DNA of 64,000 bases. Origin: Acidisarcina polymorpha (lineage in GTDB: Bacteria > Acidobacteriota > Terriglobia > Terriglobales > Acidobacteriaceae). Of this stretch, positions 1 to 64,000 are shown in pieces. The notes under the pieces are model-generated. The model was given only the letters and a program-made list of their open reading frames with translations. It did not search any database and was not told where the DNA came from. Both the position numbers and the translations under genes were made by a program. The stretch spans positions 1 through 64,000 of the forward strand of contig NZ_CP030843.1 in the NCBI RefSeq assembly GCF_003330725.1. Direction: 5' to 3'. Numbering within the stretch: the first letter of the stretch is position 1; each line of letters opens with the position of its first letter.

Positions 1-44
1 CCGTTGGCACGGCTTGACGATCTCTAACCGCTGGCGACCGATAG

Positions 45-362
45 CTATTCTTCCTGAATATTTGATTCGGCCGGGGCTTGGAATTGGAAGCAGGGATGAA
101 AACGGACCGAAGGCGCTGCTTCAAGGGTCACGTGCGCTGCAGGTAAATCAATGCGGACAATGGTTTCGCTGGGTTCGGAATTTTCTGCTGGCTGAATGTG
201 GGAATCTAAGCCCTTCCAAGATTGCCATTTTATCTGCAGCTCTAATTCCTTTGGAGGTGTGTACCAGTACCTTCTTTCAATGCTCAATGCGGCCACTGAT
301 CGGGCCAGGAATTCTTTGAACGTCTGGGGCCAGGAGCCATTGTCATCCATCGAGCTTGGCAC
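45..362 (-). CDS. hypothetical protein, 105 aa
   Basis: An open frame with a GTG start at 362 and a protein-like composition (aromatic- and proline-containing, no long biased runs). I do not recognise a family. It has no signal peptide, membrane segment or obvious motif. It lies just left of an IS-like terminus at 399-416 and has no operon partner. It could be a fragment or a chance frame in a decayed region. Confidence 0.25.
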   Translation of the reverse strand: MPSSMDDNGSWPQTFKEFLARSVAALSIERRYWYTPPKELELQIKWQSWKGLDSHIQPAENSEPSETIVRIDLPAAHVTLEAAPSVRFHPCFQFQAPAESNIQEE

Positions 363-398
363 AAAAACGCCGTTGTATGTGTGGCATGTGCGTTAGGA

Positions 399-416
399 GG
401 TTCTGTCGCGATAAGG
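399..416. repeat. IS6-type terminal inverted repeat, solitary
   Basis: The 18 bases match the outer end of the two complete IS6-family elements at 9833 and 12819 with one change (GGTTCTGTCGCgATAAGG against GGTTCTGTCGCAATAAGG). The sequence inside it does not resemble those elements beyond the terminus. It is probably the remaining end of a deleted element or of a related IS. Confidence 0.5.
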
Positions 417-444
417 CTCTGTTCATTAACTTCACAGGTCGCAT

Positions 445-591
445 TCACTCGGTGCGACGCTCGATCAGGGCAGCGACAGCGAAGATGTCGAACAGCTTGT
501 TTACGAAACGGATCTTCTTGACGCGCGGCTTACAGGTGAGGCAATGCCCTCGACGGATCATACGCCTTTTACATGCTTCACTCAGGGCCAT
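445..591 (-). CDS. small basic hypothetical protein, 48 aa
   Basis: A short open frame (ATG at 591, TGA at 445) with two cysteines in a CxxC-like arrangement (HCLTC), a basic middle (KPRVKKIR) and a hydrophobic end (FDIFAVAALI). The frame stays open upstream of this ATG to about 640, so the protein may be longer. It lies about 30 bp inside the solitary IS terminus and could be a transposase tail. I cannot assign a family. Confidence 0.22.
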   Translation of the reverse strand: MALSEACKRRMIRRGHCLTCKPRVKKIRFVNKLFDIFAVAALIERRTE

Positions 592-1495
592 GGCGGTAGT
601 AAGGCCAGATAGCCCAAATTCACCTCCGTTTGCGGAATGTAAAGTTATTGCTCATAATCGTCCAATGAGAATTCAGAGGCCAGGCCCCTCGGACTATCTG
701 AAGACACAGCTGGCCAAGCGGCTCATGCTGTAACAGATACCATTATACGATCTCAGTCAATGAGTCCATAGGAGGAAGGAGCTGGCCTGATGTTGTCTCT
801 ATGCGAATGAGCATACGGCTAACGGACCAGAAAAAGTTAAACCGCCTGAAATCGGCCCCGATAGAAAACAGGCTCCAGGTCAAAACCTGGCGCGACCCCA
901 GCGACCATGTCCGAAGTATCTCCGATGACACTCGAGAACTTGAATCCGTGCCCTGAAAAATGCGGCAATAGTCACCTGCAGCGGGTGAGCCGGATGCTGA
1001 TCGAGGATGAAGTGCTCATCGGGGGGTCAGGTGTGTAAAGACAGGTGTCAGCATTCAGCAGGCGGCCGGCCAGGGTGGCCGAATACATTTGGGGCAAGGC
1101 CGCCCCCGAAGAGACGGCCTTGCTGCGAAGACACCATTTGGGGAGCGGCTTGCCGATCAGTGACGGGAGAAAGTCTACAACGATGGCAAGTAGCCATCAC
1201 CGCCGCAGTGACGAGCCACCAGAGCCTTCTCTTGGACCCTCCACCGCGTAAGAGCAAGCCTCCCCATACAAGATCGGCCACGAAAAAACTCCCAGCGCCG
1301 GCAGAGCTAGAGCCCAGACGAAGGGCTCCCCGGCGATAGGAACCATCCCATGCTCCTGCGGTATTCGCCAGCCGCGAGATGCAAGTCGAAGGTAAAGCCC
1401 GATGCCGACTACGTTATGGCCATGAACGCGATGTCTAGGGGCCTCGCGGAACTGCCTGATGAGCGATCTAGGGTATTGATGGTTGACATGAGTAT
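592..1495. other. no recognisable gene
   Basis: Several overlapping short frames exist (for example plus-strand 1007-1339) but none shows a family motif, a convincing ribosome binding site or consistent coding bias. I see no hairpin terminator or repeat that explains the stretch. It is best regarded as decayed or non-coding. Confidence 0.4.
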
Positions 1496-1852
1496 GTCCC
1501 CTTTCCAGCAGCCAGAGAAGCCCAAATTTCTAAACTGCGCCTGCTGAGCAGTGGCTCCGTTTGAGGATTTGAAGAAGGCGTAAGTGTTCGAGATTAAGCT
1601 GGCCACCCATTGTGGCGCTCCGTCCCTTGAACGTAGGCTCCTACTGCGACATTGGCTACCGGTGTGTATCCAGAGAAGAATTGCGTGACGGAACCTACCT
1701 GGAAACGCTGGAAGTCATAGTATCCACCTTGCCCAACAGCGGCTCCCGCCCCTGACAGCCCATTGGTCGCTCCGTTTGCGGCTATATTGCTGACGCTGAA
1801 TCCTGGCGGAGCGGGGAAGCTAGCCCCAGTGCTCGTGGTGCAATTCAGATGG
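1496..1852 (-). pseudogene. orphan C-terminal tail of a second RHS/toxin-type protein
   Basis: Read on the minus strand, 1852-1594 gives a headless coding stretch (motifs PPGFSVSNIAANGATNGLSG, GQGGYYDFQRFQVGS) and, after a one-base frame change near 1600, continues as ISNTYAFFKSSNGATAQQ to about 1496. There is no start codon or ribosome binding site. The Gly/Asn/Tyr-rich composition resembles the tails of acidobacterial RHS proteins. Position behind a complete RHS-toxin-immunity set suggests a displaced tail cassette. The family assignment is inference. Confidence 0.4.
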
Positions 1853-1854
1853 TT

Positions 1855-2340
1855 TTACGGAAGAGGCATTCGCTGGAAGTTACTTGGGGCACTACTTCTA
1901 GGTCGTCGTCGCAGTTCCTTGCGGGAGTCCGACAAATGTACATCAATGGAATCCCATTTATCTCTCTTTTCAATCACATCTATCTTCTGAATTCCGCAGT
2001 TTGCACATACCACGTTAATGCGACCGGTGCTAATCCATTGAAGTTCCACGTCATGGCCGTGTGTAGCGACGAGAATTGGCTTATCGTGTATTGCTTTAGG
2101 TAGGTCGGTTGGGTCGTGGTGATGATCTACCAAGACAACATAAAACACATCCGAGGAAAGAGAGTCGTGGCCGCGGCGTTGTACAAGTAGTGCAGAGATT
2201 GCGCTATCAGGCGATTTGACTTCCCTCACGACCGTATAGTCGGCAGAGTCACAGCCACCAACTGCGATCGTGCTTAGGGGAATTGCGATAAGAAGCAGTA
2301 CGAAGGAGAGTAGCCTCTTCGCTTGACGAGTCGCAGTCAT
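1855..2340 (-). CDS. putative lipoprotein, candidate immunity protein for the RHS toxin
   Basis: About 161 residues from the ATG at 2340. It begins with a basic stretch and hydrophobic core (LLSFVLLLIAIPL) followed by a lipobox-like AVGGC, so it is predicted to be an exported lipoprotein. The mature part contains DVFYVVLVDHHHD and VVCANCGIQKIDV but no family I can name. It lies directly behind the toxin domain, where RHS and polymorphic-toxin loci carry immunity genes. As read, its frame is open back into the toxin. A seven-A run just before the end of the toxin (around 2370) would, with one more A, create a stop 5' of this ATG, so the fusion may be artificial. Confidence 0.5.
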   Translation of the reverse strand: MTATRQAKRLLSFVLLLIAIPLSTIAVGGCDSADYTVVREVKSPDSAISALLVQRRGHDSLSSDVFYVVLVDHHHDPTDLPKAIHDKPILVATHGHDVELQWISTGRINVVCANCGIQKIDVIEKRDKWDSIDVHLSDSRKELRRRPRSSAPSNFQRMPLP

Positions 2341-5300
2341 TGCGTTGCTCTGCTCAGCAGCCTTTCTTTTTTTGATAGCTTGCCCTTGTTGAATCTGTTG
2401 ATTGTCCGATGGAATATCAAAGTGTGTAGCTGCCGTTCCTGGGTTGCCGCTGAGTTTGCCGTATAGACCAGCGGCATATTGACATGCTTCGTCACCAATA
2501 AAGCATGTTGCACCGTAGTTCACGTTCCCAGCGGCGACGCGTTGGTCGTGCGTTCCAGGGCCAGAAGAATTCTTGAAGTCCCATGGTCCGCCGGTGTGCA
2601 CTAAACCAAAATATATTGCCAATGCATTCACTGCTCCACTGGGGCAGCAGTCCAGAACATGGCATTAAGCACTTTTGAAACCTGTATATTTTGCTGCAGA
2701 TTTCCACCAACTTGGTTAACTGCGTTATCTGTGCAGTCGTTATTTGGGGCTGAACCGCTTCCGGAGCCGCCGTGGCCACTAGCTCCACCATCTCCGCCAT
2801 CGCCACCGCCATAGAAGCCACCACCCCCATTAACGCAAACCGTGTCATCATCATCACAGTTCGGGTGACTTGGATCGCCGTCTTGCAGGCCGGCTGGATC
2901 GAAGAAGCTCAGCGGATTATTCAGCACATAGGCATATCGGTTAAGGCTCTGCGGATTGGGGATATCGTACGACCCGTCGTAAGGGTCAGGCGAGAGCCAA
3001 CGTCCCTGGTAGAAGGAATAGTTGCGGAACTGAGCGTGTTCGGACATAGGTGCGCCGGCGTCGTTGCTGTCCTGCTCCATGTCAGCGAAGTGAAAGTTGT
3101 CTACATCGGCCTCGCTATTGAGGATACTGGCCACGTAGCCATCACCCCAGGGCAGAGACTTGTAGGTTGCAGACGTCGTGCCGTTATGGTCAGTCCGGAT
3201 GCGCTCGGTGCCGATATAATCCTGGTTCTCGAAGTAGGTAGCGTTGTCAGAGGAACGAAAGGCGATCTGTTGCCCATCCCAATACATGCGGCCATCGGTA
3301 CCATTGTTCGTGGCTGCATTCCAGGTGGAGATGCGCCTTCCCGCATAGTCGTAAGAATATTCACTGGTTCCAGCGGGAGTAGCCACGCTCACCCTTCGGT
3401 TCAGTGCGTCGTAGGTGTAGGACGCGGTTGAGCCGCCATCGACGCTCACGATGTTGCCCTCCGCGTCGTAAGTGTAGCTATGATACCCGTCTCTGGTCAT
3501 GTTACCGGCCGCGTCGTAAGTATAGCCGCCGCTATTGATTTTGTTACTCGTCGCGTCGAAGGAGGCGCTGAAGGAAGGTGCGCCGTTTTGCGACCATCGG
3601 TTGCCATACCGGTCATAGCTGTAGGTGTAGTTCTGATTGGCGACTCCATTCGTCACGGTACGGGCGCTGAGCCGGTTGAACTCGTCATAGGAGTAATTGG
3701 TAGAGAGACCCAGAACGGTATCGCCCACGTAGGAGACCTGCGAGCCCTTGATGGTCTCGCCCTGACCGAAGGCTTGTGTCCCCCGCTGGCACAGTATGCG
3801 GCCGCCGGGCCTCCTCTGCACAGCCACTGCCCGTCTGGCCGCCCCATGAAGTCGTAGCCTTTGTAGAGATTAAGGCCGTTACCTAAAGTGTAGCTGACCG
3901 GGCCGTTTGGTCCATTGATGATGTTTGAGGCGATGGGTGTCGATCCGCCGGTTCCACCGGTCAGGTTATAGCTGTTGTTGTTGATCGAGGTCACCTCGCC
4001 GGCCGGGGAGCGAGTGTAGGCGACTTGTCCACTGACAGCGTCTCCTTCGGAGGTCAGGTTACCCGCCCAATCGTAGGTAAAGCCCAGCGGACGCGACTCC
4101 TGCTTCGCCGTGCCACACGTCGACGGAGCACAGTTCCACATATTCACTATCTGGCCCCTCACGTTATAGCTGAACTCTGAAGCGGCAGGATGATTCGTAG
4201 TTGCCGTTCCGACAAAGGCTCCCATGACGGCCAGCCGGCCCCTAACGTACTGCAGATTGTTCGTCGTGCAGCAAATCGTGTCGTAAACGAAACTCTTGTT
4301 TGATGTAGATGCGGATGGAACACCGTTGTCCACGTACCAACAGAAACCACCCGTCCAAGTGCATCATACTGGGTCGTCGTCGTTGTGAGGATGGCCGGGT
4401 TGGTTTGGTTCGCTTCTGGTCGAGTTCGGGTTACCTTGAGTCCCGTAGCGTTGTAGGCATACTGATAATTTGTCGCGCCTCGCTCCGGCTCGGTGACCGA
4501 CACAGGGCGACCCAGGGAATCGGTAATGAATGTGCGGGTCTGCGAGCCTTGGGCGACCATTGTCACTTGATTGCCCCCGCAGCCGTGGGGTAGGAGTAGG
4601 AGGTCAGAAAGCCCGTGGCGGGGATATCCTGGCCGCAGGCAACCGGAGCAACCCCCTCTAGTGTGGAAGAGGAGACCTCGCAGGCCGACGTGACCCGGCC
4701 CAATCCATCGACCTGGGTGATGCGGCTGACACCATTTTCATCGGTCGCCAGAGTGGCTCGTCCGGCATAAGTGTACCGAATAAGGTCGTTACTATCCCAG
4801 TGGGTAATCTGCGTGACTCTTCCTAGTGAGTCGTACGCATAGACATCGTCCGCCCCACCCCCGCCGCACTTGGGCGGAGCCTGGAATTCGGAGCCCTGAT
4901 ATGGGTAGGACACGGAGCCTACGTTCCCATTTGCGTCATAGCAAGTATCCTGGAGATACCAGGGATTAGCGCTCTGGCCATTCATAATGGCTCGCCGGTT
5001 TGGACGCCCATAGCCGTCGTAGAAGATCACGGTTTCAGCCGTTTCCGTGGCGCTCAGCGTCTTTGACACGCTGCTGTGGCCCGGCGAGTAAAAGTTATAC
5101 GTTGCCCCGTCGCCGGGATTGTCGATCTCCAGCGGCCGCAGCAACGCATCGTATGTCTTATAGGTTGTCACCTGTGAGCTAAGATCGGTGGTCGTTAACA
5201 GAACTCCAGTGGCTGCGTCGTAACTTGAGCCAGTATAAAGAGACACCCCGCTCGTCGGGGTTGGCGGGGTGACCCTATTCAAGAAGCCAGTGTGTGGGGG

Positions 5301-7052
5301 ATCGTAGCTGAAGGTCGATGTTCCGTTCTGCGTAGTCACACTCAAAGGGTTCCCGGTGTCCTCATAGGACAGCTCAGTGGTTAGCGGCGTCGAGCTGTTC
5401 GATTGAGTGATCGTAGTGACATTTCCTCGCTGAGCACCGATCAGGCCTCCACGTTGGGGAAGTCCCGAAGTTTGCGATAGAGCAGCATGTCCTGTTCCCG
5501 TCGTCTCATCGTACAGGTAGGAGGTCCGACTGAGTTGGTTTCCGCTTCCATCGGTGACGGTATCCGACGCTAACAGACTCGCAATGCCAGACGCGGGATA
5601 AGTCCACACCTCCTTCCGCAACAGCGCTCCCCGACTGGCTCCGCCGAAATCATAGCTGTCGAGTTCCGTCTGAAGGCCAAACTGGTTGTAAGTAGAAGTC
5701 CAGCCGTGCTGGATCCCATCCAAGTTCTCATAGGTGTCAATTTTCGTAATTGGCAGGGTCAGAGCGGCCGTGGCGCATTGTTGCGTTGCAGCACCGTTGT
5801 AGCAGTTCAAGAGCTCTTCTCGTGGTAAACCGTTGATTGCGCCGTCATAGACTGTCTGATGGGTCTCATAGAAGGAGGTCGGCGACCCAGAGGTCACGAA
5901 GTTAAAGGCAGAATGATTCCCGTAGCCGTCGGTGATATCGGTTCGGCTGGTGTTGCTGGTTATCAGGCTACGTACGTAGACGCGACTTCCGTCACTAGTG
6001 GTGCGGGTAATACCGGTCGGCGTGCCGTCCGCGCAGTTAATTCCGTTATTAGCGCCCGTATAGGCGTAGGAGATAATCCCACCCGCCGGCAGGGTAATCG
6101 ATGCCAAGCGTCCGGTGACGTTCGCGCTATGGCCCGGCGTCGGTTCATAGGTGAACTTGTAAGTGCTGGCGTCCCCAAGGGTGATGTGGTCAACAAGGTC
6201 TGCTGACAGGTTGTACTCTCCCGGACCACTGCATCCAAATGCCGTCTGCACTTGATATGTCTTGTAATAGATGGTCGCGCTTGCTGAAGGCGGGCTAGTG
6301 CCGTTTGGATTCGTACCATAGGTAGGATACGAGAACACCTTCGGGGAAGAGGCAGTACCGCTACCGGTAATAGTAAGAACTTGTGCTCCGGTGGTATCAG
6401 TGAAAGCACCGCTCTTGCTGGCCGTCACTTGGTTGCCGTTCGTATCGCTCACTGAAGCGGGACCTGAGGGCGCTACCGGCACTGCAAATGTATTTCCCTT
6501 CCTATCGAGAACAGGTCCTTGGGGGATACTCAAGCCACTTGCATTCTTGGCGAGCCGATAGCCGGACCCATCGATGGCTCCCCCGATGTTTCCAGAAGTC
6601 GTTATTCCGCTGGGGCAGGTTTCCGACCGAATAGCACCCGAAAATGCATGATTAGCGCCAAACGGATCGTGATAAACCACGTTTGAATAAGTGAAAAACG
6701 TACACGTATCGCCAATAGCACCCGATAAGTAAGAGTAACTTATATATCCAACCGCCGCGTCTGTATCAGCCTGCCACCCGAACGACTGAGCAGGCGACCA
6801 AGTGCTCACATCGTTGACGACCGTTGGCGTCCAAACAAGACCCTCATGAGAGAGGTTGTAATAAAAGGGCACGCCACGGCCGGATTTATTCACGATGGGA
6901 ATTAAGAAGTGCACATTTAAGCTGCCCCGGTCGATGGAGTCGAACCCGAGATTATCGAACGAGCCGTAGGGATAGAGGCCAGTCGTCACTTGCGACCAGG
7001 CAGGGATCAGGCTGAAAACAACCACGAGCAGAAGCAAGGCCTTGCGAATCAT
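2341..7052 (-). pseudogene. RHS/YD-repeat protein with C-terminal type 44 polymorphic toxin domain, frameshifted
   Basis: The start is ATG 7052 (MIRKALLLLVVV signal peptide, cleavage near AWSQ), behind GGATGG. The first ~830 residues are an exported, Gly/Ser/Thr-rich N-terminal region leading into YD repeats (YDALGRV, YDSLGRVTQITH). The core repeats continue to the RHS-associated core end (YDGSYDIPNPQSLNRYAYV, then NPLSFFDPAGL). The tail (FGLVHTGGPWDFKN, GNVNYGATCF) matches the bacterial toxin 44 pattern. The frame breaks near 4563, 4330, 3780 and 2630, mostly at short homopolymers, splitting it into five open segments. The protein is therefore either dead or mis-sequenced. It probably delivers or displays a cell-wall or cytoplasmic toxin. 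It lies 34 bp downstream of the exported protein at 7087. Confidence 0.8.
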
Positions 7053-7086
7053 TAAAACCATCCAAGTGTGCAGAAGTAATTTGGCT

Positions 7087-7857
7087 TTATTGGATCTGAG
7101 TGCGATTGACAGAAATCTCAAGCTGCAGCTTCCCATTCACGAATCGCTTGATCGTGTAAGGAATCTGAACTCCATTCACCAACTTGTAGTTTGAGTAATG
7201 AACCTGGATAGCAATCGGGGTTTGAGAACCCGTGTCGGGCTGAACTTTATAGGCGATGACCGCAGGCAAAGAGGAGATGGAGTCTAGACCAATGTCGGTG
7301 GTGCTGGCTTTCATTGCTTCGGTCGTGATGCTCATTGGCGTGTCACCAAAGACCAATTGGCTTTGAAGATGATGAAAGGTACCGGATCCGACGATTCCCG
7401 TACCGAAGTCCGCTATGCCCAGACTTGACGGCATCAGCCCTAATTGAAGCGACAGTGCCGGGAGGAACCAAATCACTGGTTTCCAACAGTTGTTCAGGTT
7501 GCTATCGTGCAAATCTCCGTTGGATCCAGACCACGAGCAGGCCATCGCAGAACCCAAGCCGGTCTGAGACTCAGTCCTGCTGCCTAGAGAAGAAAGCGAC
7601 AGTTGCATCTGAGCGGCCCCCGAGGAAGCAGCAGTTAAGGTCACTGGACCGGAGTCCTCCAGGCTTCCCGCATACCACTTCGCGTTTCCGGAGAGTTCAA
7701 CGCTGGTGACCGATTTACCCTGGGAGAAGGCCTGCTTCAGCTCGGCAAGAGCACTGGCTGCGCTTGTGCCGGAGGCGCCAACGGCTAGATGCCCAGACAC
7801 CGAAGCGACTAGGAAAAGAACAAGCACACTTCGAGTGCAAGACAGGCATGTGTTCAC
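7087..7857 (-). CDS. exported protein of unknown function, ~256 aa
   Basis: I chose the GTG at 7857 because AGGAGG lies four bases upstream; the longer frame to 7956 has no such site. The protein starts with a signal peptide (SVLVLFLVASVSGHLAVGA). The mature part has a beta-rich pattern (ELSGNAKWYAGSLEDSGPV near the N-terminus, VQIPYTIKRFVNGKLQLEI at the C-terminus), typical of acidobacterial LolA/outer-membrane-carrier-like secreted proteins. That comparison is inference. It is the first gene of the RHS operon and may assist export or anchoring of the RHS protein. Confidence 0.65.
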   Translation of the reverse strand: MNTCLSCTRSVLVLFLVASVSGHLAVGASGTSAASALAELKQAFSQGKSVTSVELSGNAKWYAGSLEDSGPVTLTAASSGAAQMQLSLSSLGSRTESQTGLGSAMACSWSGSNGDLHDSNLNNCWKPVIWFLPALSLQLGLMPSSLGIADFGTGIVGSGTFHHLQSQLVFGDTPMSITTEAMKASTTDIGLDSISSLPAVIAYKVQPDTGSQTPIAIQVHYSNYKLVNGVQIPYTIKRFVNGKLQLEISVNRTQIQ

Positions 7858-8301
7858 AATTCCTCCTGGAGAGGCGATGGCCCGGTAGTCAGGCTGTTTA
7901 GGATTGGGGAAGCTCAATGGAAGGCAGCGAAATCCAACAGCGCAAACGTAGCGCAAGGCGCGAGTTCGTGCCTATACCACTTTAGTGGAAGTTACCCTGA
8001 TTTTATTACTCAGGTAATCACTAGTAACCTACTGCATATTTCCTGACTAGCTAGCGGATGATTGTGAAGGTATCGCCCAACCGCGGACTACGCTCGGCTC
8101 GAATTCCATAGCGTGTTCGCTTTTTCTTCGCTATATACTGATCTCATGTTTCAAGGGCCGAGTTCGTCCCTCCACGATTTTGTGATCACGTGGAAGCTGC
8201 GCAGATAACAACAGACATCGCCCAGCTGAACGTCACGTACAGCGAGATCGCCAATGTGGTGGCTAGGTATCAGGGATTGTGCTTGGTTGGGGCGAAATTT
8301 C
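7858..8301. other. intergenic region, no gene
   Basis: This stretch separates the RHS operon from the membrane protein locus, both minus strand. It must hold the operon promoter. I could not pick a convincing -35/-10 pair and see no strong hairpin. Confidence 0.4.
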
Positions 8302-9373
8302 TTAATCAGCAGATTCCAAACCATTGCAAACATAGAAACCAGATGGACTCAGTCTGTCATTAAGGTATGCGAAACAGAATCGTGTCGTGTGGCCCGTTCC
8401 AAACTGGTCTTTGTAACGGGCGCAGCCAAGCAGATAGAATTGCCCACTTCGAGGATCTTGCTCAGAAGTGGCGTGGGGCAATGCTCCTGTAATCTGCGCT
8501 TCGATCAATCCATGGACATCTCCCATCGCCATTCTCATTCGCGTCTCTTGGCTGGGGGCGAGAACAAATCCAATTGGCCAAGTATCCCCAAGACCCTTCG
8601 CTGCCGATGTGTGAGATGCGAGTATCTGCTGGTCGTCTATTTCACATGCCTGGTCCCAGTTCTTGGTTAGCCAACTTGTGGCAGTGGGTACGGCAACCAT
8701 CATGACCCAGCCGTCAGTGGCGACAGATACCCCTGTATTCTTGATCACCAAATCGCCATCAACGGCAAATCTACCGTCAGGCGGAAGTGTAAAGGTCGTT
8801 GGGACAAATGATTCGGCATTCACCCAGGGTCGCTGACTTTTCCTGAGTGTTTCCCCTGGCTGTGTCGGCGGCAGATTTGGTGGCATCAGCAGATCGGCTC
8901 GCTTGATCGGCCTGGAGTTGCAATTTCTTGACAGCGTCCTCTACTCCACGATTGATCAGGCCGGCACTGGTTGCGAATTCTTCCGCAGCTGTGGCGTTTC
9001 TCTGGGAAGCTTCGGCAATCTGATGGGCGGCACAAGCCTGCTTTTGCGCAGCCTCAGCTATAGCCTTAGTATCTGCTCCGCCAGTATGCATCTCGTACCA
9101 CTGAAATCCAACAGCGATGGCACTCGCAATGGTGCCAAGGGCAATGAAGACTGTGAGGAGGATCATTACCGCATCCGAAAAATCCATCGGCCACGCCCAA
9201 GCCCAAAACCTTCGCCATTTGGATCTCGCTGGAGCCTCGGTGCAACTTGTGTCTGCACCGCAGCCTACGTGTTCTCCGCCTTTTTGTGCGTCTATGAGGG
9301 GTGGGAGTTTGCCTTGGGAAGTACTGGGTGCAATGGGATTCTCTTTCGTTTCTCCTGGCGAGTGATCTTCCAT
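8302..9373 (-). pseudogene. membrane-anchored coiled-coil protein, frameshifted
   Basis: Two overlapping open frames (9373-8777 and 8886-8302) join into one ~350-residue protein if one G is removed from a GGGG run near 8850 (…SAADTAR then ETLRKSQRPW). The order is a Ser/Pro-rich N-terminus, one transmembrane helix at residues ~68-90 (AVMILLTVFIALGTIASAIA), an Ala/Gln/Glu-rich coiled coil at ~100-170, and a globular C-terminal domain (DGRFAVDGDLVIKNTG, IGFVLAPSQE). I know no family. The layout suggests an inner-membrane protein with an outer or periplasmic sensor-like domain. Confidence 0.5.
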
Positions 9374-9489
9374 GCCGTTCTCAGTTCTCCGGGGTGGGAA
9401 ATTGGTATGTTGAACGCATAGCCTTTGGATTTCACGACCTTAGCACCCCGACCACGCTCACGGATACCATCGTACGTTACGGCTGACGC

Positions 9490-9627
9490 AAAGGCTGAGT
9501 TTGCTTTGCCGAGTCTTGCAGTGTTTCGCCACTGGTAGTCACCGGTAAGGTTGATGTGCTCCCAGCCGAGCGGAGACAAGTGCTTCCGGAGCACCGGGTC
9601 CGCGAAGCCAACCGCCGACCCTAGCAA
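9490..9627 (-). pseudogene. Tn3-family transposase (TnpA) C-terminal fragment
   Basis: The fragment contains [18 protein letters not shown], the diagnostic C-terminal signature of Tn3-family DDE transposases, followed by a short Arg/Lys region. Everything upstream is missing; the frame then runs into unrelated sequence to 9292. A second TnpA tail sits at 35.8-36.2 kb. It marks a Tn3-type transposon that has been deleted or cut by later insertions. Confidence 0.75.
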
Positions 9628-9832
9628 TCGCGTTTTCGACCAGAGCCGCGTGGGCGGCGGCGATGGAATGTTACCTCTTGAAAACTTCCGGGCATGGCTG
9701 CATCGAGCGCAGCACTCACCGGCGCGGCTTCGTGTTTAAGGATGTTCCAATCGGTTTCTTCCAGTACGACTAGCGCCAGCTTGCGGCCCGTCAGATTTTG
9801 CTGATATGAGAGGTTCTTATCCCCCGTCACCA
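9621..9832 (-). pseudogene. PIN-like toxin-type protein, 5' end removed by the IS6 insertion
   Basis: The remaining ~70 residues (GDKNLSYQQNLTGRKLALVV, then PVSAALDAAMPGSFQEV) resemble the C-terminal half of small DUF5615/PIN-like proteins found with antitoxin partners. The reading frame enters directly from the IS at 9833, so the native start is lost and its partner is not seen on the far side of the IS. The family call is from pattern memory. Confidence 0.45.
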
Positions 9833-10650
9833 GGTTCTGTCGCAATAAGGCGACTTGTTATTCTTTGGACGGACGGAGAGGTGTTGAAGAGCCATGAAGC
9901 AGACGATGAATCCGATGGTGGCAAAGGTATTAAAGCGGTTGCATTATCCACTGGATGTGATTCTGCTTTGTGTTCGCTGGTATAGTGCGTATCCGTTGAG
10001 CCTCCGGCATCTGGAGGAAATGATGGCCGAGCGTGGGACTTCTGTCGATCACTCGACCGTGCACCGTTGGGCGATCAAATTGTTGCCAGTCCTGGAGAAG
10101 GCGTTCAGGCGCGTCAAGCGCAAGGTGGGGAGGAGTTGGCGGATGGACGAGACCTACATCAAGGTGAAGGGCGAGTGGAAGTATCTATACCGCGCCGTCG
10201 ATAAGGCAGGCAAGACCGTCGATTTCTTGCTGCGGGCGCATCGCGACAAGGCCGCGGCACGCACGTTCTTTGAACAGGCGATCGAACGGAATGGCGCACC
10301 AGAAAAAGTAACCATCGATAAGAGTGGCTCGAATGTGGCGGCTTTGGAAACCATCAACGCCGAACGAGGGAAGCAGATCCTCGTGCGCCAGGCCAAGTAT
10401 CTAAACAACATCGTTGAGCAAGACCATCGTGGGGTGAAACGTCGAACCAGACCGATGCTCGGCTTCAAGGATGTTCGCTGCGCTCGCATCCTTCTTTCCG
10501 GCATTGAACTCATGCGCATGATCAGCAAAGGACAAATGAAAACTGGCCGTAGCGGACAAATCCCTGCACAGCAGTTCTACTCCTTGGCAGCATAAGCAAC
10601 CCAATCCTATTGGCCTTTCATCGTTCATGCATCCTTATTGCGACAGAACC
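9833..10650 (+). mobile_element. IS6-family insertion sequence, copy A (818 bp)
   Basis: Terminal inverted repeats GGTTCTGTCGCAATAAGG (left) and its complement (right, ending 10650) enclose a single transposase gene. Length and architecture are those of the IS6 family. The immediate 8-bp flanks (CGTCACCA and TAGCCGGG) differ, so no target duplication survives. It is nearly identical to copy B at 12819-13637, which lies in the opposite orientation. Confidence 0.95.
9894..10595 (+). CDS. IS6-family DDE transposase
   Basis: 233 residues with an N-terminal helix-turn-helix region (LRHLEEMMAERGTSVDHSTV) and a DDE catalytic core: first Asp in WRMDETYIKV, second Asp in VTIDKSGSN, Glu in NNIVEQDHRGVKRR. 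It catalyses replicative transposition by cointegrate formation. This copy is intact, whereas copy B has an extra base near its start. Confidence 0.96.
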   Translation: MKQTMNPMVAKVLKRLHYPLDVILLCVRWYSAYPLSLRHLEEMMAERGTSVDHSTVHRWAIKLLPVLEKAFRRVKRKVGRSWRMDETYIKVKGEWKYLYRAVDKAGKTVDFLLRAHRDKAAARTFFEQAIERNGAPEKVTIDKSGSNVAALETINAERGKQILVRQAKYLNNIVEQDHRGVKRRTRPMLGFKDVRCARILLSGIELMRMISKGQMKTGRSGQIPAQQFYSLAA

Positions 10651-10721
10651 TAGCCGGGTGCATCTCCAAGAGTGTAGCCGGTGAGGCACGGAAACTTATG
10701 CCTCACGCTCTCGGTAAAGGT

Positions 10722-11243
10722 TCACGAAATGATTTTTCTGATTTGGTCGGCGGTTAACTGCCAGTTTCCCGACATGGAATTGGCGATCTGTTGGCGGATC
10801 GGCTGAAAATTATCAAGCATACGACGTTGTTTGAAAGCGGTCATTTCAGTGTGGCTGTTCAAATAGTCCGGCAGCGTTTCTTTCCATTTTCCTTGCTTCT
10901 GCAAATGCTCCGCGAAGCCGTAGCGCTTGCCTTCGCTGTTGAGATCGAAACCCTCGAACTTGACATCGTCGAGCGTAAGGCCAGCCTTATCTGCAAGGTG
11001 ATTGAAGCTGTTGATCAGAATACGGTGCATATCGAGAACGTCGTACACATAGGTGCATTCTTCAACGCTCATTTCGTCCCACACGTCGGTAAACACCGTG
11101 TGATATTGGGCCGTGTAGCCACGCGCGATAATTTCGCGGTCGGCGGCATATTCGTCGGCCCCCTCTGGATCGAGCTTTTCCAGAATCCGGTACTGGTTGA
11201 TGAGCTGCAAGCGCTCGACGGGTGTTAGCGTTGTCACGGTCAT
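10722..11243 (-). CDS. YfbU family protein
   Basis: 173 residues with the YfbU pattern: an N-terminal LTPVERLQLINQYRILEKLD and a helical middle (VYDVLDMHRILINSF, then FEGFDLNSEGKRYGF). The family's biochemical function is unknown. It is known as a cytoplasmic protein in enterobacteria and appears on alphaproteobacterial plasmids. It lies 16 bp behind the resolvase gene and is probably co-transcribed with it as a passenger of the IS6-bounded segment. Confidence 0.82.
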   Translation of the reverse strand: MTVTTLTPVERLQLINQYRILEKLDPEGADEYAADREIIARGYTAQYHTVFTDVWDEMSVEECTYVYDVLDMHRILINSFNHLADKAGLTLDDVKFEGFDLNSEGKRYGFAEHLQKQGKWKETLPDYLNSHTEMTAFKQRRMLDNFQPIRQQIANSMSGNWQLTADQIRKIIS

Positions 11244-11259
11244 ATGTGGTGTGGTCCCT

Positions 11260-11820
11260 TCAGTTAGTTATTTTCTCCTGCAAGTCTCGATAAAGGGTGG
11301 ACCGGCCCACATGAAAACTGTCGGCTACATCCTCTGGCCGTTCGCCTGCCGCTATCAGCTTCCGGGCCTGCTCGATGTGCTGTCGCGTGAGCTTGGGCTT
11401 GTGACCAAATTTCACGCCTCGCGATCTCGCATCCGCGATCCCGGCAGTGGTCCTCTCGCGGATCAAGCTATGCTCCATCTCGGCAAAAACGGCCAGCAGT
11501 TGCCACATGGCGCGGCCCCCCGGTGTTTCGGTGTCGATGGCCTGCGTTAGTGATTTGAATTTCACGCCGCGCTGTTTTAGGTCGTCGAGCAGGATCACAA
11601 GGTTTCGCGTCGTTCGTCCCAGCCGGTCCAGCTTCCAGACCGTTATGCTATCGCCGGACTTCAACACCTTGAGCAGGCGGAGCAGGGCAGGGGCCTTGCT
11701 GGCCGCGCCGGATATGCCCTTGTCGGTGAAAATCTTTTTACACCCGTCCTTCTTCAACGCGGCAAGCTGCATCGCGCCGGTTTGATCGTCGGTCGATACA
11801 CGCGCATAGCCGTACTTCAC
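11260..11820 (-). CDS. serine recombinase (TnpR-type resolvase)
   Basis: 186 residues. The catalytic serine is in YGYARVSTDDQTG (Ser9 region). The resolvase core includes VWKLDRLGRTTRNLV and AEMEHSLIRERTTAGI, and the C-terminal helix-turn-helix is RPEDVADSFHVGRSTLYRDL. It is full length and looks functional. It would resolve cointegrates of a Tn3-type element at a res site. It lies between the nucleotidyltransferase and yfbU genes, with 24- and 16-bp gaps, so they form one minus-strand transcription unit. Confidence 0.93.
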   Translation of the reverse strand: MKYGYARVSTDDQTGAMQLAALKKDGCKKIFTDKGISGAASKAPALLRLLKVLKSGDSITVWKLDRLGRTTRNLVILLDDLKQRGVKFKSLTQAIDTETPGGRAMWQLLAVFAEMEHSLIRERTTAGIADARSRGVKFGHKPKLTRQHIEQARKLIAAGERPEDVADSFHVGRSTLYRDLQEKITN

Positions 11821-11844
11821 TGTTTGGGACCGCCTTCGGCAATA

Positions 11845-12333
11845 TCAGCGCGGTTTTTTTACCTTTGGCCGCTGGCTCTCTGCCGCCTTACGAACGGCGT
11901 CCACGTCCGCGAGGTCTTGAAGCCGCGCAGACGCCAGCTTATTGACAACAAAATCCTCCGCCGAAATTACGAACACCTTGAGGCCGCTACGCTCGTCAAT
12001 GACTTCCTCTATGCGGCGCTGCCATGCGTCATCAAACTTGACGCCGGAAATATGCGGAAGTACTTCGATCATCTGTGGGGGATTGCCCATGCGGAAAAAG
12101 GAATTGGGGGCAATAAGATCATCGGGCTTGAGGCCATCAAGCGGTGCGCCGAATTTAGCCAAAGCCGCATAGACCGCCTTCGCATTCTCCGGCTCCGGCT
12201 GCACGAAAAGATCGAGGTCTTTTGTCGCTCGCGGCTGTGCATGTACCGCCACGGCATAGCCTCCGACGATCAGATATTTAACGCGGTGCTCGTTGAACGC
12301 GGACAAGAGTTCTTTGAAGTCCTGACTGAACAT
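11845..12333 (-). CDS. nucleotidyltransferase-fold toxin-like protein (DUF6036/AbiEii-like)
   Basis: I take the start as ATG 12333 (MFSQDFKELLSAF); upstream codons in frame have no family support. The nucleotidyltransferase motif is YLIVGGYAVAVHAQPRATKD followed by LDLFVQ, i.e. GG-x-A then D-x-D-like acidic residues. A C-terminal helix contains FVVNKLASARLQDLADVDAV. Such proteins modify tRNA or other targets in MenA/AbiE-type toxin pairs. A small gene overlaps its 5' end, as expected for a partner. Confidence 0.75.
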   Translation of the reverse strand: MFSQDFKELLSAFNEHRVKYLIVGGYAVAVHAQPRATKDLDLFVQPEPENAKAVYAALAKFGAPLDGLKPDDLIAPNSFFRMGNPPQMIEVLPHISGVKFDDAWQRRIEEVIDERSGLKVFVISAEDFVVNKLASARLQDLADVDAVRKAAESQRPKVKKPR

Positions 12334-12481
12334 CGCGGGCGGGTTCCTTCCAAGCGAATTGCGTTGACGACAGTTCACCAGCTGCATCCAGCCGTTCATG
12401 CACAGGGCGGCTTTGCCAGTACCGATACTCGTCGGCCTTCATCTCGTCGAAACTGGTATAGCGGCGGATGGTCTTGTCCAT
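12278..12481 (-). CDS. small partner protein of the nucleotidyltransferase (antitoxin candidate)
   Basis: About 67 residues from ATG 12481 (MDKTIRRYTSFDEMKADEYR, then YWQSRPVHERLDA). The same short sequence type is regularly found directly upstream of these nucleotidyltransferases in Proteobacteria. It overlaps the toxin start by ~56 bp in another frame. The normal family sequence seems to diverge after residue ~35, so the C-terminus may be frameshifted. Confidence 0.6.
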   Translation of the reverse strand: MDKTIRRYTSFDEMKADEYRYWQSRPVHERLDAAGELSSTQFAWKEPARDVQSGLQRTLVRVQRAPR

Positions 12482-12504
12482 GCCCGTTTGTAGCACCCGG
12501 AGAG

Positions 12505-12610
12505 ACGCTTTTCAACGTTTCATTTCGGGACTGGATTTTGGGACGCGCAACCCCCTGATTTCAACGGGTCCGCAAAACGTCCCGAAACTTACCCTTTGCG
12601 GGACACGCCA
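12505..12610. promoter_or_regulatory. GGGAC/GTCCC repeat cluster, candidate res site or operator
   Basis: Pentamers GGGAC at 12527, 12540 and 12600 and GTCCC at 12579 (plus GGTCC at 12567) lie within ~80 bp upstream of the minus-strand operon. Clustered, oppositely oriented short sites are what a resolvase site or a toxin-antitoxin operator would look like. The resolvase gene itself is ~700 bp away. No footprint knowledge supports either reading. Confidence 0.35.
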
Positions 12611-12818
12611 AAGGGTGGCCTACTGGCGTTTTGCGCGGCACTTTGGCGTAATACACTTCCGCTGTGAAACAAAGACAAGTTATTCCGCCTTACGATTCTT
12701 GGATCACCATCAACCCGGCGAAGCCTTGACTATGGACCCTCAGCTTAATGCCGAATGGCAACGGCTTAAGCCGGTGCTGCGACAGTTTCCTTTCTCGAGT
12801 ACTGGCAGCACTTTAATT

Positions 12819-13637
12819 GGTTCTGTCGCAATAAGGATGCATGAACGATGAAAGGCCAATAGGATTGGGTTGCTTATGCTGCCAAGGAGTAGAACTGCTG
12901 TGCAGGGATTTGTCCGCTACGGCCAGTTTTCATTTGTCCTTTGCTGATCATGCGCATGAGTTCAATGCCGGAAAGAAGGATGCGAGCGCAGCGAACATCC
13001 TTGAAGCCGAGCATCGGTCTGGTTCGACGTTTCACCCCACGATGGTCTTGCTCAACGATGTTGTTTAGATACTTGGCCTGGCGCACGAGGATCTGCTTCC
13101 CTCGTTCGGCGTTGATGGTTTCCAAAGCCGCCACATTCGAGCCACTCTTATCGATGGTTACTTTTTCTGGTGCGCCATTCCGTTCGATCGCCTGTTCAAA
13201 GAACGTGCGTGCCGCGGCCTTGTCGCGATGCGCCCGCAGCAAGAAATCGACGGTCTTGCCTGCCTTATCGACGGCGCGGTATAGATACTTCCACTCGCCC
13301 TTCACCTTGATGTAGGTCTCGTCCATCCGCCAACTCCTCCCCACCTTGCGCTTGACGCGCCTGAACGCCTTCTCCAGGACTGGCAACAATTTGATCGCCC
13401 AACGGTGCACGGTCGAGTGATCGACAGAAGTCCCACGCTCGGCCATCATTTCCTCCAGATGCCGGAGGCTCAACGGATACGCACTATACCAGCGAACACA
13501 AAGCAGAATCACATCCAGTGGATAATGCAACCGCTTTAATACCTTTGCCACCATCGGATTCCATCGTCTGCTTCATGGCTCTTCAACACCTCTCCGTCCG
13601 TCCAAAGAATAACAAGTCGCCTTATTGCGACAGAACC
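12819..13637 (-). mobile_element. IS6-family insertion sequence, copy B (819 bp, inverted)
   Basis: It has the same terminal repeats and transposase as copy A, in reverse orientation, and is one base longer because of an extra G in the transposase 5' end. The 8-bp flanks CTTTAATT (12811-12818) and CTTCAATT (13638-13645) match at seven of eight positions, consistent with a mutated or misread target duplication. The insertion interrupts an exported VWFA-type gene. Confidence 0.94.
12874..13554 (-). CDS. IS6-family DDE transposase, copy B
   Basis: 226 residues identical in sequence to copy A from its MVAKVLKR onward. An additional G between the first ATG and this point shifts the original start out of frame, so translation would have to begin at ATG 13554. 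All DDE residues are present. The protein may still be functional with an N-terminus shorter by seven residues. Confidence 0.9.
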   Translation of the reverse strand: MVAKVLKRLHYPLDVILLCVRWYSAYPLSLRHLEEMMAERGTSVDHSTVHRWAIKLLPVLEKAFRRVKRKVGRSWRMDETYIKVKGEWKYLYRAVDKAGKTVDFLLRAHRDKAAARTFFEQAIERNGAPEKVTIDKSGSNVAALETINAERGKQILVRQAKYLNNIVEQDHRGVKRRTRPMLGFKDVRCARILLSGIELMRMISKGQMKTGRSGQIPAQQFYSLAA

Positions 13638-13956
13638 CTTCAATTGACGAATCAGACTTTGTGCTTGCTCGATCGAACGCTCGAAAAGAGACGATCTTCC
13701 CAGGCTGACCGTTATCCCGAAGCGTAAAATCCCGTTGGGTAAGGCCTGTCACCGGTCGGCCTGAACTATCTCGTGCTTCGACGTCAAGCCGAATCATGCC
13801 TTGGGTCGAGTCAGGTGCCGGTCCGCGTTCAAGCTCGAGCAGGTCAATGACTCGTGGCGACTCAGTTTGCTGCGCAGCTCCTGGGGTATGCGCACTTAAG
13901 AGAAACACCCCACAGATGAGCAACCGCCATTTCAACGGGATGACCATTCCTGGCAT
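13638..13956 (-). pseudogene. VWFA-related exported protein, truncated by IS6 copy B
   Basis: An N-terminal signal peptide (LLICGVFLLSAHTPGAAQQ) precedes the segment typical of acidobacterial VWFA-related proteins: LDVEARDSSGRPVTGLTQRD, then FTLRDNGQPGKIVSFRAFD. The frame enters the IS at 13637. The von Willebrand domain that should follow is not recognisable on the far side (before 12819), so a deletion accompanied or followed the insertion. Confidence 0.72.
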
Positions 13957-14134
13957 TTACCAAGGTATTGCGATATCCAGCCTGAGCTATTTTACTCTGC
14001 TTTCTCCTCAACCCTGAGCGTCGCGGGGGCAGTAAGGAAGTAGCGGCTACCATCCCTCGAAAGGGAAATTCTTGTTGAATCGCGATGCATGACAGGCTGT
14101 AGGCGATTGTAGTGTCGGCTTCCTCAAACAGGGG

Positions 14135-14203
14135 TAGCAAAAACTCATAGTGGACCCGTCGTCGAGCTTTCTCCGTACCGCCTTCGATTTCGTCCTTGTT
14201 CAT
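14135..14203 (-). pseudogene. possible CsbD-like N-terminal fragment
   Basis: The frame from ATG 14203 begins MNKDEIEGGTEKARRRV, reminiscent of the CsbD family start (MNKDxVEGxxExxKGxV). The match ends after ~20 residues and the frame continues to 13862 without family likeness. It is too short to be firm. Confidence 0.25.
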
Positions 14204-14427
14204 GAATCACTTCTTAGGGGACTTTTGTGTCAAGGCTGCTCTCGGACTTTCGATTCCGCGCGGATACCCTACGCAGCAACTGCATTCGTTTATGTCTTTC
14301 TCTTGAACGTCATTCTCTCTCGGGAAAGCACTCTACTCGGCCGCAGCAAATCCTTTGTCGGTGACCGCATAGGTCCAGCTCTGATTGCCGGCAGATACCC
14401 ATCGTCCCTCATGCACCCTTGGACGCT
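14204..14427. other. no recognisable gene
   Basis: A short spacer between the RES toxin end and the CsbD-like fragment. No hairpin, repeat or coding signal stands out. Confidence 0.3.
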
Positions 14428-15130
14428 TCACGGCGCTGGAAATGCTGGTGTGTGCTTCTTTGTGGAAACTCCCGGATGTATTTTGATTCTTAGTCCGAGC
14501 AGTCTGCACGCCTCGTGCAAGTCAACATCATCTGGTCGGATTTCAACAGATGCTCTCCGAGAGTTGATCCGAAACGGTTCAAAAAAGAGCCCAGTTCTCG
14601 AGATCATGTCCATAGCGAGAGCGATAATAAATGCCGTCGAATCCAGTCTCATACACCTTCAGCGAGGCCAGCTGGGTGAGGCGACGCGGTTCCCCTTGCT
14701 GAAGCACGGAGTCGTCAAGATCTTGGAGACCTAATGCAATGCAGTCTCTCGCCAGAACCTGACGTAGATGGCTGACCCAGCTGGCGCCATAGAGATCAGC
14801 ATAGGCCCCCGTCACTGCCGCCTCACCCATCACGCGGGGCTCGTACCAATCGCTTGGTACGGTACCCAAAGGTACATGGTCGTCTTCTCCTGCAATTGCT
14901 TGCAGTTCGGCGATCAGGGTGAGATCTGGTCGAAATCGCGCAAGCGTTTCAACGAAGCAGGCGACTCGCTGTGTGGCAGCGTAGAGAACGCGATAGTTCC
15001 CTCTCGGATCATCGAAGCGATTTCCAAAAGTCCCGTCGAGCTGGGCACGGGACCAATCAGGCGGATCCCAGGGATCTGGTTTTCGCCCAAGCCGAAAGAG
15101 CGGTGTAATGGGCGTTTTCGTATCCAACAT
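14428..15130 (-). pseudogene. RES-domain toxin (NAD-degrading/ADP-ribosyltransferase fold), frameshifted at C-terminus
   Basis: I take ATG 15130, four bases after the antitoxin stop. The N-terminal PLFRLGRKPDPWDPPDW, the middle RFDDPRGNYRVLYAATQRVA plus CFVETLARFRPD, and the late motif YYRSRYGHDLENWALF fit RES toxins, with Arg, Tyr and Glu of the NAD pocket present. At a six-T run near 14580 the frame breaks; removing one T continues it as EPFRINSRR to IRPDDVDLHEACRLLGL, restoring a normal RES C-terminus ending at 14428. Toxins of this family (for example MbcT) deplete NAD+. Confidence 0.8.
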
Positions 15131-15134
15131 CCAG

Positions 15135-15527
15135 CTATGCTCCAGCAATAAACGCTCTGGCAGCTCCCAGAATCTTAGGTGCGATCTCGTCCAAATTACC
15201 TTCCTTCAAGAGACGTAGGGGAACTCTGTCTCCCAACTCAGGATTGACTCCCGTCAACCATGCCTGAACGACCCGAGGTGAATCGTGTTCGATTAATGTC
15301 CGCGCTACTTGGTACGCGAAGCGAAGGCGAGCTTCTACATCTCCGTACGGCTCAACTCCAGCTATCCAACGGTCGAGCGCTCGAACATCTTTCACCCCCG
15401 CTATATAGGCCGTGAGCTTGCGCCCGATCATATCAATAAGGCGCTTAACGATCTCCTGCCACTGGAGTGTTAGAGCTTCACGATGAGCAGCAAGATCCGG
15501 TCTCGGAAGGGCAACGGCAGTCGCCAT
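15135..15527 (-). CDS. Xre/MbcA-type antitoxin (DUF2384 C-terminal domain)
   Basis: 130 residues, directly upstream of the RES gene. The C-terminal part (RFAYQVARTLIEHDSPRVVQ, AWLTGVNPELGDRVPLRLL) is the antitoxin binding domain with the conserved W-L-x-x-x-N-x-x-L-x-x-x-x-P pattern. It neutralises the RES toxin and usually represses the operon through its N-terminal helix-turn-helix. Confidence 0.88.
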   Translation of the reverse strand: MATAVALPRPDLAAHREALTLQWQEIVKRLIDMIGRKLTAYIAGVKDVRALDRWIAGVEPYGDVEARLRFAYQVARTLIEHDSPRVVQAWLTGVNPELGDRVPLRLLKEGNLDEIAPKILGAARAFIAGA

Positions 15528-15684
15528 GATGAGTTTCCTCCTCTTACCTCAGCATACACACAATGCCGAAACACTTACTAGCAAACTCCGCACAAATACC
15601 GCTACTTTACCATCCTGCTGTATCTACCACACTATAGATCCAAGTACGGCATTTTCAGTCGTTCGCGCTGGAGGATCTAAACAG

Positions 15685-16625
15685 TCACGCTATGTCGAGG
15701 CCGATCGCGTCGTTGACGGCATGGGCAAGGGCCTGTTCGGTGCCGAGATAGCGCTCCGTGGTTTGGATGGAGGCATGGCCAAGCAGCAGCTGGATCTGTT
15801 CGAGCTCCCCGCCCGCCTTTCTGCAGAGTTTCGCGCAGGTGCGACGCAGGTCGTGGGGCGCGAGCTTCCCCAGACCGCTCGTCTTGGCATAGCGCATCAC
15901 CAGGCGCCAGACCGCCTTTTCGTCCCGGATCTCCTCGCCGGCAAGGACCCCCGCCTTGGTGACCGGCCGGAAGAGCCGGCCTTGGCTGATCCCGGAAGCG
16001 CAAAGCCAGGCGTCGATGCGGCTCTTCACCCCGGCCGGCACGGTCACGGTCCGGACCCGGCCACCCTTCCCTGCCATGTCGGGTAGCACCCAGCGACCCT
16101 CCCGCTGCTGGAGGTCTTCTATATTGATCCGGAGCAGCTCCGCCCGGCGCAGCCCGCAGCCGAGCAGCAGGGCGAGGACCGCCCGGTCGCGAATCCCGGG
16201 CAGGGTCTTCGGGCTGGGGGCGTTGAGGAGATCGTTGGCCTGCTCCTTCATCAGCCAGTTCCCTGCCCGGTTGCCGCGCTTCTCAATCCCGGGCACACGC
16301 TCGATGGCCGCGGCCGCGCCGGGTCGAGCAGCTGGTTGTCGGCCATCTCGCGGGCGAGCTTGCGGATTGGTGAGAGCCGGAGGTTGACGGTCGAGGCGGA
16401 GAGCCCCTGGTCGAGGAGTGAGGACCGGTACTGCTGAACCAAAGCTTTTGTAAAGGCCCGGCCGGCCCCGGAGAGCCTGATCCAGGTGAAAAAAGCCTTG
16501 AGACCGGTCTTGTAGGAGCGCCGCGAGTGCTCCGAGGTCACCCCGTTGACCACCAGGTCGATCAGGAATGCCTCCGAGGGCCGGTTCCCTGCCGGTTGGA
16601 GCTCGATCTCGAGTTCGGCGGTCAT
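15685..16625 (-). pseudogene. XerC-like tyrosine recombinase 1, one frameshift
   Basis: The N-terminal core-binding domain (ATG 16625, SRRSYKTGLKAFFTWIRL, LDQGLSASTVNLRLSPIRKL) and the catalytic domain (GCGLRRAELLRI, APHDLRRTCAKL, LLGHASIQTTERYLG with the Tyr) are in different frames, joined by one base near 16300 (…LLDP to AIERVPGIEKR). Arg, His-x-x-Arg, His and Tyr are all present, so it would be active if the break is a sequence error. It is divergent from the small gene at 16769 and paralogous to the recombinase at 32362. Confidence 0.88.
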
Positions 16626-16640
16626 TGGAAAGAGAATAGC

Positions 16641-16660
16641 ACGATAACTGGGATTATCGG
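16641..16660. promoter_or_regulatory. inverted repeat between divergent genes (operator candidate)
   Basis: CGATAA at 16642-16647 and TTATCG at 16654-16659 form a 6-bp inverted repeat with a 6-bp spacer in the ~140-bp gap between the recombinase and the HTH-like gene. It could be bound by the latter. Confidence 0.3.
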
Positions 16661-16768
16661 GTGCTATAGTTGTCGCTAATTCATATTGCCGTGCGGATTC
16701 CGTGCGCACTCATGAAGTATCATGGTTCTCAGCTGAAGAGCGGCTAATTCCCTCTTCCTCAATCGCTT

Positions 16769-17359
16769 ATGCCCTTCCCGCGCAGCTGGCTCCCGCGAAT
16801 CCGCTCGATCGTCGCAGCAGTCGAAGACTGGCCCGCAGAGCACTTGGACCGTGAGGCGATTGCTCAAGTCTTCGCTCTCAAGCGCCGCGCCGCCCTCTCG
16901 CTGATGAAAGAGATTGGCCCCATTCGGCTCCGTACCGGTCGTTGGATCCTGCCACGCGAGAAGCTCATCGCCTTCCTCCAAGCCCAGGCGAAGGAGGCGG
17001 AGGTCGAGCTGGCCCGCAAAGAACGCTTTACCCAGTCCTTGCTCGCTGCCGACGCTTCCCTGCTCCGCCGTCCGAGCATTTTGCTCGCGCCACGGACGCT
17101 GTCTTCTGAGCAACGGGAGGCCTACGCGGTCGGGTTGCCGGAAAGCGTGACCCTCGAGCTCGGTTCCCCAAACCGGCTCGTCGTTGAGTTCGCCACCATC
17201 GAGGAGCTCGCCGAACGCCTGCTCGCAACCGGGATCGCCCTCAACAACCGGTTTTCCGTCTACCAGGATCTGTTCGCACCTCAATCCCAAGCTGCCCATG
17301 ACGAGGACCAAGCCGAGCGCGAAGATGCCGAGTATTTAGAGAATTGGAGGCCGGATTAG
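16769..17359 (+). CDS. HTH-like small protein, paralogue 1 of the mobile-element family
   Basis: 196 residues. Residues ~27-50 (LDREAIAQVFALKRRAALSL, then MKEIG) look like a helix-turn-helix resembling excisionase/DeoR types. A wing-like segment (RLRTGRWILPREKLIAFLQ) follows, then a linker and a C-terminal helical domain (LVVEFATIEELAERLLATGI) ending in the signature EDAEYLENW. Two paralogues lie at 18572 and 21662. I do not know a named family. Position divergent to the recombinase suggests a regulator or recombination directionality factor; that is inference. Confidence 0.7.
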   Translation: MPFPRSWLPRIRSIVAAVEDWPAEHLDREAIAQVFALKRRAALSLMKEIGPIRLRTGRWILPREKLIAFLQAQAKEAEVELARKERFTQSLLAADASLLRRPSILLAPRTLSSEQREAYAVGLPESVTLELGSPNRLVVEFATIEELAERLLATGIALNNRFSVYQDLFAPQSQAAHDEDQAEREDAEYLENWRPD

Positions 17360-17417
17360 GATCAGAAGAGAAAGACGCGGAGTTTAGAGCACAAACCTGA
17401 TCACCTGGAGAACTCGC

Positions 17418-18140
17418 GTGACAAACCATCGGCTCGGCCGTCTCAGAAGCAGCGCCACTGTCTTCTTTCTTTCAGCTGCGGCTTTGAGCCAAAGCCTTCA
17501 GGTTCAGCCAAACATGAGGCCTCTCACTCCTGATGAACGAACTGCTATGACCGGGAAATCATGGAGTCCAGGTTGTCCCGTATCGCTCGATGATCTCCTC
17601 TCGATCCGCATAACCTACTTCGGATTCGATCACCTGACCCATAAAGGCAGGCTCATAATCCATAAGCGCTTCGCCCAAGAAGCCTCCGCAATCTTCCAGG
17701 AGCTGTACGATATACGGTTTCCGATCAACAAAATCGATCCATACGAGAACTATGAGGTTGGCGGCGGCAACGCGGAAAAGAATGTGACCGTCGGCTTCTA
17801 CTGCCGTAAAGCGCAAGATGCGCCCAAGGAGTGGAGCGGTCACGCCTACGGCATTGCCGTCGATCTGAATCCCTTCGATAATCCGTTCCACGATGCGAAG
17901 GAGGGCTGGTGGCCAAAGGGGGCCGATGCCCGTTCTAAGCGCGACGATACTAAGGGCAAGGTCTCTCCGAGCACTGAGGCGTTTCAGATCTTTGCTCGGC
18001 ATGGCTGGGCGTGGGGCGGCTTCTACTCGGGAGAGCCCGACTATATGCACTTCTATAAGGCGACTCTCGGGGGTAGTGGAAACGTGCTCGAACGGTCTTA
18101 CGTGGCGACAGGGTTGCAGTACGTCCCGGTGGAGCAGTAG
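17418..18140 (+). CDS. M15-family D-alanyl-D-alanine carboxypeptidase-like protein
   Basis: 240 residues from GTG 17418 (GGAG upstream), with an N-terminal signal peptide (TVFFLSAAALSQS). The zinc site is visible as SGHAYGIAVDLNPFDNP (His and Asp) and EPDYMHFY (second His), characteristic of VanY/M15 peptidases. It would trim peptidoglycan stem peptides in the periplasm. It may be cargo or assist in wall remodelling during DNA transfer. It is the downstream neighbour of HTH-like paralogue 1. Confidence 0.8.
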   Translation: MTNHRLGRLRSSATVFFLSAAALSQSLQVQPNMRPLTPDERTAMTGKSWSPGCPVSLDDLLSIRITYFGFDHLTHKGRLIIHKRFAQEASAIFQELYDIRFPINKIDPYENYEVGGGNAEKNVTVGFYCRKAQDAPKEWSGHAYGIAVDLNPFDNPFHDAKEGWWPKGADARSKRDDTKGKVSPSTEAFQIFARHGWAWGGFYSGEPDYMHFYKATLGGSGNVLERSYVATGLQYVPVEQ

Positions 18141-18571
18141 AAGCCGGCAAGGCAAAGGCACACCCGCAGGCCAAGGAGCAAATGAATCTAAGCTGGGGTG
18201 CTTGCGTGAAACCCCACAGAACAGGGTTTAAATCCCTGCTCTTTTGGGAGATCAACTCGGATTTGTGCCTCCAGGCGCGAGCGCGAACGCCGCGCCGAGG
18301 CACCAACGCCACTGACACATCAGCCCTGAACGTGCAGCAAGAACTTCACCCGCGATGAGACGAAAGTCAAGAGCTTTCAAGACAGCTGCTAGTTTGCTAG
18401 CTTTCACTTAAATCAGGCCGTGGAAATGTCGGGACCGTGCAAAGCATGGAACGAGAAAGCCGTCCAACCCTTCGCACCGCCCCTTGCAAGACACCGGTGA
18501 AGCTGGGCGTCTTGCACATTCCCACCGCCTGGGCGACGGGGTTTTCTTTTAAAGACCTATAAACACGACCG
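18141..18571. other. intergenic region with a tRNA-T-arm-like stretch
   Basis: A CAGGGTTTAAATCCCTG segment around 18223 resembles a T-arm, but I find no acceptor or anticodon arms that complete a cloverleaf. The rest shows no gene. Remnant tRNA ends are common at integration sites, so the location beside recombinase-linked genes is suggestive only. Confidence 0.25.
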
Positions 18572-19036
18572 GTGAAATGGTCTCGCGATCTCTACCCCAT
18601 TCGCGAGCGGGCCGCGAACGCCCGGACCGAGACCTGGGGGCGCCTGGACATCGAACGGCTCTTCGGCGTCGGCCGCGCCTCCGCCCAAGGCCTGATGAAG
18701 GCCATCGGCGAAGTGCAGCCGGTTGGCAGGGCTCACTTCGTCGAGCGTACTTCCCTGCTCGGCTTTCTTGACGCGATGATTGCCGCGGAGGACTTCGACG
18801 AGGCCTTCCGCTCCCGCATGCGGGAGGCCGATGCACCCCCGTATACCAAGCCGTTGAAGGTGAGCTTGCCTGCCGGTCTTCGCACCGTGATGCTGCGCGA
18901 CCTTCCCCCCAATATCTCGCTCACTCCCGGCAGATTGGAGATCATCGCCAACTCCTCGATCGCGATGCTGGAGAGCCTCGCCCTCCTCGCCCAGGCGATG
19001 CAGAACGATTTTCTTCACGTCCAGGCGATTCTTGAT
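18572..19036 (+). pseudogene. HTH-like small protein, paralogue 2, interrupted
   Basis: From GTG 18572 the sequence parallels paralogues 1 and 3: WGRLDIERLFGVGRASAQGL then MKAIG (helix-turn-helix region), VGRAHFVERTSLLGFLDAM, and LPPNISLTPGRLEIIANSSI. The family tail is missing at the expected place; the frame drifts into unrelated residues to 19312. The lost tail reappears at 19330, so ~290 bp have been inserted or rearranged. Confidence 0.7.
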
Positions 19037-19188
19037 CCGTGCCCGCGCCTCCCTCAGGCCAAGCCGACGATCTCCGAGCCTTTCTCAACGGACTTCGTAG
19101 TCCGAGGTAAGGTAGGATTGCGCCGGACGTGGGCACTGTTTCCCCGGAGATCCATCAGCACGAACGACGCTGCTGTGAGCTGCTCCCC

Positions 19189-19305
19189 TCACAAGCCATC
19201 CGCGATCGCCGCAAGGCGCTCAAAGCCTTCAGCAACAGTGTATTCGTTACGCTCGCAAAATGCTGAAAAACGGTTCCAGTCAGCAACTCTAATTCGCAAG
19301 GTCAT
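19189..19305 (-). pseudogene. C-terminal fragment of a second partition-partner (RHH-like) gene
   Basis: The ~38 residues from 19305 (TLRIRVADWNRFSAFCERNE, then YTVAEGFERL) align by pattern with the C-terminus of the complete gene at 19438-19770 ([34 protein letters not shown]). It lacks any N-terminal half. It lies inside paralogue 2, between its body and its tail. Confidence 0.5.
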
Positions 19306-19329
19306 GGGCTGAGCCTTGTGCTTGGATGC

Positions 19330-19422
19330 TATTCGACCCCAAGCCTTCCTTTGGCGAGGACCCAGCCAAGCGTGAGGAAGTCGAATACTTATGGAATTGG
19401 CGCCACCATGCAGAAATTCGGA
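19330..19422 (+). pseudogene. detached tail of HTH-like paralogue 2
   Basis: The frame contains GEDPAKREEVEYLWNWR, matching the family end (EDAEYLENW in paralogue 1, ADLEYLRN in paralogue 3). It has no own start and no stop at the normal position. It shows where the gene ended before the interruption. Confidence 0.5.
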
Positions 19423-19437
19423 TACTGAAGTCTTCAT

Positions 19438-19770
19438 CTACTCCCCTGCTGAATCCAGCAGTTTCTTTATGGCATCGTGATAGGTCAACTCGTATCGATT
19501 CGCATAGCTAACAAATCGGTCGTATTGAGACTGAATCATACGAACCGCTAGAGAGCGCATCGGTTCGGCTGGGGTTCGGCGTCGCCTAACAGGTCTTGAA
19601 CTGGCCTCGCGACTTACAAACCCGTGCTGCGCCGCAGCAGCATCCACTTCCGCGAGGTCGATTGGAGCTCTTTTTCGTATGGGAGCAAATCTCGACAGAT
19701 CGATCTTTTGGGTCGCCGCCGCTGTCGAGTTGTCGTCTGCTTCATCCATGAGGCCGAATTTACTGCTCAT
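19438..19770 (-). CDS. ParA partner protein (ribbon-helix-helix-type centromere binder candidate)
   Basis: About 110 residues from ATG 19770 ([13 protein letters not shown]), overlapping the end of parA by 11 bp as is usual for partition operons. The N-terminus is disordered and acidic, the middle is rich in Arg/Lys ([12 protein letters not shown]), and the C-terminal ~40 residues ([20 protein letters not shown]) have the spacing of a beta strand plus two helices. It likely binds the CAATAT repeats upstream of parA and represses the operon. The family is inferred from position. Confidence 0.65.
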
Positions 19771-20467
19771 TCGGGTACCTCTTTCTGTCAATCTCGTAAA
19801 GGATCTGAACCAATTCATCTACCAGTTCATGGATATTTTGATAAGCGGCTTCCAGATTCCCGACCTTGTGCTCACCAAGCTCCGCAAGGGTTAGCCTTTC
19901 GACAAAGATCGCCTTGAATGCGAGACGTTCTGCAAGACTTGTATTAAATCGAGGAACTTTGGCCTCTTGAAGCTCAGCTTCCAATTGACGCTGCACAGAG
20001 GATACAGGGGCACCAGGTGCAGGAGTTCGAGTCATGAGGACCCGAAAAGGTATTTTGCGGTACAAACTTGACCGCTGAGCTACCTTCTCCTCATCTTTGA
20101 CGGCTTTGATTGCTTTTCCTGCTTGCCTAACATCCACCGCGCTGGCTTGTACCGGAATAATCACAAAGTCTGACATTGCGATCGATCGCGAGACCAGAAC
20201 ACTGGCAGTACCCTCCAAGTCGATGAAAACAAACTGTTCTCGTCTCTCGTCGAGAGTCTCCATGAGATTTGATTCCCTGATGGACCCTATGACTTTCAAG
20301 CTGGTCTTCGAAGAACCATTTATTTTCCAATCCATTATTGGCTGGTTTGGATCTGCATCAAGGACACAGACGGACGCTCCGCCTTGGGCCAGATACGTGG
20401 CAAGCAGCAGTGTCGTCGTGCTTTTGCCCGCCCCGCCTTTCGGATTAGAAACAGCAATGACCGGCAT
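19760..20467 (-). CDS. ParA/VirC1-like partition ATPase
   Basis: 235 residues with a deviant Walker A ([20 protein letters not shown]), an A' motif ([10 protein letters not shown]), and Walker B-like hydrophobic strand ([17 protein letters not shown]). It lacks an N-terminal DNA-binding domain, so it is of the short (type Ib) plasmid class also similar to VirC1-like ParA proteins. It positions the replicon or an integrated element during division, working with the gene at 19438. A plasmid or ICE origin for the block is inferred from this gene. Confidence 0.92.
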
Positions 20468-20489
20468 TTATTTCTCCCAAATCAATCAG

Positions 20490-20762
20490 CTTGCAATATC
20501 AAATGATGCGGCAATATCGCATATTGCAAATATACTGCTGAGGGGACATTGGACGGAGCCCGAATGAATCAAGAGAATCATGAAGATAACTGGAGCTTAG
20601 CGAACTGTAAACAATATTGCTTACAGCTTCCGATACTGCCACAATATAGCTTATTGCACAATGAAGCTTACAATATTGTTTACAGCAGAAGACATTTTGC
20701 TGTATTGCGACTCTCATCTATAGAGTTGCTATATTGCTTGTTGCGCCAATATTTAGATGCGT
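20490..20762. repeat. CAATAT repeat field, candidate parS centromere and operator
   Basis: At least seven occurrences of GCAATAT, ACAATAT or ATATTGC fall in ~270 bp upstream of parA, including the palindromic pair at 20511-20527 (GCAATAT-CGC-ATATTGC) and longer near-repeats at 20608 (GTAAACAATATTGCTTACAG) and 20667 (CTTACAATATTGTTTACAG). The tract is far more AT-rich than its surroundings. RHH partition proteins bind such iterated sites; an iteron-type origin is the alternative. Confidence 0.65.
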
Positions 20763-21661
20763 CAATCGTAAGTGACATGTCGACTACCTTTAGCGCCGAT
20801 ACCCTCAACCAAAGTTGGGAAGGGAATTCGGGACGCGGGCTCCGGCTCTGATCTGTCCGACCCCTGCCGTAATCAGTGGGGGAAGGGAAGCCTCAATTGG
20901 GGATCCCGGAATTTCCCACAGCCAACCTAGTACAGGCCAGCCGATGGTCGAATCTCAGCGCCTCTAGGAGCATGCCGATGCCCGGTGCGGTCTGCGGTGG
21001 ACCTTGACATTGACTTGACGAGTTTCCAAGGAGGTGCACCTGCCCGAGGATTAGTGATCTACGCCTATACAAGCCAAGCCTGCAGCAGAGCTTTGTTTTC
21101 AGCTACTCGTATTCATCTTTCCACCTGAACCCGATGAGTGGGTCTCGCCCTTACTTCCAAAACCCGCAGTCGGCCGGAGAAACAATACGGAAAGCCTCTA
21201 AGCATCAGGAGTCAGCCAGCAAAATATGGGATCGTCGAGAGACGAACCGCGCGTTGGTAGCGCCGCTGGGTATCGCTGTCAATTAATGGACGCAACTCAA
21301 GCAAACTGATGCGGGCCGCGAGCAGATAGGTCCCGGCACCCAGGAGGCTCAGTCCGATTCGCCAGAATCATTGACGACCGAGTCCCTGAATATTGCTCCC
21401 CAATCGCCAATGCCGCCACAGTTGCTCGACTTACCCGTCCACCGTCGGCGCGATATGGCTTTTCGCCTAAATGCTGGCAACTTGGATTCTCCAGAGGCTG
21501 CCTTGCGTAAACGCACATTATCACAAGTCAGAAATGCCCGTTTTCGGCCTCCGGTTTTGCTGCGCTTACGCGCAATAATCGCGTATCCTGGTCTCGGCAG
21601 GGAATTGGCCTCCCGAGGAATTTGGCTCGACCACACCCCACCGGAATCGGAGACTCACGCG
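20763..21661. other. long intergenic region, no gene recognised
   Basis: Between the parA repeat field and HTH-like paralogue 3 there is ~900 bp without a credible gene. The frame that would extend paralogue 3 upstream to 21371 has no family likeness. A replication origin or transfer origin could lie here, but I see no Rep gene and no definite iterons. Confidence 0.35.
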
Positions 21662-22210
21662 ATGGGCCGCAGGCGCTCCTGGCTCGACCGCCTCTACTCG
21701 ATCGCCCGCACCGTCCAGAACTCCGCCCGCTCCCACTACGACCGCCGCGACCTCGAAGAGCTCTTCGTCCTCCAGCCCCGCTCGGCACAGCTCCTCATGG
21801 CCGCGCTCCCGACCGTCCCGGTCGGCCGCGCCCGACTGGTCGAGCGCGAGGCCCTCGCCGAGCTCCTCGGCCGCCTCGAAGCCTCGGACGATCCGGCCCG
21901 CGCCTTCGCCGAGATCCTCAAAGCAGGCAAGCCCGCCCCCGTCCGGCGCAAGCTCCGGACCTTCGTCCGCCAGGATATCGCCGCCGATCTCGACTCCCTG
22001 CCAGCCAACCTCTCGCTCGAGACCGGCCGGCTGACCGTCACCTTCGAGCGCGTCGAGGAGCTCGCCGAGGCCCTCGTCCATCTCGCTGTCGTCCTCGAAA
22101 TCCAGCTCGACGACTTCGCCGCCCGCTACGAGCCCCCGGTTGAACCCGCCCCGGAAGAGCTCGCCGCACGCCAGGCCGAGCAAGCCGATCTGGAGTATCT
22201 CAGAAACTAG
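21662..22210 (+). CDS. HTH-like small protein, paralogue 3
   Basis: 183 residues from ATG 21662 (GGAG upstream; the longer frame to 21371 is rejected because the paralogues start here). The helix-turn-helix-like region is YDRRDLEELFVLQPRSAQLL then MAAL; a wing-like VGRARLVEREALAELLGRLE, a linker, LPANLSLETGRLTVTFERVE and a helical tail ending ADLEYLRN. It is complete and very GC-rich. The stop codon is the first base group of the ~108-bp repeat that recurs at 31117. Confidence 0.75.
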   Translation: MGRRRSWLDRLYSIARTVQNSARSHYDRRDLEELFVLQPRSAQLLMAALPTVPVGRARLVEREALAELLGRLEASDDPARAFAEILKAGKPAPVRRKLRTFVRQDIAADLDSLPANLSLETGRLTVTFERVEELAEALVHLAVVLEIQLDDFAARYEPPVEPAPEELAARQAEQADLEYLRN

Positions 22211-22314
22211 CAGCCCTGACCCGCCCGGGCTTTCCAGCGCTATTTTCGATCTTAACTTCCGGCCCCGCGCGAGTTATTGAAAATAGGGCAGGGAAGCGAT
22301 GGGCCAAAACTTAC
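22207..22314. repeat. ~108-bp direct repeat, copy 1
   Basis: It starts at the stop codon of paralogue 3 (CTAGCAGCCCTGACCCGCC) and runs to about CCAAAACTTA. Copy 2 at 31117-31224 matches at roughly 85-90% by eye, same orientation. It encloses 8.9 kb of cargo with chromosomal-type genes. It may be an element boundary or attachment site. Confidence 0.8.
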
Positions 22315-22469
22315 CCATTGTGTTGACTTTCGCGCGAAACCGCTGCATCTTTAAAGCGCTTCGACCACGGCCTTCGCGAGCGGTTCCACTGGAACGAGAC
22401 GTTCAGCCCCCAACCAGGAAGGCAAGCTCCTATCCGGAGCTGCCTGCTTCCTACCCCCAGGAGCATTCC

Positions 22470-25400
22470 ATGAGGAGCATCCCCTTTAAAGCTTTGATTC
22501 TCATTGCAGTCGGCGTGCTGGCATTCGGCCCGGTTGCCGCTTCTGCCCAGACTGCCTCTTCTTCCGCCCTAAACTCTCAACCCACAACCAATTCCAAGTT
22601 GCCCGCCGTCAATCCGGCGGTGAAGGCGAACTTCGCCAAGCTGCCGCTCAGTTTCGAGGCCAACCAGGGCCAGACCGACGGACAGGTGAAATTCCTTTCC
22701 CGCGGACAAGGCTATTCACTCTTCCTTACCGACCGCGAAGCGGTTCTTGCGTTGCACAAAAATGAGGCGCAACCGGTTCATGGGCGCGGCGGCAAACCAG
22801 CATTTCCAGCGCAGGCCGGCAAGATCGATGTCGTCCGGATGGAGCTTGACGGCGCTTCGCAAGGAGTGCGCGTCGCTGGCGAAGAGCCGCTGCCCGGCAA
22901 GTCGAACTATTTCATCGGCAGCGACCCGTCGAAGTGGCACACCAATGTCCCAACCTACTCCAAAGTCAAGTACAGCAACGTGTATCCCGGAATTGACCTG
23001 GTTTACTACGGCAGCCAGCAGCAGTTGGAGTATGACTTCGTCGTCGCGCGCAATGCTGATCCGAAGCAGGCGCGGCTGCGCTTCACCGGCGCCAGCAAGC
23101 TGAAGCTGAATCACGACGGCGACCTCGAGATCGTCGCCAAGGACGGCGAGATCGCCTTCCACAAGCCGGTCGCTTATCAGATGAAGGACGGCCAGCGCCA
23201 GCCGGTTGAAGGCCGCTTCCAACTGTTGGCGAAAAATACCGTTGGCTTCGCCGTCAAAGATTACGACCATAGTCGCGAGCTGGTAATTGACCCGGTCTTG
23301 GGGTATTCGACCTACTTGAGCGGGAGCGGCTCGGCGGAAGATACCGAAGGGCTCGCTATTGCCGTTGATAAATCGGGGCAGGCGGTGGTGACCGGATTTA
23401 CGGACTCAACCACTTTCCCAGTCACCAGCGGCGCCTACCAGCCGACGTTGGAGGAATTCGCCCAAGATGCCTTCGTGACCAAACTGAATTCGACCGGAAC
23501 GGGGCTGATCTACTCCACCTTTCTCGGCGGGAGCAGTGGCGCCACCGGAAGCGCGGTTGCATTGGACAGTGCGGGAGATGCTTACGTAGCGGGAAACGCC
23601 GGTCTTGACTTTCCGACTACCGGCGGGGCGTTTCAGACCACCGCCCGTTGCGTTCAAGGCAAGTATGAATGCGCAATCGGCTTCGTTACTGAGCTGAACC
23701 CGCAAGGCTCAGCCCTTGTCTTCTCGACGTACTTAGGTGGAAGCGGGCGCTCCTTGGCATTCGGCGACGCCGTTTTAGGTCTTGCGCTTGACGTCCACGA
23801 GAACATTTATGTCACCGGATATGCGGCCTCACTCGATTTTCCGGTCACCCCTGGCGCCTTCCAGACCACCAACAAGGCCCCGGCGGACAATCCCTACAAT
23901 GCATTCTTGAGCAAGCTGAGCGCGGGTGGCGCGCACCTGGTCTACTCTACGTATCTCGGCGGAAGCGGCTCCTCTGAGGAGTCTTGCTGCGGCGATCAAG
24001 GCCAGTCGGTAGCGGTCGATGGCTCAGGATTCGCCTATGTCGGCGGCCTTACGTTTTCCCCCGATTCCCAACGACCTCGGGGACCCTCCAGACCGTATAC
24101 CACGGCGGCCAATTCGGGACTGGATTTGTCAGCAAGTTCAACGCCGACGGCTCTTCGCTGCTTTACTCGACTTACATCAGCGGGACAAGCTACCCGGCGG
24201 GAAGGGACACCGGCGATATCGTGACCGCTATCGCTGTGGACAGTTCCGGCGACGCATATATCACCGGCGGCACAATCTCCCTCAACTTCCCGGTCACGGC
24301 CAACGCCTTTCAAAAGGCCAATAATTCGATCGGTACAAGCATGAGCTTTGTCTCCAAAATCAATCCGAAGGGAACGAGTTTCGTCTACTCGACCTACTTA
24401 GGCGGGACAAACTTCGGCCAAGGTAATGGCATCGCGGTCGACACGACCGGAGAAGCTACTGTGACCGGCTTTACCTACGATGAAAACATCTTCCCGCTGA
24501 CACCGGATGCCTTTCAATCTCAGAACCAAACCACCTCCTATTCGGCAGGCGCGAATGCTTTTCTAACCCGACTCAATCGTGACGGATCGGCGTTGATCTA
24601 TTCTACCTTTCTTGGCGGCCATTTTGAGGCCGATGGATTGGCTGTGGCTGTCGACTCAGCAGGTGACGCCTATCTGACGGGCAGCACACTTGGCGGTGCC
24701 TTCCCGGTGTCGGTCGGCGCTTTTCAGCCGAAGTACTCTGGCAATTCGAATCACGACTATTACAACGCGTTCGTCAGCAAATTTTACTTTGGGACGCTCC
24801 CTGCCTCGCTGGCTACCACAACGACGCTGTCCACCAGCACGAACACCGTGCAGGAAGGCGTTCCGTTCACTTTAACTGCCCATGTCGCTCTTGCCGATGG
24901 AACTGCGGTAACCCGGGGCTCCGTCAACTTCGTCTTTAATGGAAACGATTATGGCACGGTGGTTCTAGACAGCGCCGGCGATGCGATCGACACGAGAACT
25001 GTCGATTTGCCGGGAAAGTACACAGTTTCCGGCGATTATGTCGGCGTCAGCGACGAATTGCCTAAGTACGGACCCAGCACAAGCCCGTCCGTGACTCTCA
25101 CTGTTTTGAGCCAGGTAGCGCCACCGGTGTTCACTCCGGCAGGCGGCATCGACTATAACCGAGTCGAAGAAGTCTCGCTGAGCTCCGCGACCCTTGGCGC
25201 ATCGATCTACTACACCATCAATGGTGGCACGCCCACTTCTTCCTCCATACTCTTTAATTCCTATAATCCGATCACCATCGTCGGAACCATGAAGATCCAG
25301 GCGATCGCGGTCTATAACGGAACCTCCAGCGCAGTGGCGTCTGCTACTTACACCTCTCCAACTTACCCCACTACGCCCATCATCAACTTCAGCCAGGGCT

Positions 25401-26638
25401 TCCCGCTTACTGCTGGGGTAATGACGACGAATGGCAGCGCCTCGTTGTCCTACGGCCGACTGGGTCTGGCAATGTCTAATGGCTATGACGAGGCGGCAAG
25501 CTCCTTCTATGCCACTCAGGTCAACGTGCAATCGTTCACCACCGACTTCAACTTTGAAGTAACAGGCGCCGCGGACGGTTTCACATTCACCATCCAAAAT
25601 GCGGGACCAAACGCTCTTGGTGGCGATGGCGCGGGGCTGGGTTTTGTGACCATCCAGAAGAGCCTCGCCATAAAATTCGACATTTACAACAATGTGGGCG
25701 AGGGGGCGGACTCGACCGGACTCTACATCTGGGGACGCACGCCGACCGTCCCAGCCATCAATCTCTCAGGAACTGGAATTGATCTGGGAAACAACCAAAT
25801 CTACGTCGCTCACCTGACCTATGACGGCGCAATCTTGAACCTGACCATCACCAACCTCCATACACGGGCTTCGTTTTCCCACTTCTGGGAGATCAACATA
25901 CCATCGACAGTCGGGGGGGCGACTGCCTACGTCGGCTTTACCGGCAGCACCGGAGGGGATGCCTCAGACATCAGCCTTAACAGCTGGACTTACGAGTCCG
26001 GCTTGCCGGCGGCTCCCAATTTCGCCACCGGCTTTGAAGACGGCAACGGTGTGTATCTCAACGGAACCGCTGTTCCCTCTAGATCGACGGTTCGACTGAC
26101 TAGCGGCCTCAAGAACCAGGCAGGCAGCCTCTTTTTTCCAAATGCGCTCAACATTCGATCTTTCACCTCGAAATTTGGCTTCCAAATCACCAATCCATCG
26201 GCTGACGGTTTGACTTTCACCATCCAGGGAGTAGGACCAACGGCGCTTGGCGGCACTGGAGGCGGGCTGGGCTACAACACAATCCCGAAGAGCGTGGCGC
26301 TCAAGTTCGACCTTTTCAACAATGCGGGAGAAGGCGTCAACTCAACTGGTACTTATACCGGAGGGACTACGCCAACCCTTCCTTCCGTCGACCTCACGGG
26401 CACCGGAATCGACCTGCACAGCGGTGATCCGATGACCGTCGATCTCAGCTACAACGGCATCGTGCTCACCATGACCATCACCGATCAGATCACCAAGGCA
26501 CACTATACGCATCCGTTCACCGTCGACATACCGGCAGCAGTCGGTGGCACAACTGCCTTTGTCGGGTTCACCGGAGCGACCGGTGGTGAGACGTCCAAGC
26601 AGAGCATCCTTACCTGGACATTTACCCCGGGGAGTTAA
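22470..26638 (+). pseudogene. SBBP-repeat exported protein with two legume-lectin-like domains, one frameshift
   Basis: I chose ATG 22470 (AGGAG six bases upstream), giving a signal peptide ending near AASAQ. After an N-terminal domain (LPLSFEANQGQTDGQVKFLS) come many SBBP beta-propeller repeats (YSTFLGGS, YSTYLGGSGS, AYVAGNAG-type strands), an Ig-like domain (VQEGVPFTLTAHVALADG), a chitobiase-like HYR/CHB segment (SIYYTINGGTPTSS) and two tandem L-type lectin domains (GFTFTIQNAGPNALGGDGAG and GLTFTIQGVGPTALGGTGGG). The frame breaks at TTTTCCCCC near 24060 between GGLTFSPD and FPTTSGTLQT. Total ~1390 residues. It is probably a cell-surface or secreted carbohydrate-binding protein. Confidence 0.85.
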
Positions 26639-26664
26639 AACCAGCAACTCAAATCAACATATTC

Positions 26665-26701
26665 GGCCTCTATCCTCGCAGTAAGATCGCAGATAGAGGC
26701 C
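26665..26701 (+). terminator. hairpin downstream of the SBBP gene
   Basis: GGCCTCTATC at 26665-26674 pairs with GATAGAGGCC at 26692-26701, a perfect 10-bp stem with a 17-base loop, 27 bp after the stop codon. No T-run follows, so it may be a processing or Rho-dependent end. Confidence 0.55.
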
Positions 26702-26732
26702 AGTTTCCTCGAAATACACGTCGGAAAAGGTA

Positions 26733-26759
26733 ACCTTCTGGCGATCGCCGCCAGAAGGT
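26733..26759. terminator. second perfect hairpin
   Basis: ACCTTCTGGCG (26733-26743) and CGCCAGAAGGT (26749-26759) form a perfect 11-bp stem with a 5-base loop. With the preceding hairpin it makes a double terminator-like structure after the SBBP gene. Confidence 0.55.
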
Positions 26760-26992
26760 CAGGGCAAAAGAGGCTCTGTCTCCCTCGTGCTGTCACCGGG
26801 TTTTTCCGCTTTGTGTCCATGCGGGCGCTAAGGCGCTAAAGCGGCAGCTTACACAGGCAAGACATTGCTGGCGAGATGACGCCCATTTTCATGGACGTGA
26901 CAGAGATCAAGCTTTTTCAGTAAATCCCGAATGGTCCACACCGTTTACCCACGACAACACCGGTTGTCGCGGGGGATGCGATGGGAGAAAAT

Positions 26993-27030
26993 GGGGGCAT
27001 CTCAAGAAAGGGAAGGCTTCGTACGTTAAG
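26993..27030 (-). repeat. dispersed ~35-bp repeat, copy 1
   Basis: On the minus strand it reads like AGCGTACATAA-TTTCC-TTTC-TGAGG-TG-CCCC, the consensus of copies at 31083, 36213 and 36900. This copy is the most divergent and the only one inverted. It lies immediately before the resolvase remnant. Confidence 0.6.
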
Positions 27031-27070
27031 CTGCGAGCAGGCTCAGTAACCCATTCATTTTCGGAGCATG

Positions 27071-27538
27071 GGAAACAGTAGGATCTATGAAGAACAGGGC
27101 TGCGGAAAAAATACTGGCCGGCCACAACTCGAAGGATGTCTTGAGAGCCTTCGTGAGGGCGACACCCTTGTCGTCTGGAGACTAGACCGGCTTGGAAGAA
27201 ACTCGGCCGATCTTGTCAGGCTTAATGCCGAACTCGAACAGCGCAATCAATCTTGAATCACTTACCGAAAAGATTGAAACTCGTTCTCCAGCTGGCCGCC
27301 TGGTGTTCCACGTCTTCGCGGCCCTAGCAGAATTCGAGCGCAATTTGATCCGCGAAAGAACGGTTGCTGGCCTTCAAATCAGCTCGCGCTCGCGGCCGCA
27401 AAGGAGGTCGCCTCCTAAAGAGATTAAGACCATACGCGCCCTACTCAAAACCACAGATGTCCCTGGACCGAAATCGCAGCCCGTTTCGGCATCGCCCGAT
27501 CAACCCTGTACCGTGCGGTACTCAAACCTGCGGCGTGA
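27071..27538 (+). pseudogene. serine recombinase (DNA invertase/resolvase) remnant
   Basis: The first ~35 residues with the catalytic serine are missing. The remaining order is normal: YEEQGCGKNTGRPQLEG, VVWRLDRLGRNSADLV, then in a second frame SPAGRLVFHVFAALAEFERN then LIRERTVAGL, then ARARGRKGGR and the C-terminal helix-turn-helix (IARSTLYRAV) in yet other frames. At least three frame changes occur, so this is a true pseudogene. Confidence 0.85.
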
Positions 27539-27667
27539 TGCCCGAGATCGGTAGCCAATCGCAATCCCTTTTTGCAGCCCAAATCGCTGGACTTTGGGTC
27601 AACCCAAGGTTGGCTAAATCGAAGCTACGGAAAACGTTTTGCGGGCACATCCCGGTGGGGTAGATCC

Positions 27668-28594
27668 TCATCGCGGATCGAAAGTCACATAGCGATTCGC
27701 GTGACTGATGAACACACTTTGGAAGAGTACGGTTGGCAACAAGCCGTCTTCTTCTGGCACCGGGAGGCTCTGGCCAAAGCGTACCGGAGTCACAAATGAG
27801 ATATTGCTCAAGATATAAGCGCCAATCCGCATGTCCTGCGGGGCCAAGGCGGCGAAAGCTTGATTTGCTCCGCTCGTCTGTAGCGCGGCCCTCTCCAGCC
27901 TCTTGAGTTCCAGCCCCTTTGGATACGGAAAAAGAATTGGCCCGTCGCTCCCGGAATCCACCTGTAACAAGATTTCCCGGGGTCCTGCGCCCGAGAGACG
28001 GGCAGAGATCACCAGGCGCTCCACATAGGGCAATTCACTCTCAGGGTGCTGGGGGGCAACGAGCGGAATGTGCTCGCCATGCACAAACCCCGCCAGCGTC
28101 TGTGTCGCGTCCAGACAAACCACTTTGTGTCTATAGTCGATGAGCAGATCGAAATGCGCCAAAAAATTCTCACCCAGGACCCCGCGAATGCGGGTGTCGG
28201 CCGCTCGAATCTGCTCAAGTTCCTTAACGAGAACAAAGGGCTTATCGACGGTAAGGGAGCCAGCCTCCAAGGTTTCTAGAACAGCGATGGACGCCTTCGC
28301 ATAGTTGGCAACAGAAACCAGGCCGACCGCGCCTTGAGGCTTGAGGTCGAGTTCTGAAGCCAGCGACGGATCGGCCACCGTAACCTGGCTTCCTGTGTCT
28401 ACCATGAAATCAAATGGTCCTTTGTGGTTGATCCTCACCGGAATAATGATGAGGGCGCCTTGAACGAATCGTGGGTTTACACTAGCGATGCCCCCCGGGC
28501 AACGCGCTTCGGCGTCGAGCAACGGAAGGGCAATCGAAGTCAGGGCGAAAAAGGCTAGTAGCTCAAGACGGGCGTTGGAGAACGCGTGTTTCAT
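27668..28594 (-). CDS. retropepsin-like exported aspartic protease
   Basis: 308 residues from ATG 28594 (GAGGAGG just upstream). A signal peptide (ELLAFFALTSIALPLLDAEA) precedes two aspartyl-protease halves: the first active site FDFMVDTGSQVTVADPSL, the second ILLQVDSGSDGPILF (DSG instead of DTG). Having two sites in one chain suggests a pepsin-like bilobal or fused retropepsin dimer acting in the periplasm. The promoter region to 28802 is shared with the divergent regulator gene. Confidence 0.82.
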   Translation of the reverse strand: MKHAFSNARLELLAFFALTSIALPLLDAEARCPGGIASVNPRFVQGALIIIPVRINHKGPFDFMVDTGSQVTVADPSLASELDLKPQGAVGLVSVANYAKASIAVLETLEAGSLTVDKPFVLVKELEQIRAADTRIRGVLGENFLAHFDLLIDYRHKVVCLDATQTLAGFVHGEHIPLVAPQHPESELPYVERLVISARLSGAGPREILLQVDSGSDGPILFPYPKGLELKRLERAALQTSGANQAFAALAPQDMRIGAYILSNISFVTPVRFGQSLPVPEEDGLLPTVLFQSVFISHANRYVTFDPR

Positions 28595-28801
28595 GTCGAC
28601 TTCCTCCTCGCGGATTGCGCGGTGAGGGCGACATTGATACATTTGGCGCGGTTACCTCAATGCATAGCGGGTGAAATGTGAGCCCCTACGGGTCCGAAAA
28701 ATCTCACCGGCTAAGCCGTTGATGGGCTGTGACTTGTTGAGTTTTATCCAGGTTCTGAGAACAAGATTGGAATAGCTGGAAGGCCGAGAGGACCATCCGC
28801 A

Positions 28802-30871
28802 GTGGCAGAAGCGAAAACCCAGCCTCGCCCCTTACGCTTCGGAAACTTCGAGCTTGACCTTCGTGCCGGAGAATTGCGCAGGGCTGGCGTGAAGCTCAAA
28901 CTGAGCGGCCAGCCGTTTCAGATTCTGACCATTCTGCTGGAGCATGCGGGCGAAGTGGTGACCCGGGAAGAATTGCGAGAGCAACTCTGGCCGGACACAT
29001 TCGTCGATTTCGACCATAGTCTCAACAAGGCGATCAATAAGATTCGAGAGGTGCTCGGAGATTCCGCGGAAAGCCCGCGTTTTGTCGAAACCCTGCCTCG
29101 GCGCGGTTACCGTTTTGTAGCCCCCGTTGCGAGTGGCGGCCCTGCCTCTAAAAAACTGGCCGAAGAAGCACCGCCCAAGGCCGGCCTAAAACCTCTGCGC
29201 TACGGGTTGATGGTTTTCGGGGTGGGTTTAATAACCGTTGCTGCCCTGAACCTCTGGAAAAGTGTCTTCAGCGACAAGGCAACGCTGAGAGTAATCCGCT
29301 TTACAAAACTAACCGATGATGGCCGGGCAAAATCCGGCCCGATGGCTACAGATGGTTCGCGAATCTATTTTAACGAACACAATCTTGTCACTCAGGTGTC
29401 CGTCGAGGGTGGGGAGGTCGTCGCGCTTCCGTTGCCCCTCAAGGTGCCCGCATTGCTCGATATGTCCAGGGAAGGACACGAGTTTCTGGTAGCCAATGAC
29501 GACGATTTTTTTGACACCTCGTTCTGGGTTCAACCGGTAACAGGAGGATCTCCGCGCCGTGTTGGTGCAATCCTCGGTTCTTCCGCTGGATTTGGCGCCG
29601 ACGAAACGACCGTCCTTCTAGGGAGGGAGCGCGAAGTCGACTCCGTGCAACGAGACGGTTCCTCCTTTCGAAGGCTGTTTGCGACAAGTGGCACTCCCTC
29701 ATACTTCCGCTTTTCGCCGGATCTCAGTACCTTCCGCTTCACTAACTTTGACTATTCATCGAATGCCAGGACAATTATGGAGGCTGCTGCAAATGGGGCC
29801 GGCCTGCACAAGGTGCTCGATGGATGTTGTGGTGAATGGACTGCGAACGGGAATTTTTTTATCTATCAGGATAAGCGCAATGGAAGGAACGATCTCTTTG
29901 TGTTGCCGGAGGAGAAAGGTCTCTGGGCAAAGAGGCAAGGAAAAAAGCCATTTAGGCTGACGAACGGTCCTCTGGACTTTCAGTATCCTCTGCCCAGTAA
30001 GGATGGCAAGCGGGTCTTCGCCATCGGCACTTCGCGCCGTTCAGAGCTGGCCCGATACGACGCGCGTAGCCTTGAATTCATACCGTATCTACCGGGAGTC
30101 TCAGCTGATAGCGTGGCATTCTCTCCAGACGGACAATGGGTTGCCTACACTTCCTACTCGGATGGCACGTTGTGGCGGAGCAAAATAGATGGAACGAATC
30201 GCCTTCGGCTTACCTTTCCGCCGCTGCAGGTTTTTCTGCCGCGCTGGTCGCCCGACGGCAGACAAATTGCGTTCAATGCCAGACTACCCGATAAGGTTTG
30301 GAACATCTACATTATCTCGAGCGAAGGAGGTACCCCACAAAGAGTTCTTCCGAGCGGAGAAAGTCAGATGGATGCGAATTGGTCTCCCGATGGAAACTCG
30401 CTGGCATTCGGCTCGATGCAGGTTCCCCATAATCCGATCTACATCATCGACCTGAAGTCGAAGCGTGTCTCGGCCTTGCCGGGTTCATTCGGGTTTTATT
30501 CCCCCCATTGGTCGCCGGATGGAAGACACATGGCCGCCATAAGAACCGAAAAGCCTGAAACCCTGTATCTCTTCAACTTTGCCACACAGAAATGGAGGCA
30601 AGCATTCGGCGGAGAGATTGGCTATGAGAATTGGTCACACGATGGGAGATACGTCTATTTTGAGAGCTACCTTGCGAAGATCGCTCGTTTCCGGATTATG
30701 CGCCTTCGGCTAACCGACGGAAAGGTAGAGGAGTTAACAAATCTCGATAAAACTGTGGGTTTGACAGACTCGGAATATGCAAATTATTGGTTCGGAATCG
30801 CCCCTGACGATTCTCCATTGATCTTTCGCAGCATCAGCACTCAGGAAATCTATGCACTCGAAGTGGAATGA
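28802..30871 (+). CDS. CadC-like winged-helix regulator fused to WD40/TolB-like repeats
   Basis: 689 residues from GTG 28802. Residues ~10-105 are an OmpR/PhoB-type winged helix (FGNFELDLRAGELRRAGVKL, EHAGEVVTREELREQLWPDT, VETLPRRGYRFVAPV). A transmembrane helix lies at ~135-153 (LMVFGVGLITVAALNLW). The rest is a periplasmic PD40/TolB-like propeller (VAFSPDGQWVAYTSY, RWSPDGRQIAFNA, HWSPDGRHMAAIR). This architecture is very typical of Acidobacteriota. It is presumably a membrane-bound one-component transcription regulator, perhaps acting on the divergent protease gene. Confidence 0.92.
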   Translation: MAEAKTQPRPLRFGNFELDLRAGELRRAGVKLKLSGQPFQILTILLEHAGEVVTREELREQLWPDTFVDFDHSLNKAINKIREVLGDSAESPRFVETLPRRGYRFVAPVASGGPASKKLAEEAPPKAGLKPLRYGLMVFGVGLITVAALNLWKSVFSDKATLRVIRFTKLTDDGRAKSGPMATDGSRIYFNEHNLVTQVSVEGGEVVALPLPLKVPALLDMSREGHEFLVANDDDFFDTSFWVQPVTGGSPRRVGAILGSSAGFGADETTVLLGREREVDSVQRDGSSFRRLFATSGTPSYFRFSPDLSTFRFTNFDYSSNARTIMEAAANGAGLHKVLDGCCGEWTANGNFFIYQDKRNGRNDLFVLPEEKGLWAKRQGKKPFRLTNGPLDFQYPLPSKDGKRVFAIGTSRRSELARYDARSLEFIPYLPGVSADSVAFSPDGQWVAYTSYSDGTLWRSKIDGTNRLRLTFPPLQVFLPRWSPDGRQIAFNARLPDKVWNIYIISSEGGTPQRVLPSGESQMDANWSPDGNSLAFGSMQVPHNPIYIIDLKSKRVSALPGSFGFYSPHWSPDGRHMAAIRTEKPETLYLFNFATQKWRQAFGGEIGYENWSHDGRYVYFESYLAKIARFRIMRLRLTDGKVEELTNLDKTVGLTDSEYANYWFGIAPDDSPLIFRSISTQEIYALEVE

Positions 30872-31082
30872 CCCGAGTAGATTCGCTGGGTTTTCTAACT
30901 AGCTCGTCGAAGTCTTCCCGATCCCTTGAAATTGTGTAACTAGCTGCCCGCAGTGCAAGCTCATCACGGTGGCTCTCATTGCGGACGGTCCAATAAACAA
31001 CCGCTGAACTGCCTGCAAAGTCGTGCATTATAGGTAAGTTGCTGCCAGCGCATGAAAGCTCCAGCGGTCAAAGACCTTCGTT

Positions 31083-31116
31083 AGCGTACATAAATTTCCG
31101 TTTCGTGAGGTGTCCC
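31083..31116 (+). repeat. dispersed ~35-bp repeat, copy 2
   Basis: AGCGTACATAAATTTCCG followed by TTTCGTGAGGTGTCCCC. It directly abuts copy 2 of the ~108-bp repeat, so two repeat families meet at 31116/31117. Confidence 0.75.
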
Positions 31117-31224
31117 CTAGCAGCCCTGACCCGCCGGGCTTTCCAGCGCTATTTTCGACCTTGACTTCCGGCCCCGCGAAAGCCATTAAAATTAAGGCTG
31201 GGAAGCGGTGGGTCAAAACTTACT
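31117..31224. repeat. ~108-bp direct repeat, copy 2
   Basis: It begins CTAGCAGCCCTGACCCGCCG and ends near CAAAACTTAC, matching copy 1 at 22207. The differences are scattered substitutions and one C deletion. It lies ~630 bp upstream of the HNH-recombinase operon, on the recombinase side of the cargo. Confidence 0.8.
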
Positions 31225-31807
31225 CTTCAGAACCCCGGCACGAGCGCTATAACGACCTCAGGATGGCGGCAAGGATCAGTTTTTAAGGAATATCGAGAAA
31301 GGTATGGGCATTACGGACAAGGCCGTATTTCTTCCGGTCGCGGGGCGGAATTCTTGATGGATTTCCAGAAAGATCCATCAGAAGAAGTGCTTGACGGCTT
31401 GAGCTGCGTCGGGCGTATCCTATAGATGACTTCCGGCGGGCTCCACCCCACCGGAAGGGTGCTACACCTGCTTTACCTCATGAGGCAGAGCAGAGCTGCA
31501 ATCCACCGCAAGGGCAAATGGATTGCAAGGTTGAAGCGCATGTTTATAGAGAACATGACTTCTACCTCCTTTCAACGGGAATGACGGCCCTGTTCGCGCA
31601 GGGCCGTGTTGCTTTGGCAACCTCGGTTTTGCCCCTGCTCTAACCAAACGCACATTGTGAAGCCCCGCTAAAAGCGCAGCTCTAGTGTACCTAGCGAGCT
31701 TTCGTCCTGCGCGCAGGTATTCGCTTTTCCTTCGCTCACCCTGCTACCGATTCTGGGGTTAGCGCAATCTCCGACGCCTTCCTCAAAGTCTAAGCAAGCC
31801 ACGATCG
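31225..31807. other. structured intergenic region without gene
   Basis: Contains a perfect 9-bp hairpin at 31584-31607 (ACGGCCCTG / CAGGGCCGT) and several weaker inverted segments, including a CCACCCCACCGGAA stretch similar to one just before paralogue 3 (21644). No protein frame is convincing. A small RNA or recombination site is possible. Confidence 0.35.
31584..31607. terminator. GC-rich hairpin
   Basis: ACGGCCCTG-TTCGCG-CAGGGCCGT, followed on the plus strand by TGTTGCTTTGG. It has the shape of an intrinsic terminator with a poor U-tract and would insulate the recombinase operon. Confidence 0.5.
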
Positions 31808-31833
31808 CCAACAACAATGTCGATTGTTGTTGG
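31808..31833. promoter_or_regulatory. perfect palindromic operator candidate
   Basis: An 11-bp perfect inverted repeat with a 4-bp centre (CCAACAACAAT-GTCG-ATTGTTGTTGG), ending 22 bp before the HNH gene start. Its position over the expected promoter or leader suggests a repressor site, perhaps for one of the HTH-like paralogues. Confidence 0.6.
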
Positions 31834-31855
31834 TGATGCGGCCTATACTGCTTTC

Positions 31856-32365
31856 ATGGCAGAATTCCAGCTGTTGCCTTCCGCCAGCTCGCTTTCGTCC
31901 CTACCCCCGGGCTTCCCGCGGCCGGCTGGCAGGATCCTGACCTCAAACCCCCTCGTCTCCCGGCCTGCCCCTCTCGAGCCGAGAAAGGAAGTCAGGCGTT
32001 CCCGGCAGCGGGTGCTCTTCTGCCGCTGCGGGTCGAGTTCGATCTGGGCCCGCGGTCTCTGCCAGCGCTGTTACAGCCGGGTGCGGGCCGATGAAAGACA
32101 CTTTGCCGGACTACGCGATCGGGTGCTCGCCCGGGACCGTCATACCTGTCAGGGATGCCAGGCGACCTCGATCTCGACCGTCCTCGCTGTCCATCATCGC
32201 CAGCCGGGCGTCTCCTCGCTTGAACTTCTGGTCACCCTCTGCCCGGCCTGCCATGCCTTGGTCGAACGCACCCAGGTGCTCTTTCGCGATGTGCCCGAAC
32301 TTCTCCGGCTGCTCTGGCGGGAGCTCCACCCGGCGGCGAGCGAGCAGCTGCCGCTCTTCCTATGA
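31856..32365 (+). CDS. HNH endonuclease
   Basis: 169 residues from ATG 31856 (the frame opens earlier at 31817 but inside the palindrome). A zinc-finger-like CRCGSSSIWARGLCQRC precedes the HNH core: RDRHTCQGC, VLAVHHRQPG and LVTLCPACHALVE (two CxxC pairs plus the HH). It nicks or cuts DNA. The stop overlaps the recombinase start by four bases (ATGA), so the two are translationally coupled and probably act together in element mobility or target-site processing. Confidence 0.85.
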   Translation: MAEFQLLPSASSLSSLPPGFPRPAGRILTSNPLVSRPAPLEPRKEVRRSRQRVLFCRCGSSSIWARGLCQRCYSRVRADERHFAGLRDRVLARDRHTCQGCQATSISTVLAVHHRQPGVSSLELLVTLCPACHALVERTQVLFRDVPELLRLLWRELHPAASEQLPLFL

Positions 32366-33282
32366 CCGGCTCCGCCCTGGTCCCGATCGCGCCGCCGACG
32401 CCGGCAACTTTCGACTGGCTCCGCGCGACGGTGCTGGCCGGCGTTGCCTCTCCGTATTCGAAGCGCAATTACTCGCGGGCCTTCGACGAGCTGGGAAAGT
32501 TCCTGGATTCGATCGAAGAACCGCTCTCGCGCTCGAGCCTAGTCGCCTACCGGACGCAGCTCCTCGAGCGGGGTCTCTCGGCTTCTACGATTAATGTCCA
32601 ACTCTCGGCGATCCGCCAGCTGGCCGCTGAGGCCCGACGCACCGGGATCCTCGACGCTGAGACCGCGGCCTCGATCACCGATGTCCCCAATGTCCGCCAG
32701 CAGGGCACCCGGACGGGAAACTGGCTCAGCCGCGACCAGGCGAAAGAGCTGCTCGCCGTGCCCAACCAGGAGAAGCTGATCGGCAAGCGCGACCATGCTC
32801 TTCTGGCCCTCCTGCTTGGCTGCGGACTACGCCGTCAGGAACTGGCCGTGCTCAAATTTGAGGACATCGTCGAGCGCGAAAGCCGAGCGGTGATCGTCGA
32901 CCTGGTGGGGAAGGGAAGGCGCGTCCGGACGGTGGCCGTGCCCTTCTGGGTCAAGCAGAGCATCGACCGCTGGACAGCCGCTGCTGACATTCAAGATGGG
33001 CCCCTGCTCCGGCCGGTTTCGAAGTCCGGCAAACCGGGCAAAGTGGCACTCGGCGATTGGTCGGTCTGGTCGGTCGTCGAACGGTGCGCCAAGGAGATCG
33101 GCATCCAAAATTTCGGCGCCCATGACCTGCGCCGGACCTGCGCGAAGCTTTGCCGGAAGTCGGGTGGCGATCTAGAGCAGATCAAGTTCCTACTTGGGCA
33201 CTCGTCGATTCAGACCACCGAACGCTATCTCGGGTCTGAGCAAGAGATTGCCGTGGCCGTCAATGACACCTGGAGCTTTTAA
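32362..33282 (+). CDS. XerC-like tyrosine recombinase 2
   Basis: 306 residues, intact. Core-binding domain at ~15-100 (YSKRNYSRAFDELGKFLD, LLERGLSASTINVQLSAIRQ), catalytic domain with LLLGCGLRRQELAVL (Arg), FGAHDLRRTCAKLCRK (His-x-x-Arg), LLGHSSIQTTERYLG (His and nucleophilic Tyr). It is clearly paralogous to recombinase 1 at 15685. It is likely the integrase of the block, with the ~108-bp repeats as possible substrates. Confidence 0.95.
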   Translation: MTGSALVPIAPPTPATFDWLRATVLAGVASPYSKRNYSRAFDELGKFLDSIEEPLSRSSLVAYRTQLLERGLSASTINVQLSAIRQLAAEARRTGILDAETAASITDVPNVRQQGTRTGNWLSRDQAKELLAVPNQEKLIGKRDHALLALLLGCGLRRQELAVLKFEDIVERESRAVIVDLVGKGRRVRTVAVPFWVKQSIDRWTAAADIQDGPLLRPVSKSGKPGKVALGDWSVWSVVERCAKEIGIQNFGAHDLRRTCAKLCRKSGGDLEQIKFLLGHSSIQTTERYLGSEQEIAVAVNDTWSF

Positions 33283-33440
33283 CACGAATTGCTCGGAAAT
33301 GACCGCAGGGCTGGTGACAGCGGAGCATCTCGGTTTAATGAATCTCAGTTTAATGATAAGAATGGTTCTTTGTTGGAGTGTTTATGTCTCATGCGTCCCA
33401 TGCGGCTCACGTCGCCACCCTGATTGATGATCTGCCAGTG

Positions 33441-33604
33441 TTATCGCTGAGCGGAATTACTTATCTGTTGGAAAGGCTCGCACACCAGATAGGGGGAGCG
33501 TACAGCCGGGGGCGTGATCCAGCTACCTCGGGAGGTCTTAGACTGTGCTGTGAGGATTTGCTGCCCATGATCCACATGGCCAAATACTATTGGCACTTCA
33601 TCGG
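33441..33604. repeat. 164-bp direct repeat, copy 1 (3' end of a lost paralogue)
   Basis: It matches 42284-42448 at more than 90% by eye. In the second copy this DNA is the 3' coding end of the minus-strand gene at 42284-42727, so copy 1 is the remnant of a third member of that gene family, without its 5' part. Confidence 0.85.
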
Positions 33605-33633
33605 CACGGCTCCCGACCGACCTTCACCAAGGA

Positions 33634-34413
33634 TTACTTCAAGTGCGCGATCTCCATGTTCCGGAAGTAAACTTCCGCTCCTTCGCACTGGAAAAGAATC
33701 TTGCCGTGCGTGGTGTTAGGGTTGGTGCCAACCAGCGCGGCTCTGCCATTTACAAAGTAAAGGATTCGATCGTGCGCAACGACGAGTTCCAGGACGTTCC
33801 ATTCCCCGTGGGGCTTTTCAAGGTCATTGACAGGATCGCGGTCCCCGGTGACATTTACAAGCGGCCCACGGCCGATATGCGCGATGCGGATGTATTGTGT
33901 CGGGCTGGGTTCCGCCGTGCTCTGATAGGTATGCCCGTCGACAGTGATTCCAGTGCCATTGATCACCCACATGTCGCCGGTTCCACCCTCATTGATCTGA
34001 AATTCCATCAGCCGTCCCCAGACCCGAAGAGGCCCGGTGATGTTGTACTGGATCCCGCTATCGCGAGCCTTGCCCAGGCGCGGCGCGTACATCTTTTCTC
34101 CCCATTTGAACTCGGCGCGCAGATAGTAATTCTCATACTCTTTCCGGGTAACGAGGCCGCCGAACTCCTCCCCGGAGATATGTAGCATTCCGTCTTCGAC
34201 CTGAAAAACTTTGTCTGGATCGTGGTTGATCCCATGATCCTTGAGCAGCGTAACGAAGCCTTCGAAGTTCTTCCCGTTGAAGAGCGGCTTGAGTTTCGAG
34301 TGAGGCGGGATGTTCTCTGCCTGCTGCGCGACCCCTGGTAAGGCGCACGTCACGATCAACATCGGCGTTACAAAGCACAAGGCAATTCGTCGGATCGCGA
34401 TCGAGCCTCTCAA
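33634..34413 (-). CDS. DUF1080 (3-keto-disaccharide hydrolase-like) exported protein
   Basis: 259 residues from TTG 34413 with AGGAG six bases upstream. Signal peptide (PMLIVTCALPGVAQQ). The DUF1080 lectin-like jelly roll shows LKPLFNGKNFEGFVTLLKD, YENYYLRAEFKWGEK, DSGIQYNITGPLRVW and GKILFQCEGAEVYFRNMEI. Family members act in periplasmic 3-ketoglucose/3-ketodisaccharide degradation. It is divergent from the TAT-exported isomerase gene at 34552, with which it commonly clusters. Confidence 0.92.
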   Translation of the reverse strand: MRGSIAIRRIALCFVTPMLIVTCALPGVAQQAENIPPHSKLKPLFNGKNFEGFVTLLKDHGINHDPDKVFQVEDGMLHISGEEFGGLVTRKEYENYYLRAEFKWGEKMYAPRLGKARDSGIQYNITGPLRVWGRLMEFQINEGGTGDMWVINGTGITVDGHTYQSTAEPSPTQYIRIAHIGRGPLVNVTGDRDPVNDLEKPHGEWNVLELVVAHDRILYFVNGRAALVGTNPNTTHGKILFQCEGAEVYFRNMEIAHLK

Positions 34414-34551
34414 TTGAGTTCTCCTCTTCGTCTTACCAAGTTCGGCTTGTTGCCGCGTTTGAATAGATCCAGTTCCAAGCAGACATAGTAGATTGCGGCG
34501 TAGTTCTTCGCTAGCGACTCAGTGCATTAATATTGCTGCCGGAGGCCAGTT

Positions 34552-35667
34552 ATGAATCGCAGAAGATTTCTCGGCGCTTCCCTCTCTGCGGGGGCGGCGA
34601 TGGCAAGCTCTCCCCTCTTGCCGAAGCCGCAGGCAATTGTCGGCGCAGAGAACACCGGCGGTGCCCAAACGAAGCCAAGGAAGTTGCCAATCGGCGTCTT
34701 CAATCCTCCGTTTCGAGATCTTACCCTGGACGAAATGCTCGACAAGTTCTCGAGCCTCGGGATTGAGGCGGTCGAGATCGGCGCCGGCGGGTACACCGGA
34801 ACACCTCAATGCCCAGTGCCCGATCTGCTGGCGAACCCCGCGAAGGCGCGCCAGTGGAAGAAGAAATTCGATGACCGCAGCATGCCCATCATGGCGCTTA
34901 CTTGTCACACCAACGCTCTGCACCCCGACCCGGCCAAAGCTGCCGGCTTTGCGCTGCAGTTTCGTCAGGCTCTCCAGCTTGCCGGCATGCTGGAGATTCC
35001 CACGGTAGTCGGTTTCTCCGGATGCCCGGGCGGCTCACCCACGGACACCACTCCTAACTGGGTCGTTTACGGCTGGCCATCGGATCACAGTGCTGCGCTC
35101 GCCTGGCAGTGGAAGGAGCGGGTAATCCCGTACTGGGGAGAGACGGTGCGTTTTGCGCGACAATGCGGCGTGCGCCGGATCGCGCTTGAGATGCACCCCA
35201 ATTTCGTCGTCTACAATCCACGCACTCTGCTTCGCCTTCGCGAAGCGGTGGGACAAGAGATCGGTGCGAACTGCGACCTTAGCCACCTCTTCTGGCAGCA
35301 GTGCGACGCCGTCGAGGTCATCCGCTCTCTGGCCCGGCAGGGAGCCATTTACCATGCGCACATGAAAGATACCGCGTTCTTCCCCGAAAATGTGGACCGC
35401 TTCGGGGTCCTTAACTTCGCCGCGTCGCCCAACGACAAGGAAGGGTCAGAGATGTTCCGCGCCGTAGGCTATGGGCACGGAGTCAGCCTATGGAAGGACG
35501 TAATCGCGGCATACATGGCAGTAGGTTACGACGGCATGCTCAGCGTGGAGAATGAAGACAACCTGCTCAGCGCGGAAACAGGAGTGACACGATCGCTCGC
35601 GGTGCTCAAGAACGCCCGCGAGGAGCTCCTGTCCAACCATCTCAATCCCGGCGATTCACCCGGATAG
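34552..35667 (+). CDS. TAT-exported sugar phosphate isomerase/epimerase-like protein
   Basis: 371 residues with a twin-arginine signal (NRRRFLGASLSAGAAM). The xylose-isomerase-like TIM barrel carries the metal ligands as IALEMHPN (Glu), GANCDLSHLFWQ (Asp), IYHAHMKDTAF (His) and GMLSVENED (Glu). GGAGG lies 5-9 bases upstream. It probably isomerises 3-keto sugars in the periplasm together with the divergent DUF1080 protein. Confidence 0.9.
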   Translation: MNRRRFLGASLSAGAAMASSPLLPKPQAIVGAENTGGAQTKPRKLPIGVFNPPFRDLTLDEMLDKFSSLGIEAVEIGAGGYTGTPQCPVPDLLANPAKARQWKKKFDDRSMPIMALTCHTNALHPDPAKAAGFALQFRQALQLAGMLEIPTVVGFSGCPGGSPTDTTPNWVVYGWPSDHSAALAWQWKERVIPYWGETVRFARQCGVRRIALEMHPNFVVYNPRTLLRLREAVGQEIGANCDLSHLFWQQCDAVEVIRSLARQGAIYHAHMKDTAFFPENVDRFGVLNFAASPNDKEGSEMFRAVGYGHGVSLWKDVIAAYMAVGYDGMLSVENEDNLLSAETGVTRSLAVLKNAREELLSNHLNPGDSPG

Positions 35668-35784
35668 TCAGGCGCAATTGTCCTCTGCCATAGGCGGGAT
35701 TACGGAGCCCGAAGCCAAGCAACATTTCTGCGCCTTCTGCCATCTTGACAAATCCTGATAGATAATGGTCAGGGTCTTGCCCTC

Positions 35785-36208
35785 GTGTTGCGCGAGATCA
35801 AAAGAATCGAACGAACGCTTTTCATGCTGGCGTGGCTCGAAGATCCAGCGCTGCGGCGGCGGGTCACCGCCGGTCTAAACAAAGGCGAGGCCCGGAATTC
35901 GCGGCGCGGGCCGTGTTTTCAATCGGATGGGCTAAATCCGCGATCGACCCTTCGAGAATCAGCGGCATCGCGCCAGCGGGCTGAACCTGGTTGTGGCCGC
36001 CATCACTCTCTGGAATACCGTGTACCTGGAACGCGCAACCGAGCAGATGGCAAGATCGCGGCAGATCGATCGCGCCTTGCTCCAGCATGTCTCTCAGCTT
36101 GGCTGGGAGCACATCAATCTCACCGGCGATTACACCTGGCACACCAATAAATGGGTAGCCAAGGGTGGTTTCAGGCCTCTCCGAAGCCCGAGAAACCCCT
36201 CCGCCTCG
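35785..36208 (+). pseudogene. Tn3-family transposase C-terminal remnant
   Basis: The first segment [20 protein letters not shown] then [17 protein letters not shown], and after a frame change NRMGEIRDR-like remains, [20 protein letters not shown] and [19 protein letters not shown] are the last ~140 residues of a Tn3 TnpA. At least two frame changes and the loss of ~850 upstream residues make it non-functional. The dispersed ~35-bp repeat begins right behind it. Confidence 0.88.
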
Positions 36209-36212
36209 CCTT

Positions 36213-36247
36213 AGCGTACATAACTTTCCCTTTCTTGAGGTGCCCCC
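36213..36247 (+). repeat. dispersed ~35-bp repeat, copy 3
   Basis: AGCGTACATAACTTTCCC then TTTCTTGAGGTGCCCCC, five bases beyond the Tn3 transposase tail. The order suggests that the repeat could be a terminus of, or insertion target for, an associated element. Confidence 0.75.
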
Positions 36248-36325
36248 AACACCAGCATTTTGTGTTGCAAAGTCCCACTGCGATTGCTTTTTCATCGGCA
36301 AATAGGTTTTTGCAGCAAAGCCTTG

Positions 36326-36356
36326 CCGTACGATTTTTGACGTTTGGTGTAGTCGC
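36326..36356 (-). repeat. CACCAAACGT/AATCGTACGG repeat, copy 1
   Basis: Minus-strand ACTACACCAAACGTCAAAAA followed by TCGTACGGCA. Related copies lie at 38048 (plus) and 54521 (plus). The last is beside an IS110 transposase fragment, so this may be an IS end. Confidence 0.6.
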
Positions 36357-36667
36357 CCCAGGTCGCATCTGATAACGGGCTTCCCGACCATATTCCACTT
36401 AGCGAAGGTGATATAGAAATGCAGGTGAAAATCTTTAAGAATTTCTTAGCGGTGTTCCCAATTGCTCATTCGGTAACCATTACCTTCGTGCATACTGATC
36501 ATAGAAACAACGCAGATCTGGGGAACGGGGCAGGAGCCACCGGAAAGGGTGTTCCTACCCCGTATTTTTTGGTCGGGCTCTTGCAGCGCGGCGTAACATA
36601 TCACCAGGCTAGCCATTCTGTCGAGCATAGCCATCAGCATTACCCCGTCTCCCAGCTCTGTTTGCCA

Positions 36668-36693
36668 AAGGGCTACTCGAAAGAGTAGCCCTT
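36668..36693. terminator. strong hairpin with GAAA tetraloop
   Basis: AAGGGCTACTC-GAAA-GAGTAGCCCTT is a perfect 11-bp stem with a stable tetraloop. No obvious gene ends just before it on either strand; it may terminate a small RNA or belong to a lost gene. Confidence 0.6.
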
Positions 36694-36899
36694 GACTCCA
36701 CCGCATGAAATTCCTGGCATTATGATGGTGTTCTAGGTGAAGCAACATTCGCCTGCCTGCGATGCTGTTCAACTGGCTGGTCACGGGGGAAGTGATCGCG
36801 TCCAATCCCGCTCATGCCATCCGGAGGTGAAGACTTGCTTTGGTGTTTTGTCTCCATCGCGCCTAGCTAGGCGACCGTAGAAAGGCAGCTGCTGGCTTC

Positions 36900-36933
36900 A
36901 GCGTACATAGTTTCCCTTTGTGGGGTGTCCCCA
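36900..36933 (+). repeat. dispersed ~35-bp repeat, copy 4
   Basis: AGCGTACATAGTTTCCCTTT then GTGGGGTGTCCCCA, 650 bp from copy 3 in the same orientation. The interval between copies 3 and 4 carries no recognisable gene apart from the hairpin at 36668. Confidence 0.75.
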
Positions 36934-37078
36934 TATTTCTGACCATGAGACCTATTGGTTGCGGAACAATGGAGGCCGTGCGCCCCCTTGCATATTCCCC
37001 GGGATTTAACGCTTTAATGCCAAGGCTGAGGGAAAGGCGTTATCGCTTGATAGGTTCTGGGAGGCCGGTCTGCTTGTT

Positions 37079-37390
37079 TCAGCTCGTGAGTGGTAGGCGT
37101 CGGCCGTGGCGGATGTGCAGGATGTAGACCACGTCGTTTTCGATAGTGAAGAGAACCCGATAGGTGTGAGGCTTTTGGCCGTAGAGCAGATGGCGCACTT
37201 CAAAGGGAAACAGCCTGTTCTCAGGCGCAATGGGGCAACGCTTCGGGGATTCCGCTAGGGAGGCAACGGCACCGTTCATGCGCTGAAACCATCGCAGACC
37301 GGTATCACCGGCATGTTGTGCTAGCAGCCAATCGAGGATGTTTGTCGCGTCTTCTTCCGCTTGCGGAGTGATTTCAACGCGGAAAGTCAT
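37079..37390 (-). CDS. ParE/RelE-family toxin
   Basis: 103 residues: VEITPQAEEDATNILDWLLA at the N-terminus, a helical middle (LRWFQRMNGAVASLAESPKR) and the C-terminal strands VRHLLYGQKPHTYRVLFTIE, VVYILHIRHGRR, the hallmark of the ParE/RelE fold. It inhibits gyrase or ribosomes. Its start overlaps the upstream antitoxin gene by 17 bp, forming a type II pair. Confidence 0.9.
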   Translation of the reverse strand: MTFRVEITPQAEEDATNILDWLLAQHAGDTGLRWFQRMNGAVASLAESPKRCPIAPENRLFPFEVRHLLYGQKPHTYRVLFTIENDVVYILHIRHGRRLPLTS

Positions 37391-37616
37391 GCTTGGCGCG
37401 TAACTCTTCCATGAATGCGGCGGCCGGACGTGTGCGCCCCGCTTTTACGTCCGCGTATCCCCGGCGGATACCCTCAACCGCTTCCTGAAAGTCTTGGCGC
37501 TCCCACTCGAAAGCATCGCGCAAAACTTCATCCAGCGCCGTCGTGGGGTCTTGCCCGTGCCGGAGCGCATAGTCGTTGAGCTGCGCCTGACGTTCGGGTG
37601 TGAGCTGGAGTGCCAT
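37374..37616 (-). CDS. ParD-type antitoxin
   Basis: 80 residues: LTPERQAQLNDYALRHGQDP then a helix (ALDEVLRDAFEWERQDFQEA) and the toxin-wrapping C-terminus (IRRGYADVKAGRTRPAAAF). It precedes and overlaps the toxin gene. It should form a DNA-binding complex that autoregulates the pair. Confidence 0.85.
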   Translation of the reverse strand: MALQLTPERQAQLNDYALRHGQDPTTALDEVLRDAFEWERQDFQEAVEGIRRGYADVKAGRTRPAAAFMEELRAKHDFPR

Positions 37617-37814
37617 ATGTTTGAGGGTAAGGAAGAGCCGAGGCCGATGTCAATCGGAGTAATGCGCTTCCAGATGGTCGGATGGAGTGTCTGCGGGCCG
37701 GGTGTAAGTTCAATTGGCCCAGCCGGAGGCTGCCAACGCGCTAGCTTGGTGACCCACCTCGCTCCCGCTTTGTCATAAGTCAGTAGCAGGGGTACCGATC
37801 CTATGCTGCCTTTG

Positions 37815-37990
37815 ACCATGTCCCGCCAACCGCTCGTTGCCATATGTGAGCATAGAGATTCTCCGCGACCAACTTCTTTTCGTCAGCGGTAAATGGTGGT
37901 GTGGGGAGACTCGTAAACACTTCATCAAGAATGAACACTCCGACGTCGGCCCAAAGCTCAATCAGTATGGTCTCCTTCGATGGTGGAGAT
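37815..37990 (-). pseudogene. unrecognised coding fragment
   Basis: An open minus-strand stretch without start codon reads LWADVGVFILDEVFTSLPTP, PFTADEKKLVAENLYAHIWQ, RAVGGTW then stop. The amphipathic, well-composed sequence indicates real coding origin, but I cannot name a family. It lies behind the IS-end-like repeat at 38048. Confidence 0.35.
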
Positions 37991-38047
37991 TAGTCTATCC
38001 TGTCTTGCCGAACTGTCGTTCGCTGTTTTGTTCTACGTCCATGAGGC

Positions 38048-38083
38048 CTCACTACACCAAACGTCACGAATCGTACGGCAGAC
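38048..38083 (+). repeat. CACCAAACGT/AATCGTACGG repeat, copy 2
   Basis: CACTACACCAAACGTCACGA then ATCGTACGGCAGAC. It matches the copies at 36326 (inverted) and 54521 in about 25 of 30 positions. Confidence 0.6.
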
Positions 38084-38225
38084 GGATCATCCTACCGCCC
38101 TGCCGACAAACAACGTCGCGATTCGAGGCGGTGGTTGTTGCTGCTCGCCCGATCGGACACTTCTACCCAAGGCAAACCAAACTGCTCGGTCACCACCTGA
38201 AAGACAAACCAGGGGTACCCACCCA

Positions 38226-38919
38226 TCGTTTTTTTACTGTACGTCTTCCGAGCGGCGAGAGGTGCTTTGAAGAGTAGAGCATGGGAATGTCCGAGCTGGA
38301 GCATGAACTTGAGTTTCCGGGCACGCCGATCGAACACCTTTTCTTCGTAGAAGAGGGAATGGCCTCGATGACCACTACTTTCCGGGACGGATCTCAAGTT
38401 GAAGTTGGGATGTTCGGATACGAGTCCGTCATTGGTGTGTCCGCGCTGATGGGAACCAAGCAGAGCCTCAACCGCGTCTATACCCAAATTGCAGGAAAAG
38501 GCTACTCTTGCACGATTGAGGATGCCAGAAAAGAATTCCGGCGAGGCTCCACGTTTCAGGAGATGGCGCTCCGCTATGTCCAGGCGCAGCTTGTCCAGGT
38601 CATTCAGTCTGCCGGCTGCAATGCAACCCACAATCTTGAGCAAAGGCTCGCCCGATGGCTACTGATTTGTGCGGATCGAGCCCATAGCGACACCTTCGAG
38701 ATGTCGCATGAATATCTGGCCCAGATGTTGGGAGCGAGCAGGCCAACTGTCTCTATAACGGCCTTCATTCTGAAAGGACGGCAGCTTATCGAGTACAACC
38801 ATGGACTCATCCACATCCTCGACGTTGCTGGGCTTGAAAAGGTGGCTTGTGAGTGCTATCAGGTCATCAAGGAACACCTCAATAACTATGCCGAGTTTGA
38901 GAGCTCCATCACCGCGTAG
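38226..38919 (+). pseudogene. Crp/Fnr-family regulator with damaged N-terminus
   Basis: From 38281 an open frame gives 212 residues: a partial cyclic-nucleotide-binding-type beta barrel (LEFPGTPIEHLFFVEEGMAS, VEVGMFGYESVIGVSALMG) and the helix-turn-helix (MSHEYLAQMLGASRPTVSIT). The expected first strands (SSERREVL, RVEHGNVRAGA) are readable just upstream in another frame, with breaks near 38260 and 38310. So the native gene began before 38226 and is frameshifted. Related 5' fragments recur at 43190 and 43716. Confidence 0.75.
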
Positions 38920-39828
38920 GGATGCGTCGGCTTCACGAGCTTGGTGAAGCAGCCGGGCAACGCCGTCATCGCAAATTCGAGAGACTTCTTTGCTGTACGG
39001 AATAACCGACATGCGCAAGGCGTCGCTAGGTGCAACCGAGCTTGGTGCGATCGGTCGAAGGGTTACCTTGGTACTACCCGCACAGCTGTTTAGTGTCTTA
39101 TGGAACAGACAACGCCACGATTTGCCTGTACTACATATCTCGATCGATATACCTTCACTAAGGGCGGCCTCCTCCTCGCTGGCGCCTAAAGCCCCCCCAA
39201 GCGCCCGGTTAGAAGTTGGTGGTCGAGGTATGATGAGGTCTTTATTCTCTCCTTGAGCAGTTCGGGAGTGATTGTCACCGCTTCAGGTTTCGCTACATAA
39301 CGAGCGCGTTGCCGACCATGCGGTCAGCCAGACGACGTGCTTGGCCTGGTGCAGCTCTGACTCTCACGATGAAACACCGCATCACTGGCCACAACCACCT
39401 CCTGTGAGTTTGCGTCCCACGGTCTCGTATCATGAGCCTAAATAGTGGATGTTAGTGGGCTTATAACTAATAACATGCAGGCCCGCATATTACCGAAGTA
39501 CTTACATCCTGTTATTTCAGCTATCCGTAACACTGAATATTACGTCCTAGCATTCAGTACAAGTCATGCTTGGTGCCCAAAGGTTCCCGGCACTCTTGAT
39601 CAGGTGATGCGGCTGGTGGGTAACCGTGCTGTTGTCTCGCTTGCCTGAGTTGTACGGGGATGAATAGGACGCTTTGACTGTGCTGCGGTAAGGCATGCTG
39701 CCTGCCCGATGGGACAGCTAGCCCACATTTTACTTAGGATCCGGCGATTATCCCTGCCTCAGAGCAGTGCGTGTTGAGGGTAGGGGATCTCTCGTTTCGA
39801 AAACGCTAAACAGCTGAGGGAGTATATC
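38920..39828. other. no recognisable gene
   Basis: About 900 bp between the Crp-family gene and the exported fragment. The frames at 38990-39256 and 39445-39648 lack family likeness and ribosome binding sites. No strong hairpins were noticed. Confidence 0.4.
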
Positions 39829-40137
39829 GTGCAGCCATACAATTATTCGTCTAATCTGCCTAGAAACATTGCAAGGCTATCTGTGCTTGCGGTCGCACTT
39901 TCAATGTTCGTAACAACGGTCTACTCCCAGGGGCAGCAAACGATTCAAATCACCGCGACGAATCCGGATGGGACCGGCACCGGGACCGCGAGGCTAGGGA
40001 TTCCAGTCAGTCTTGTGGCGACCGTCTCCGCTGGGCAGTCGCAGGTGGTTAACTGGAGCCTGACCAGCGGGGGTAATATCTCGGCGACGAGTAACTCGGC
40101 TGCAACCTATACGCCACCGTTCATGCAGCCCTCCTGA
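39829..40137 (+). pseudogene. exported Ig-like protein, N-terminal fragment
   Basis: From GTG 39829, a signal peptide (LSVLAVALSMFVTTVYSQGQ) is followed by one bacterial Ig-like segment (TARLGIPVSLVATVSAGQSQ, VNWSLTSGGNISATSNSAAT, YTPP). Acidobacterial proteins of this type normally continue for hundreds of residues. Here the frame stops at 40137, so it is probably the truncated start of a larger surface protein. Confidence 0.55.
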
Positions 40138-40212
40138 GCGCATAAAGCTCGTATAGCGGTCATCGATCGAATCGAACAAGATCGAACATTTGCACAACAA
40201 GAGGATGACAAC

Positions 40213-41196
40213 GTGAGCTCGGCGGAGGCGAAACTACAAGACGAAGCAGGACGGCTCGCAGCCCTTCGCCGCTATGAGGTTCTGGACACTCCGAGAGAGC
40301 CTGCCTTCGACCGTATCACGGCCCTAGTCAAAAGGGTGTTGAAAGTCCCAATATGCAACGTGTCGCTTATTGACGCCGACAGACAGTGGTTCAAGTCCTG
40401 TGTAGGTCTATCGGTTTCTGAAACCCGGCGTGATGAATCCTTTTGCACTCACACAATCATGGAACGAGAGCCTTTGTGTGTTCCGGATGCAAAGCTGGAT
40501 ACGCGCTTTCTAGCAAACCCTCTCGTAACCGGTGACCCTTTCATTCGGAGCTACCTTGGTTTTCCTCTATCGACCCCCGACGGCTATAACGTAGGTTCAC
40601 TCTGCGTCATAGACGTCGTTCCTCGAAGCTATAGCCCGAATGAGATCGAAATCCTGAAGAGCTTCGCAACTCTTGCAGGGAATGAACTCGAATTGCGGCG
40701 GATCGCCGAGACAGATCACCTCACCGGGGCAGTAACGCGGCGGGGCTTTACGCTCGAAATGGAGAAAATTCTATCGAGATACAGGCGATGGGGACGTCCC
40801 GCTGCCCTCCTCTTGTTAGACCTCGATGACTTCAAGCGAGTGAATGACGTTTATGGCCACCCGACGGGTGATCTCGTTCTCCAAACCGTCTCTCGAGAGC
40901 TCGTAAGCCAACTAAGACACGGTGACATCTTGGGCCGATTAGGAGGCGAAGAATTCGGGATCCTCCTGCAGGAAACAAGCATTATACAGTCGGTAGAAAC
41001 CGCGGAGCGTCTCCGCTTGCACCTCCAGTCAGTTCCAGTTCAACACGATCCGTCCATCCGGATAACCGCGAGCTTTGGGATCGCGCCTCTTGATTCTCAG
41101 ACGGCCTCCGTACAACATTGGCTGGCAGCGGCTGACAAAGCGATGTATGACGCCAAACAAGCAGGACGGAATCGCAGTCATTGTGCCGGAGTGTAG
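40213..41196 (+). CDS. GAF-GGDEF diguanylate cyclase
   Basis: 327 residues from GTG 40213 (AGAGGA upstream). A GAF sensor (RITALVKRVLKVPICNVSLI, FIRSYLGFPLSTPDG, GSLCVIDVVPRSYSP) leads into a GGDEF domain (DHLTGAVTRRGFTLEME, LLDLDDFKRVNDVYGHPTGD, active site GRLGGEEFG). RHGD five residues before GGEEF is a complete inhibitory I-site. It synthesises c-di-GMP from GTP and is soluble. The next gene downstream is a Crp-family regulator, possibly part of the same response. Confidence 0.95.
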   Translation: MSSAEAKLQDEAGRLAALRRYEVLDTPREPAFDRITALVKRVLKVPICNVSLIDADRQWFKSCVGLSVSETRRDESFCTHTIMEREPLCVPDAKLDTRFLANPLVTGDPFIRSYLGFPLSTPDGYNVGSLCVIDVVPRSYSPNEIEILKSFATLAGNELELRRIAETDHLTGAVTRRGFTLEMEKILSRYRRWGRPAALLLLDLDDFKRVNDVYGHPTGDLVLQTVSRELVSQLRHGDILGRLGGEEFGILLQETSIIQSVETAERLRLHLQSVPVQHDPSIRITASFGIAPLDSQTASVQHWLAAADKAMYDAKQAGRNRSHCAGV

Positions 41197-41380
41197 CTGC
41201 GGTGTAAATTCCATTAGTGCATCAATATCTCAACCATCTTGAAACCAAAGTGAGGCATGAACTGGAGACCAGGACGGCTGTACCTTCCTTACTTTCAGAT
41301 GCAGTAAGAAACTTTGTTTCCTGCCCGACATAATCTAAGCTTGCGGGGTACACCGGGAGAGAGGGTGTGGAAGGGGATTC

Positions 41381-42154
41381 ATGAAGAATCTGGGACAAAC
41401 TGCATTTGACCCTGAAACCTACCTTGCCACTGCCGGACTCGGCCGCAAGATTGTGCGCTTGATGGAAGGCCAAGTCTTTTTTTCGCAGGGAAGTCGCTGC
41501 GATTCGATCTTTTACCTTCAGATGGGCCGCGCCAAGCTCACGGTTGTTTCATCAGCCGGAAAAGAAGCCACGATCACCGTTTTTACGGGTGGCGACTTCA
41601 TCGGTGACGCGTGCATTGCGGCGGTTGCCGGGCCGCATCTGGCGACAGCGACAGCTGTCACCGCGTGTATCGCACTCGAGGTGGAAAGAGAGGAAATGAT
41701 CCGCGTTCTGCATGAGCAAAGTGCCTTTTCGGATTTGTTCATCGCCGCTCTGCTGATCCGCAGTATGCGAACCCAAGCCGACCTTATTGACCAACTTTTT
41801 AATTCCAGTGAAAAGCGTCTGGCAAGAGTTCTGTTGTTAATGGCCGAGTTCGGGAAGCCGGGAGAAGTCGTCGACGAGAAAACACTCATTCCGCCGATTA
41901 CGCAGCAAGCTCTGGCCGAAATGGTCGGGACGACCCGGTCGCGTGTCAGTCTTTTCATGAATCGCTTCCGCAAACTGGGGTATATCGAATACAAGGAGCG
42001 CATTTACGTCCACAAGGCTTTGCTCAACGTGATTTTGCACGACCAGATATCGGGAGCAAACTTTCAGAACGCCTCTTTGCTGGACAAAGGCCGGGATGAA
42101 TCCGAGGTGGCAAGACACCGGGCAAAGTCCCTTCGCGCCATTCAGCATCCATAG
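41381..42154 (+). CDS. Crp/Fnr-family transcription regulator
   Basis: 257 residues. The effector-binding barrel shows VRLMEGQVFFSQGSRCDSIF, YLQMGRAKLTVVSSAGKEA and TVFTGGDFIGDACIAAVAG; a dimer helix follows, and the winged helix-turn-helix is ITQQALAEMVGTTRSRVSLF with FRKLGYIEY. No cysteine cluster for an iron-sulfur centre is visible. This Crp subtype with a long C-terminal extension is common in Acidobacteriota and Proteobacteria. It is intact, unlike the one at 38226. Confidence 0.93.
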   Translation: MKNLGQTAFDPETYLATAGLGRKIVRLMEGQVFFSQGSRCDSIFYLQMGRAKLTVVSSAGKEATITVFTGGDFIGDACIAAVAGPHLATATAVTACIALEVEREEMIRVLHEQSAFSDLFIAALLIRSMRTQADLIDQLFNSSEKRLARVLLLMAEFGKPGEVVDEKTLIPPITQQALAEMVGTTRSRVSLFMNRFRKLGYIEYKERIYVHKALLNVILHDQISGANFQNASLLDKGRDESEVARHRAKSLRAIQHP

Positions 42155-42283
42155 AGGGTGTTTGAAACGTGTTTTGTCAGGAGGAGCCGCCGGTTGAGCA
42201 TACGGCGAATAGCAGCGATATCGATGAGCGTCTCTCCGACGTTGCACCCTTCGCGGTTCTTAGAGGAGCTTAGTCGGGTATTG

Positions 42284-42727
42284 TTATCGCTGAGCGGAAT
42301 TACTTATCTGTTGGAAAGGCTCGCACACCAGATAGGGTGAGCGTACAGCCGCGGGCGTGATCCAGCTACCTCGGGAAGTCTTAGACTGTGCTGTGAGGAT
42401 TTTCTGCCCATGATCCACATGGCCAATTACTATTGGTACTTCATCGGCGCGGAAACACAGAACTGTGTGTGTAGAGTGAAATGAGATCCCGTCCTTTAAG
42501 CGTTGTCTTCCGTACATTGTGGGGGGTTGGTCTGTGTGAAAAACCAGCTTACTTATCATGTACACCTTACATATGGGGTTCCCATACTCGCCTTCATTCT
42601 TTAATAGGAGATCTCCGACCTTCAAGCGAAATTCAGCAGACTGTGCGGCGTGGAGCTCCTCCATCTTTAATTTGAGCTGCGCCTTTATGAGCCCTACTTC
42701 CTGTCTCATGTCGTCAATTTTGCACAC
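42284..42727 (-). CDS. unknown family protein, paralogue A
   Basis: 147 residues from GTG 42727, chosen because AAGGAG lies six bases upstream and because the first residues then align with paralogue B (VCKIDDMRQEVGLIK against MSRIDELTQEMRVLK). A coiled-coil N-terminus (RQEVGLIKAQLKLKMEELHA) is followed by a small basic domain (GNPICKVYMISKLVF, MYGRQRLKDG, VIGHVDHGQK). I know no family. Its 3' end is the 164-bp repeat also present at 33441. It may be a small regulatory or structural protein. Confidence 0.6.
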   Translation of the reverse strand: MCKIDDMRQEVGLIKAQLKLKMEELHAAQSAEFRLKVGDLLLKNEGEYGNPICKVYMISKLVFHTDQPPTMYGRQRLKDGISFHSTHTVLCFRADEVPIVIGHVDHGQKILTAQSKTSRGSWITPAAVRSPYLVCEPFQQISNSAQR

Positions 42728-43189
42728 GGCGGACTCCTTAATCTGAGAGTAGGCAGGCCGGCGCGGCGAGGCGTACGAGATATCTCGCACATCAGAGTGG
42801 CCGACTCCGACATCGTCAAGCGTCGCCCACCTACCTACCCGGCGAAGGTATCATGTGGCTTATGGCGCTTGTATGTTCAATACTGAACATGACGTCCGAT
42901 TCTTCCCGGCCTTCTAAAGAACCGCAAGCAATCTAGCTGGTGGTGAACGAAAAGATATCAGACAATGGCATGATGTCAGATGTATGCCTGGCGACAAGAA
43001 AGGCCTTGGTCTTCTTTAAGCTTCCATTGCCTGCCAGCAGAGGTGGTCGTTTTCCTTCGCTTCAAGTTCTTGCTCCGTCGGCATAGAGGCAACCGTGGAA
43101 AAGCAGAAGAGGCAAATCGAATCAGACATTCCGTTTTTGTTCAAGCTCCGGGCAAAAACTTTGATGGGATTCGAACTGGACCGGGGCAT

Positions 43190-43270
43190 AGCTCTCCGTT
43201 CTTTGCCCATATGTTTCCTAGGCGAGGATGTGCCTTGAAGAGTAGACCTGGGTTTCAGAAATCCACAAAG
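43190..43270 (+). pseudogene. short relic of a Crp-type 5' end
   Basis: The stretch around GTTTCCTAGGCGAGGATGTG then CCTTGAAGAGTAGACC resembles the 5' region of the Crp-family gene at 38226 and the fragment at 43716. No open frame is preserved. Confidence 0.3.
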
Positions 43271-43302
43271 TAGGGCGGAACCAGCCATTATCAAGCAGGG
43301 AC

Positions 43303-43548
43303 CTAACGTTCGCTCACATCTACCAACTGCCGCACCCGATACAGATCGATTACTTCAGAAATGCATTTGCCTGCGTGATCTTTTGTACGCCTCAAATCTG
43401 CTGGGGGATGGTCACAATTGATCCAACACTCGGGATTGCGCTCACCGAACCATCTCAGCGGGTAGTCGGCGGCCGAGGCCTGGCGCAGCGCCGCTTTGTT
43501 GTTGGCAGAAGCGCCGAAGGTGACGAGAGGATGGTCTTCGTCCGTCAT
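43303..43548 (-). CDS. hypothetical protein, 81 aa
   Basis: From ATG 43548, a mixed-composition protein (LVTFGASANNKAALRQASAA, PLRWFGERNPECWINCDHPP, DHAGKCISEVIDLYRVRQL). It reads like a genuine coding sequence but I do not recognise it and see no strong ribosome binding site. It sits between fragments of duplicated genes and may itself be truncated. Confidence 0.4.
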   Translation of the reverse strand: MTDEDHPLVTFGASANNKAALRQASAADYPLRWFGERNPECWINCDHPPADLRRTKDHAGKCISEVIDLYRVRQLVDVSER

Positions 43549-43715
43549 GGCAGCAATCTTAACGTGGCAATCACCGCCAGAGCCATTGGAACCTCGTCGG
43601 ATTCGTCGCGGTGTATTTAACGGTGTACTGAATGTTCCGGTGTCCGAGATAGTCCCGAATGGAGGCTCTAGGAGCGTTTTGGAGGTGTGGCCGGCATTGT
43701 TCCCATCGTTCTTTT

Positions 43716-43790
43716 ACCGTACGTTTTCCGAGCGGCGAGAGGTGTCTTTAAGAGTAGAGCACGGGAATGTCCGCCGTCCGGATCTCGACG
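43716..43790 (+). pseudogene. relic of a Crp-family gene 5' end
   Basis: About 60 bp nearly match 38226-38285 (reading TFSERREV and RVEHGNVR). The remainder of the regulator is absent; paralogue B begins to be read on the other strand right after. Confidence 0.45.
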
Positions 43791-43791
43791 G

Positions 43792-44124
43792 TCACACATT
43801 CCGTCGCCAGTCCTCTACATGCCCAATCACCCTGGGCTCCTCGAAATCTACACAGACTCTTACCTCCCGGCGATAGAACGACCTTTTATCCTTCACGCGC
43901 TTATGGCCGAATAGAATCGATTTCCCACGCAAGGGGAACAGGATCCTACTCACCATGTACACCACGCATTTGGAATGGCCATAGGTTCCTTCTTCCAGTT
44001 GCAGCAGGCCTCCAGTCTTAATGTGAAAGAGAGCAGACTCTTCGACGTGGAGTTGATTCATTTTGGACTTGAACTCGGCTTTCAAGACTCTCATCTCTTG
44101 TGTGAGCTCGTCGATTCTACTCAT
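43792..44124 (-). CDS. unknown family protein, paralogue B
   Basis: 110 residues from ATG 44124, with AAAGGA ~13 bases upstream. N-terminal coiled coil (SRIDELTQEMRVLKAEFKSK), then EESALFHIKTGGLLQLEEGT, YGHSKCVVYMVSRILF, FGHKRVKDKRSF and VIGHVEDWRR. Same order and motifs as paralogue A at 42284. It has a shorter C-terminus than A because A ends inside the 164-bp repeat. Confidence 0.62.
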   Translation of the reverse strand: MSRIDELTQEMRVLKAEFKSKMNQLHVEESALFHIKTGGLLQLEEGTYGHSKCVVYMVSRILFPLRGKSILFGHKRVKDKRSFYRREVRVCVDFEEPRVIGHVEDWRRNV

Positions 44125-44296
44125 GGGAAATGTCATCCTTTCGGGGCGACTATTGCAAAAGAAGTTGACTGCGATGATGCCGGGTCGCCAATTGTAGCGC
44201 GGTGGTGCTATCACCTTCACGTCTAAAAGCCGTATGAGGTGCCTAACACGCGCTTACCTTCACTGGAACGCTTGCTAACGTTATCAGCAACATGAA

Positions 44297-44872
44297 TCAC
44301 AACATACTCGAGGGGGCCGCAACGCGGAGGTAATTGCTTTGGATGAGGTCAGACACCTCGCCCCAATTTACGGCTGAGAGGTCCAGACGCAGACCTACCC
44401 AGCAACTCAAGGCCACGCTAGTTGGAGTGAACCATGGTGGGGTGGTGCTCAGTGTGGAATTAGTAGACATCTCTCCAGAACGGAGCCTACAGCATACCCC
44501 GATGATTCCATCACCCTGGTAGTCGGAAAGATAGTGGGCAAAGGTCCGTCCGTTAACCACAAAGGCTGCGTGAGTTCCGGTTTTCTTGATCCGCACACCC
44601 GGAAGTGCAAGGCAGATCTTTGTTAGCCTTGATAAGCGGGTTGATCGCAGGCAGGTCTGAGCCGAACAAATGTTGATGAGTTCGGAGGAGGGTTCTGCCT
44701 TAGCCTGAAATTGCACCAACATGCGCAGCGTCGCTCTAGCATATTCATCTGCCTCCTCGATCAGTGCTGACAGTTGGTGAGGCTCGGTAATGGACTGACG
44801 CATCCGACCGTGAACATTGATCAACTCGATTAACTGAGGTTTCACTCTATTGCTGAGCTCTGCCGTCGACAT
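44297..44872 (-). CDS. YjbR/MmcQ-like (DUF419) protein
   Basis: The C-terminal ~115 residues show the YjbR pattern: LTKICLALPGVRIKKTGTHA, AFVVNGRTFAHYL, WFTPTSVALSCWVGLRLD, NWGEVSDLIQSNYLRVAAP. The upstream helical part (ALIEEADEYARATLRMLVQF) is unusual. I set the start at ATG 44872, but the frame is open to 45100 and no ribosome binding site decides it. The family folds like a DNA-binding domain, with function unknown. Confidence 0.65.
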   Translation of the reverse strand: MSTAELSNRVKPQLIELINVHGRMRQSITEPHQLSALIEEADEYARATLRMLVQFQAKAEPSSELINICSAQTCLRSTRLSRLTKICLALPGVRIKKTGTHAAFVVNGRTFAHYLSDYQGDGIIGVCCRLRSGEMSTNSTLSTTPPWFTPTSVALSCWVGLRLDLSAVNWGEVSDLIQSNYLRVAAPSSML

Positions 44873-45341
44873 CTTTGTAGCTCGCACATGCTCACCTGCT
44901 GCTGAGTCGATGAACTTGAAGCACCAATTGGTTGTTCCCATAGGGCGTCGTGATGAACATAAGTAACCACTGCCCAAACCCGGCTGAAAACTGCGGACAC
45001 AGGTCGTCCATATGGCGTTCATGGTCATTACCATCTTCACGGTTGACCGTAACTCACGAGATAGGCCAACTTTTGGCGAACCAGTCTTTTCGGATGCCAT
45101 ATCACCTGTTAAGGCCTAGAGGGCTCAATCATGACTTGTTCTGTGCATCAGGAGCCTCAGTAGCGGCTTACGTCTCATGATGGGCCGGTTATGGGTAGCA
45201 GGCCGGCGCGGCGACGTGTAGGGCGAAAACGTCGCGTATCTGAATGGCACTTAGATGTCGTCAAGCGTCTCCCACCTACCTACTATGGCTAAGTTAGCAC
45301 TGTCTCAAACCGAGATGGAGTGCTTTATGGCGCGGAACGCC

Positions 45342-45462
45342 TTAATTTGGAATTGGAGCCACACGGAGGTAATTGCCCCGGACAAGATCGGACACTTCGC
45401 CCCAATCGGCACCCTCAAGAATCTGCTCGTTGTCGACAAGTGGAGTGCTCCATTTGGCTCGC
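45342..45462 (-). pseudogene. YjbR/MmcQ-like C-terminal fragment
   Basis: Minus-strand reading gives PLVDNEQILEGADWGEVSDL then VRGNYLRVAPIPN and a stop. This is a second, truncated copy of the C-terminus of the gene at 44297. It supports a tandem duplication followed by deletion in this neighbourhood. Confidence 0.7.
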
Positions 45463-45595
45463 GATAGCTTGTAGCTTGAGCAAGATTTTATTGGCCTCCC
45501 TCAAGCCAGGAGATTAGAGGAGCTTTAAGTACTTTAGTGACGTTTGCATGAGAGGAAGGTAGGTAACCGTATTCCAAATCATCTATCTTCACCCC

Positions 45596-45847
45596 ATGGA
45601 CATCGAAAAGTGCAAAGAGATCGTGGCGACGATGGCTATCTCAGAAGAGGAAAAGGAACTCGTAACCCAGGGCTGTCTCGCATTATTAAAAATGGGCTGG
45701 CCGCCCGCCTATATTGATAGGCAGATGTGCAGTCGGGCAACCGCAGGAATGGTGCGCCGCTATTGGGGTCTCTCCAATTGGATCGCCTATTGCCGCGAGT
45801 GGGGGATGGAGGCGCCAACAGTATCCTCCATCATGCGTCCGTTCTGA
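45596..45847 (+). CDS. small hypothetical protein, 83 aa
   Basis: MDIEKCKEIVATMAISEEEK, LALLKMGWPPAYIDRQMCSR, YWGLSNWIAYCREWGME: a compact, mostly helical protein. I see no known family. Start ATG 45596 is preceded by CACCCC only, not a good ribosome binding site. Composition favours a real gene. Confidence 0.45.
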   Translation: MDIEKCKEIVATMAISEEEKELVTQGCLALLKMGWPPAYIDRQMCSRATAGMVRRYWGLSNWIAYCREWGMEAPTVSSIMRPF

Positions 45848-46068
45848 CTGTCAAATGTCGCAATTTCGATAGCAATCCTACTCAATTAAGCTGGCCGTTC
45901 CTTTGTATTTTGACTATGGACCTCTCTAAAGAGGGGTACTTCTAAACCGCTTCATATCTGTCATCGGTCATCTTGGCGAGGGATTAACGGAGATGCTCAC
46001 TCGCTTCGATCAGATTCTGACACCCAGACTCCCGGCGAAGACCCGGATGATTGGTTTGCGCGGGCCGA

Positions 46069-48444
46069 TCAACGCGAAAGATGTGGCTCGGGGCCCATCT
46101 CCATTTCCAGACGGCCTCCGCTCGCTAAGGCTGCGTGGGAGACTTCAAGCGACTTAAGAGGTACGCCGTTCAGTTTTGCTGACTGAATGTAGACGTTGCG
46201 GGCGCTGTTGCTGCTGGCTATGATCTCGAAGTCGTGGCCGCCGAGGTGGAGCGTGACCTTGTGGAAGGCAGGCCCGCTGATCTGGTATTTGGGCACGTCT
46301 GTGCAGCCGCCCTCCATATCGAAGAGCCCGATGCCCGCAAGCACGACATAAGCGCCCATCTGGCCTTCGTCCTCCTCGCCCGGCCAGCCATTAAGCGGCG
46401 AGGTATCGAAGACGCGGCTGAAGACGTCCCGAGCATAGCGCTGCGTAAACCACGGCTTTCCGGAGTAGTTGAAGAGCCACGGGGCCTGAAGATCCGGCTC
46501 ATTGGTGAGATCGACATAGTGCTTATCGAAGCCTTCTTCAAGCCGCTGGTTGAACCGATCCGTGCCCACGGCAGCGACAAGTGCCGGAACATCCTGCGGA
46601 ACGAACCAGCTGTATATCCAAGCGGTGCCTTCGAGGAAGCCGGGGCCGCTCCATCCGCCAGTCGTGCCGAAATGCTGTAGGTCATTAGGCTCGACCCACG
46701 AACCATCTGCGCGCCTGCGTTGTGCGTAGAGCGTCGCCGGCGAGAGGCTGTTGCGCCAGTTCGCCGCGCGCTTGGTGAAGAGTACTGCGTCCTCCGACTT
46801 GCCGAGGCTATGCGCCAGGGTTGCCGCGCAGGCATCGTCAAAGGCGTACTCAAATGTGGAGGATGCAGGCCCATCTTCTTCGGGAACGTAGCCGAGCTTC
46901 AAATACGCTGCCCGGTGACGGTCTCCGGCGATGCCTTCCGGATAACGCCCGCCACACGTATACGGCTCACCTGGAGTCGTGAGGACCTTGCGAACAGCCG
47001 CGTAGGCAGCATCGGGTTCGACGCCTTCGCGGACGTCTTTTTGCCATGCGCCAACGATCATCGCGGTCGCGTGCTGAGCATCCATGATGGGTGCGTAGCG
47101 CATGTTGACGGTGACATCGGGTAGCCAACCTCCGCGCGTAGCGCCAAGCAGCAGAGCGCGATTGAAAGAACTCGCTATCTCCGGTGTCAGCAGATCCCAT
47201 AGCGGGCCGAGAGTCCATTGCGCGCCCCACAGAGCGTCGCTCGAGTAGAGGTGTTCGCCGGGCTTCGACAGATGCTGGATCTCGCCGCATGCGTCTCGAT
47301 ACGAGCCATCGACATCGTCGAGCAATGCCTTGCCCGTGTAAGCTCGATAGAAGCTGGTGTAGAGTTCGATCTGTTCGTCGCGAGTGCCGCCTTCCAGCTC
47401 AATCCTCGACAACAATTGCTGCCAGGTGCGGCTGGCGCCACTGGAGATTCTGTCGAAGTCGAAGCCGACCGCATCGGTTTCAGCGGCAAGGTTGGAATGA
47501 GCCTGTTCAGCGCCGACCAGGCTGATACCGGTCTTGAGAACGACGGGAGTGTTGGCTTCGCCGTTGAAGTCGACCCATACGCCGCCAGAGCGGATACTGT
47601 CGATCGCGGTGACGTTTGACTTCGCGGTTCTGGGCCGCCGCCACTCGGTGCCGTAGTTTGCATCGATCCCGGTGTACTCCCCGTTTTGCCACGAGCCCAT
47701 CGTGGCGAATGGACGCGAGAACCGGGTATCGAAAAAAACTGTGAATTCCCCGGCATACTTATTGCTTGCCGTCATGCTTCCGGCGATCTCATTGGGGGCG
47801 ACCTTGTGAACGGAGAAATGCATAAGCTGGCTTCGCTCCTCAGACGGCGCGTCGAAATCGAAAATGAGGTGCGTTGGCCGGTCGGCTGGCGGTGTGAAGC
47901 GCATCCAGCCGGTTCGTTCGGTTGCGGTGAGTTCCATGCGGGTGTGGGCGTCGATCAGATCGACCGCATAATATCCGGGCCGGCCGGTCTCGGTCTTCTT
48001 ATCGATCCGGGAGCGGTAGCCGGCTGTCCACATCTGGTCGAAAGGCCCATCGGGCGGCCCGGCGAAGAGCTTCGGCTGGCCAGGGTAGTTTTCGAGCGGC
48101 CCTGCCAGCGGCATGACGGTAAAGGTCGCAAGCCCGAGGGTGTGGAGAAAGCTGAAGCCCGTCACGCTGGCAATCGTGTATTCATACCCGGCGTCCCACA
48201 CGTTACCCTGATTGTCCGGACTTATCTTCACCATTCCCATCGGCAGGGTGGCGCCGGGGAACTGCATCCAGCGCGAGTTGGATGTGCCCGTGAAGACGTT
48301 GACCAAGTCTACCGCTTGCGAGCGAGACGCGGCGGTCGTGCGCTCGGCGATCTGTGAATCGGCGGGCCGAGGTGCGGTGAGAATAGCCGCGAGAAGGGCG
48401 GCGGCGCAGCGGGAGACTCGGAAAGCGGACATACTGAAGTGCAT
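46069..48444 (-). CDS. GH92 alpha-1,2-mannosidase, secreted
   Basis: 791 residues from ATG 48444 (AAGGA 11 bases upstream; the frame opens earlier to 48558 without a site). Signal peptide (CAALLAAILTAPRPADS). GH92 features in order: VDLVNVFTGTSNSRWMQFPG, ATLPMGMVKISPDNQG, YTIASVTGFSFLHTLG, YTSFYRAYTGKALL, and the C-terminal GWPGEEDEGQMGAYVVLAGI with GLFD. These calcium-dependent exo-mannosidases trim fungal or host mannans and N-glycans. The expected length is ~750 residues and the gene is intact. Confidence 0.93.
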   Translation of the reverse strand: MHFSMSAFRVSRCAAALLAAILTAPRPADSQIAERTTAASRSQAVDLVNVFTGTSNSRWMQFPGATLPMGMVKISPDNQGNVWDAGYEYTIASVTGFSFLHTLGLATFTVMPLAGPLENYPGQPKLFAGPPDGPFDQMWTAGYRSRIDKKTETGRPGYYAVDLIDAHTRMELTATERTGWMRFTPPADRPTHLIFDFDAPSEERSQLMHFSVHKVAPNEIAGSMTASNKYAGEFTVFFDTRFSRPFATMGSWQNGEYTGIDANYGTEWRRPRTAKSNVTAIDSIRSGGVWVDFNGEANTPVVLKTGISLVGAEQAHSNLAAETDAVGFDFDRISSGASRTWQQLLSRIELEGGTRDEQIELYTSFYRAYTGKALLDDVDGSYRDACGEIQHLSKPGEHLYSSDALWGAQWTLGPLWDLLTPEIASSFNRALLLGATRGGWLPDVTVNMRYAPIMDAQHATAMIVGAWQKDVREGVEPDAAYAAVRKVLTTPGEPYTCGGRYPEGIAGDRHRAAYLKLGYVPEEDGPASSTFEYAFDDACAATLAHSLGKSEDAVLFTKRAANWRNSLSPATLYAQRRRADGSWVEPNDLQHFGTTGGWSGPGFLEGTAWIYSWFVPQDVPALVAAVGTDRFNQRLEEGFDKHYVDLTNEPDLQAPWLFNYSGKPWFTQRYARDVFSRVFDTSPLNGWPGEEDEGQMGAYVVLAGIGLFDMEGGCTDVPKYQISGPAFHKVTLHLGGHDFEIIASSNSARNVYIQSAKLNGVPLKSLEVSHAALASGGRLEMEMGPEPHLSR

Positions 48445-49016
48445 TGTCGAATTATTCCTTCGCGGGATGAGACTACCAGGTTTAGCTGCCGCCGGAGCAC
48501 GGGTTTGAGGTCGTCCGCCATATGGCCATGCTGTTCGCGGGAGGGAGGGGAGTTGCAACCGTTGCCGGAACGCCCAGACGATGCACGAGTCTTGGACACT
48601 GGCAATGGCTTACTGATTGTATTGCGGAAGAAGCGGATCGGTAACCATGGTGCCCTCTCGAGGCGTCATGGAAAGCACGTGGATTGTTGCGCGAATTGCG
48701 GGAATTGGATTGTCGAAGGGTGCGCGAGAAACGCGAGTGACGCCAAAAGGATCTGGATCTTTTCTGGCGCTACGAGGACGAGACTAAATATTCCACTATG
48801 GATAGGCAGGGTCCAGCCGATGCCAGTGCGATTCTCCTTCTCGGCCGGCAAGCCAGGGAAATCGCGAAAACCTGGTTCCCCTGCTCCATCGTTCTAACGA
48901 GTCCCAGACGCTGGGTCCTAGACACGTTCTCTAGTGTAGACGCTACCACCGTATTCTCAGTTGTTCGGCCTGCGGCTGAAGATTCCTGATTCGCCGCTTC
49001 GCGCCCTTAAGTCGCT
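48445..49016. other. intergenic region, no gene
   Basis: Promoter region of the GH92 gene and ~500 bp without a supported gene. Short frames on both strands lack any family pattern. Confidence 0.35.
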
Positions 49017-49181
49017 TCACTTAGCGGGCACAATAGATTGAGGATGCTGATCAACCAAACGGCCACTTCCTGACGAGTAGAACATCCATATAGCGATGCC
49101 GAGAAGTACCCCCACCAGAATGATGATGCTGAGCACCAGCCTAGCTACATTCAGAGCGCAAAACTCACCAACTCTTGTCAT
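49017..49181 (-). CDS. small single-span membrane protein, 54 aa
   Basis: From ATG 49181, a short basic N-terminus, then one hydrophobic helix (LVLSIIILVGVLLGIAIWMF) and a polar tail. No family is recognisable. It could be a stress-related small membrane protein, given the stress genes downstream. Confidence 0.4.
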   Translation of the reverse strand: MTRVGEFCALNVARLVLSIIILVGVLLGIAIWMFYSSGSGRLVDQHPQSIVPAK

Positions 49182-49474
49182 TGCACCTACTCTGGCTTGT
49201 TTGGAAAGGCCAATTCGTAACATAAGTGGCCGGCAACAGACGGCAGCTCGACTCATGGTGCCATGCAGAACCATTTATGGCCCGAACTAACTACTTGCCC
49301 TACTGCCTAAAATTGTCCAGCCCGGATGTTCGTCGAGCGCCTGCATCAAGCCGCTCGCCACCTTAGACTGTGTTCCGCCAGCTTGCTTCCCGGCCATACC
49401 CTCACTCGAATCTAGAGTCCCATCGTTATTCCTCCGGTTGTTCGATGCATCCAGTGGCAAAGGCCGTCCGGAAA

Positions 49475-50059
49475 CTAGCTGTCCCGCTCATCCTGCTGCA
49501 GATCTTTGTTCTGTAACCCGGAACGTTCCACAATTACATCCTCGACACGGATCTTGACTAATTGAGGATTTCGGGTGGTGACGGTCTGTCTGGTTACCCG
49601 GACTTCTTCACGCAGCAGCAGCTTTTTGTGCACGACCACAACCTCTTCCACTACCGGATAAATCGTGGTTTCGCCCTCCTGACGGACTTCAGGCGCGGTT
49701 GCGACCTCTAGGCTCAAAGGCACGCGTTCAATGGCGTACGTGGTGGCGGCCAGAGGCTCATCGACAAGGATCTCGCGCTCCTCGACCACCTTCTGCAATC
49801 GAACTGTTCCGGTAACCACCTCTCGTTTCTGGATATCAAGTTCCTCTTCCATGACCGGGATAACCAGAACCTCCGCCTGCGAGGATGAAGCGGGCTGGGG
49901 AACAATGGCGGCGCTGAGATAAGAAAGGAGCACGCTGGTTGGAAGACGGATCACCTCGCCGCTCTCAAGCGTGAGCACGGTTTCAGGACTGGATGGATCG
50001 AGTCTGCCGAAGACGGTGCCCAGACTCGTCGCAGCAGGGGGTGGAAAAGAAGCACTCAT
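49475..50059 (-). CDS. DUF2382-type stress protein (YsnF/AvaK-like)
   Basis: 194 residues. The DUF2382 pattern is EVLVIPVMEEELDIQKREVV, LQKVVEEREILVDEPLAATT, EVVVVHKKLLLREEVRVTRQ. The N-terminal part (VLTLESGEVIRLPTSVLLSY) could be a degenerate PRC-like barrel. It is the last of a four-gene minus-strand cluster whose members share this domain. Function is unknown; the family is induced by desiccation and general stress. Confidence 0.82.
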   Translation of the reverse strand: MSASFPPPAATSLGTVFGRLDPSSPETVLTLESGEVIRLPTSVLLSYLSAAIVPQPASSSQAEVLVIPVMEEELDIQKREVVTGTVRLQKVVEEREILVDEPLAATTYAIERVPLSLEVATAPEVRQEGETTIYPVVEEVVVVHKKLLLREEVRVTRQTVTTRNPQLVKIRVEDVIVERSGLQNKDLQQDERDS

Positions 50060-50115
50060 TCACAACTCCGCATTAAAGGTAAAAGGGCGGAGCGAAATCG
50101 CTCTGCCCTTCTAGG

Positions 50116-50904
50116 TTATCGCTCGTACTTGGTTGTAGTTTCAGTTCCCGGAATGTGTTCGACGTCGACCTCGGTACGCCGGACAGTATCCCGAACCGCT
50201 TCCGTATGTTCCGTGCTCTCCTTGCCGACGAGCACTTCTTCGACGACACGGCTGGTCTTGCCCACTACCGCTTCTTCCGCCGTTTCAGTGAGCTCAATGA
50301 CATCGCCGTTGACATTGCTGAAATCCGCAGCCGTTGCAGCTCTATTGACCGGCCGCCGCGACACAACGACATGTTCTTCACGGAGAGCCACTTCAGCCTC
50401 AACCGGCCGTTCGGTAACACGCGAGTACACCCGTACGCCGCCGCGCTCCACCTCCCGCTTGCCGACCACCAGCTGCTCTTCGACGATAGGGATCGCAGTG
50501 AGTTCTCCGCTATCAGCGACGCTTGAGGTTCTCGCAAGCCCACCGCCAGCAGCGCTTTCATCCACGTGGCGGGCGCCATGTTCTTCTAGAAGCTCAGCAA
50601 CTTCGTCCGCTTCCTCGTCTTCTTCAACCGTCACGGCCACCAGGGCGCCGCCTTCAGTCACGCTCTTCTCGTAATAAGCCTGTTCCTTGTCATCCCCGCC
50701 GCCCAGAGAATGAAAGAAACTGCTGATCTTCTCGCCGATGTTCTTCCCGGCGGCTTGAATGCTGGACGACGAGGTTGTGGGACTGCCTTCATCATTCGCC
50801 ATCACTTCGATGTTCTGCGCGCTCAACCCGGTCTCAATCAAGGCCTGCTTCACGCTTTCCGCTTTGCCGAAATTCGCAAATACTCCAACGACTGTCTTCG
50901 CCAT
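50116..50904 (-). CDS. YsnF/AvaK-type general stress protein
   Basis: 262 residues: an N-terminal ferredoxin-like general-stress domain (TVVGVFANFGKAESVKQALI, GGALVAVTVEEDEEADEVAE) and a C-terminal DUF2382 (AIPIVEEQLVVGKREVERGG, EVALREEHVVVSRRPVNRAA, VVEEVLVGKESTEHTEAVRD). AGGAG precedes the ATG. It is paralogous to the gene at 51479. Confidence 0.9.
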   Translation of the reverse strand: MAKTVVGVFANFGKAESVKQALIETGLSAQNIEVMANDEGSPTTSSSSIQAAGKNIGEKISSFFHSLGGGDDKEQAYYEKSVTEGGALVAVTVEEDEEADEVAELLEEHGARHVDESAAGGGLARTSSVADSGELTAIPIVEEQLVVGKREVERGGVRVYSRVTERPVEAEVALREEHVVVSRRPVNRAATAADFSNVNGDVIELTETAEEAVVGKTSRVVEEVLVGKESTEHTEAVRDTVRRTEVDVEHIPGTETTTKYER

Positions 50905-50940
50905 AAAATCTCCTTTGAAAGATGAACTTCGTGATATGGT

Positions 50941-51447
50941 TTACTGCTGCTGAAAGAGCTCGACCCGGCGATTGTCCGCCTTGCCGCTTTCCGTAGAGTT
51001 CGGGGCGACGGGTTTCACTTGTCCAAATCCGGCTCCCGTCAACCGCGATTGCGGTATCCCCTGTCCAACGAGGAACTTTTCGACAGCCGCGGTTCGCTGC
51101 TGCGATAAAGCATCATTGTGCTCTGGGTTGCCCGTACTGTCGGTGAAGCCCTCGACGCGGAGGTGGAGGTTTGGCTGCTGCTTCATCGCGGCCGCCGCCT
51201 GAGTGAGCGTTGCCTGCGCCGCCGGGGTCAAGACTGCGCTAGCCGTATCGAAGTGAATGGCATCGAGATTGGGTGGGGTGACGGGAGCTGTGACGACTGG
51301 TTCCTGGGTGGTGGCCACCGGCTCATCATGGTGACGGGTGAAGTAGTAAGCGAGGATTGCTAGCAAGAGAAGAAGAGGCAAAAGCCAGTACCAGAGTGGC
51401 ATAGCTTTTTTCTTTTCTTCGTAAACTTTGACGCGTTCTGTCGGCAT
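50941..51447 (-). CDS. OmpA-family peptidoglycan-binding membrane protein
   Basis: 168 residues from ATG 51447 (the frame opens to 51525 inside the upstream gene). One transmembrane helix (LWYWLLPLLLLLAILAYYF) anchors a C-terminal OmpA domain: IHFDTASAVLTPAAQATLTQ, LRVEGFTDSTGNPEHNDALS, QQRTAAVEKFLVGQGI, SGKADNRRVEL. It ties the inner membrane to peptidoglycan. Sandwiched between DUF2382 genes, it probably belongs to the same envelope-stress operon. Confidence 0.9.
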   Translation of the reverse strand: MPTERVKVYEEKKKAMPLWYWLLPLLLLLAILAYYFTRHHDEPVATTQEPVVTAPVTPPNLDAIHFDTASAVLTPAAQATLTQAAAAMKQQPNLHLRVEGFTDSTGNPEHNDALSQQRTAAVEKFLVGQGIPQSRLTGAGFGQVKPVAPNSTESGKADNRRVELFQQQ

Positions 51448-51478
51448 GTCGGATCTCCCTGAGACGATTTCCGTGAAC

Positions 51479-52225
51479 TTACATACTGCGTGGATCCGAG
51501 CTGCGATCTGTTCCGAGTCGCTCAACCTCGACCTCGGTCTTTCGGAGGGTGTCGCGAACGCGCTCGGTGCGCTCGGTCGTCTGTTTTCCTACCAGGACCT
51601 CTTCCACGACATGGGCCATTTTGCCAACAACAGGCACTTCCGCCATCCCGGTCAGTTCGATCGTTCCTTGGGTTTTGTAGTCCGCTTCCGTTGCCGGCCG
51701 ATTGACGGTACGATGCTCGACCACGACATGCTCTTCGCGGAGGTCTACCGTGTGGGCGACTGGCGTCTCGACAATATGTCGAAAGACGCGCACGCCCCCA
51801 CGCTCGACTTCGCGTTTGCCGACGATCAGGTTTTCCTCAATCACGGGAACGACCGCAGCTCCAGTACCGGGCAGAATAGCCGCAGTTGGCGCTACTACTT
51901 TCTCATCGACCTGAGACGCGGCGTGCTTGCGAAAGACAGCTTCGATTTTGTCGGTCCAGGATTCTCCTGCCGCAACTCCGACAACGGTACCGCCGTCATT
52001 AAGGCCGGTGGTGAGCATTCGCATGTCGGTGTCCGGAACCTTTAGCTCAGCAAAGAAGATCCGGTTTGTTGCATCGCCGCCCTCATTGCGCGCCGTTGCT
52101 CCGCCCATCACGGAGATGGCGCTTTGTGGCACACCGGCCTCTAAGAGATCGCGCACCGCTGCTCGCGCATTGTCATTGTTATGAAACAGGCACACTAGAG
52201 TTGTCTGTTCGGGGATTTCTGACAT
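51479..52225 (-). CDS. YsnF/AvaK-type general stress protein
   Basis: 248 residues from ATG 52225 (MSEIPEQTT, GGAG in front). The N-terminal stress domain (LVCLFHNNDNARAAVRDLLE, DGGTVVGVAAGESWTDKIEA) and C-terminal DUF2382 (VPVIEENLIVGKREVERGGV, VDLREEHVVVEHRTVNRPAT, EEVLVGKQTTERTERVRDTL) parallel the gene at 50116. It is the first gene of the cluster. Confidence 0.9.
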   Translation of the reverse strand: MSEIPEQTTLVCLFHNNDNARAAVRDLLEAGVPQSAISVMGGATARNEGGDATNRIFFAELKVPDTDMRMLTTGLNDGGTVVGVAAGESWTDKIEAVFRKHAASQVDEKVVAPTAAILPGTGAAVVPVIEENLIVGKREVERGGVRVFRHIVETPVAHTVDLREEHVVVEHRTVNRPATEADYKTQGTIELTGMAEVPVVGKMAHVVEEVLVGKQTTERTERVRDTLRKTEVEVERLGTDRSSDPRSM

Positions 52226-52442
52226 ATCTGCTCCTGGATGCAGTTGCACCTGTTTTGATGAATTGGGAGATATCCTCAGTCTGCGAATGGGCAGAAAAAG
52301 GTTCTTACTAGGAACAATGAGCGGAGATTACCTATGGAAGATCAGGAGAAAGTGGAATTATGGCGTTCGGTTCGATTCCTGCGGCTCATATTCCCGTACT
52401 CGTATTGAGAAGCAATTACTTCGATAAGGTTGCTAAAGTTCG
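52226..52442. other. promoter region of the stress operon
   Basis: A ~215-bp gap upstream of the first stress gene and at the 3' end of the next locus. No clear promoter hexamers or hairpin were identified by eye. Confidence 0.3.
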
Positions 52443-53276
52443 TTACCAGACGGCACTTGCCAGCTCGCTCGACCAGACTGGCCCCCCTTCGTAGAGAGGC
52501 CCGTCGACCCGGATGACCGTGGGGACCGTTCCGCGTGTCACCCAGACGTGGAACTCTGGGGGCTCTTGCCCAATCAGGGGAGCAACTGCTCCGGTCAGAC
52601 CCCCTAGCTTGACCTTGATGACGTACTTCCTCGTTTTGTGAGCAAGTGCGCCGACCTTAAACTCATCCTCCCCATCCGGCAAGATAGTAAGAGTCACGAG
52701 TCGCGGCTTTGAGGATACCGCCAGATAAGGAACATCGATTTCAGGGCCGTCCGGCGGCAGATTTCTCATCAATGTAAGAACGAGGCCATTAGACAGATCA
52801 GAGGGCAGAGCCAGGTGTTTTGTCTCAGCTGGTTTTGCTCCCTCCTGAAACACTATCTTGCCGGCCACGGCATCGATGGTGACATCATAGGGGTGCGGAA
52901 ATGAAGGCCCCCTCTGAATATGGTGCTCCCGGACGAGATGAAAGGCTTGGTCTTGCACGTAGATCGTCGTTTCATCATCGATCGATCCATCTCTGAACTG
53001 GTAGACAAGCCGGGAGATGATGCGATGTTTCTGGAGTGTTTGAGTCAACTCTCCGGACGCTATGACTTTTCTTTTCGCATCATGCAAAATTAGATATCCA
53101 TGGGAAAAACCTTCCGGGATATGCACGCTTACAGTCTGTCCATAAACCCATAGCGGGCAGGCCAATAATCCGATTGCTATTAATCCAGCCCATACCCCAC
53201 GAAAAAGGCCTAGAGGGGAAAATATTCGGTGTTGGTGGTCGGAAAGTCGCACACCACGGCTCCCGAATTCGCGCAC
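52443..53276 (-). CDS. exported protein of unknown function, 277 aa
   Basis: GTG 53276 is preceded by AGGAGG with a 4-base spacer, which fixes the start. Signal peptide (AGLIAIGLLACPLWVYGQ). The mature protein is beta-rich (HGYLILHDAKRKVIASGELT, YDVTIDAVAGKIVFQE, LALPSDLSNGLVLTLMRNLP), similar in type to DUF3108-like acidobacterial secreted proteins. I cannot assign a role. Confidence 0.65.
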   Translation of the reverse strand: MREFGSRGVRLSDHQHRIFSPLGLFRGVWAGLIAIGLLACPLWVYGQTVSVHIPEGFSHGYLILHDAKRKVIASGELTQTLQKHRIISRLVYQFRDGSIDDETTIYVQDQAFHLVREHHIQRGPSFPHPYDVTIDAVAGKIVFQEGAKPAETKHLALPSDLSNGLVLTLMRNLPPDGPEIDVPYLAVSSKPRLVTLTILPDGEDEFKVGALAHKTRKYVIKVKLGGLTGAVAPLIGQEPPEFHVWVTRGTVPTVIRVDGPLYEGGPVWSSELASAVW

Positions 53277-53559
53277 GATACCTCCTCAACACTTAAATTC
53301 CTTGTCTATGAACGCCAAATCTACCAGATAGTTTTGCGCGCAACTAACGGCCTGTGCCAATTGATTTTCGGCGAATCCTTTTCCGTCGGCTTGTTCATGG
53401 CCGGGTTCATCTTGGTGATCGAAACTTCTTTTTGCGGCGGCGCGACTGAGCGCCAGGTGCTCGACGGGATCATTATTGTGATCCAACGATGCGTCCGTAT
53501 CCTGCAGGTAGATCGGCATCCGGTCATGAAAGGCACGATGAGGGCGTTGGGCGCGCCGT

Positions 53560-53700
53560 TCACGATCGAAAATGACAAGATCTTCTCGTTGCCGATCTTG
53601 GCGAATTCCAGATGTCGACGAGAGCAAACGGCTCGCCGCGCATGAAAGCCCGCGCACGACGAAGCTCTACGACGACACGTCTGATGAAATCACGAGCGGA
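53560..53700 (+). pseudogene. tyrosine integrase C-terminal remnant
   Basis: LAAHESPRTTKLYDDTSDEIT is the usual end of Tn916/phage-type integrases (conserved His and the catalytic Tyr). The preceding domain is not readable. It points to an earlier integration event unrelated to the XerC pair at 15-33 kb. Confidence 0.7.
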
Positions 53701-53733
53701 TCGGCATCTGGAAACTTTTGCCGCCGCCGGGGT

Positions 53734-53937
53734 TTAGTCAATATGGCGCTGAATGTGCTTCAGCATGCCATTGAATGCTTCGTCCTCGATGGCCCGCAAT
53801 TCCTTGAGCCGGTCGGGATTCACGACGTGCCAGTCCAGGAGATAGTGCAAATTCGCAACCGTCTCCAAATACGGGAGCAGCTCTTTGGCGAGCTCCCGAG
53901 CGCTCCTGTCGCCGGCCTTGTCTGGAGTCTCCGCCAC
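53734..53937 (-). CDS. small hypothetical protein, 67 aa
   Basis: MAETPDKAGDRSARELAKEL, LPYLETVANLHYLLDWHVVN, PDRLKELRAIEDEAFNGML: a plausible helical protein with well-balanced composition. No family recognised and no partner. It lies between an integrase relic and a receiver-like gene. Confidence 0.4.
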   Translation of the reverse strand: MAETPDKAGDRSARELAKELLPYLETVANLHYLLDWHVVNPDRLKELRAIEDEAFNGMLKHIQRHID

Positions 53938-54034
53938 TTATAGTCGGATGGCGGCGGGCGTCAACTCGTTGTGCGTCCTAGTGGTGCGGTATGATCCTGT
54001 CCGAAAGGGTAAAACACTGCCTCAAGAACCCTCC

Positions 54035-54316
54035 ATGTCAAAAGCTGTGAGAGTGATTTGCGCAGGCATCGATCCGCAGCTGCTTGAGAGCCGCCGGCTG
54101 GTGCTACAGGCGGCCGGCTTCGAGGCTACCTGCGTCAGCCCTGCAGAAGCTCTTAAGGCTCTGACCACGTCCCCTTTCGATTTCATGATCATTTCGGTCA
54201 GCGTCAGCGAGAAGGATCGGGAAGCTCTTAGAGCAGCGGCTTCAGGAAACACACGCGTCATTCAGCTGCACACTTTTACTGCCCCTCAAGAACTGTTAGC
54301 GCTCCTCCGGCCTTAG
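54035..54316 (+). CDS. truncated response-regulator receiver-like protein, 93 aa
   Basis: From ATG 54035: RVICAGIDPQLLESRRLVLQ, AAGFEATCVSPAEALKALTT, SPFDFMIISVSVSEKDREAL, then a short end. The alternating strand/helix pattern is that of a CheY fold, but the phospho-acceptor Asp position reads Ser/Val (IISVSVSE), and the length is below the usual ~120. It is probably a degenerate, non-phosphorylated receiver. Confidence 0.55.
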   Translation: MSKAVRVICAGIDPQLLESRRLVLQAAGFEATCVSPAEALKALTTSPFDFMIISVSVSEKDREALRAAASGNTRVIQLHTFTAPQELLALLRP

Positions 54317-54319
54317 CCC

Positions 54320-54516
54320 GGGAGCTCCTGGCTGCGTCAACGGCCCTTCTGACCATCCCAGGACCCACTGTGCTTCAGTGCATCGGTGACGCCCTTGCGA
54401 ACAAGAAGCGGCAAAATTGGGCAACTGTGCTCGGAGTGGGGGTGGGAGATGCTATAGCCATGAGCCTTTCCTTCTTGGGAGCCGGGGCGCTACTTAGAGT
54501 GCGCAGGTCAATATAA
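54320..54516 (+). pseudogene. LysE/RhtB-family exporter fragment
   Basis: Without a start codon, the frame reads LLTIPGPTVLQCIGDALANK, then VLGVGVGDAIAMSLSFLGAG and ALL. This is the PGP-containing first helix and second helix of LysE-type amino-acid exporters. It stops at 54516, just before the IS-end-like repeat, so the rest was probably lost to an insertion or deletion. Confidence 0.6.
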
Positions 54517-54520
54517 CGGG

Positions 54521-54550
54521 TCACTGCACCAAACGTTGAGAATCGTACGC
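54521..54550 (+). repeat. CACCAAACGT/AATCGTACG repeat, copy 3
   Basis: CACTGCACCAAACGTTGAGA then ATCGTACGC. It lies between the cut LysE gene and an IS110 transposase relic and may be the edge of that element. Confidence 0.6.
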
Positions 54551-54694
54551 TAGCGTCTTCCGCCGTCTAGTGATTGCGCCGATTTGCCGATGTGGGATGG
54601 CAGACTCTTGGCAAGCCAATCAACGCCTAACCGATAAAGCTGGAGGTACATCGCGGCCTGACGAGCTTTACGGCTTTCAAATCTGCCATCACCG

Positions 54695-54785
54695 TCACAT
54701 GTCCCACAACGATTCCTTGTTCAGGCCAATTAGATGAAAGACGGCCTTCCCGAGGTCAATGCCGCACGCGCTTGCTGTCACAACG
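54695..54785 (-). pseudogene. IS110-family transposase N-terminal relic
   Basis: Minus-strand ACGIDLGKAVFHLIGLNKES with the first catalytic Asp of the DEDD motif, followed soon by a stop. The remaining IS110 protein is absent. Only ~30 residues support it. Confidence 0.5.
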
Positions 54786-54843
54786 GGTTAAGGCGGCGGA
54801 AGGATCTGTGTGCCGGGCGCCCTGTTGCAGTCCTGTGGCGGAA

Positions 54844-56727
54844 CTAGAATCGGTCCAAAAGGATGCGAACCGCAACAGGACGGTCCTGAAAAGGAGGTGG
54901 GCCTTCTGTATCGCCGCCTCCTGTATCGCCTATGGCAGGCAGTGTAGAGCTGCTTCTGGCCGGGACTGCATGTGGGTCGGGAAAACGGATACCGCGATCC
55001 GTCTCGTCGCCATTGAGGATGCGAATCCGATGCCACTCCTCTGGCGCACCTGACGCCCTAGATGGGGTGAAGTAACCCTCTTCGGCGCTGAGGATCTGCA
55101 TTCGAATGCCGGGTAGATAACCGGGACGGTGGAAGAATACAGCTCCGCCAATGCCGGTTACCAAGTACTCATTGGGGTTCATCTGAGCAATCAGCATCCG
55201 ACCCGACTTGTCGGATGAGCCAGGAGCTGCCTCACCGTCGCGCTGCGGAAATCCGAATCGGACTTCGGCAACCCAGGCTCCGCTTTGATCCGCTGTGCGG
55301 GTAGCCACATTGCCCGCCTCTCCGGGAGAAACTATCGCGTTGGCGAGAGTGGAAATGTCGATGAGCGCATCATCCGCTGGAGGCGAACTTGCCCCGAAAG
55401 AATTTCTAGCAGTTAGAGGTGTACTGTTTGGATAGAAGATTACCTGTTGGTCAGCGCCTCCTGCAGCTTCGATCATCGTCTTGATCTTGCCCGCGAAGTT
55501 GAGTTTCGCCAGCGTACGATCCATGGAGCCCGCAAGGGCATAGTTTGCAGCATGTACCCTGGGCACAACTCCGTCCGGCAAGCGTCCTACCCAATCGATT
55601 CCGAAAGGGGAAAAGCCTATGGCTCCCCGACCCACCGCCGCGAAGAAATAAGGCGCATATTCATTTCCCTGGCCGGTCTCTGGGATCCAGAGTGGATTGT
55701 CGGGCCGCGCATACGTGTCCAGAATCCCCAGATAAAAGGATGGATCACTTGAATACAGGTCGGGGCCAATCAAGTCGATGGATGGGGCTGCGAACTTCCA
55801 TATCGGCAGCATGAACTGGTTTGGGCCACCTGAGGGATAACCAATACCGGGTGCTGCGATATGACGCTCCGGCAGTGCTGCGGGAGGATAAGCGAGCCAC
55901 ACATTGCAGTAGAACGGAATGTTGAACTCGCGCTTACCCGCTTCGGCTACTGCGTTTACGTAGCGAGCCTGATGCCAGGCCTGAAACGATTCATCCGCCA
56001 CACCGGGAAATACCTCGCTCCACGTCCCGGGACGCTTTCCGAGCGCTTTGACAAGCTCAGCCGGCACCTGTTCTCCAAACTCGCGATTTGAGTCGGTCGA
56101 GTAGTCGCGAGCCGCGCCGATACCGCCTGATTCATTTTCGACCTGCATCATGAGTATCGTATGGTCGGTGCTGTCTTCCTCGGCGAGGTGGTGCATGAGA
56201 GCGGCGAACGCCTTCCGGTCCGCCTCCATATTTGCCGGAGCATTCGCCGACAGATCGTCGATCGGCGCTCCCGCGCTGTTCTTCATACGTGGATACTGCT
56301 CCGGATGAGTCTTTACCCACTGCGGGACGTAGTGGTCGTTCCCGTTCTTCCACGTGCCAAACCAGAGGAGTATCAGGTGGAGGCGGTGTTCTCGCGCTCC
56401 ACTGAGCAGCGCGTCGACATTTGTCCAATCGAAGTTGCCTGGCTGCGGTTCTATCTGTTCCCAATACACGGGCGCTTCCGCTGTATTGACGTGCATAGCT
56501 TCCAACGCGGGCCATACCTTCTGCTCAAGCAGTAAAGGCCAAGCACTCGAATTCCCAATCTGTGCCCCAAGAACAAGGAAGGGGGTCCCATCGACAAGCA
56601 GCGCATGCCGACCATCTTGCTCGACGAGTCGCGGGGTCTTGAGCGGCTCCTGCGCAACAAGGGACAATCCACGGGTAAGAAGGACCAATATCGGAACGAG
56701 TCGCACGAAGGTTGAAACAGATTTCAT
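54844..56727 (-). CDS. GH42/GH35-like beta-galactosidase (DUF5597 family), secreted
   Basis: 627 residues with a signal peptide (VPILVLLTRGLSLVAQ). TIM-barrel signatures: FLVLGAQIGNSSAWP, TAEAPVYWEQIEPQPGNFDW, acid/base Glu in MMQVENESGG, nucleophile Glu in LWIPETGQGNEY. A beta-sandwich C-terminal DUF5597 domain includes MNPNEYLVTGIGGAVFFHRP and EEWHRIRILNGDETDRGI. The last ~40 residues look atypical, so a late frame change is possible. It would release galactose or related sugars from plant polysaccharides. Confidence 0.88.
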   Translation of the reverse strand: MKSVSTFVRLVPILVLLTRGLSLVAQEPLKTPRLVEQDGRHALLVDGTPFLVLGAQIGNSSAWPLLLEQKVWPALEAMHVNTAEAPVYWEQIEPQPGNFDWTNVDALLSGAREHRLHLILLWFGTWKNGNDHYVPQWVKTHPEQYPRMKNSAGAPIDDLSANAPANMEADRKAFAALMHHLAEEDSTDHTILMMQVENESGGIGAARDYSTDSNREFGEQVPAELVKALGKRPGTWSEVFPGVADESFQAWHQARYVNAVAEAGKREFNIPFYCNVWLAYPPAALPERHIAAPGIGYPSGGPNQFMLPIWKFAAPSIDLIGPDLYSSDPSFYLGILDTYARPDNPLWIPETGQGNEYAPYFFAAVGRGAIGFSPFGIDWVGRLPDGVVPRVHAANYALAGSMDRTLAKLNFAGKIKTMIEAAGGADQQVIFYPNSTPLTARNSFGASSPPADDALIDISTLANAIVSPGEAGNVATRTADQSGAWVAEVRFGFPQRDGEAAPGSSDKSGRMLIAQMNPNEYLVTGIGGAVFFHRPGYLPGIRMQILSAEEGYFTPSRASGAPEEWHRIRILNGDETDRGIRFPDPHAVPARSSSTLPAIGDTGGGDTEGPPPFQDRPVAVRILLDRF

Positions 56728-57049
56728 AGGTACTCTTTCTGAAATTATTCGGCATCGGGCCGGGCGAGCTGATTACGGTCCGGTGTCGAGGCCGACGAGG
56801 ATATTTGCAGCTGTTGCAGCCCGTAAGCCGAAAGTAACAGTCCCAGAGCAGTGAATATCACGGCATGGGGCGCAAATCAATTGAGTTCGCCGACAACTTG
56901 ATCATACTAAGTGGTACCTCGGCCTGTAACCTACAGCCTATCGGCATACAAGATGTGGAGCAACTTCTCTCCTTGTTGAGCCGTGCGCGCCGTGTTTCTC
57001 TAGCTTTGTTTGTTGTCTCCACCTTGGCCTCCGTTTCATTCTGTCTGTA

Positions 57050-57466
57050 ATCAAGATCAACAGGGATCTCGAGCGGATCGGCGATCAGTCCATGGGCATC
57101 GCGCACCGCGCGCTTGATCTGCTGGTGTATGACACTGCAGAGTTGCCGGTAGATATTGCGGGGATGGGCGAGGTGGCTTCGCGAATGATTTGCACCGCCG
57201 TCCAAGCGCTACTCGAGGCTGACGCGTTCCTTGCTGAGTCGGTGATGATCATGGACGACGAGATCGATCAGATGAACAGAGTCGCTCGAAAGGGGCTGAT
57301 CGGTGTTATACAGCAAACTCCAGATGTGATGCTCCAGGCGTTGAACGGCATTCTGATCGCAGAGCCTAGAGCGGATCGCCGACCACGCCTCAAACATCGC
57401 CGCCGACGTAATCTTCTGGTCCGCGGAGCGGATGTTCGCCACCAGTTGAGATTGGCTATGGACTAG
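57050..57466 (+). pseudogene. PhoU phosphate-regulator remnant
   Basis: The preserved part begins VIKINRDLERIGDQSMGIAH, continues AVQALLEADAFLAESVMIMD and, in a second frame, SLERIADHASNIAADVIFWS, then VRGADVRHQL back in the first frame. These are the two conserved PhoU three-helix motifs (E/DxxxD metal sites) of the C-terminal half. The N-terminal half is missing and two frame changes occur (near 57365 and 57418). Confidence 0.8.
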
Positions 57467-57529
57467 GGATGGTTCGCAAGCATAGTCCGAGCCGCTTGTC
57501 GTTCGCGTTGTTTGACGCCGATCGTTTCA

Positions 57530-57864
57530 GCCGAGCTTTTGATTTGTCCATAACGCCTTGACCAAGTCACCGCCCCTTCCGCGAAAACAAACACATGGCC
57601 GGAGAACGGATCCTGTTTAAGCGTCGTCTGCACCATCGCGCTCATACCGGTGAAGCCGCACCGAAGGTCAGTCACCCCGGCCACGACACACACCCCCGTC
57701 CCCGTTCTAAGCTCAATCACCGGAGAAGATGCTCCAGGATGATGCGCGGCGACTCCGCGTGCGGAGCTCCATCGACGGTCAACAATGCGTTGCCGGGAAA
57801 CTCCACGTGAATGGAACCTGAAGCGGACTTGCTTCAATCTTAGGAGAGGCCTCGTCCACAGCAT
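57530..57864 (-). pseudogene. IS66-family TnpB (Orf2) fragment
   Basis: VCVVAGVTDLRCGFTGMSAM, VQTTLKQDPFSGHVFVF and, after a frame change, RGGDLVKALWTN are diagnostic of the IS66 accessory protein TnpB. The rest and the large TnpC are absent. Confidence 0.82.
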
Positions 57865-58050
57865 CGTTCGCGATCTGCGCCGGCAACAGCTTCACTCCGC
57901 TGTTACCGCGATCTTCCAGAAGGCCTTGCTGGTACGCTCTGCGCCAGGCAAACACCTGATTCGCATTCACCGCAAACTCGCAAGCCACTTGCGCCACCGA
58001 GGCTCCAGGAGCTAGCGTCGCGCCTCGACGATCCGCCGCTTCTGTTCCAT
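57779..58050 (-). pseudogene. IS66-family TnpA (Orf1) fragment
   Basis: From a start near 58050 (MEQKRRIVEA), after a frame change, ASVAQVACEFAVNANQVFAW RRAYQQGLL is the helix-turn-helix of IS66 OrfA. It sits upstream of the TnpB fragment, with the overlap expected for IS66. Together they are a broken element. Confidence 0.8.
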
Positions 58051-58293
58051 AGGGAAACGCTGCCGCCGACCACCTATGCGCGTACTCGCTGCCGCCAGTT
58101 CCACCCCTCCAGAATCAGGCAGAACAAACCAAGAGACTAGACGCACTCACCGGACGCTTACAGGAACTCAACTCACGGTCGCATCAACCCGTGCCCTCGC
58201 CGTTCCGTTTTCCCGCCATAAGCGCATTAGAAACCGAGGGAACGCCTGGCGCTCCGGCGCAGGCCAAGCGGACTCATGCGGGATTGCTTTGCC

Positions 58294-60300
58294 CTAACGC
58301 TCCAGCAGAGGCTCTTCCGAGGTCTCGCGTTGGAACATCTGGTATACCACACGGTGGCGCCCCGCATTTTTTGCGCGGTAAAGGGCCTGGTCGGCCATGC
58401 GCATCGCCGAATGCTGATCGATCTCGTCGCCGGCCGCGATAAAGACGCCCCCTATGCTACATGTAATTCGAAAAGTAACTTCCACGTCTTCCACTTCCAG
58501 ATCCGAGATAGAGGCATGAAGCGCCGCCATCCGCTCGTCGAGGTCTCCAGCCAAGATACCGGTGAGCACGATCAGGAACTCCTCGCCCCCATAGCGCCCC
58601 GCATGATCGTAGGAGCGAACGCAGCCAGAGAGCGCCGTCGCGAAGCGCCGCAACGCTGTATCTCCGGCCAGATGGCCATAGGTATCGTTGACTCGCTTGA
58701 AATGGTCGATATCCGCCAAGACAATGGTCATCGTACGGTTCTCGCGGCGGCAGCGGTCAGTCTCTCGGTCGAGCGCCGATAGAATCGCACTCCGATTCCA
58801 CATTCCGGTAAGTTCGTCATGCTGGGCGAGATGGCGAAAACGCTCCTCACTCTCACGAATGATCCGGGTCTGCCGTTTCACGCGAACTCTCAACATCAAG
58901 ATCCAGAGAATCGCAAGCAGGGTAACTCCTGCCAAGGCGGCTAGCAACAACAGGATCCGGGTTGGTGTCCAAAAGGGGGCCTGCTTTAAGACTAGAATGT
59001 CTTGTGGAGAGCGCAACAGAATACTAAATGAGGTGGGGATACCCTCATGGTCGGCATGAACCGTGCAGATTCCGGTCATCATGAGGACACTGCCGACACC
59101 GATGGTGCGCGTTCTCTCGTTTGTGGTGATCATGGGAAGATATGCATCGAAGACCTCGCTGCCTTGCTGCAGAATCCATACGTGCTGGCCACCTTGTATC
59201 CAGCTATCCACGACCTTTCCCTGCAATTTCACAAGTTGCTGATCGTATGGGACCTGATCGAATCCTGATCGGCCGCCGATCGCATCTTTGGCCTTGATCA
59301 GCAGAGGCACGATTGGAGTCGCTTTTCCGACGACGTGAAACAAGCCATCTTCAAGGATCGGCGAGTATTCACCCTGGACCGGGAATCCCACCGCCTCGAC
59401 CCTATTGCCGGACTCCACCAACTCCTTCGATGAAGTCTGAATTCTCACTCCGTCGCTGCCATCCTGAAGGTAAAGAGCATGGCCGGGGATCTGATGGGTG
59501 GCTATGCCTTCGATCTTCACTCGATGTTGTCCTTGGCCGAACTGCAGGACGTTGCGGACCGGGATCGCAGATAGGGCGAACGGATCGGCGGCCGCGGGCT
59601 GCACGACTGTGATACCTCTACCATCCGAAACATACAGCTCCGCACCAATAAACTGGCGTTTTTCGTTGAAATGGGATGTGCAGACGCCGCGAATGCTTAC
59701 CGTGGAGTCGACGAGAGGGTTGTAGTTGATCCCGGCGAGGTTTTGAACTACACCCCGAATCGAGCCTCCGCCAAGTTCAACGACCAAGACAAGGATGTCG
59801 TGATCGAATACCTGGGACATATGTGCGGAGCGAACGACGCCGCGTACCTCAATTCGCTGGCTGTCCAGAACGCCGCCGATCAGTTCGGCGTAGCCAACCC
59901 GGCGCGCACGCGGAAGAGGTTCATGACCAACTACCCGGACATAAGAAGCTACCACAGTCGGCGCGAAGAGACCCGCGCTGCTCGTCCCGGTCAATACCAC
60001 GAGATCGCCGACACCTACGTCCGCATGGTCGGTGCGGTCTACCGAGATACCGGCCGTAGAGTCCTGAAAGAAAAAGGAGTTCTTGTAACCCGAGAGATTG
60101 GTAACAATTCCGGTAAGTTTGACAGGCATGCCCTTTGCGGCACGCTCCTGGCTGAGACCTCGGATCTGGGAGACGCTCGTGAGAGGCACTGAGTTGTCTG
60201 CGGCCGTAGCATGCAGGCATGAAAGAAACACGGCAAGCCAGAGTGTCGAGGCCGTGCTTGCAAGACGCCGCGTGCTCGATTTGATTTGGACGATGTTCAT
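58294..60300 (-). CDS. membrane diguanylate cyclase with periplasmic OB-like sensor
   Basis: 668 residues. Signal peptide (LWLAVFLSCLHATAADN), then several OB-fold-like repeats (MPVKLTGIVTNLSGYKNSFF, HRVKIEGIATHQIPGHALYL, QLVKLQGKVVDSWIQGGQHV). A transmembrane helix follows (ILLLLAALAGVTLLAILWIL), a short coiled coil, and a GGDEF domain (HDELTGMWNRSAILSALDRE, VLADIDHFKRVNDTYGHLAG, active site GRYGGEEFL). RSYD five residues before GGEEF is an intact I-site. It makes c-di-GMP in response to a periplasmic ligand. Confidence 0.95.
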   Translation of the reverse strand: MNIVQIKSSTRRLASTASTLWLAVFLSCLHATAADNSVPLTSVSQIRGLSQERAAKGMPVKLTGIVTNLSGYKNSFFFQDSTAGISVDRTDHADVGVGDLVVLTGTSSAGLFAPTVVASYVRVVGHEPLPRARRVGYAELIGGVLDSQRIEVRGVVRSAHMSQVFDHDILVLVVELGGGSIRGVVQNLAGINYNPLVDSTVSIRGVCTSHFNEKRQFIGAELYVSDGRGITVVQPAAADPFALSAIPVRNVLQFGQGQHRVKIEGIATHQIPGHALYLQDGSDGVRIQTSSKELVESGNRVEAVGFPVQGEYSPILEDGLFHVVGKATPIVPLLIKAKDAIGGRSGFDQVPYDQQLVKLQGKVVDSWIQGGQHVWILQQGSEVFDAYLPMITTNERTRTIGVGSVLMMTGICTVHADHEGIPTSFSILLRSPQDILVLKQAPFWTPTRILLLLAALAGVTLLAILWILMLRVRVKRQTRIIRESEERFRHLAQHDELTGMWNRSAILSALDRETDRCRRENRTMTIVLADIDHFKRVNDTYGHLAGDTALRRFATALSGCVRSYDHAGRYGGEEFLIVLTGILAGDLDERMAALHASISDLEVEDVEVTFRITCSIGGVFIAAGDEIDQHSAMRMADQALYRAKNAGRHRVVYQMFQRETSEEPLLER

Positions 60301-60318
60301 CCTCAGCTCTGAGCCTGA

Positions 60319-60645
60319 TTACGGCTTGAACAACACCAAATCTGAGCGCTTCAGGCTAACGTCGCTAGCCCACCTTGCGGTCGGATCGCTCACACAACCG
60401 TACTCCTTATTAGTAGTTCGCGTCCCGCAACCGGTGAACGAAAACGCTGCGGATGTGTTACTTTTGCGTTTTTTGCTACTCAAGGCTTTGCTTGAAAGCA
60501 GATGGGTGCCGGTCGCCGAAACCCAGACGAACAGCTTCTCCCAAGAGTAATCGCGAGCCTGATCCGGATCACAGGAGGCAACTTCAGGCTCTTGCCCCGG
60601 TTCTTCACTCAGATAAAGCGGGTTCTCAGCGTAAATGACCCACAC
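60319..60645 (-). CDS. hypothetical protein, 108 aa
   Basis: From ATG 60645: YLSEEPGQEPEVASCDPDQA, YSWEKLFVWVSATGTHLLSS, then a Ser/Thr-rich end. No family is known to me. It directly precedes the cyclase gene's start region on the same strand. Could be a chance frame. Confidence 0.28.
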   Translation of the reverse strand: MWVIYAENPLYLSEEPGQEPEVASCDPDQARDYSWEKLFVWVSATGTHLLSSKALSSKKRKSNTSAAFSFTGCGTRTTNKEYGCVSDPTARWASDVSLKRSDLVLFKP

Positions 60646-60955
60646 CTTGTGTCGAACGCTGTTGACGAGGCTAAGAGGGACAGCCTCATCTGGGTATCAT
60701 CGTACCCCGGGGTAATGTGATGGTTCGGCGCTTTCAATGCACCTCGTCGCAGGATGAAGGCGATCAAGGAGTAATCTCACATGACAGCACGTACGACAAA
60801 GTCGTGGTCATTACGAAAGTGAGTTGGGACACGAAGTGGCAAGCGAGTGCTCTGGCTGGCGGCCATCTCAATAAGGTTTTAGCAGTGAAACGCGAGTCGG
60901 GAGGGGCTGTCGCCGATTAGCGTCCCGCCATCTGACCACCGCAGTACCCCACCCG
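60646..60955. other. no recognisable gene
   Basis: The plus-strand frame at 60717-60920 (67 codons) shows no family likeness. I see no hairpins or repeats here. Confidence 0.3.
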
Positions 60956-60959
60956 GATT

Positions 60960-61521
60960 CACAACGTTACGCGGTGGGAACCATATTCGCCGGCCATGTC
61001 AGTTCCCAATGTTGGCGAACGATCTCTCGTCCACTAAAATCCCATCAGCCTTCGCCATTGTTCCCCTCGTAGCCATACTCATCTACAAGGACGGGTTTAG
61101 GAAATACACTGCGGCCGATCGGCACGGCCAAATCAGGGTGATGTGTTCCGTCCTGATCCACTTCGTGAGTTATCCAGACTTGCTCGCGTCATACCATGTG
61201 GCAAGTCATGATTGCCGATGAGGTGATGATATGGGTCGTTGGTCATCAGCGTTCTCCCAAGATGGTCCCAGTCCTTTGATGGTCGTTCGCCTTTCGCAAC
61301 GAGGCGTCGAAAGGGTCATACTCGTTCGCCATCGTCCACCAGACATTTTGATAAGTTGACAGTCTCGCAGCTGCATACTTTAGGTACTGCTCATCATGCT
61401 CTGCATTCATTGAGTCAAAGCCACAGTGGTCGTTATGGATGAAAAGAATCATGTCGGCCTGGGTGCCCATGCGCTGCAACTCACTGATTTGAAGCTCGGA
61501 TCGCTAAAGTGCATTCGGAAT
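60960..61521 (-). pseudogene. DUF4038/DUF5060-type glycosidase remnant, cut by the IS6100-like element
   Basis: Starting at the IS edge: LQRMGTQADMILFIHNDHCG, FDSMNAEHDEQYLKYAAARL, NVWWTMANEYDPF, then in other frames DPYHHLIGNHD, ITHEVDQDGTHHPDLAVPIG, KPVLVDEYGYEGNNGEG and IVRQHWELT. This is the C-terminal half of a TIM-barrel glycosidase with the catalytic region NEYD and the late acidic DEYGYEG. At least three frame changes occur. The N-terminal half is not visible beyond the IS. Confidence 0.75.
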
Positions 61522-62409
61522 GGCTCCGTTGCAAATTTAGACATGGACGCGGGCGTCCGAGACGTTGCCCTGGACCCAGAGGTCAAACAGTCTGGAGTGT
61601 GAGCTTTCATCGATGAGCGCAAGGGCTTCCGCGAGCGCAGAAGAACCGATGCCGAACACTCGTTCGACGATGCGCGCCTCGCCGCATATGTCGCGCGTGA
61701 GGTTGAAGATCGCTGCCTGGCCTTTGCGCAGGGCACGCATCACCTCAAATCCTCTGATGGTCGCGTAGGCGGTCTTCAGTGTCTTGAAACCCCGCACGGG
61801 ACGGATCAGTTGCTTCAGCTTGCCATGATCGGCTTCGACGAAGTTGTTCAGATACTTGACCTGGCGATGGACCGTTTTCTCCGGGCATTTACCCTCGGCC
61901 TTCAGTTCTGAAATCGCGATCCCGTAGGTCGGCGCTTTGTCCGTGTTGATGACTTCCGGCTTCTCCCAATCTTTCAAACCGCTCAGCGCCTTGCCGAGGA
62001 AGCGTTTCGCCGCTTTGGCGTTCCGTGTTGGCGAAAGATAAAATCGATCGTGTTTCCTTCCTTGTCGAGCGCTCGGTACAGATAGACCCATTCGCCGCGA
62101 ACTCTCACGTAAGTCTCATCGACCCGCCAGCTCGTTGACTGCGGCCGACGCCACTGCCCGCGCAGTCGCTTTTCCATCTCGGGCGCATAGCGCTGAACCC
62201 AACGATAGAGCGTGGAATGATCGACGCTCACGCCCCGCTCACCCATCATCTGCTCCAGATCGCGATAGCTGATCCCATAGCGGCAGTACCAACGCACACC
62301 CCAAAGGATAATCCCGCCCTCAAACTGGCGCCACTTGAACTCTGACATGGTCAACTCCCCTCGCTTTCAAGTCATTCTCTGGTCGCCAACGAAACTTTGC
62401 AACAGAGCC
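61522..62409 (-). mobile_element. IS6-family element of the IS6100 group (888 bp)
   Basis: Terminal repeats GGCTC(C/T)GTTGCAAA at 61522 and ending 62409 in inverted orientation flank one transposase gene. The length and terminal sequence resemble IS6100. The 8-bp flanks differ (TTCGGAAT, GCTCGGGG), so the two neighbouring broken genes were probably joined by an IS-mediated deletion. Confidence 0.88.
61537..62348 (-). pseudogene. IS6-family transposase, one frameshift
   Basis: From ATG 62348: MSEFKWRQFEGGIILWGVRW, YCRYGISYRDLEQMMGERGV, SWRVDETYVRVRGEWVYLYR (first Asp), then at a four-T run near 62040 the frame breaks and continues as FYLSPTRNAKAAKRFLGKAL, VINTDKAPTYG (second Asp) and NNFVEADHGKLKQLI (Glu). 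One added T restores a full ~270-residue IS6100-like protein. Confidence 0.9.
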
Positions 62410-62953
62410 GCTCGGGGACACTTCCTACATGCAGCGAAAGATCTTGTATCGCAATCGTGGCAATGGAAGCTTCGAAGACGTTTCGGCGCGCGCCGGTTCT
62501 GGCATTGCCTTGAAACGTTCATCCCGCGGGGTCGCTTTCGGAGACATTTTCAACACCGGTCAAACTGACATTCTCGTCAGCAATATGAACGAATCGCCCA
62601 CGCTGTTGCGCAACTATACGAGACCGAAATTCTCATCTCTCACGATCCAACTCCGGGGAAAAGCACCCAATCTGTTTGCAATCGGAGGCCGCGTTTCCGT
62701 TGTGCCGGGCACCCTGCACATGATGAATGAAGTTCAAAGCGGCGGAAGCTATCTCTCGCAAAATGACCTTCGATTGCGCTTCGGGCTAGGCAGTGCGACT
62801 AAGGCAGATCGAGTACTGATACGTTGGCCAGACGGACACGAAGACGCACTGGAGAATGTCGCCGCTGGCCAATATCTCACGGTCGCTTATGGCGGAAAAA
62901 TCCTGTCTGCCGTGCCGTACGGAGAAACCCCGGGGAAGTTGAAGAAGCATTAG
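62410..62953 (+). pseudogene. CRTAC1-type (FG-GAP/ASPIC-UnbV) exported protein, C-terminal part
   Basis: The open stretch enters directly from the IS. It contains a FG-GAP/VCBS repeat (LYRNRGNGSFEDVSARAGSG, GVAFGDIFNTGQTDILVSNM) and the ASPIC/UnbV domain (AIGGRVSVVPGTLHMMNEVQ, SGGSYLSQNDLRLRFGLGSA, VLIRWPDGHEDALENVAAGQ). Only the last ~180 residues remain; intact members are ~550-600. It was probably beheaded by the IS event. Confidence 0.85.
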
Positions 62954-63153
62954 CCGCCGACAATTACGGGGTGCCGCGCAGTCGGACTTTGCGGGTATCG
63001 ACAAGTATGGGATGAGCAATTAGGATGGTGCAATTCGGTCTGGTCGAATTCTTTTGGGTCGATGCGATCCGCTAACTGAGTGGGTTTGGTGAAGCAGACA
63101 ATGTATCAAACCATCCAATCTAAAACTTAAAAGAATAAGTAGGAGTAACTGTT

Positions 63154-64000
63154 ATGCACTCCCTAGCGAAAACGTTTACCAGGCGGCTGTCACTGGCATT
63201 TACCATCCTTCTGTCTGCACTCCAGCTCTCTGCGCAGTCAAACACCCCACCTTTAGCAAAAAGTGCTCTGCCACCTCTGGCATGGTCGTCCTGGAACAGC
63301 TTCTCCAATTTAATCGACTCGAATATCACCATGCAGCAGGCTCGCGCGCTCGCTTCTTCGGGCTTGCAGAAGGCTGGCTATCAGTACGTCAACATTGACG
63401 AAGGCTGGTGGCTGGGCGACCGCGACGCGGAGGGGCACTTCATCGTTGACCCCAAAAAATGGCCTGCGATTGCTCCGGGCGACAAGCCCGGCAATATGGC
63501 GAACATCGTCCGCTACATCCATTCGCTAGGTCTCAAAGCCGGCATGTATACCGACGCCGGCACAGAGGGTTGTTCCATATTTCCGGATATCGGTCCGGCC
63601 TACTTCCATGTGGGTAGCCAAGGCCATTATGAGCAGGATTTTCTGCAGTTTGCCCAATGGGGCTTCGATTACGTCAAGGTGGATTGGTGCGGCGGTGACA
63701 AGGCGAATCTCAGCGCCGATGTGCAGTACGGCGAAATCGCACGGGCGATTTCGCGCGCAGAACAGATCACCGGCAAACGCCTCTACTATTCCATCTGCAA
63801 TTGGGGCAAGCAGGGCCCGTGGACATGGGGGCCCGGCGTTGGAGGTTCCCCGCAGGATATCTGGCGCGTAAGCGATGACATCGTCGCACCGGTTGTCGAA
63901 GCCGGGCCAAATCATGGCCGCAAAGTCGCCTTCGACAAGATGCTGCGCAATTTCGATCAGGGGGTTCATCCGGAGGCGCAACACACCGGCTATTACAACG
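63154..64000 (+). CDS. GH27 alpha-galactosidase, secreted (runs off the window)
   Basis: ATG 63154 with AGGAG eight bases upstream. Signal peptide (LSLAFTILLSALQLSAQS). GH27 barrel: PPLAWSSWNSFSNLIDSNIT, YVNIDEGWWLGDRD, LGLKAGMYTDAGTEGC, the nucleophile Asp in FDYVKVDWCGG, YSICNWGKQGPWTWG, and the acid/base Asp in WRVSDDIV. About 282 residues are inside the window; the C-terminal barrel strands and beta-sandwich lie beyond. It removes alpha-galactosyl side chains from plant galactomannans. Confidence 0.93.
   Translation, partial: MHSLAKTFTRRLSLAFTILLSALQLSAQSNTPPLAKSALPPLAWSSWNSFSNLIDSNITMQQARALASSGLQKAGYQYVNIDEGWWLGDRDAEGHFIVDPKKWPAIAPGDKPGNMANIVRYIHSLGLKAGMYTDAGTEGCSIFPDIGPAYFHVGSQGHYEQDFLQFAQWGFDYVKVDWCGGDKANLSADVQYGEIARAISRAEQITGKRLYYSICNWGKQGPWTWGPGVGGSPQDIWRVSDDIVAPVVEAGPNHGRKVAFDKMLRNFDQGVHPEAQHTGYYN

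Follow-up and report, generated by a model that had tools for sequence, protein, structure and literature searches.

The inverted repeat in front of the nuclease and recombinase genes of the window is probably the core crossover site of the adjacent Xer-like tyrosine recombinase (REC), and the two would form a single-enzyme module of the Xer/dif kind (or cre/loxP kind) belonging to Acidobacteriaceae plasmids. The window, which is the whole stretch of DNA that was analysed, comprises bases 1–64000 of contig C4 (196,405 bp) in an Acidobacteriaceae genome of 7.6 Mb and five contigs. Across related loci the site is conserved, its spacer is diverse, homology breaks at or near it, the neighbouring genes are of plasmid type and the nuclease slot between site and REC is exchangeable. 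In the proposed mechanism, each half-site would be bound by REC protomers, with cleavage at the two ends of the 6-bp spacer and strand exchange between this site and another copy. The outcome would be resolution of plasmid multimers, and a partner site on another replicon would lead to plasmid integration or exchange. Since REC would bind just before its own operon, it probably represses that operon as well. From the sequence comparisons below, plasmid multimer resolution and integration are the most likely functions of the module, and integration may be the main one.

The dif-like site and the adjacent recombinase in the window

The palindrome of the preliminary description, CCAACAACAAT-GTCG-ATTGTTGTTGG at 31808–31833, is present with its 11-bp arms, and it ends 22 bp before the HNH start codon (ATG, 31856) as described. 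The centre GTCG is not self-complementary, so that 22 of the 26 bases pair, and the arms extend to 15 nt with one mismatch. The palindrome itself contains a mechanical ORF start, at 31817, and the start at 31856 is the one common to the paralogues. Perfect repeats with arms of at least 11 bp and a spacer of at most 12 bp are found at three positions of the window (26733, 31808 and 36668), compared with one repeat in total across ten first-order Markov controls of window length; the palindrome is therefore beyond chance, yet not unique in the window. The other two repeats, at 26733 and 36668, are possibly terminators. The exact 26-mer occurs once genome-wide, even with three mismatches allowed.

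The palindrome falls within a 28-bp dif-like site, in which a half-site of 11 bp (31807–31817) and a second of 11 bp (31824–31834) flank the 6-bp spacer TGTCGA (31818–31823). Like sites of the Xer/dif type, it thus has two half-sites of about 11 bp with a partial dyad around a 6-bp centre. The core ACAAT-N4-ATTGT is kept in the paralogues; the full 26-bp symmetry is private to the window copy. The features of the window are collected in Table 1.

Table 1. Features of the window that bear on the module (HTH, helix-turn-helix-like; positions are those of the window)
Feature	Position	Strand	Basis or remark
Second REC (other subfamily), frameshifted	15706..16565	-	Same contig as the window copy of REC
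Site of the second REC, CGATAA-N6-TTATCG	16642..16659	-	One each on C3, C4 and C5
Member of the HTH-like family found beside sites in relatives	18563..19309 (stop-to-stop range)	+	phmmer 1.9e-33
ParA-like partition ATPase	19763..20467 (stop-to-stop range)	-	phmmer 6.8e-29 to the ParA of L027
Orphan dif-like site, TTTACCCACGACAA-CACCGG-TTGTCGCGGGGGA	26942..26979	+	PWM score 20.2
Segment common to the window and C5 copies (93%)	31772..33438	+	DNA homology
dif-like core site	31807..31834	+	Inverted repeat; related sites in paralogues and relatives
HNH-type nuclease with N-terminal Cys pairs, 169 aa	31856..32365	+	phrog_119 HNH 3.9e-8
Xer-like tyrosine recombinase (REC), 306 aa	32362..33282	+	Phage_integrase 3.9e-22

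REC matches the XerC model at 5e-31, which is under the equivalog cut-off of that model, and the related solved structures are XerC-like 4a8e, XerD, XerA and XerH. The window copy retains R157, K184, H254, R257, H280 and Y289, which we take to be the catalytic residues; it thus has the intact residues of an Xer-like recombinase. The HNH stop and the REC start share the ATGA at 32362–32365, as reported.

Copies of the unit are found on other contigs of the genome. The C5 copy (L002) has a REC that is 94% identical to the window REC and free of internal stops; in this otherwise open frame Lys184 of the GKG motif, probably a catalytic residue by our reading, is replaced by Thr, so the C5 REC may be inactive. 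In the C3 copy, whose homology with the window reaches approximately 33391, both HNH and REC are frameshifted, and the largest contig, C1, carries a broken related unit with the HNH gene largely deleted. The flanks outside the shared segment are unrelated. The second REC type of this genome is directly preceded by GCACCCGATAA-TCCCAG-TTATCGTGC, and the three GATAA-type sites of the genome, on C3, C4 and C5, carry one and the same spacer, which implies that spacers do not always keep plasmids apart. Each small contig retains at least one open REC: on C4 this is the window copy, on C3 it is the other type, and C5 has both. Many REC fragments, often C-terminal, are scattered in this genome (G000), and further fragments are found around the Terriglobus roseus element (G042:C1:3750001-3870000).

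Further features were noted in the window. The orphan site has canonical half-sites and lies 4.8 kb from the palindrome, with no REC match adjoining, and near it is a serine-resolvase-like remnant at 27068–27554 (ORF translations judged by eye). On the minus strand, 37079–37616 holds a ParE-like toxin and antitoxin-like ORF pair, named from translation only.

Recurrence of the site beside related recombinases

To compare the site between loci, we used 117 REC relatives outside this genome, comprising 80 kept of 373 in genome_contigs and 37 in viral contigs; overlapping extracts of one own-genome place were counted once. The exact core ACAAT-N4-ATTGT has 22 matches in the 947 kb of relatives and own-genome loci, corresponding to 15 distinct sites, and every one of them is upstream of a REC. 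A 38-bp site profile was applied with a threshold of 15 (best score in one shuffle, 10.4); its 18 training strings came from these same loci, three of them repeating own-genome copies. The profile is partly circular, and 12 of the 27 sites that it found were not seeds. At a REC identity of 56% or higher, 25 of 42 loci have the site (among them the window and three own-genome copies), which gives the gene linkage typical of Xer/dif recombinases, and a profile match is present in 2 of the 43 more distant loci (below 56% identity); both counts cover own-genome and genome_contigs loci. The viral-contig loci L108, L110 and L111 score just over 15. Among the 17 close loci in which no site was recognized, 12 are at contig ends or 5′-truncated, and L035, L044, L050, L051 and L052 have a close REC and no evident reason for the lack of a recognized site.

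The recurrent site reads RCGACAA-N6-TTGTC or, in variants, GATAA/TTATC. Hardly any variation is seen in the inner columns of the half-sites, and the spacer shows 21 versions across the 27 sites. The preliminary description had suggested looking for a conserved palindrome upstream of homologous pairs; the dyad core does recur, and the exact symmetry does not. With a looser pattern, ten whole genomes give 51 strand matches compared with 26 for the reversed control, and REC adjoins 13 of the 22 looser-pattern places that were extracted. Two Edaphobacter genomes (L163 and L164) have sites that resemble the dif-like site with no REC match adjoining.

In the sister subfamily, which includes the second REC type of this genome, sites similar to CGATAA-N6-TTATCG precede REC in L066, L070, L074 and L087, with this motif itself in L070 and L074. 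The motif, read from the printed sequence, also precedes REC on the conjugative plasmid pACIX905 of Granulicella tundricola, and pPfer1 has a more distant version, a TATAA-N6-TTATA dyad, before REC. Taken singly, the GATAA-type dyads are mostly not beyond shuffles, 15–58 of 100 being as good, and the case for them rests on recurrence. A de novo dyad scan upstream of RECs found 15 of 120 stretches in which at most 5 of 100 single-base shuffles were as good; its 300-bp reach misses sites before YhcG or HNH, which makes it weak as a blind test.

The position of the site could also be that of a transcriptional operator of the nuclease–recombinase operon, bound by a divergent HTH protein or another regulator. 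In 25 of the 27 cases the site is just upstream of the first gene, be it HNH, YhcG or REC; HTH genes are found in 18 of the 117 REC loci, all 18 on the strand opposite to REC. However, a variable 6-bp spacer between Xer-like half-sites and homology that breaks at or near the site speak against an operator, as does the window unit, which has its site without a neighbouring HTH gene. In L061 the site, with 13 of 14 pairs, is behind REC, although a mechanical 111-aa ORF begins within it, so the site could serve another gene. In L068 the profile matches weakly behind REC, and the dyad scan gives nothing there. On this evidence, an operator as the main role, as first suggested for the palindrome, is unlikely, and the crossover site is the preferred reading.

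Homology breaks and plasmid context

The points at which homology between loci begins or ends are consistent with recombination at the crossover site. In L027 and L063, the left flank (ParA, a small protein and an HTH gene) is identical at 113 of 120 positions up to the site; from its left edge onward, the identities are 12/13 in the left half-site, 3/6 in the spacer, 9/13 in the right half-site and 35/120 in the right flank. L048 and L049 show the opposite pattern, with 22/120 in the left flank followed by a unit of 1005 bp at 100% identity, which begins at the left edge of the site and runs 5 bp beyond the REC stop. L028 and L042 have common left flanks until approximately 16 bp before the site, after which one continues with YhcG–REC and the other with REC. 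In L004, a flank that matches the flank of the other REC type at approximately 90% identity ends approximately 20 bp before the site and is joined to the HNH–REC module. For the window, C5 and C3 copies, homology starts 30–60 bp left of the site and not at the site itself.

An identical 1005-bp unit in two unrelated surroundings, together with the several copies in this genome and its numerous REC fragments, would also be compatible with a small transposable element of the tyrosine-recombinase type, with the palindrome as its left end and plasmid maintenance secondary. Against this, a consistent right end is lacking, as the shared segments stop near the REC stop or 100–150 bp beyond it; moreover, the loci with a site have one site per REC, often with partition genes as left neighbours. 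We regard this explanation as very unlikely. A second crossover site within the 3′ end of REC was checked by eye in L048, found unconvincing and dropped.

Paired sites provide a further view of the crossover reading. The L048 and L049 sites are 37 kb apart, have the same spacer and flank a stretch with Rep- and ParA-like genes, and Terriglobus roseus has two sites 90 kb apart with spacers that differ by one base and ParA inside. Each segment also holds an ORF that we read as a conjugative relaxase, and both segments look like integrated plasmids. Both ends of the G047 island bear REC, which one simple integration does not account for. A search for the empty site of this island gave nothing; the left neighbour gene, used as the query, had a single match among 200 genomes, 54% identical. 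The 37-kb segment (L175–L177, G047:C4) also has an apparent CRISPR-Cas locus beside the Rep- and ParA-like genes, a reading based solely on ORF translations.

The neighbours in the 117 REC loci, searched from few seeds, include ParA in 14, HTH in 18 and RepA in 3, and on pACIX905 both RepA and ParA adjoin REC. In the window, ParA is no direct neighbour of the module; the ParA and HTH genes are approximately 10–13 kb off, near the other REC type. ParA is present on C3, C4 and C5, as expected for a multimer-resolution system on a replicon with partition or replication genes. A contig with plasmid genes and a tyrosine-recombinase family protein beside a palindrome might also suggest a telomere resolvase with a hairpin target. 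We give this almost no credence and rejected it, since REC matches Xer models, the dyads of the sites are imperfect and their spacers variable, and the site is internal to contig C4.

Compared with known systems, the proposed crossover module looks like an unusual version of an established plasmid-maintenance machinery. The closest working models are XerS/difSL, XerH/difH and plasmid resolution systems such as cre/loxP. As in XerS/difSL, XerH/difH and XerA/dif, there is one Xer-like recombinase. For XerS/difSL (PMC2731167) and XerH/difH (PMC5357621), a single recombinase is described together with a genetically linked dif-like site, in which two inverted repeats flank a central region, and the REC gene resembles these two in its linkage to such a site. 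Unlike the Xer/dif modules, REC occurs on plasmids, some of them apparently integrated, and not at the chromosome terminus, its half-sites are ACAA/TTGT or GATAA/TTATC, and a nuclease gene may sit between site and REC. The sites are on small contigs with ParA and on the plasmids pACIX905 and pPfer1, not at a chromosome terminus, and we therefore file the module as a plasmid variant and not as a chromosomal dif system. The multimer-resolution systems of plasmids include cre/loxP of P1 and ResD/rfsF of F, which likewise have a plasmid-borne tyrosine recombinase with its site adjoining the gene. The spacer of loxP is 8 bp, in contrast to 6 bp here, and we know of no nuclease slot in the Cre or ResD loci. 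A predicted recombinase with its own 28-bp site would make plasmid integration and module exchange in Acidobacteriaceae traceable by sequence.

The nuclease slot

In the proposed module, the HNH protein would be a translationally coupled accessory nuclease, and its slot may hold YhcG or be empty. The HNH protein matches the IscB model at 4.7e-6 and Pfam HNH at 0.0058, each under its cut-off, and resembles IscB-type and phage HNH nucleases in the HNH core; with only 169 aa, it has no room for the other IscB domains. The Cys and His residues of the core pattern CxxC, HH, N, CxxCH are mostly conserved, with C98, C101, H113, H114, C129 and H133 kept in seven aligned members. At what we take to be the position of the central Asn of the HNH motif, this residue is absent, being Leu in the window protein and Met in five of the seven. 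The structure model has a mean pLDDT of 49.8, which is too poor for a fold search.

The 27 sites are followed by HNH in four cases, by full-length YhcG in nine and directly by REC in twelve, and two sites are behind REC. The four HNH-followed sites are the own-genome copies, one with HNH largely deleted, and among the twelve site-then-REC loci the REC frame is broken in L031, L053 and L063. YhcG/DUF1016 proteins (PADLOC PDC-S02) are PD-(D/E)XK nucleases with a fold unrelated to HNH, and are absent from the window unit; the identity of YhcG was established by Pfam on three of the nine loci and by PADLOC PDC-S02 on two. The YhcG and REC ORFs overlap by 4 nt in L028. The slot thus appears, from these gene orders, to be one that holds HNH, the unrelated YhcG nuclease or nothing, and HNH is optional.

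Only 1 of the 117 REC relatives outside this genome has a recognizable adjacent HNH, and an obligate HNH–REC unit was rejected on this count. The exception, L087, is a second HNH–REC pair in the order ParA–HTH–site–HNH–REC with a site of the sister type, and its HNH and REC frames overlap if REC starts at an assumed TTG. In L048, an HNH gene is more than 3 kb from REC. The HNH family is present in 13 of 299 Terriglobia genomes, this genome included, which yielded 30 HNH loci. Thirteen rows have a same-strand serine recombinase upstream (L221 and L226 are one place, and some rows are partial), and a tyrosine REC is upstream in 2 of the 30, both in this genome; of the remaining 15, L225 has a recombinase encoded on the other strand, and a fragment lies at a distance in L230.

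The L087 pair and the same-family HNHs behind serine recombinases make the nuclease–recombinase link recurrent across recombinase classes. Together with YhcG in nine loci, they show that the dyad and the nuclease–recombinase coupling recur in other loci, which is the check that the preliminary description had set itself. A joint reaction of nuclease and recombinase under one operator, as first proposed, is hypothetical, given the single adjacent HNH among the outside relatives and the twelve sites followed by REC with no nuclease. These loci raise the question of why a small nuclease should be in one operon with plasmid recombinases of both classes. Small nucleases of unrelated folds (HNH and PD-(D/E)XK) might have been recruited repeatedly as co-expressed partners of both classes, and may target recombination intermediates or copies of the site that are foreign or have stayed unresolved; we consider this quite unlikely. 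If so, they might cut stalled junctions or rival plasmids with the same site. PDC in PDC-S02 stands for phage-defence candidate; because YhcG matches it, a defence role is as plausible as a recombination role. A search of titles and abstract openings found no description of a two-component nuclease–recombinase plasmid system. Lastly, in L200 (pACIX903), L213, L227 and L231, HNH genes of the same family are directly behind serine recombinases, and the frames overlap in L200, by 4 nt, and in L213.
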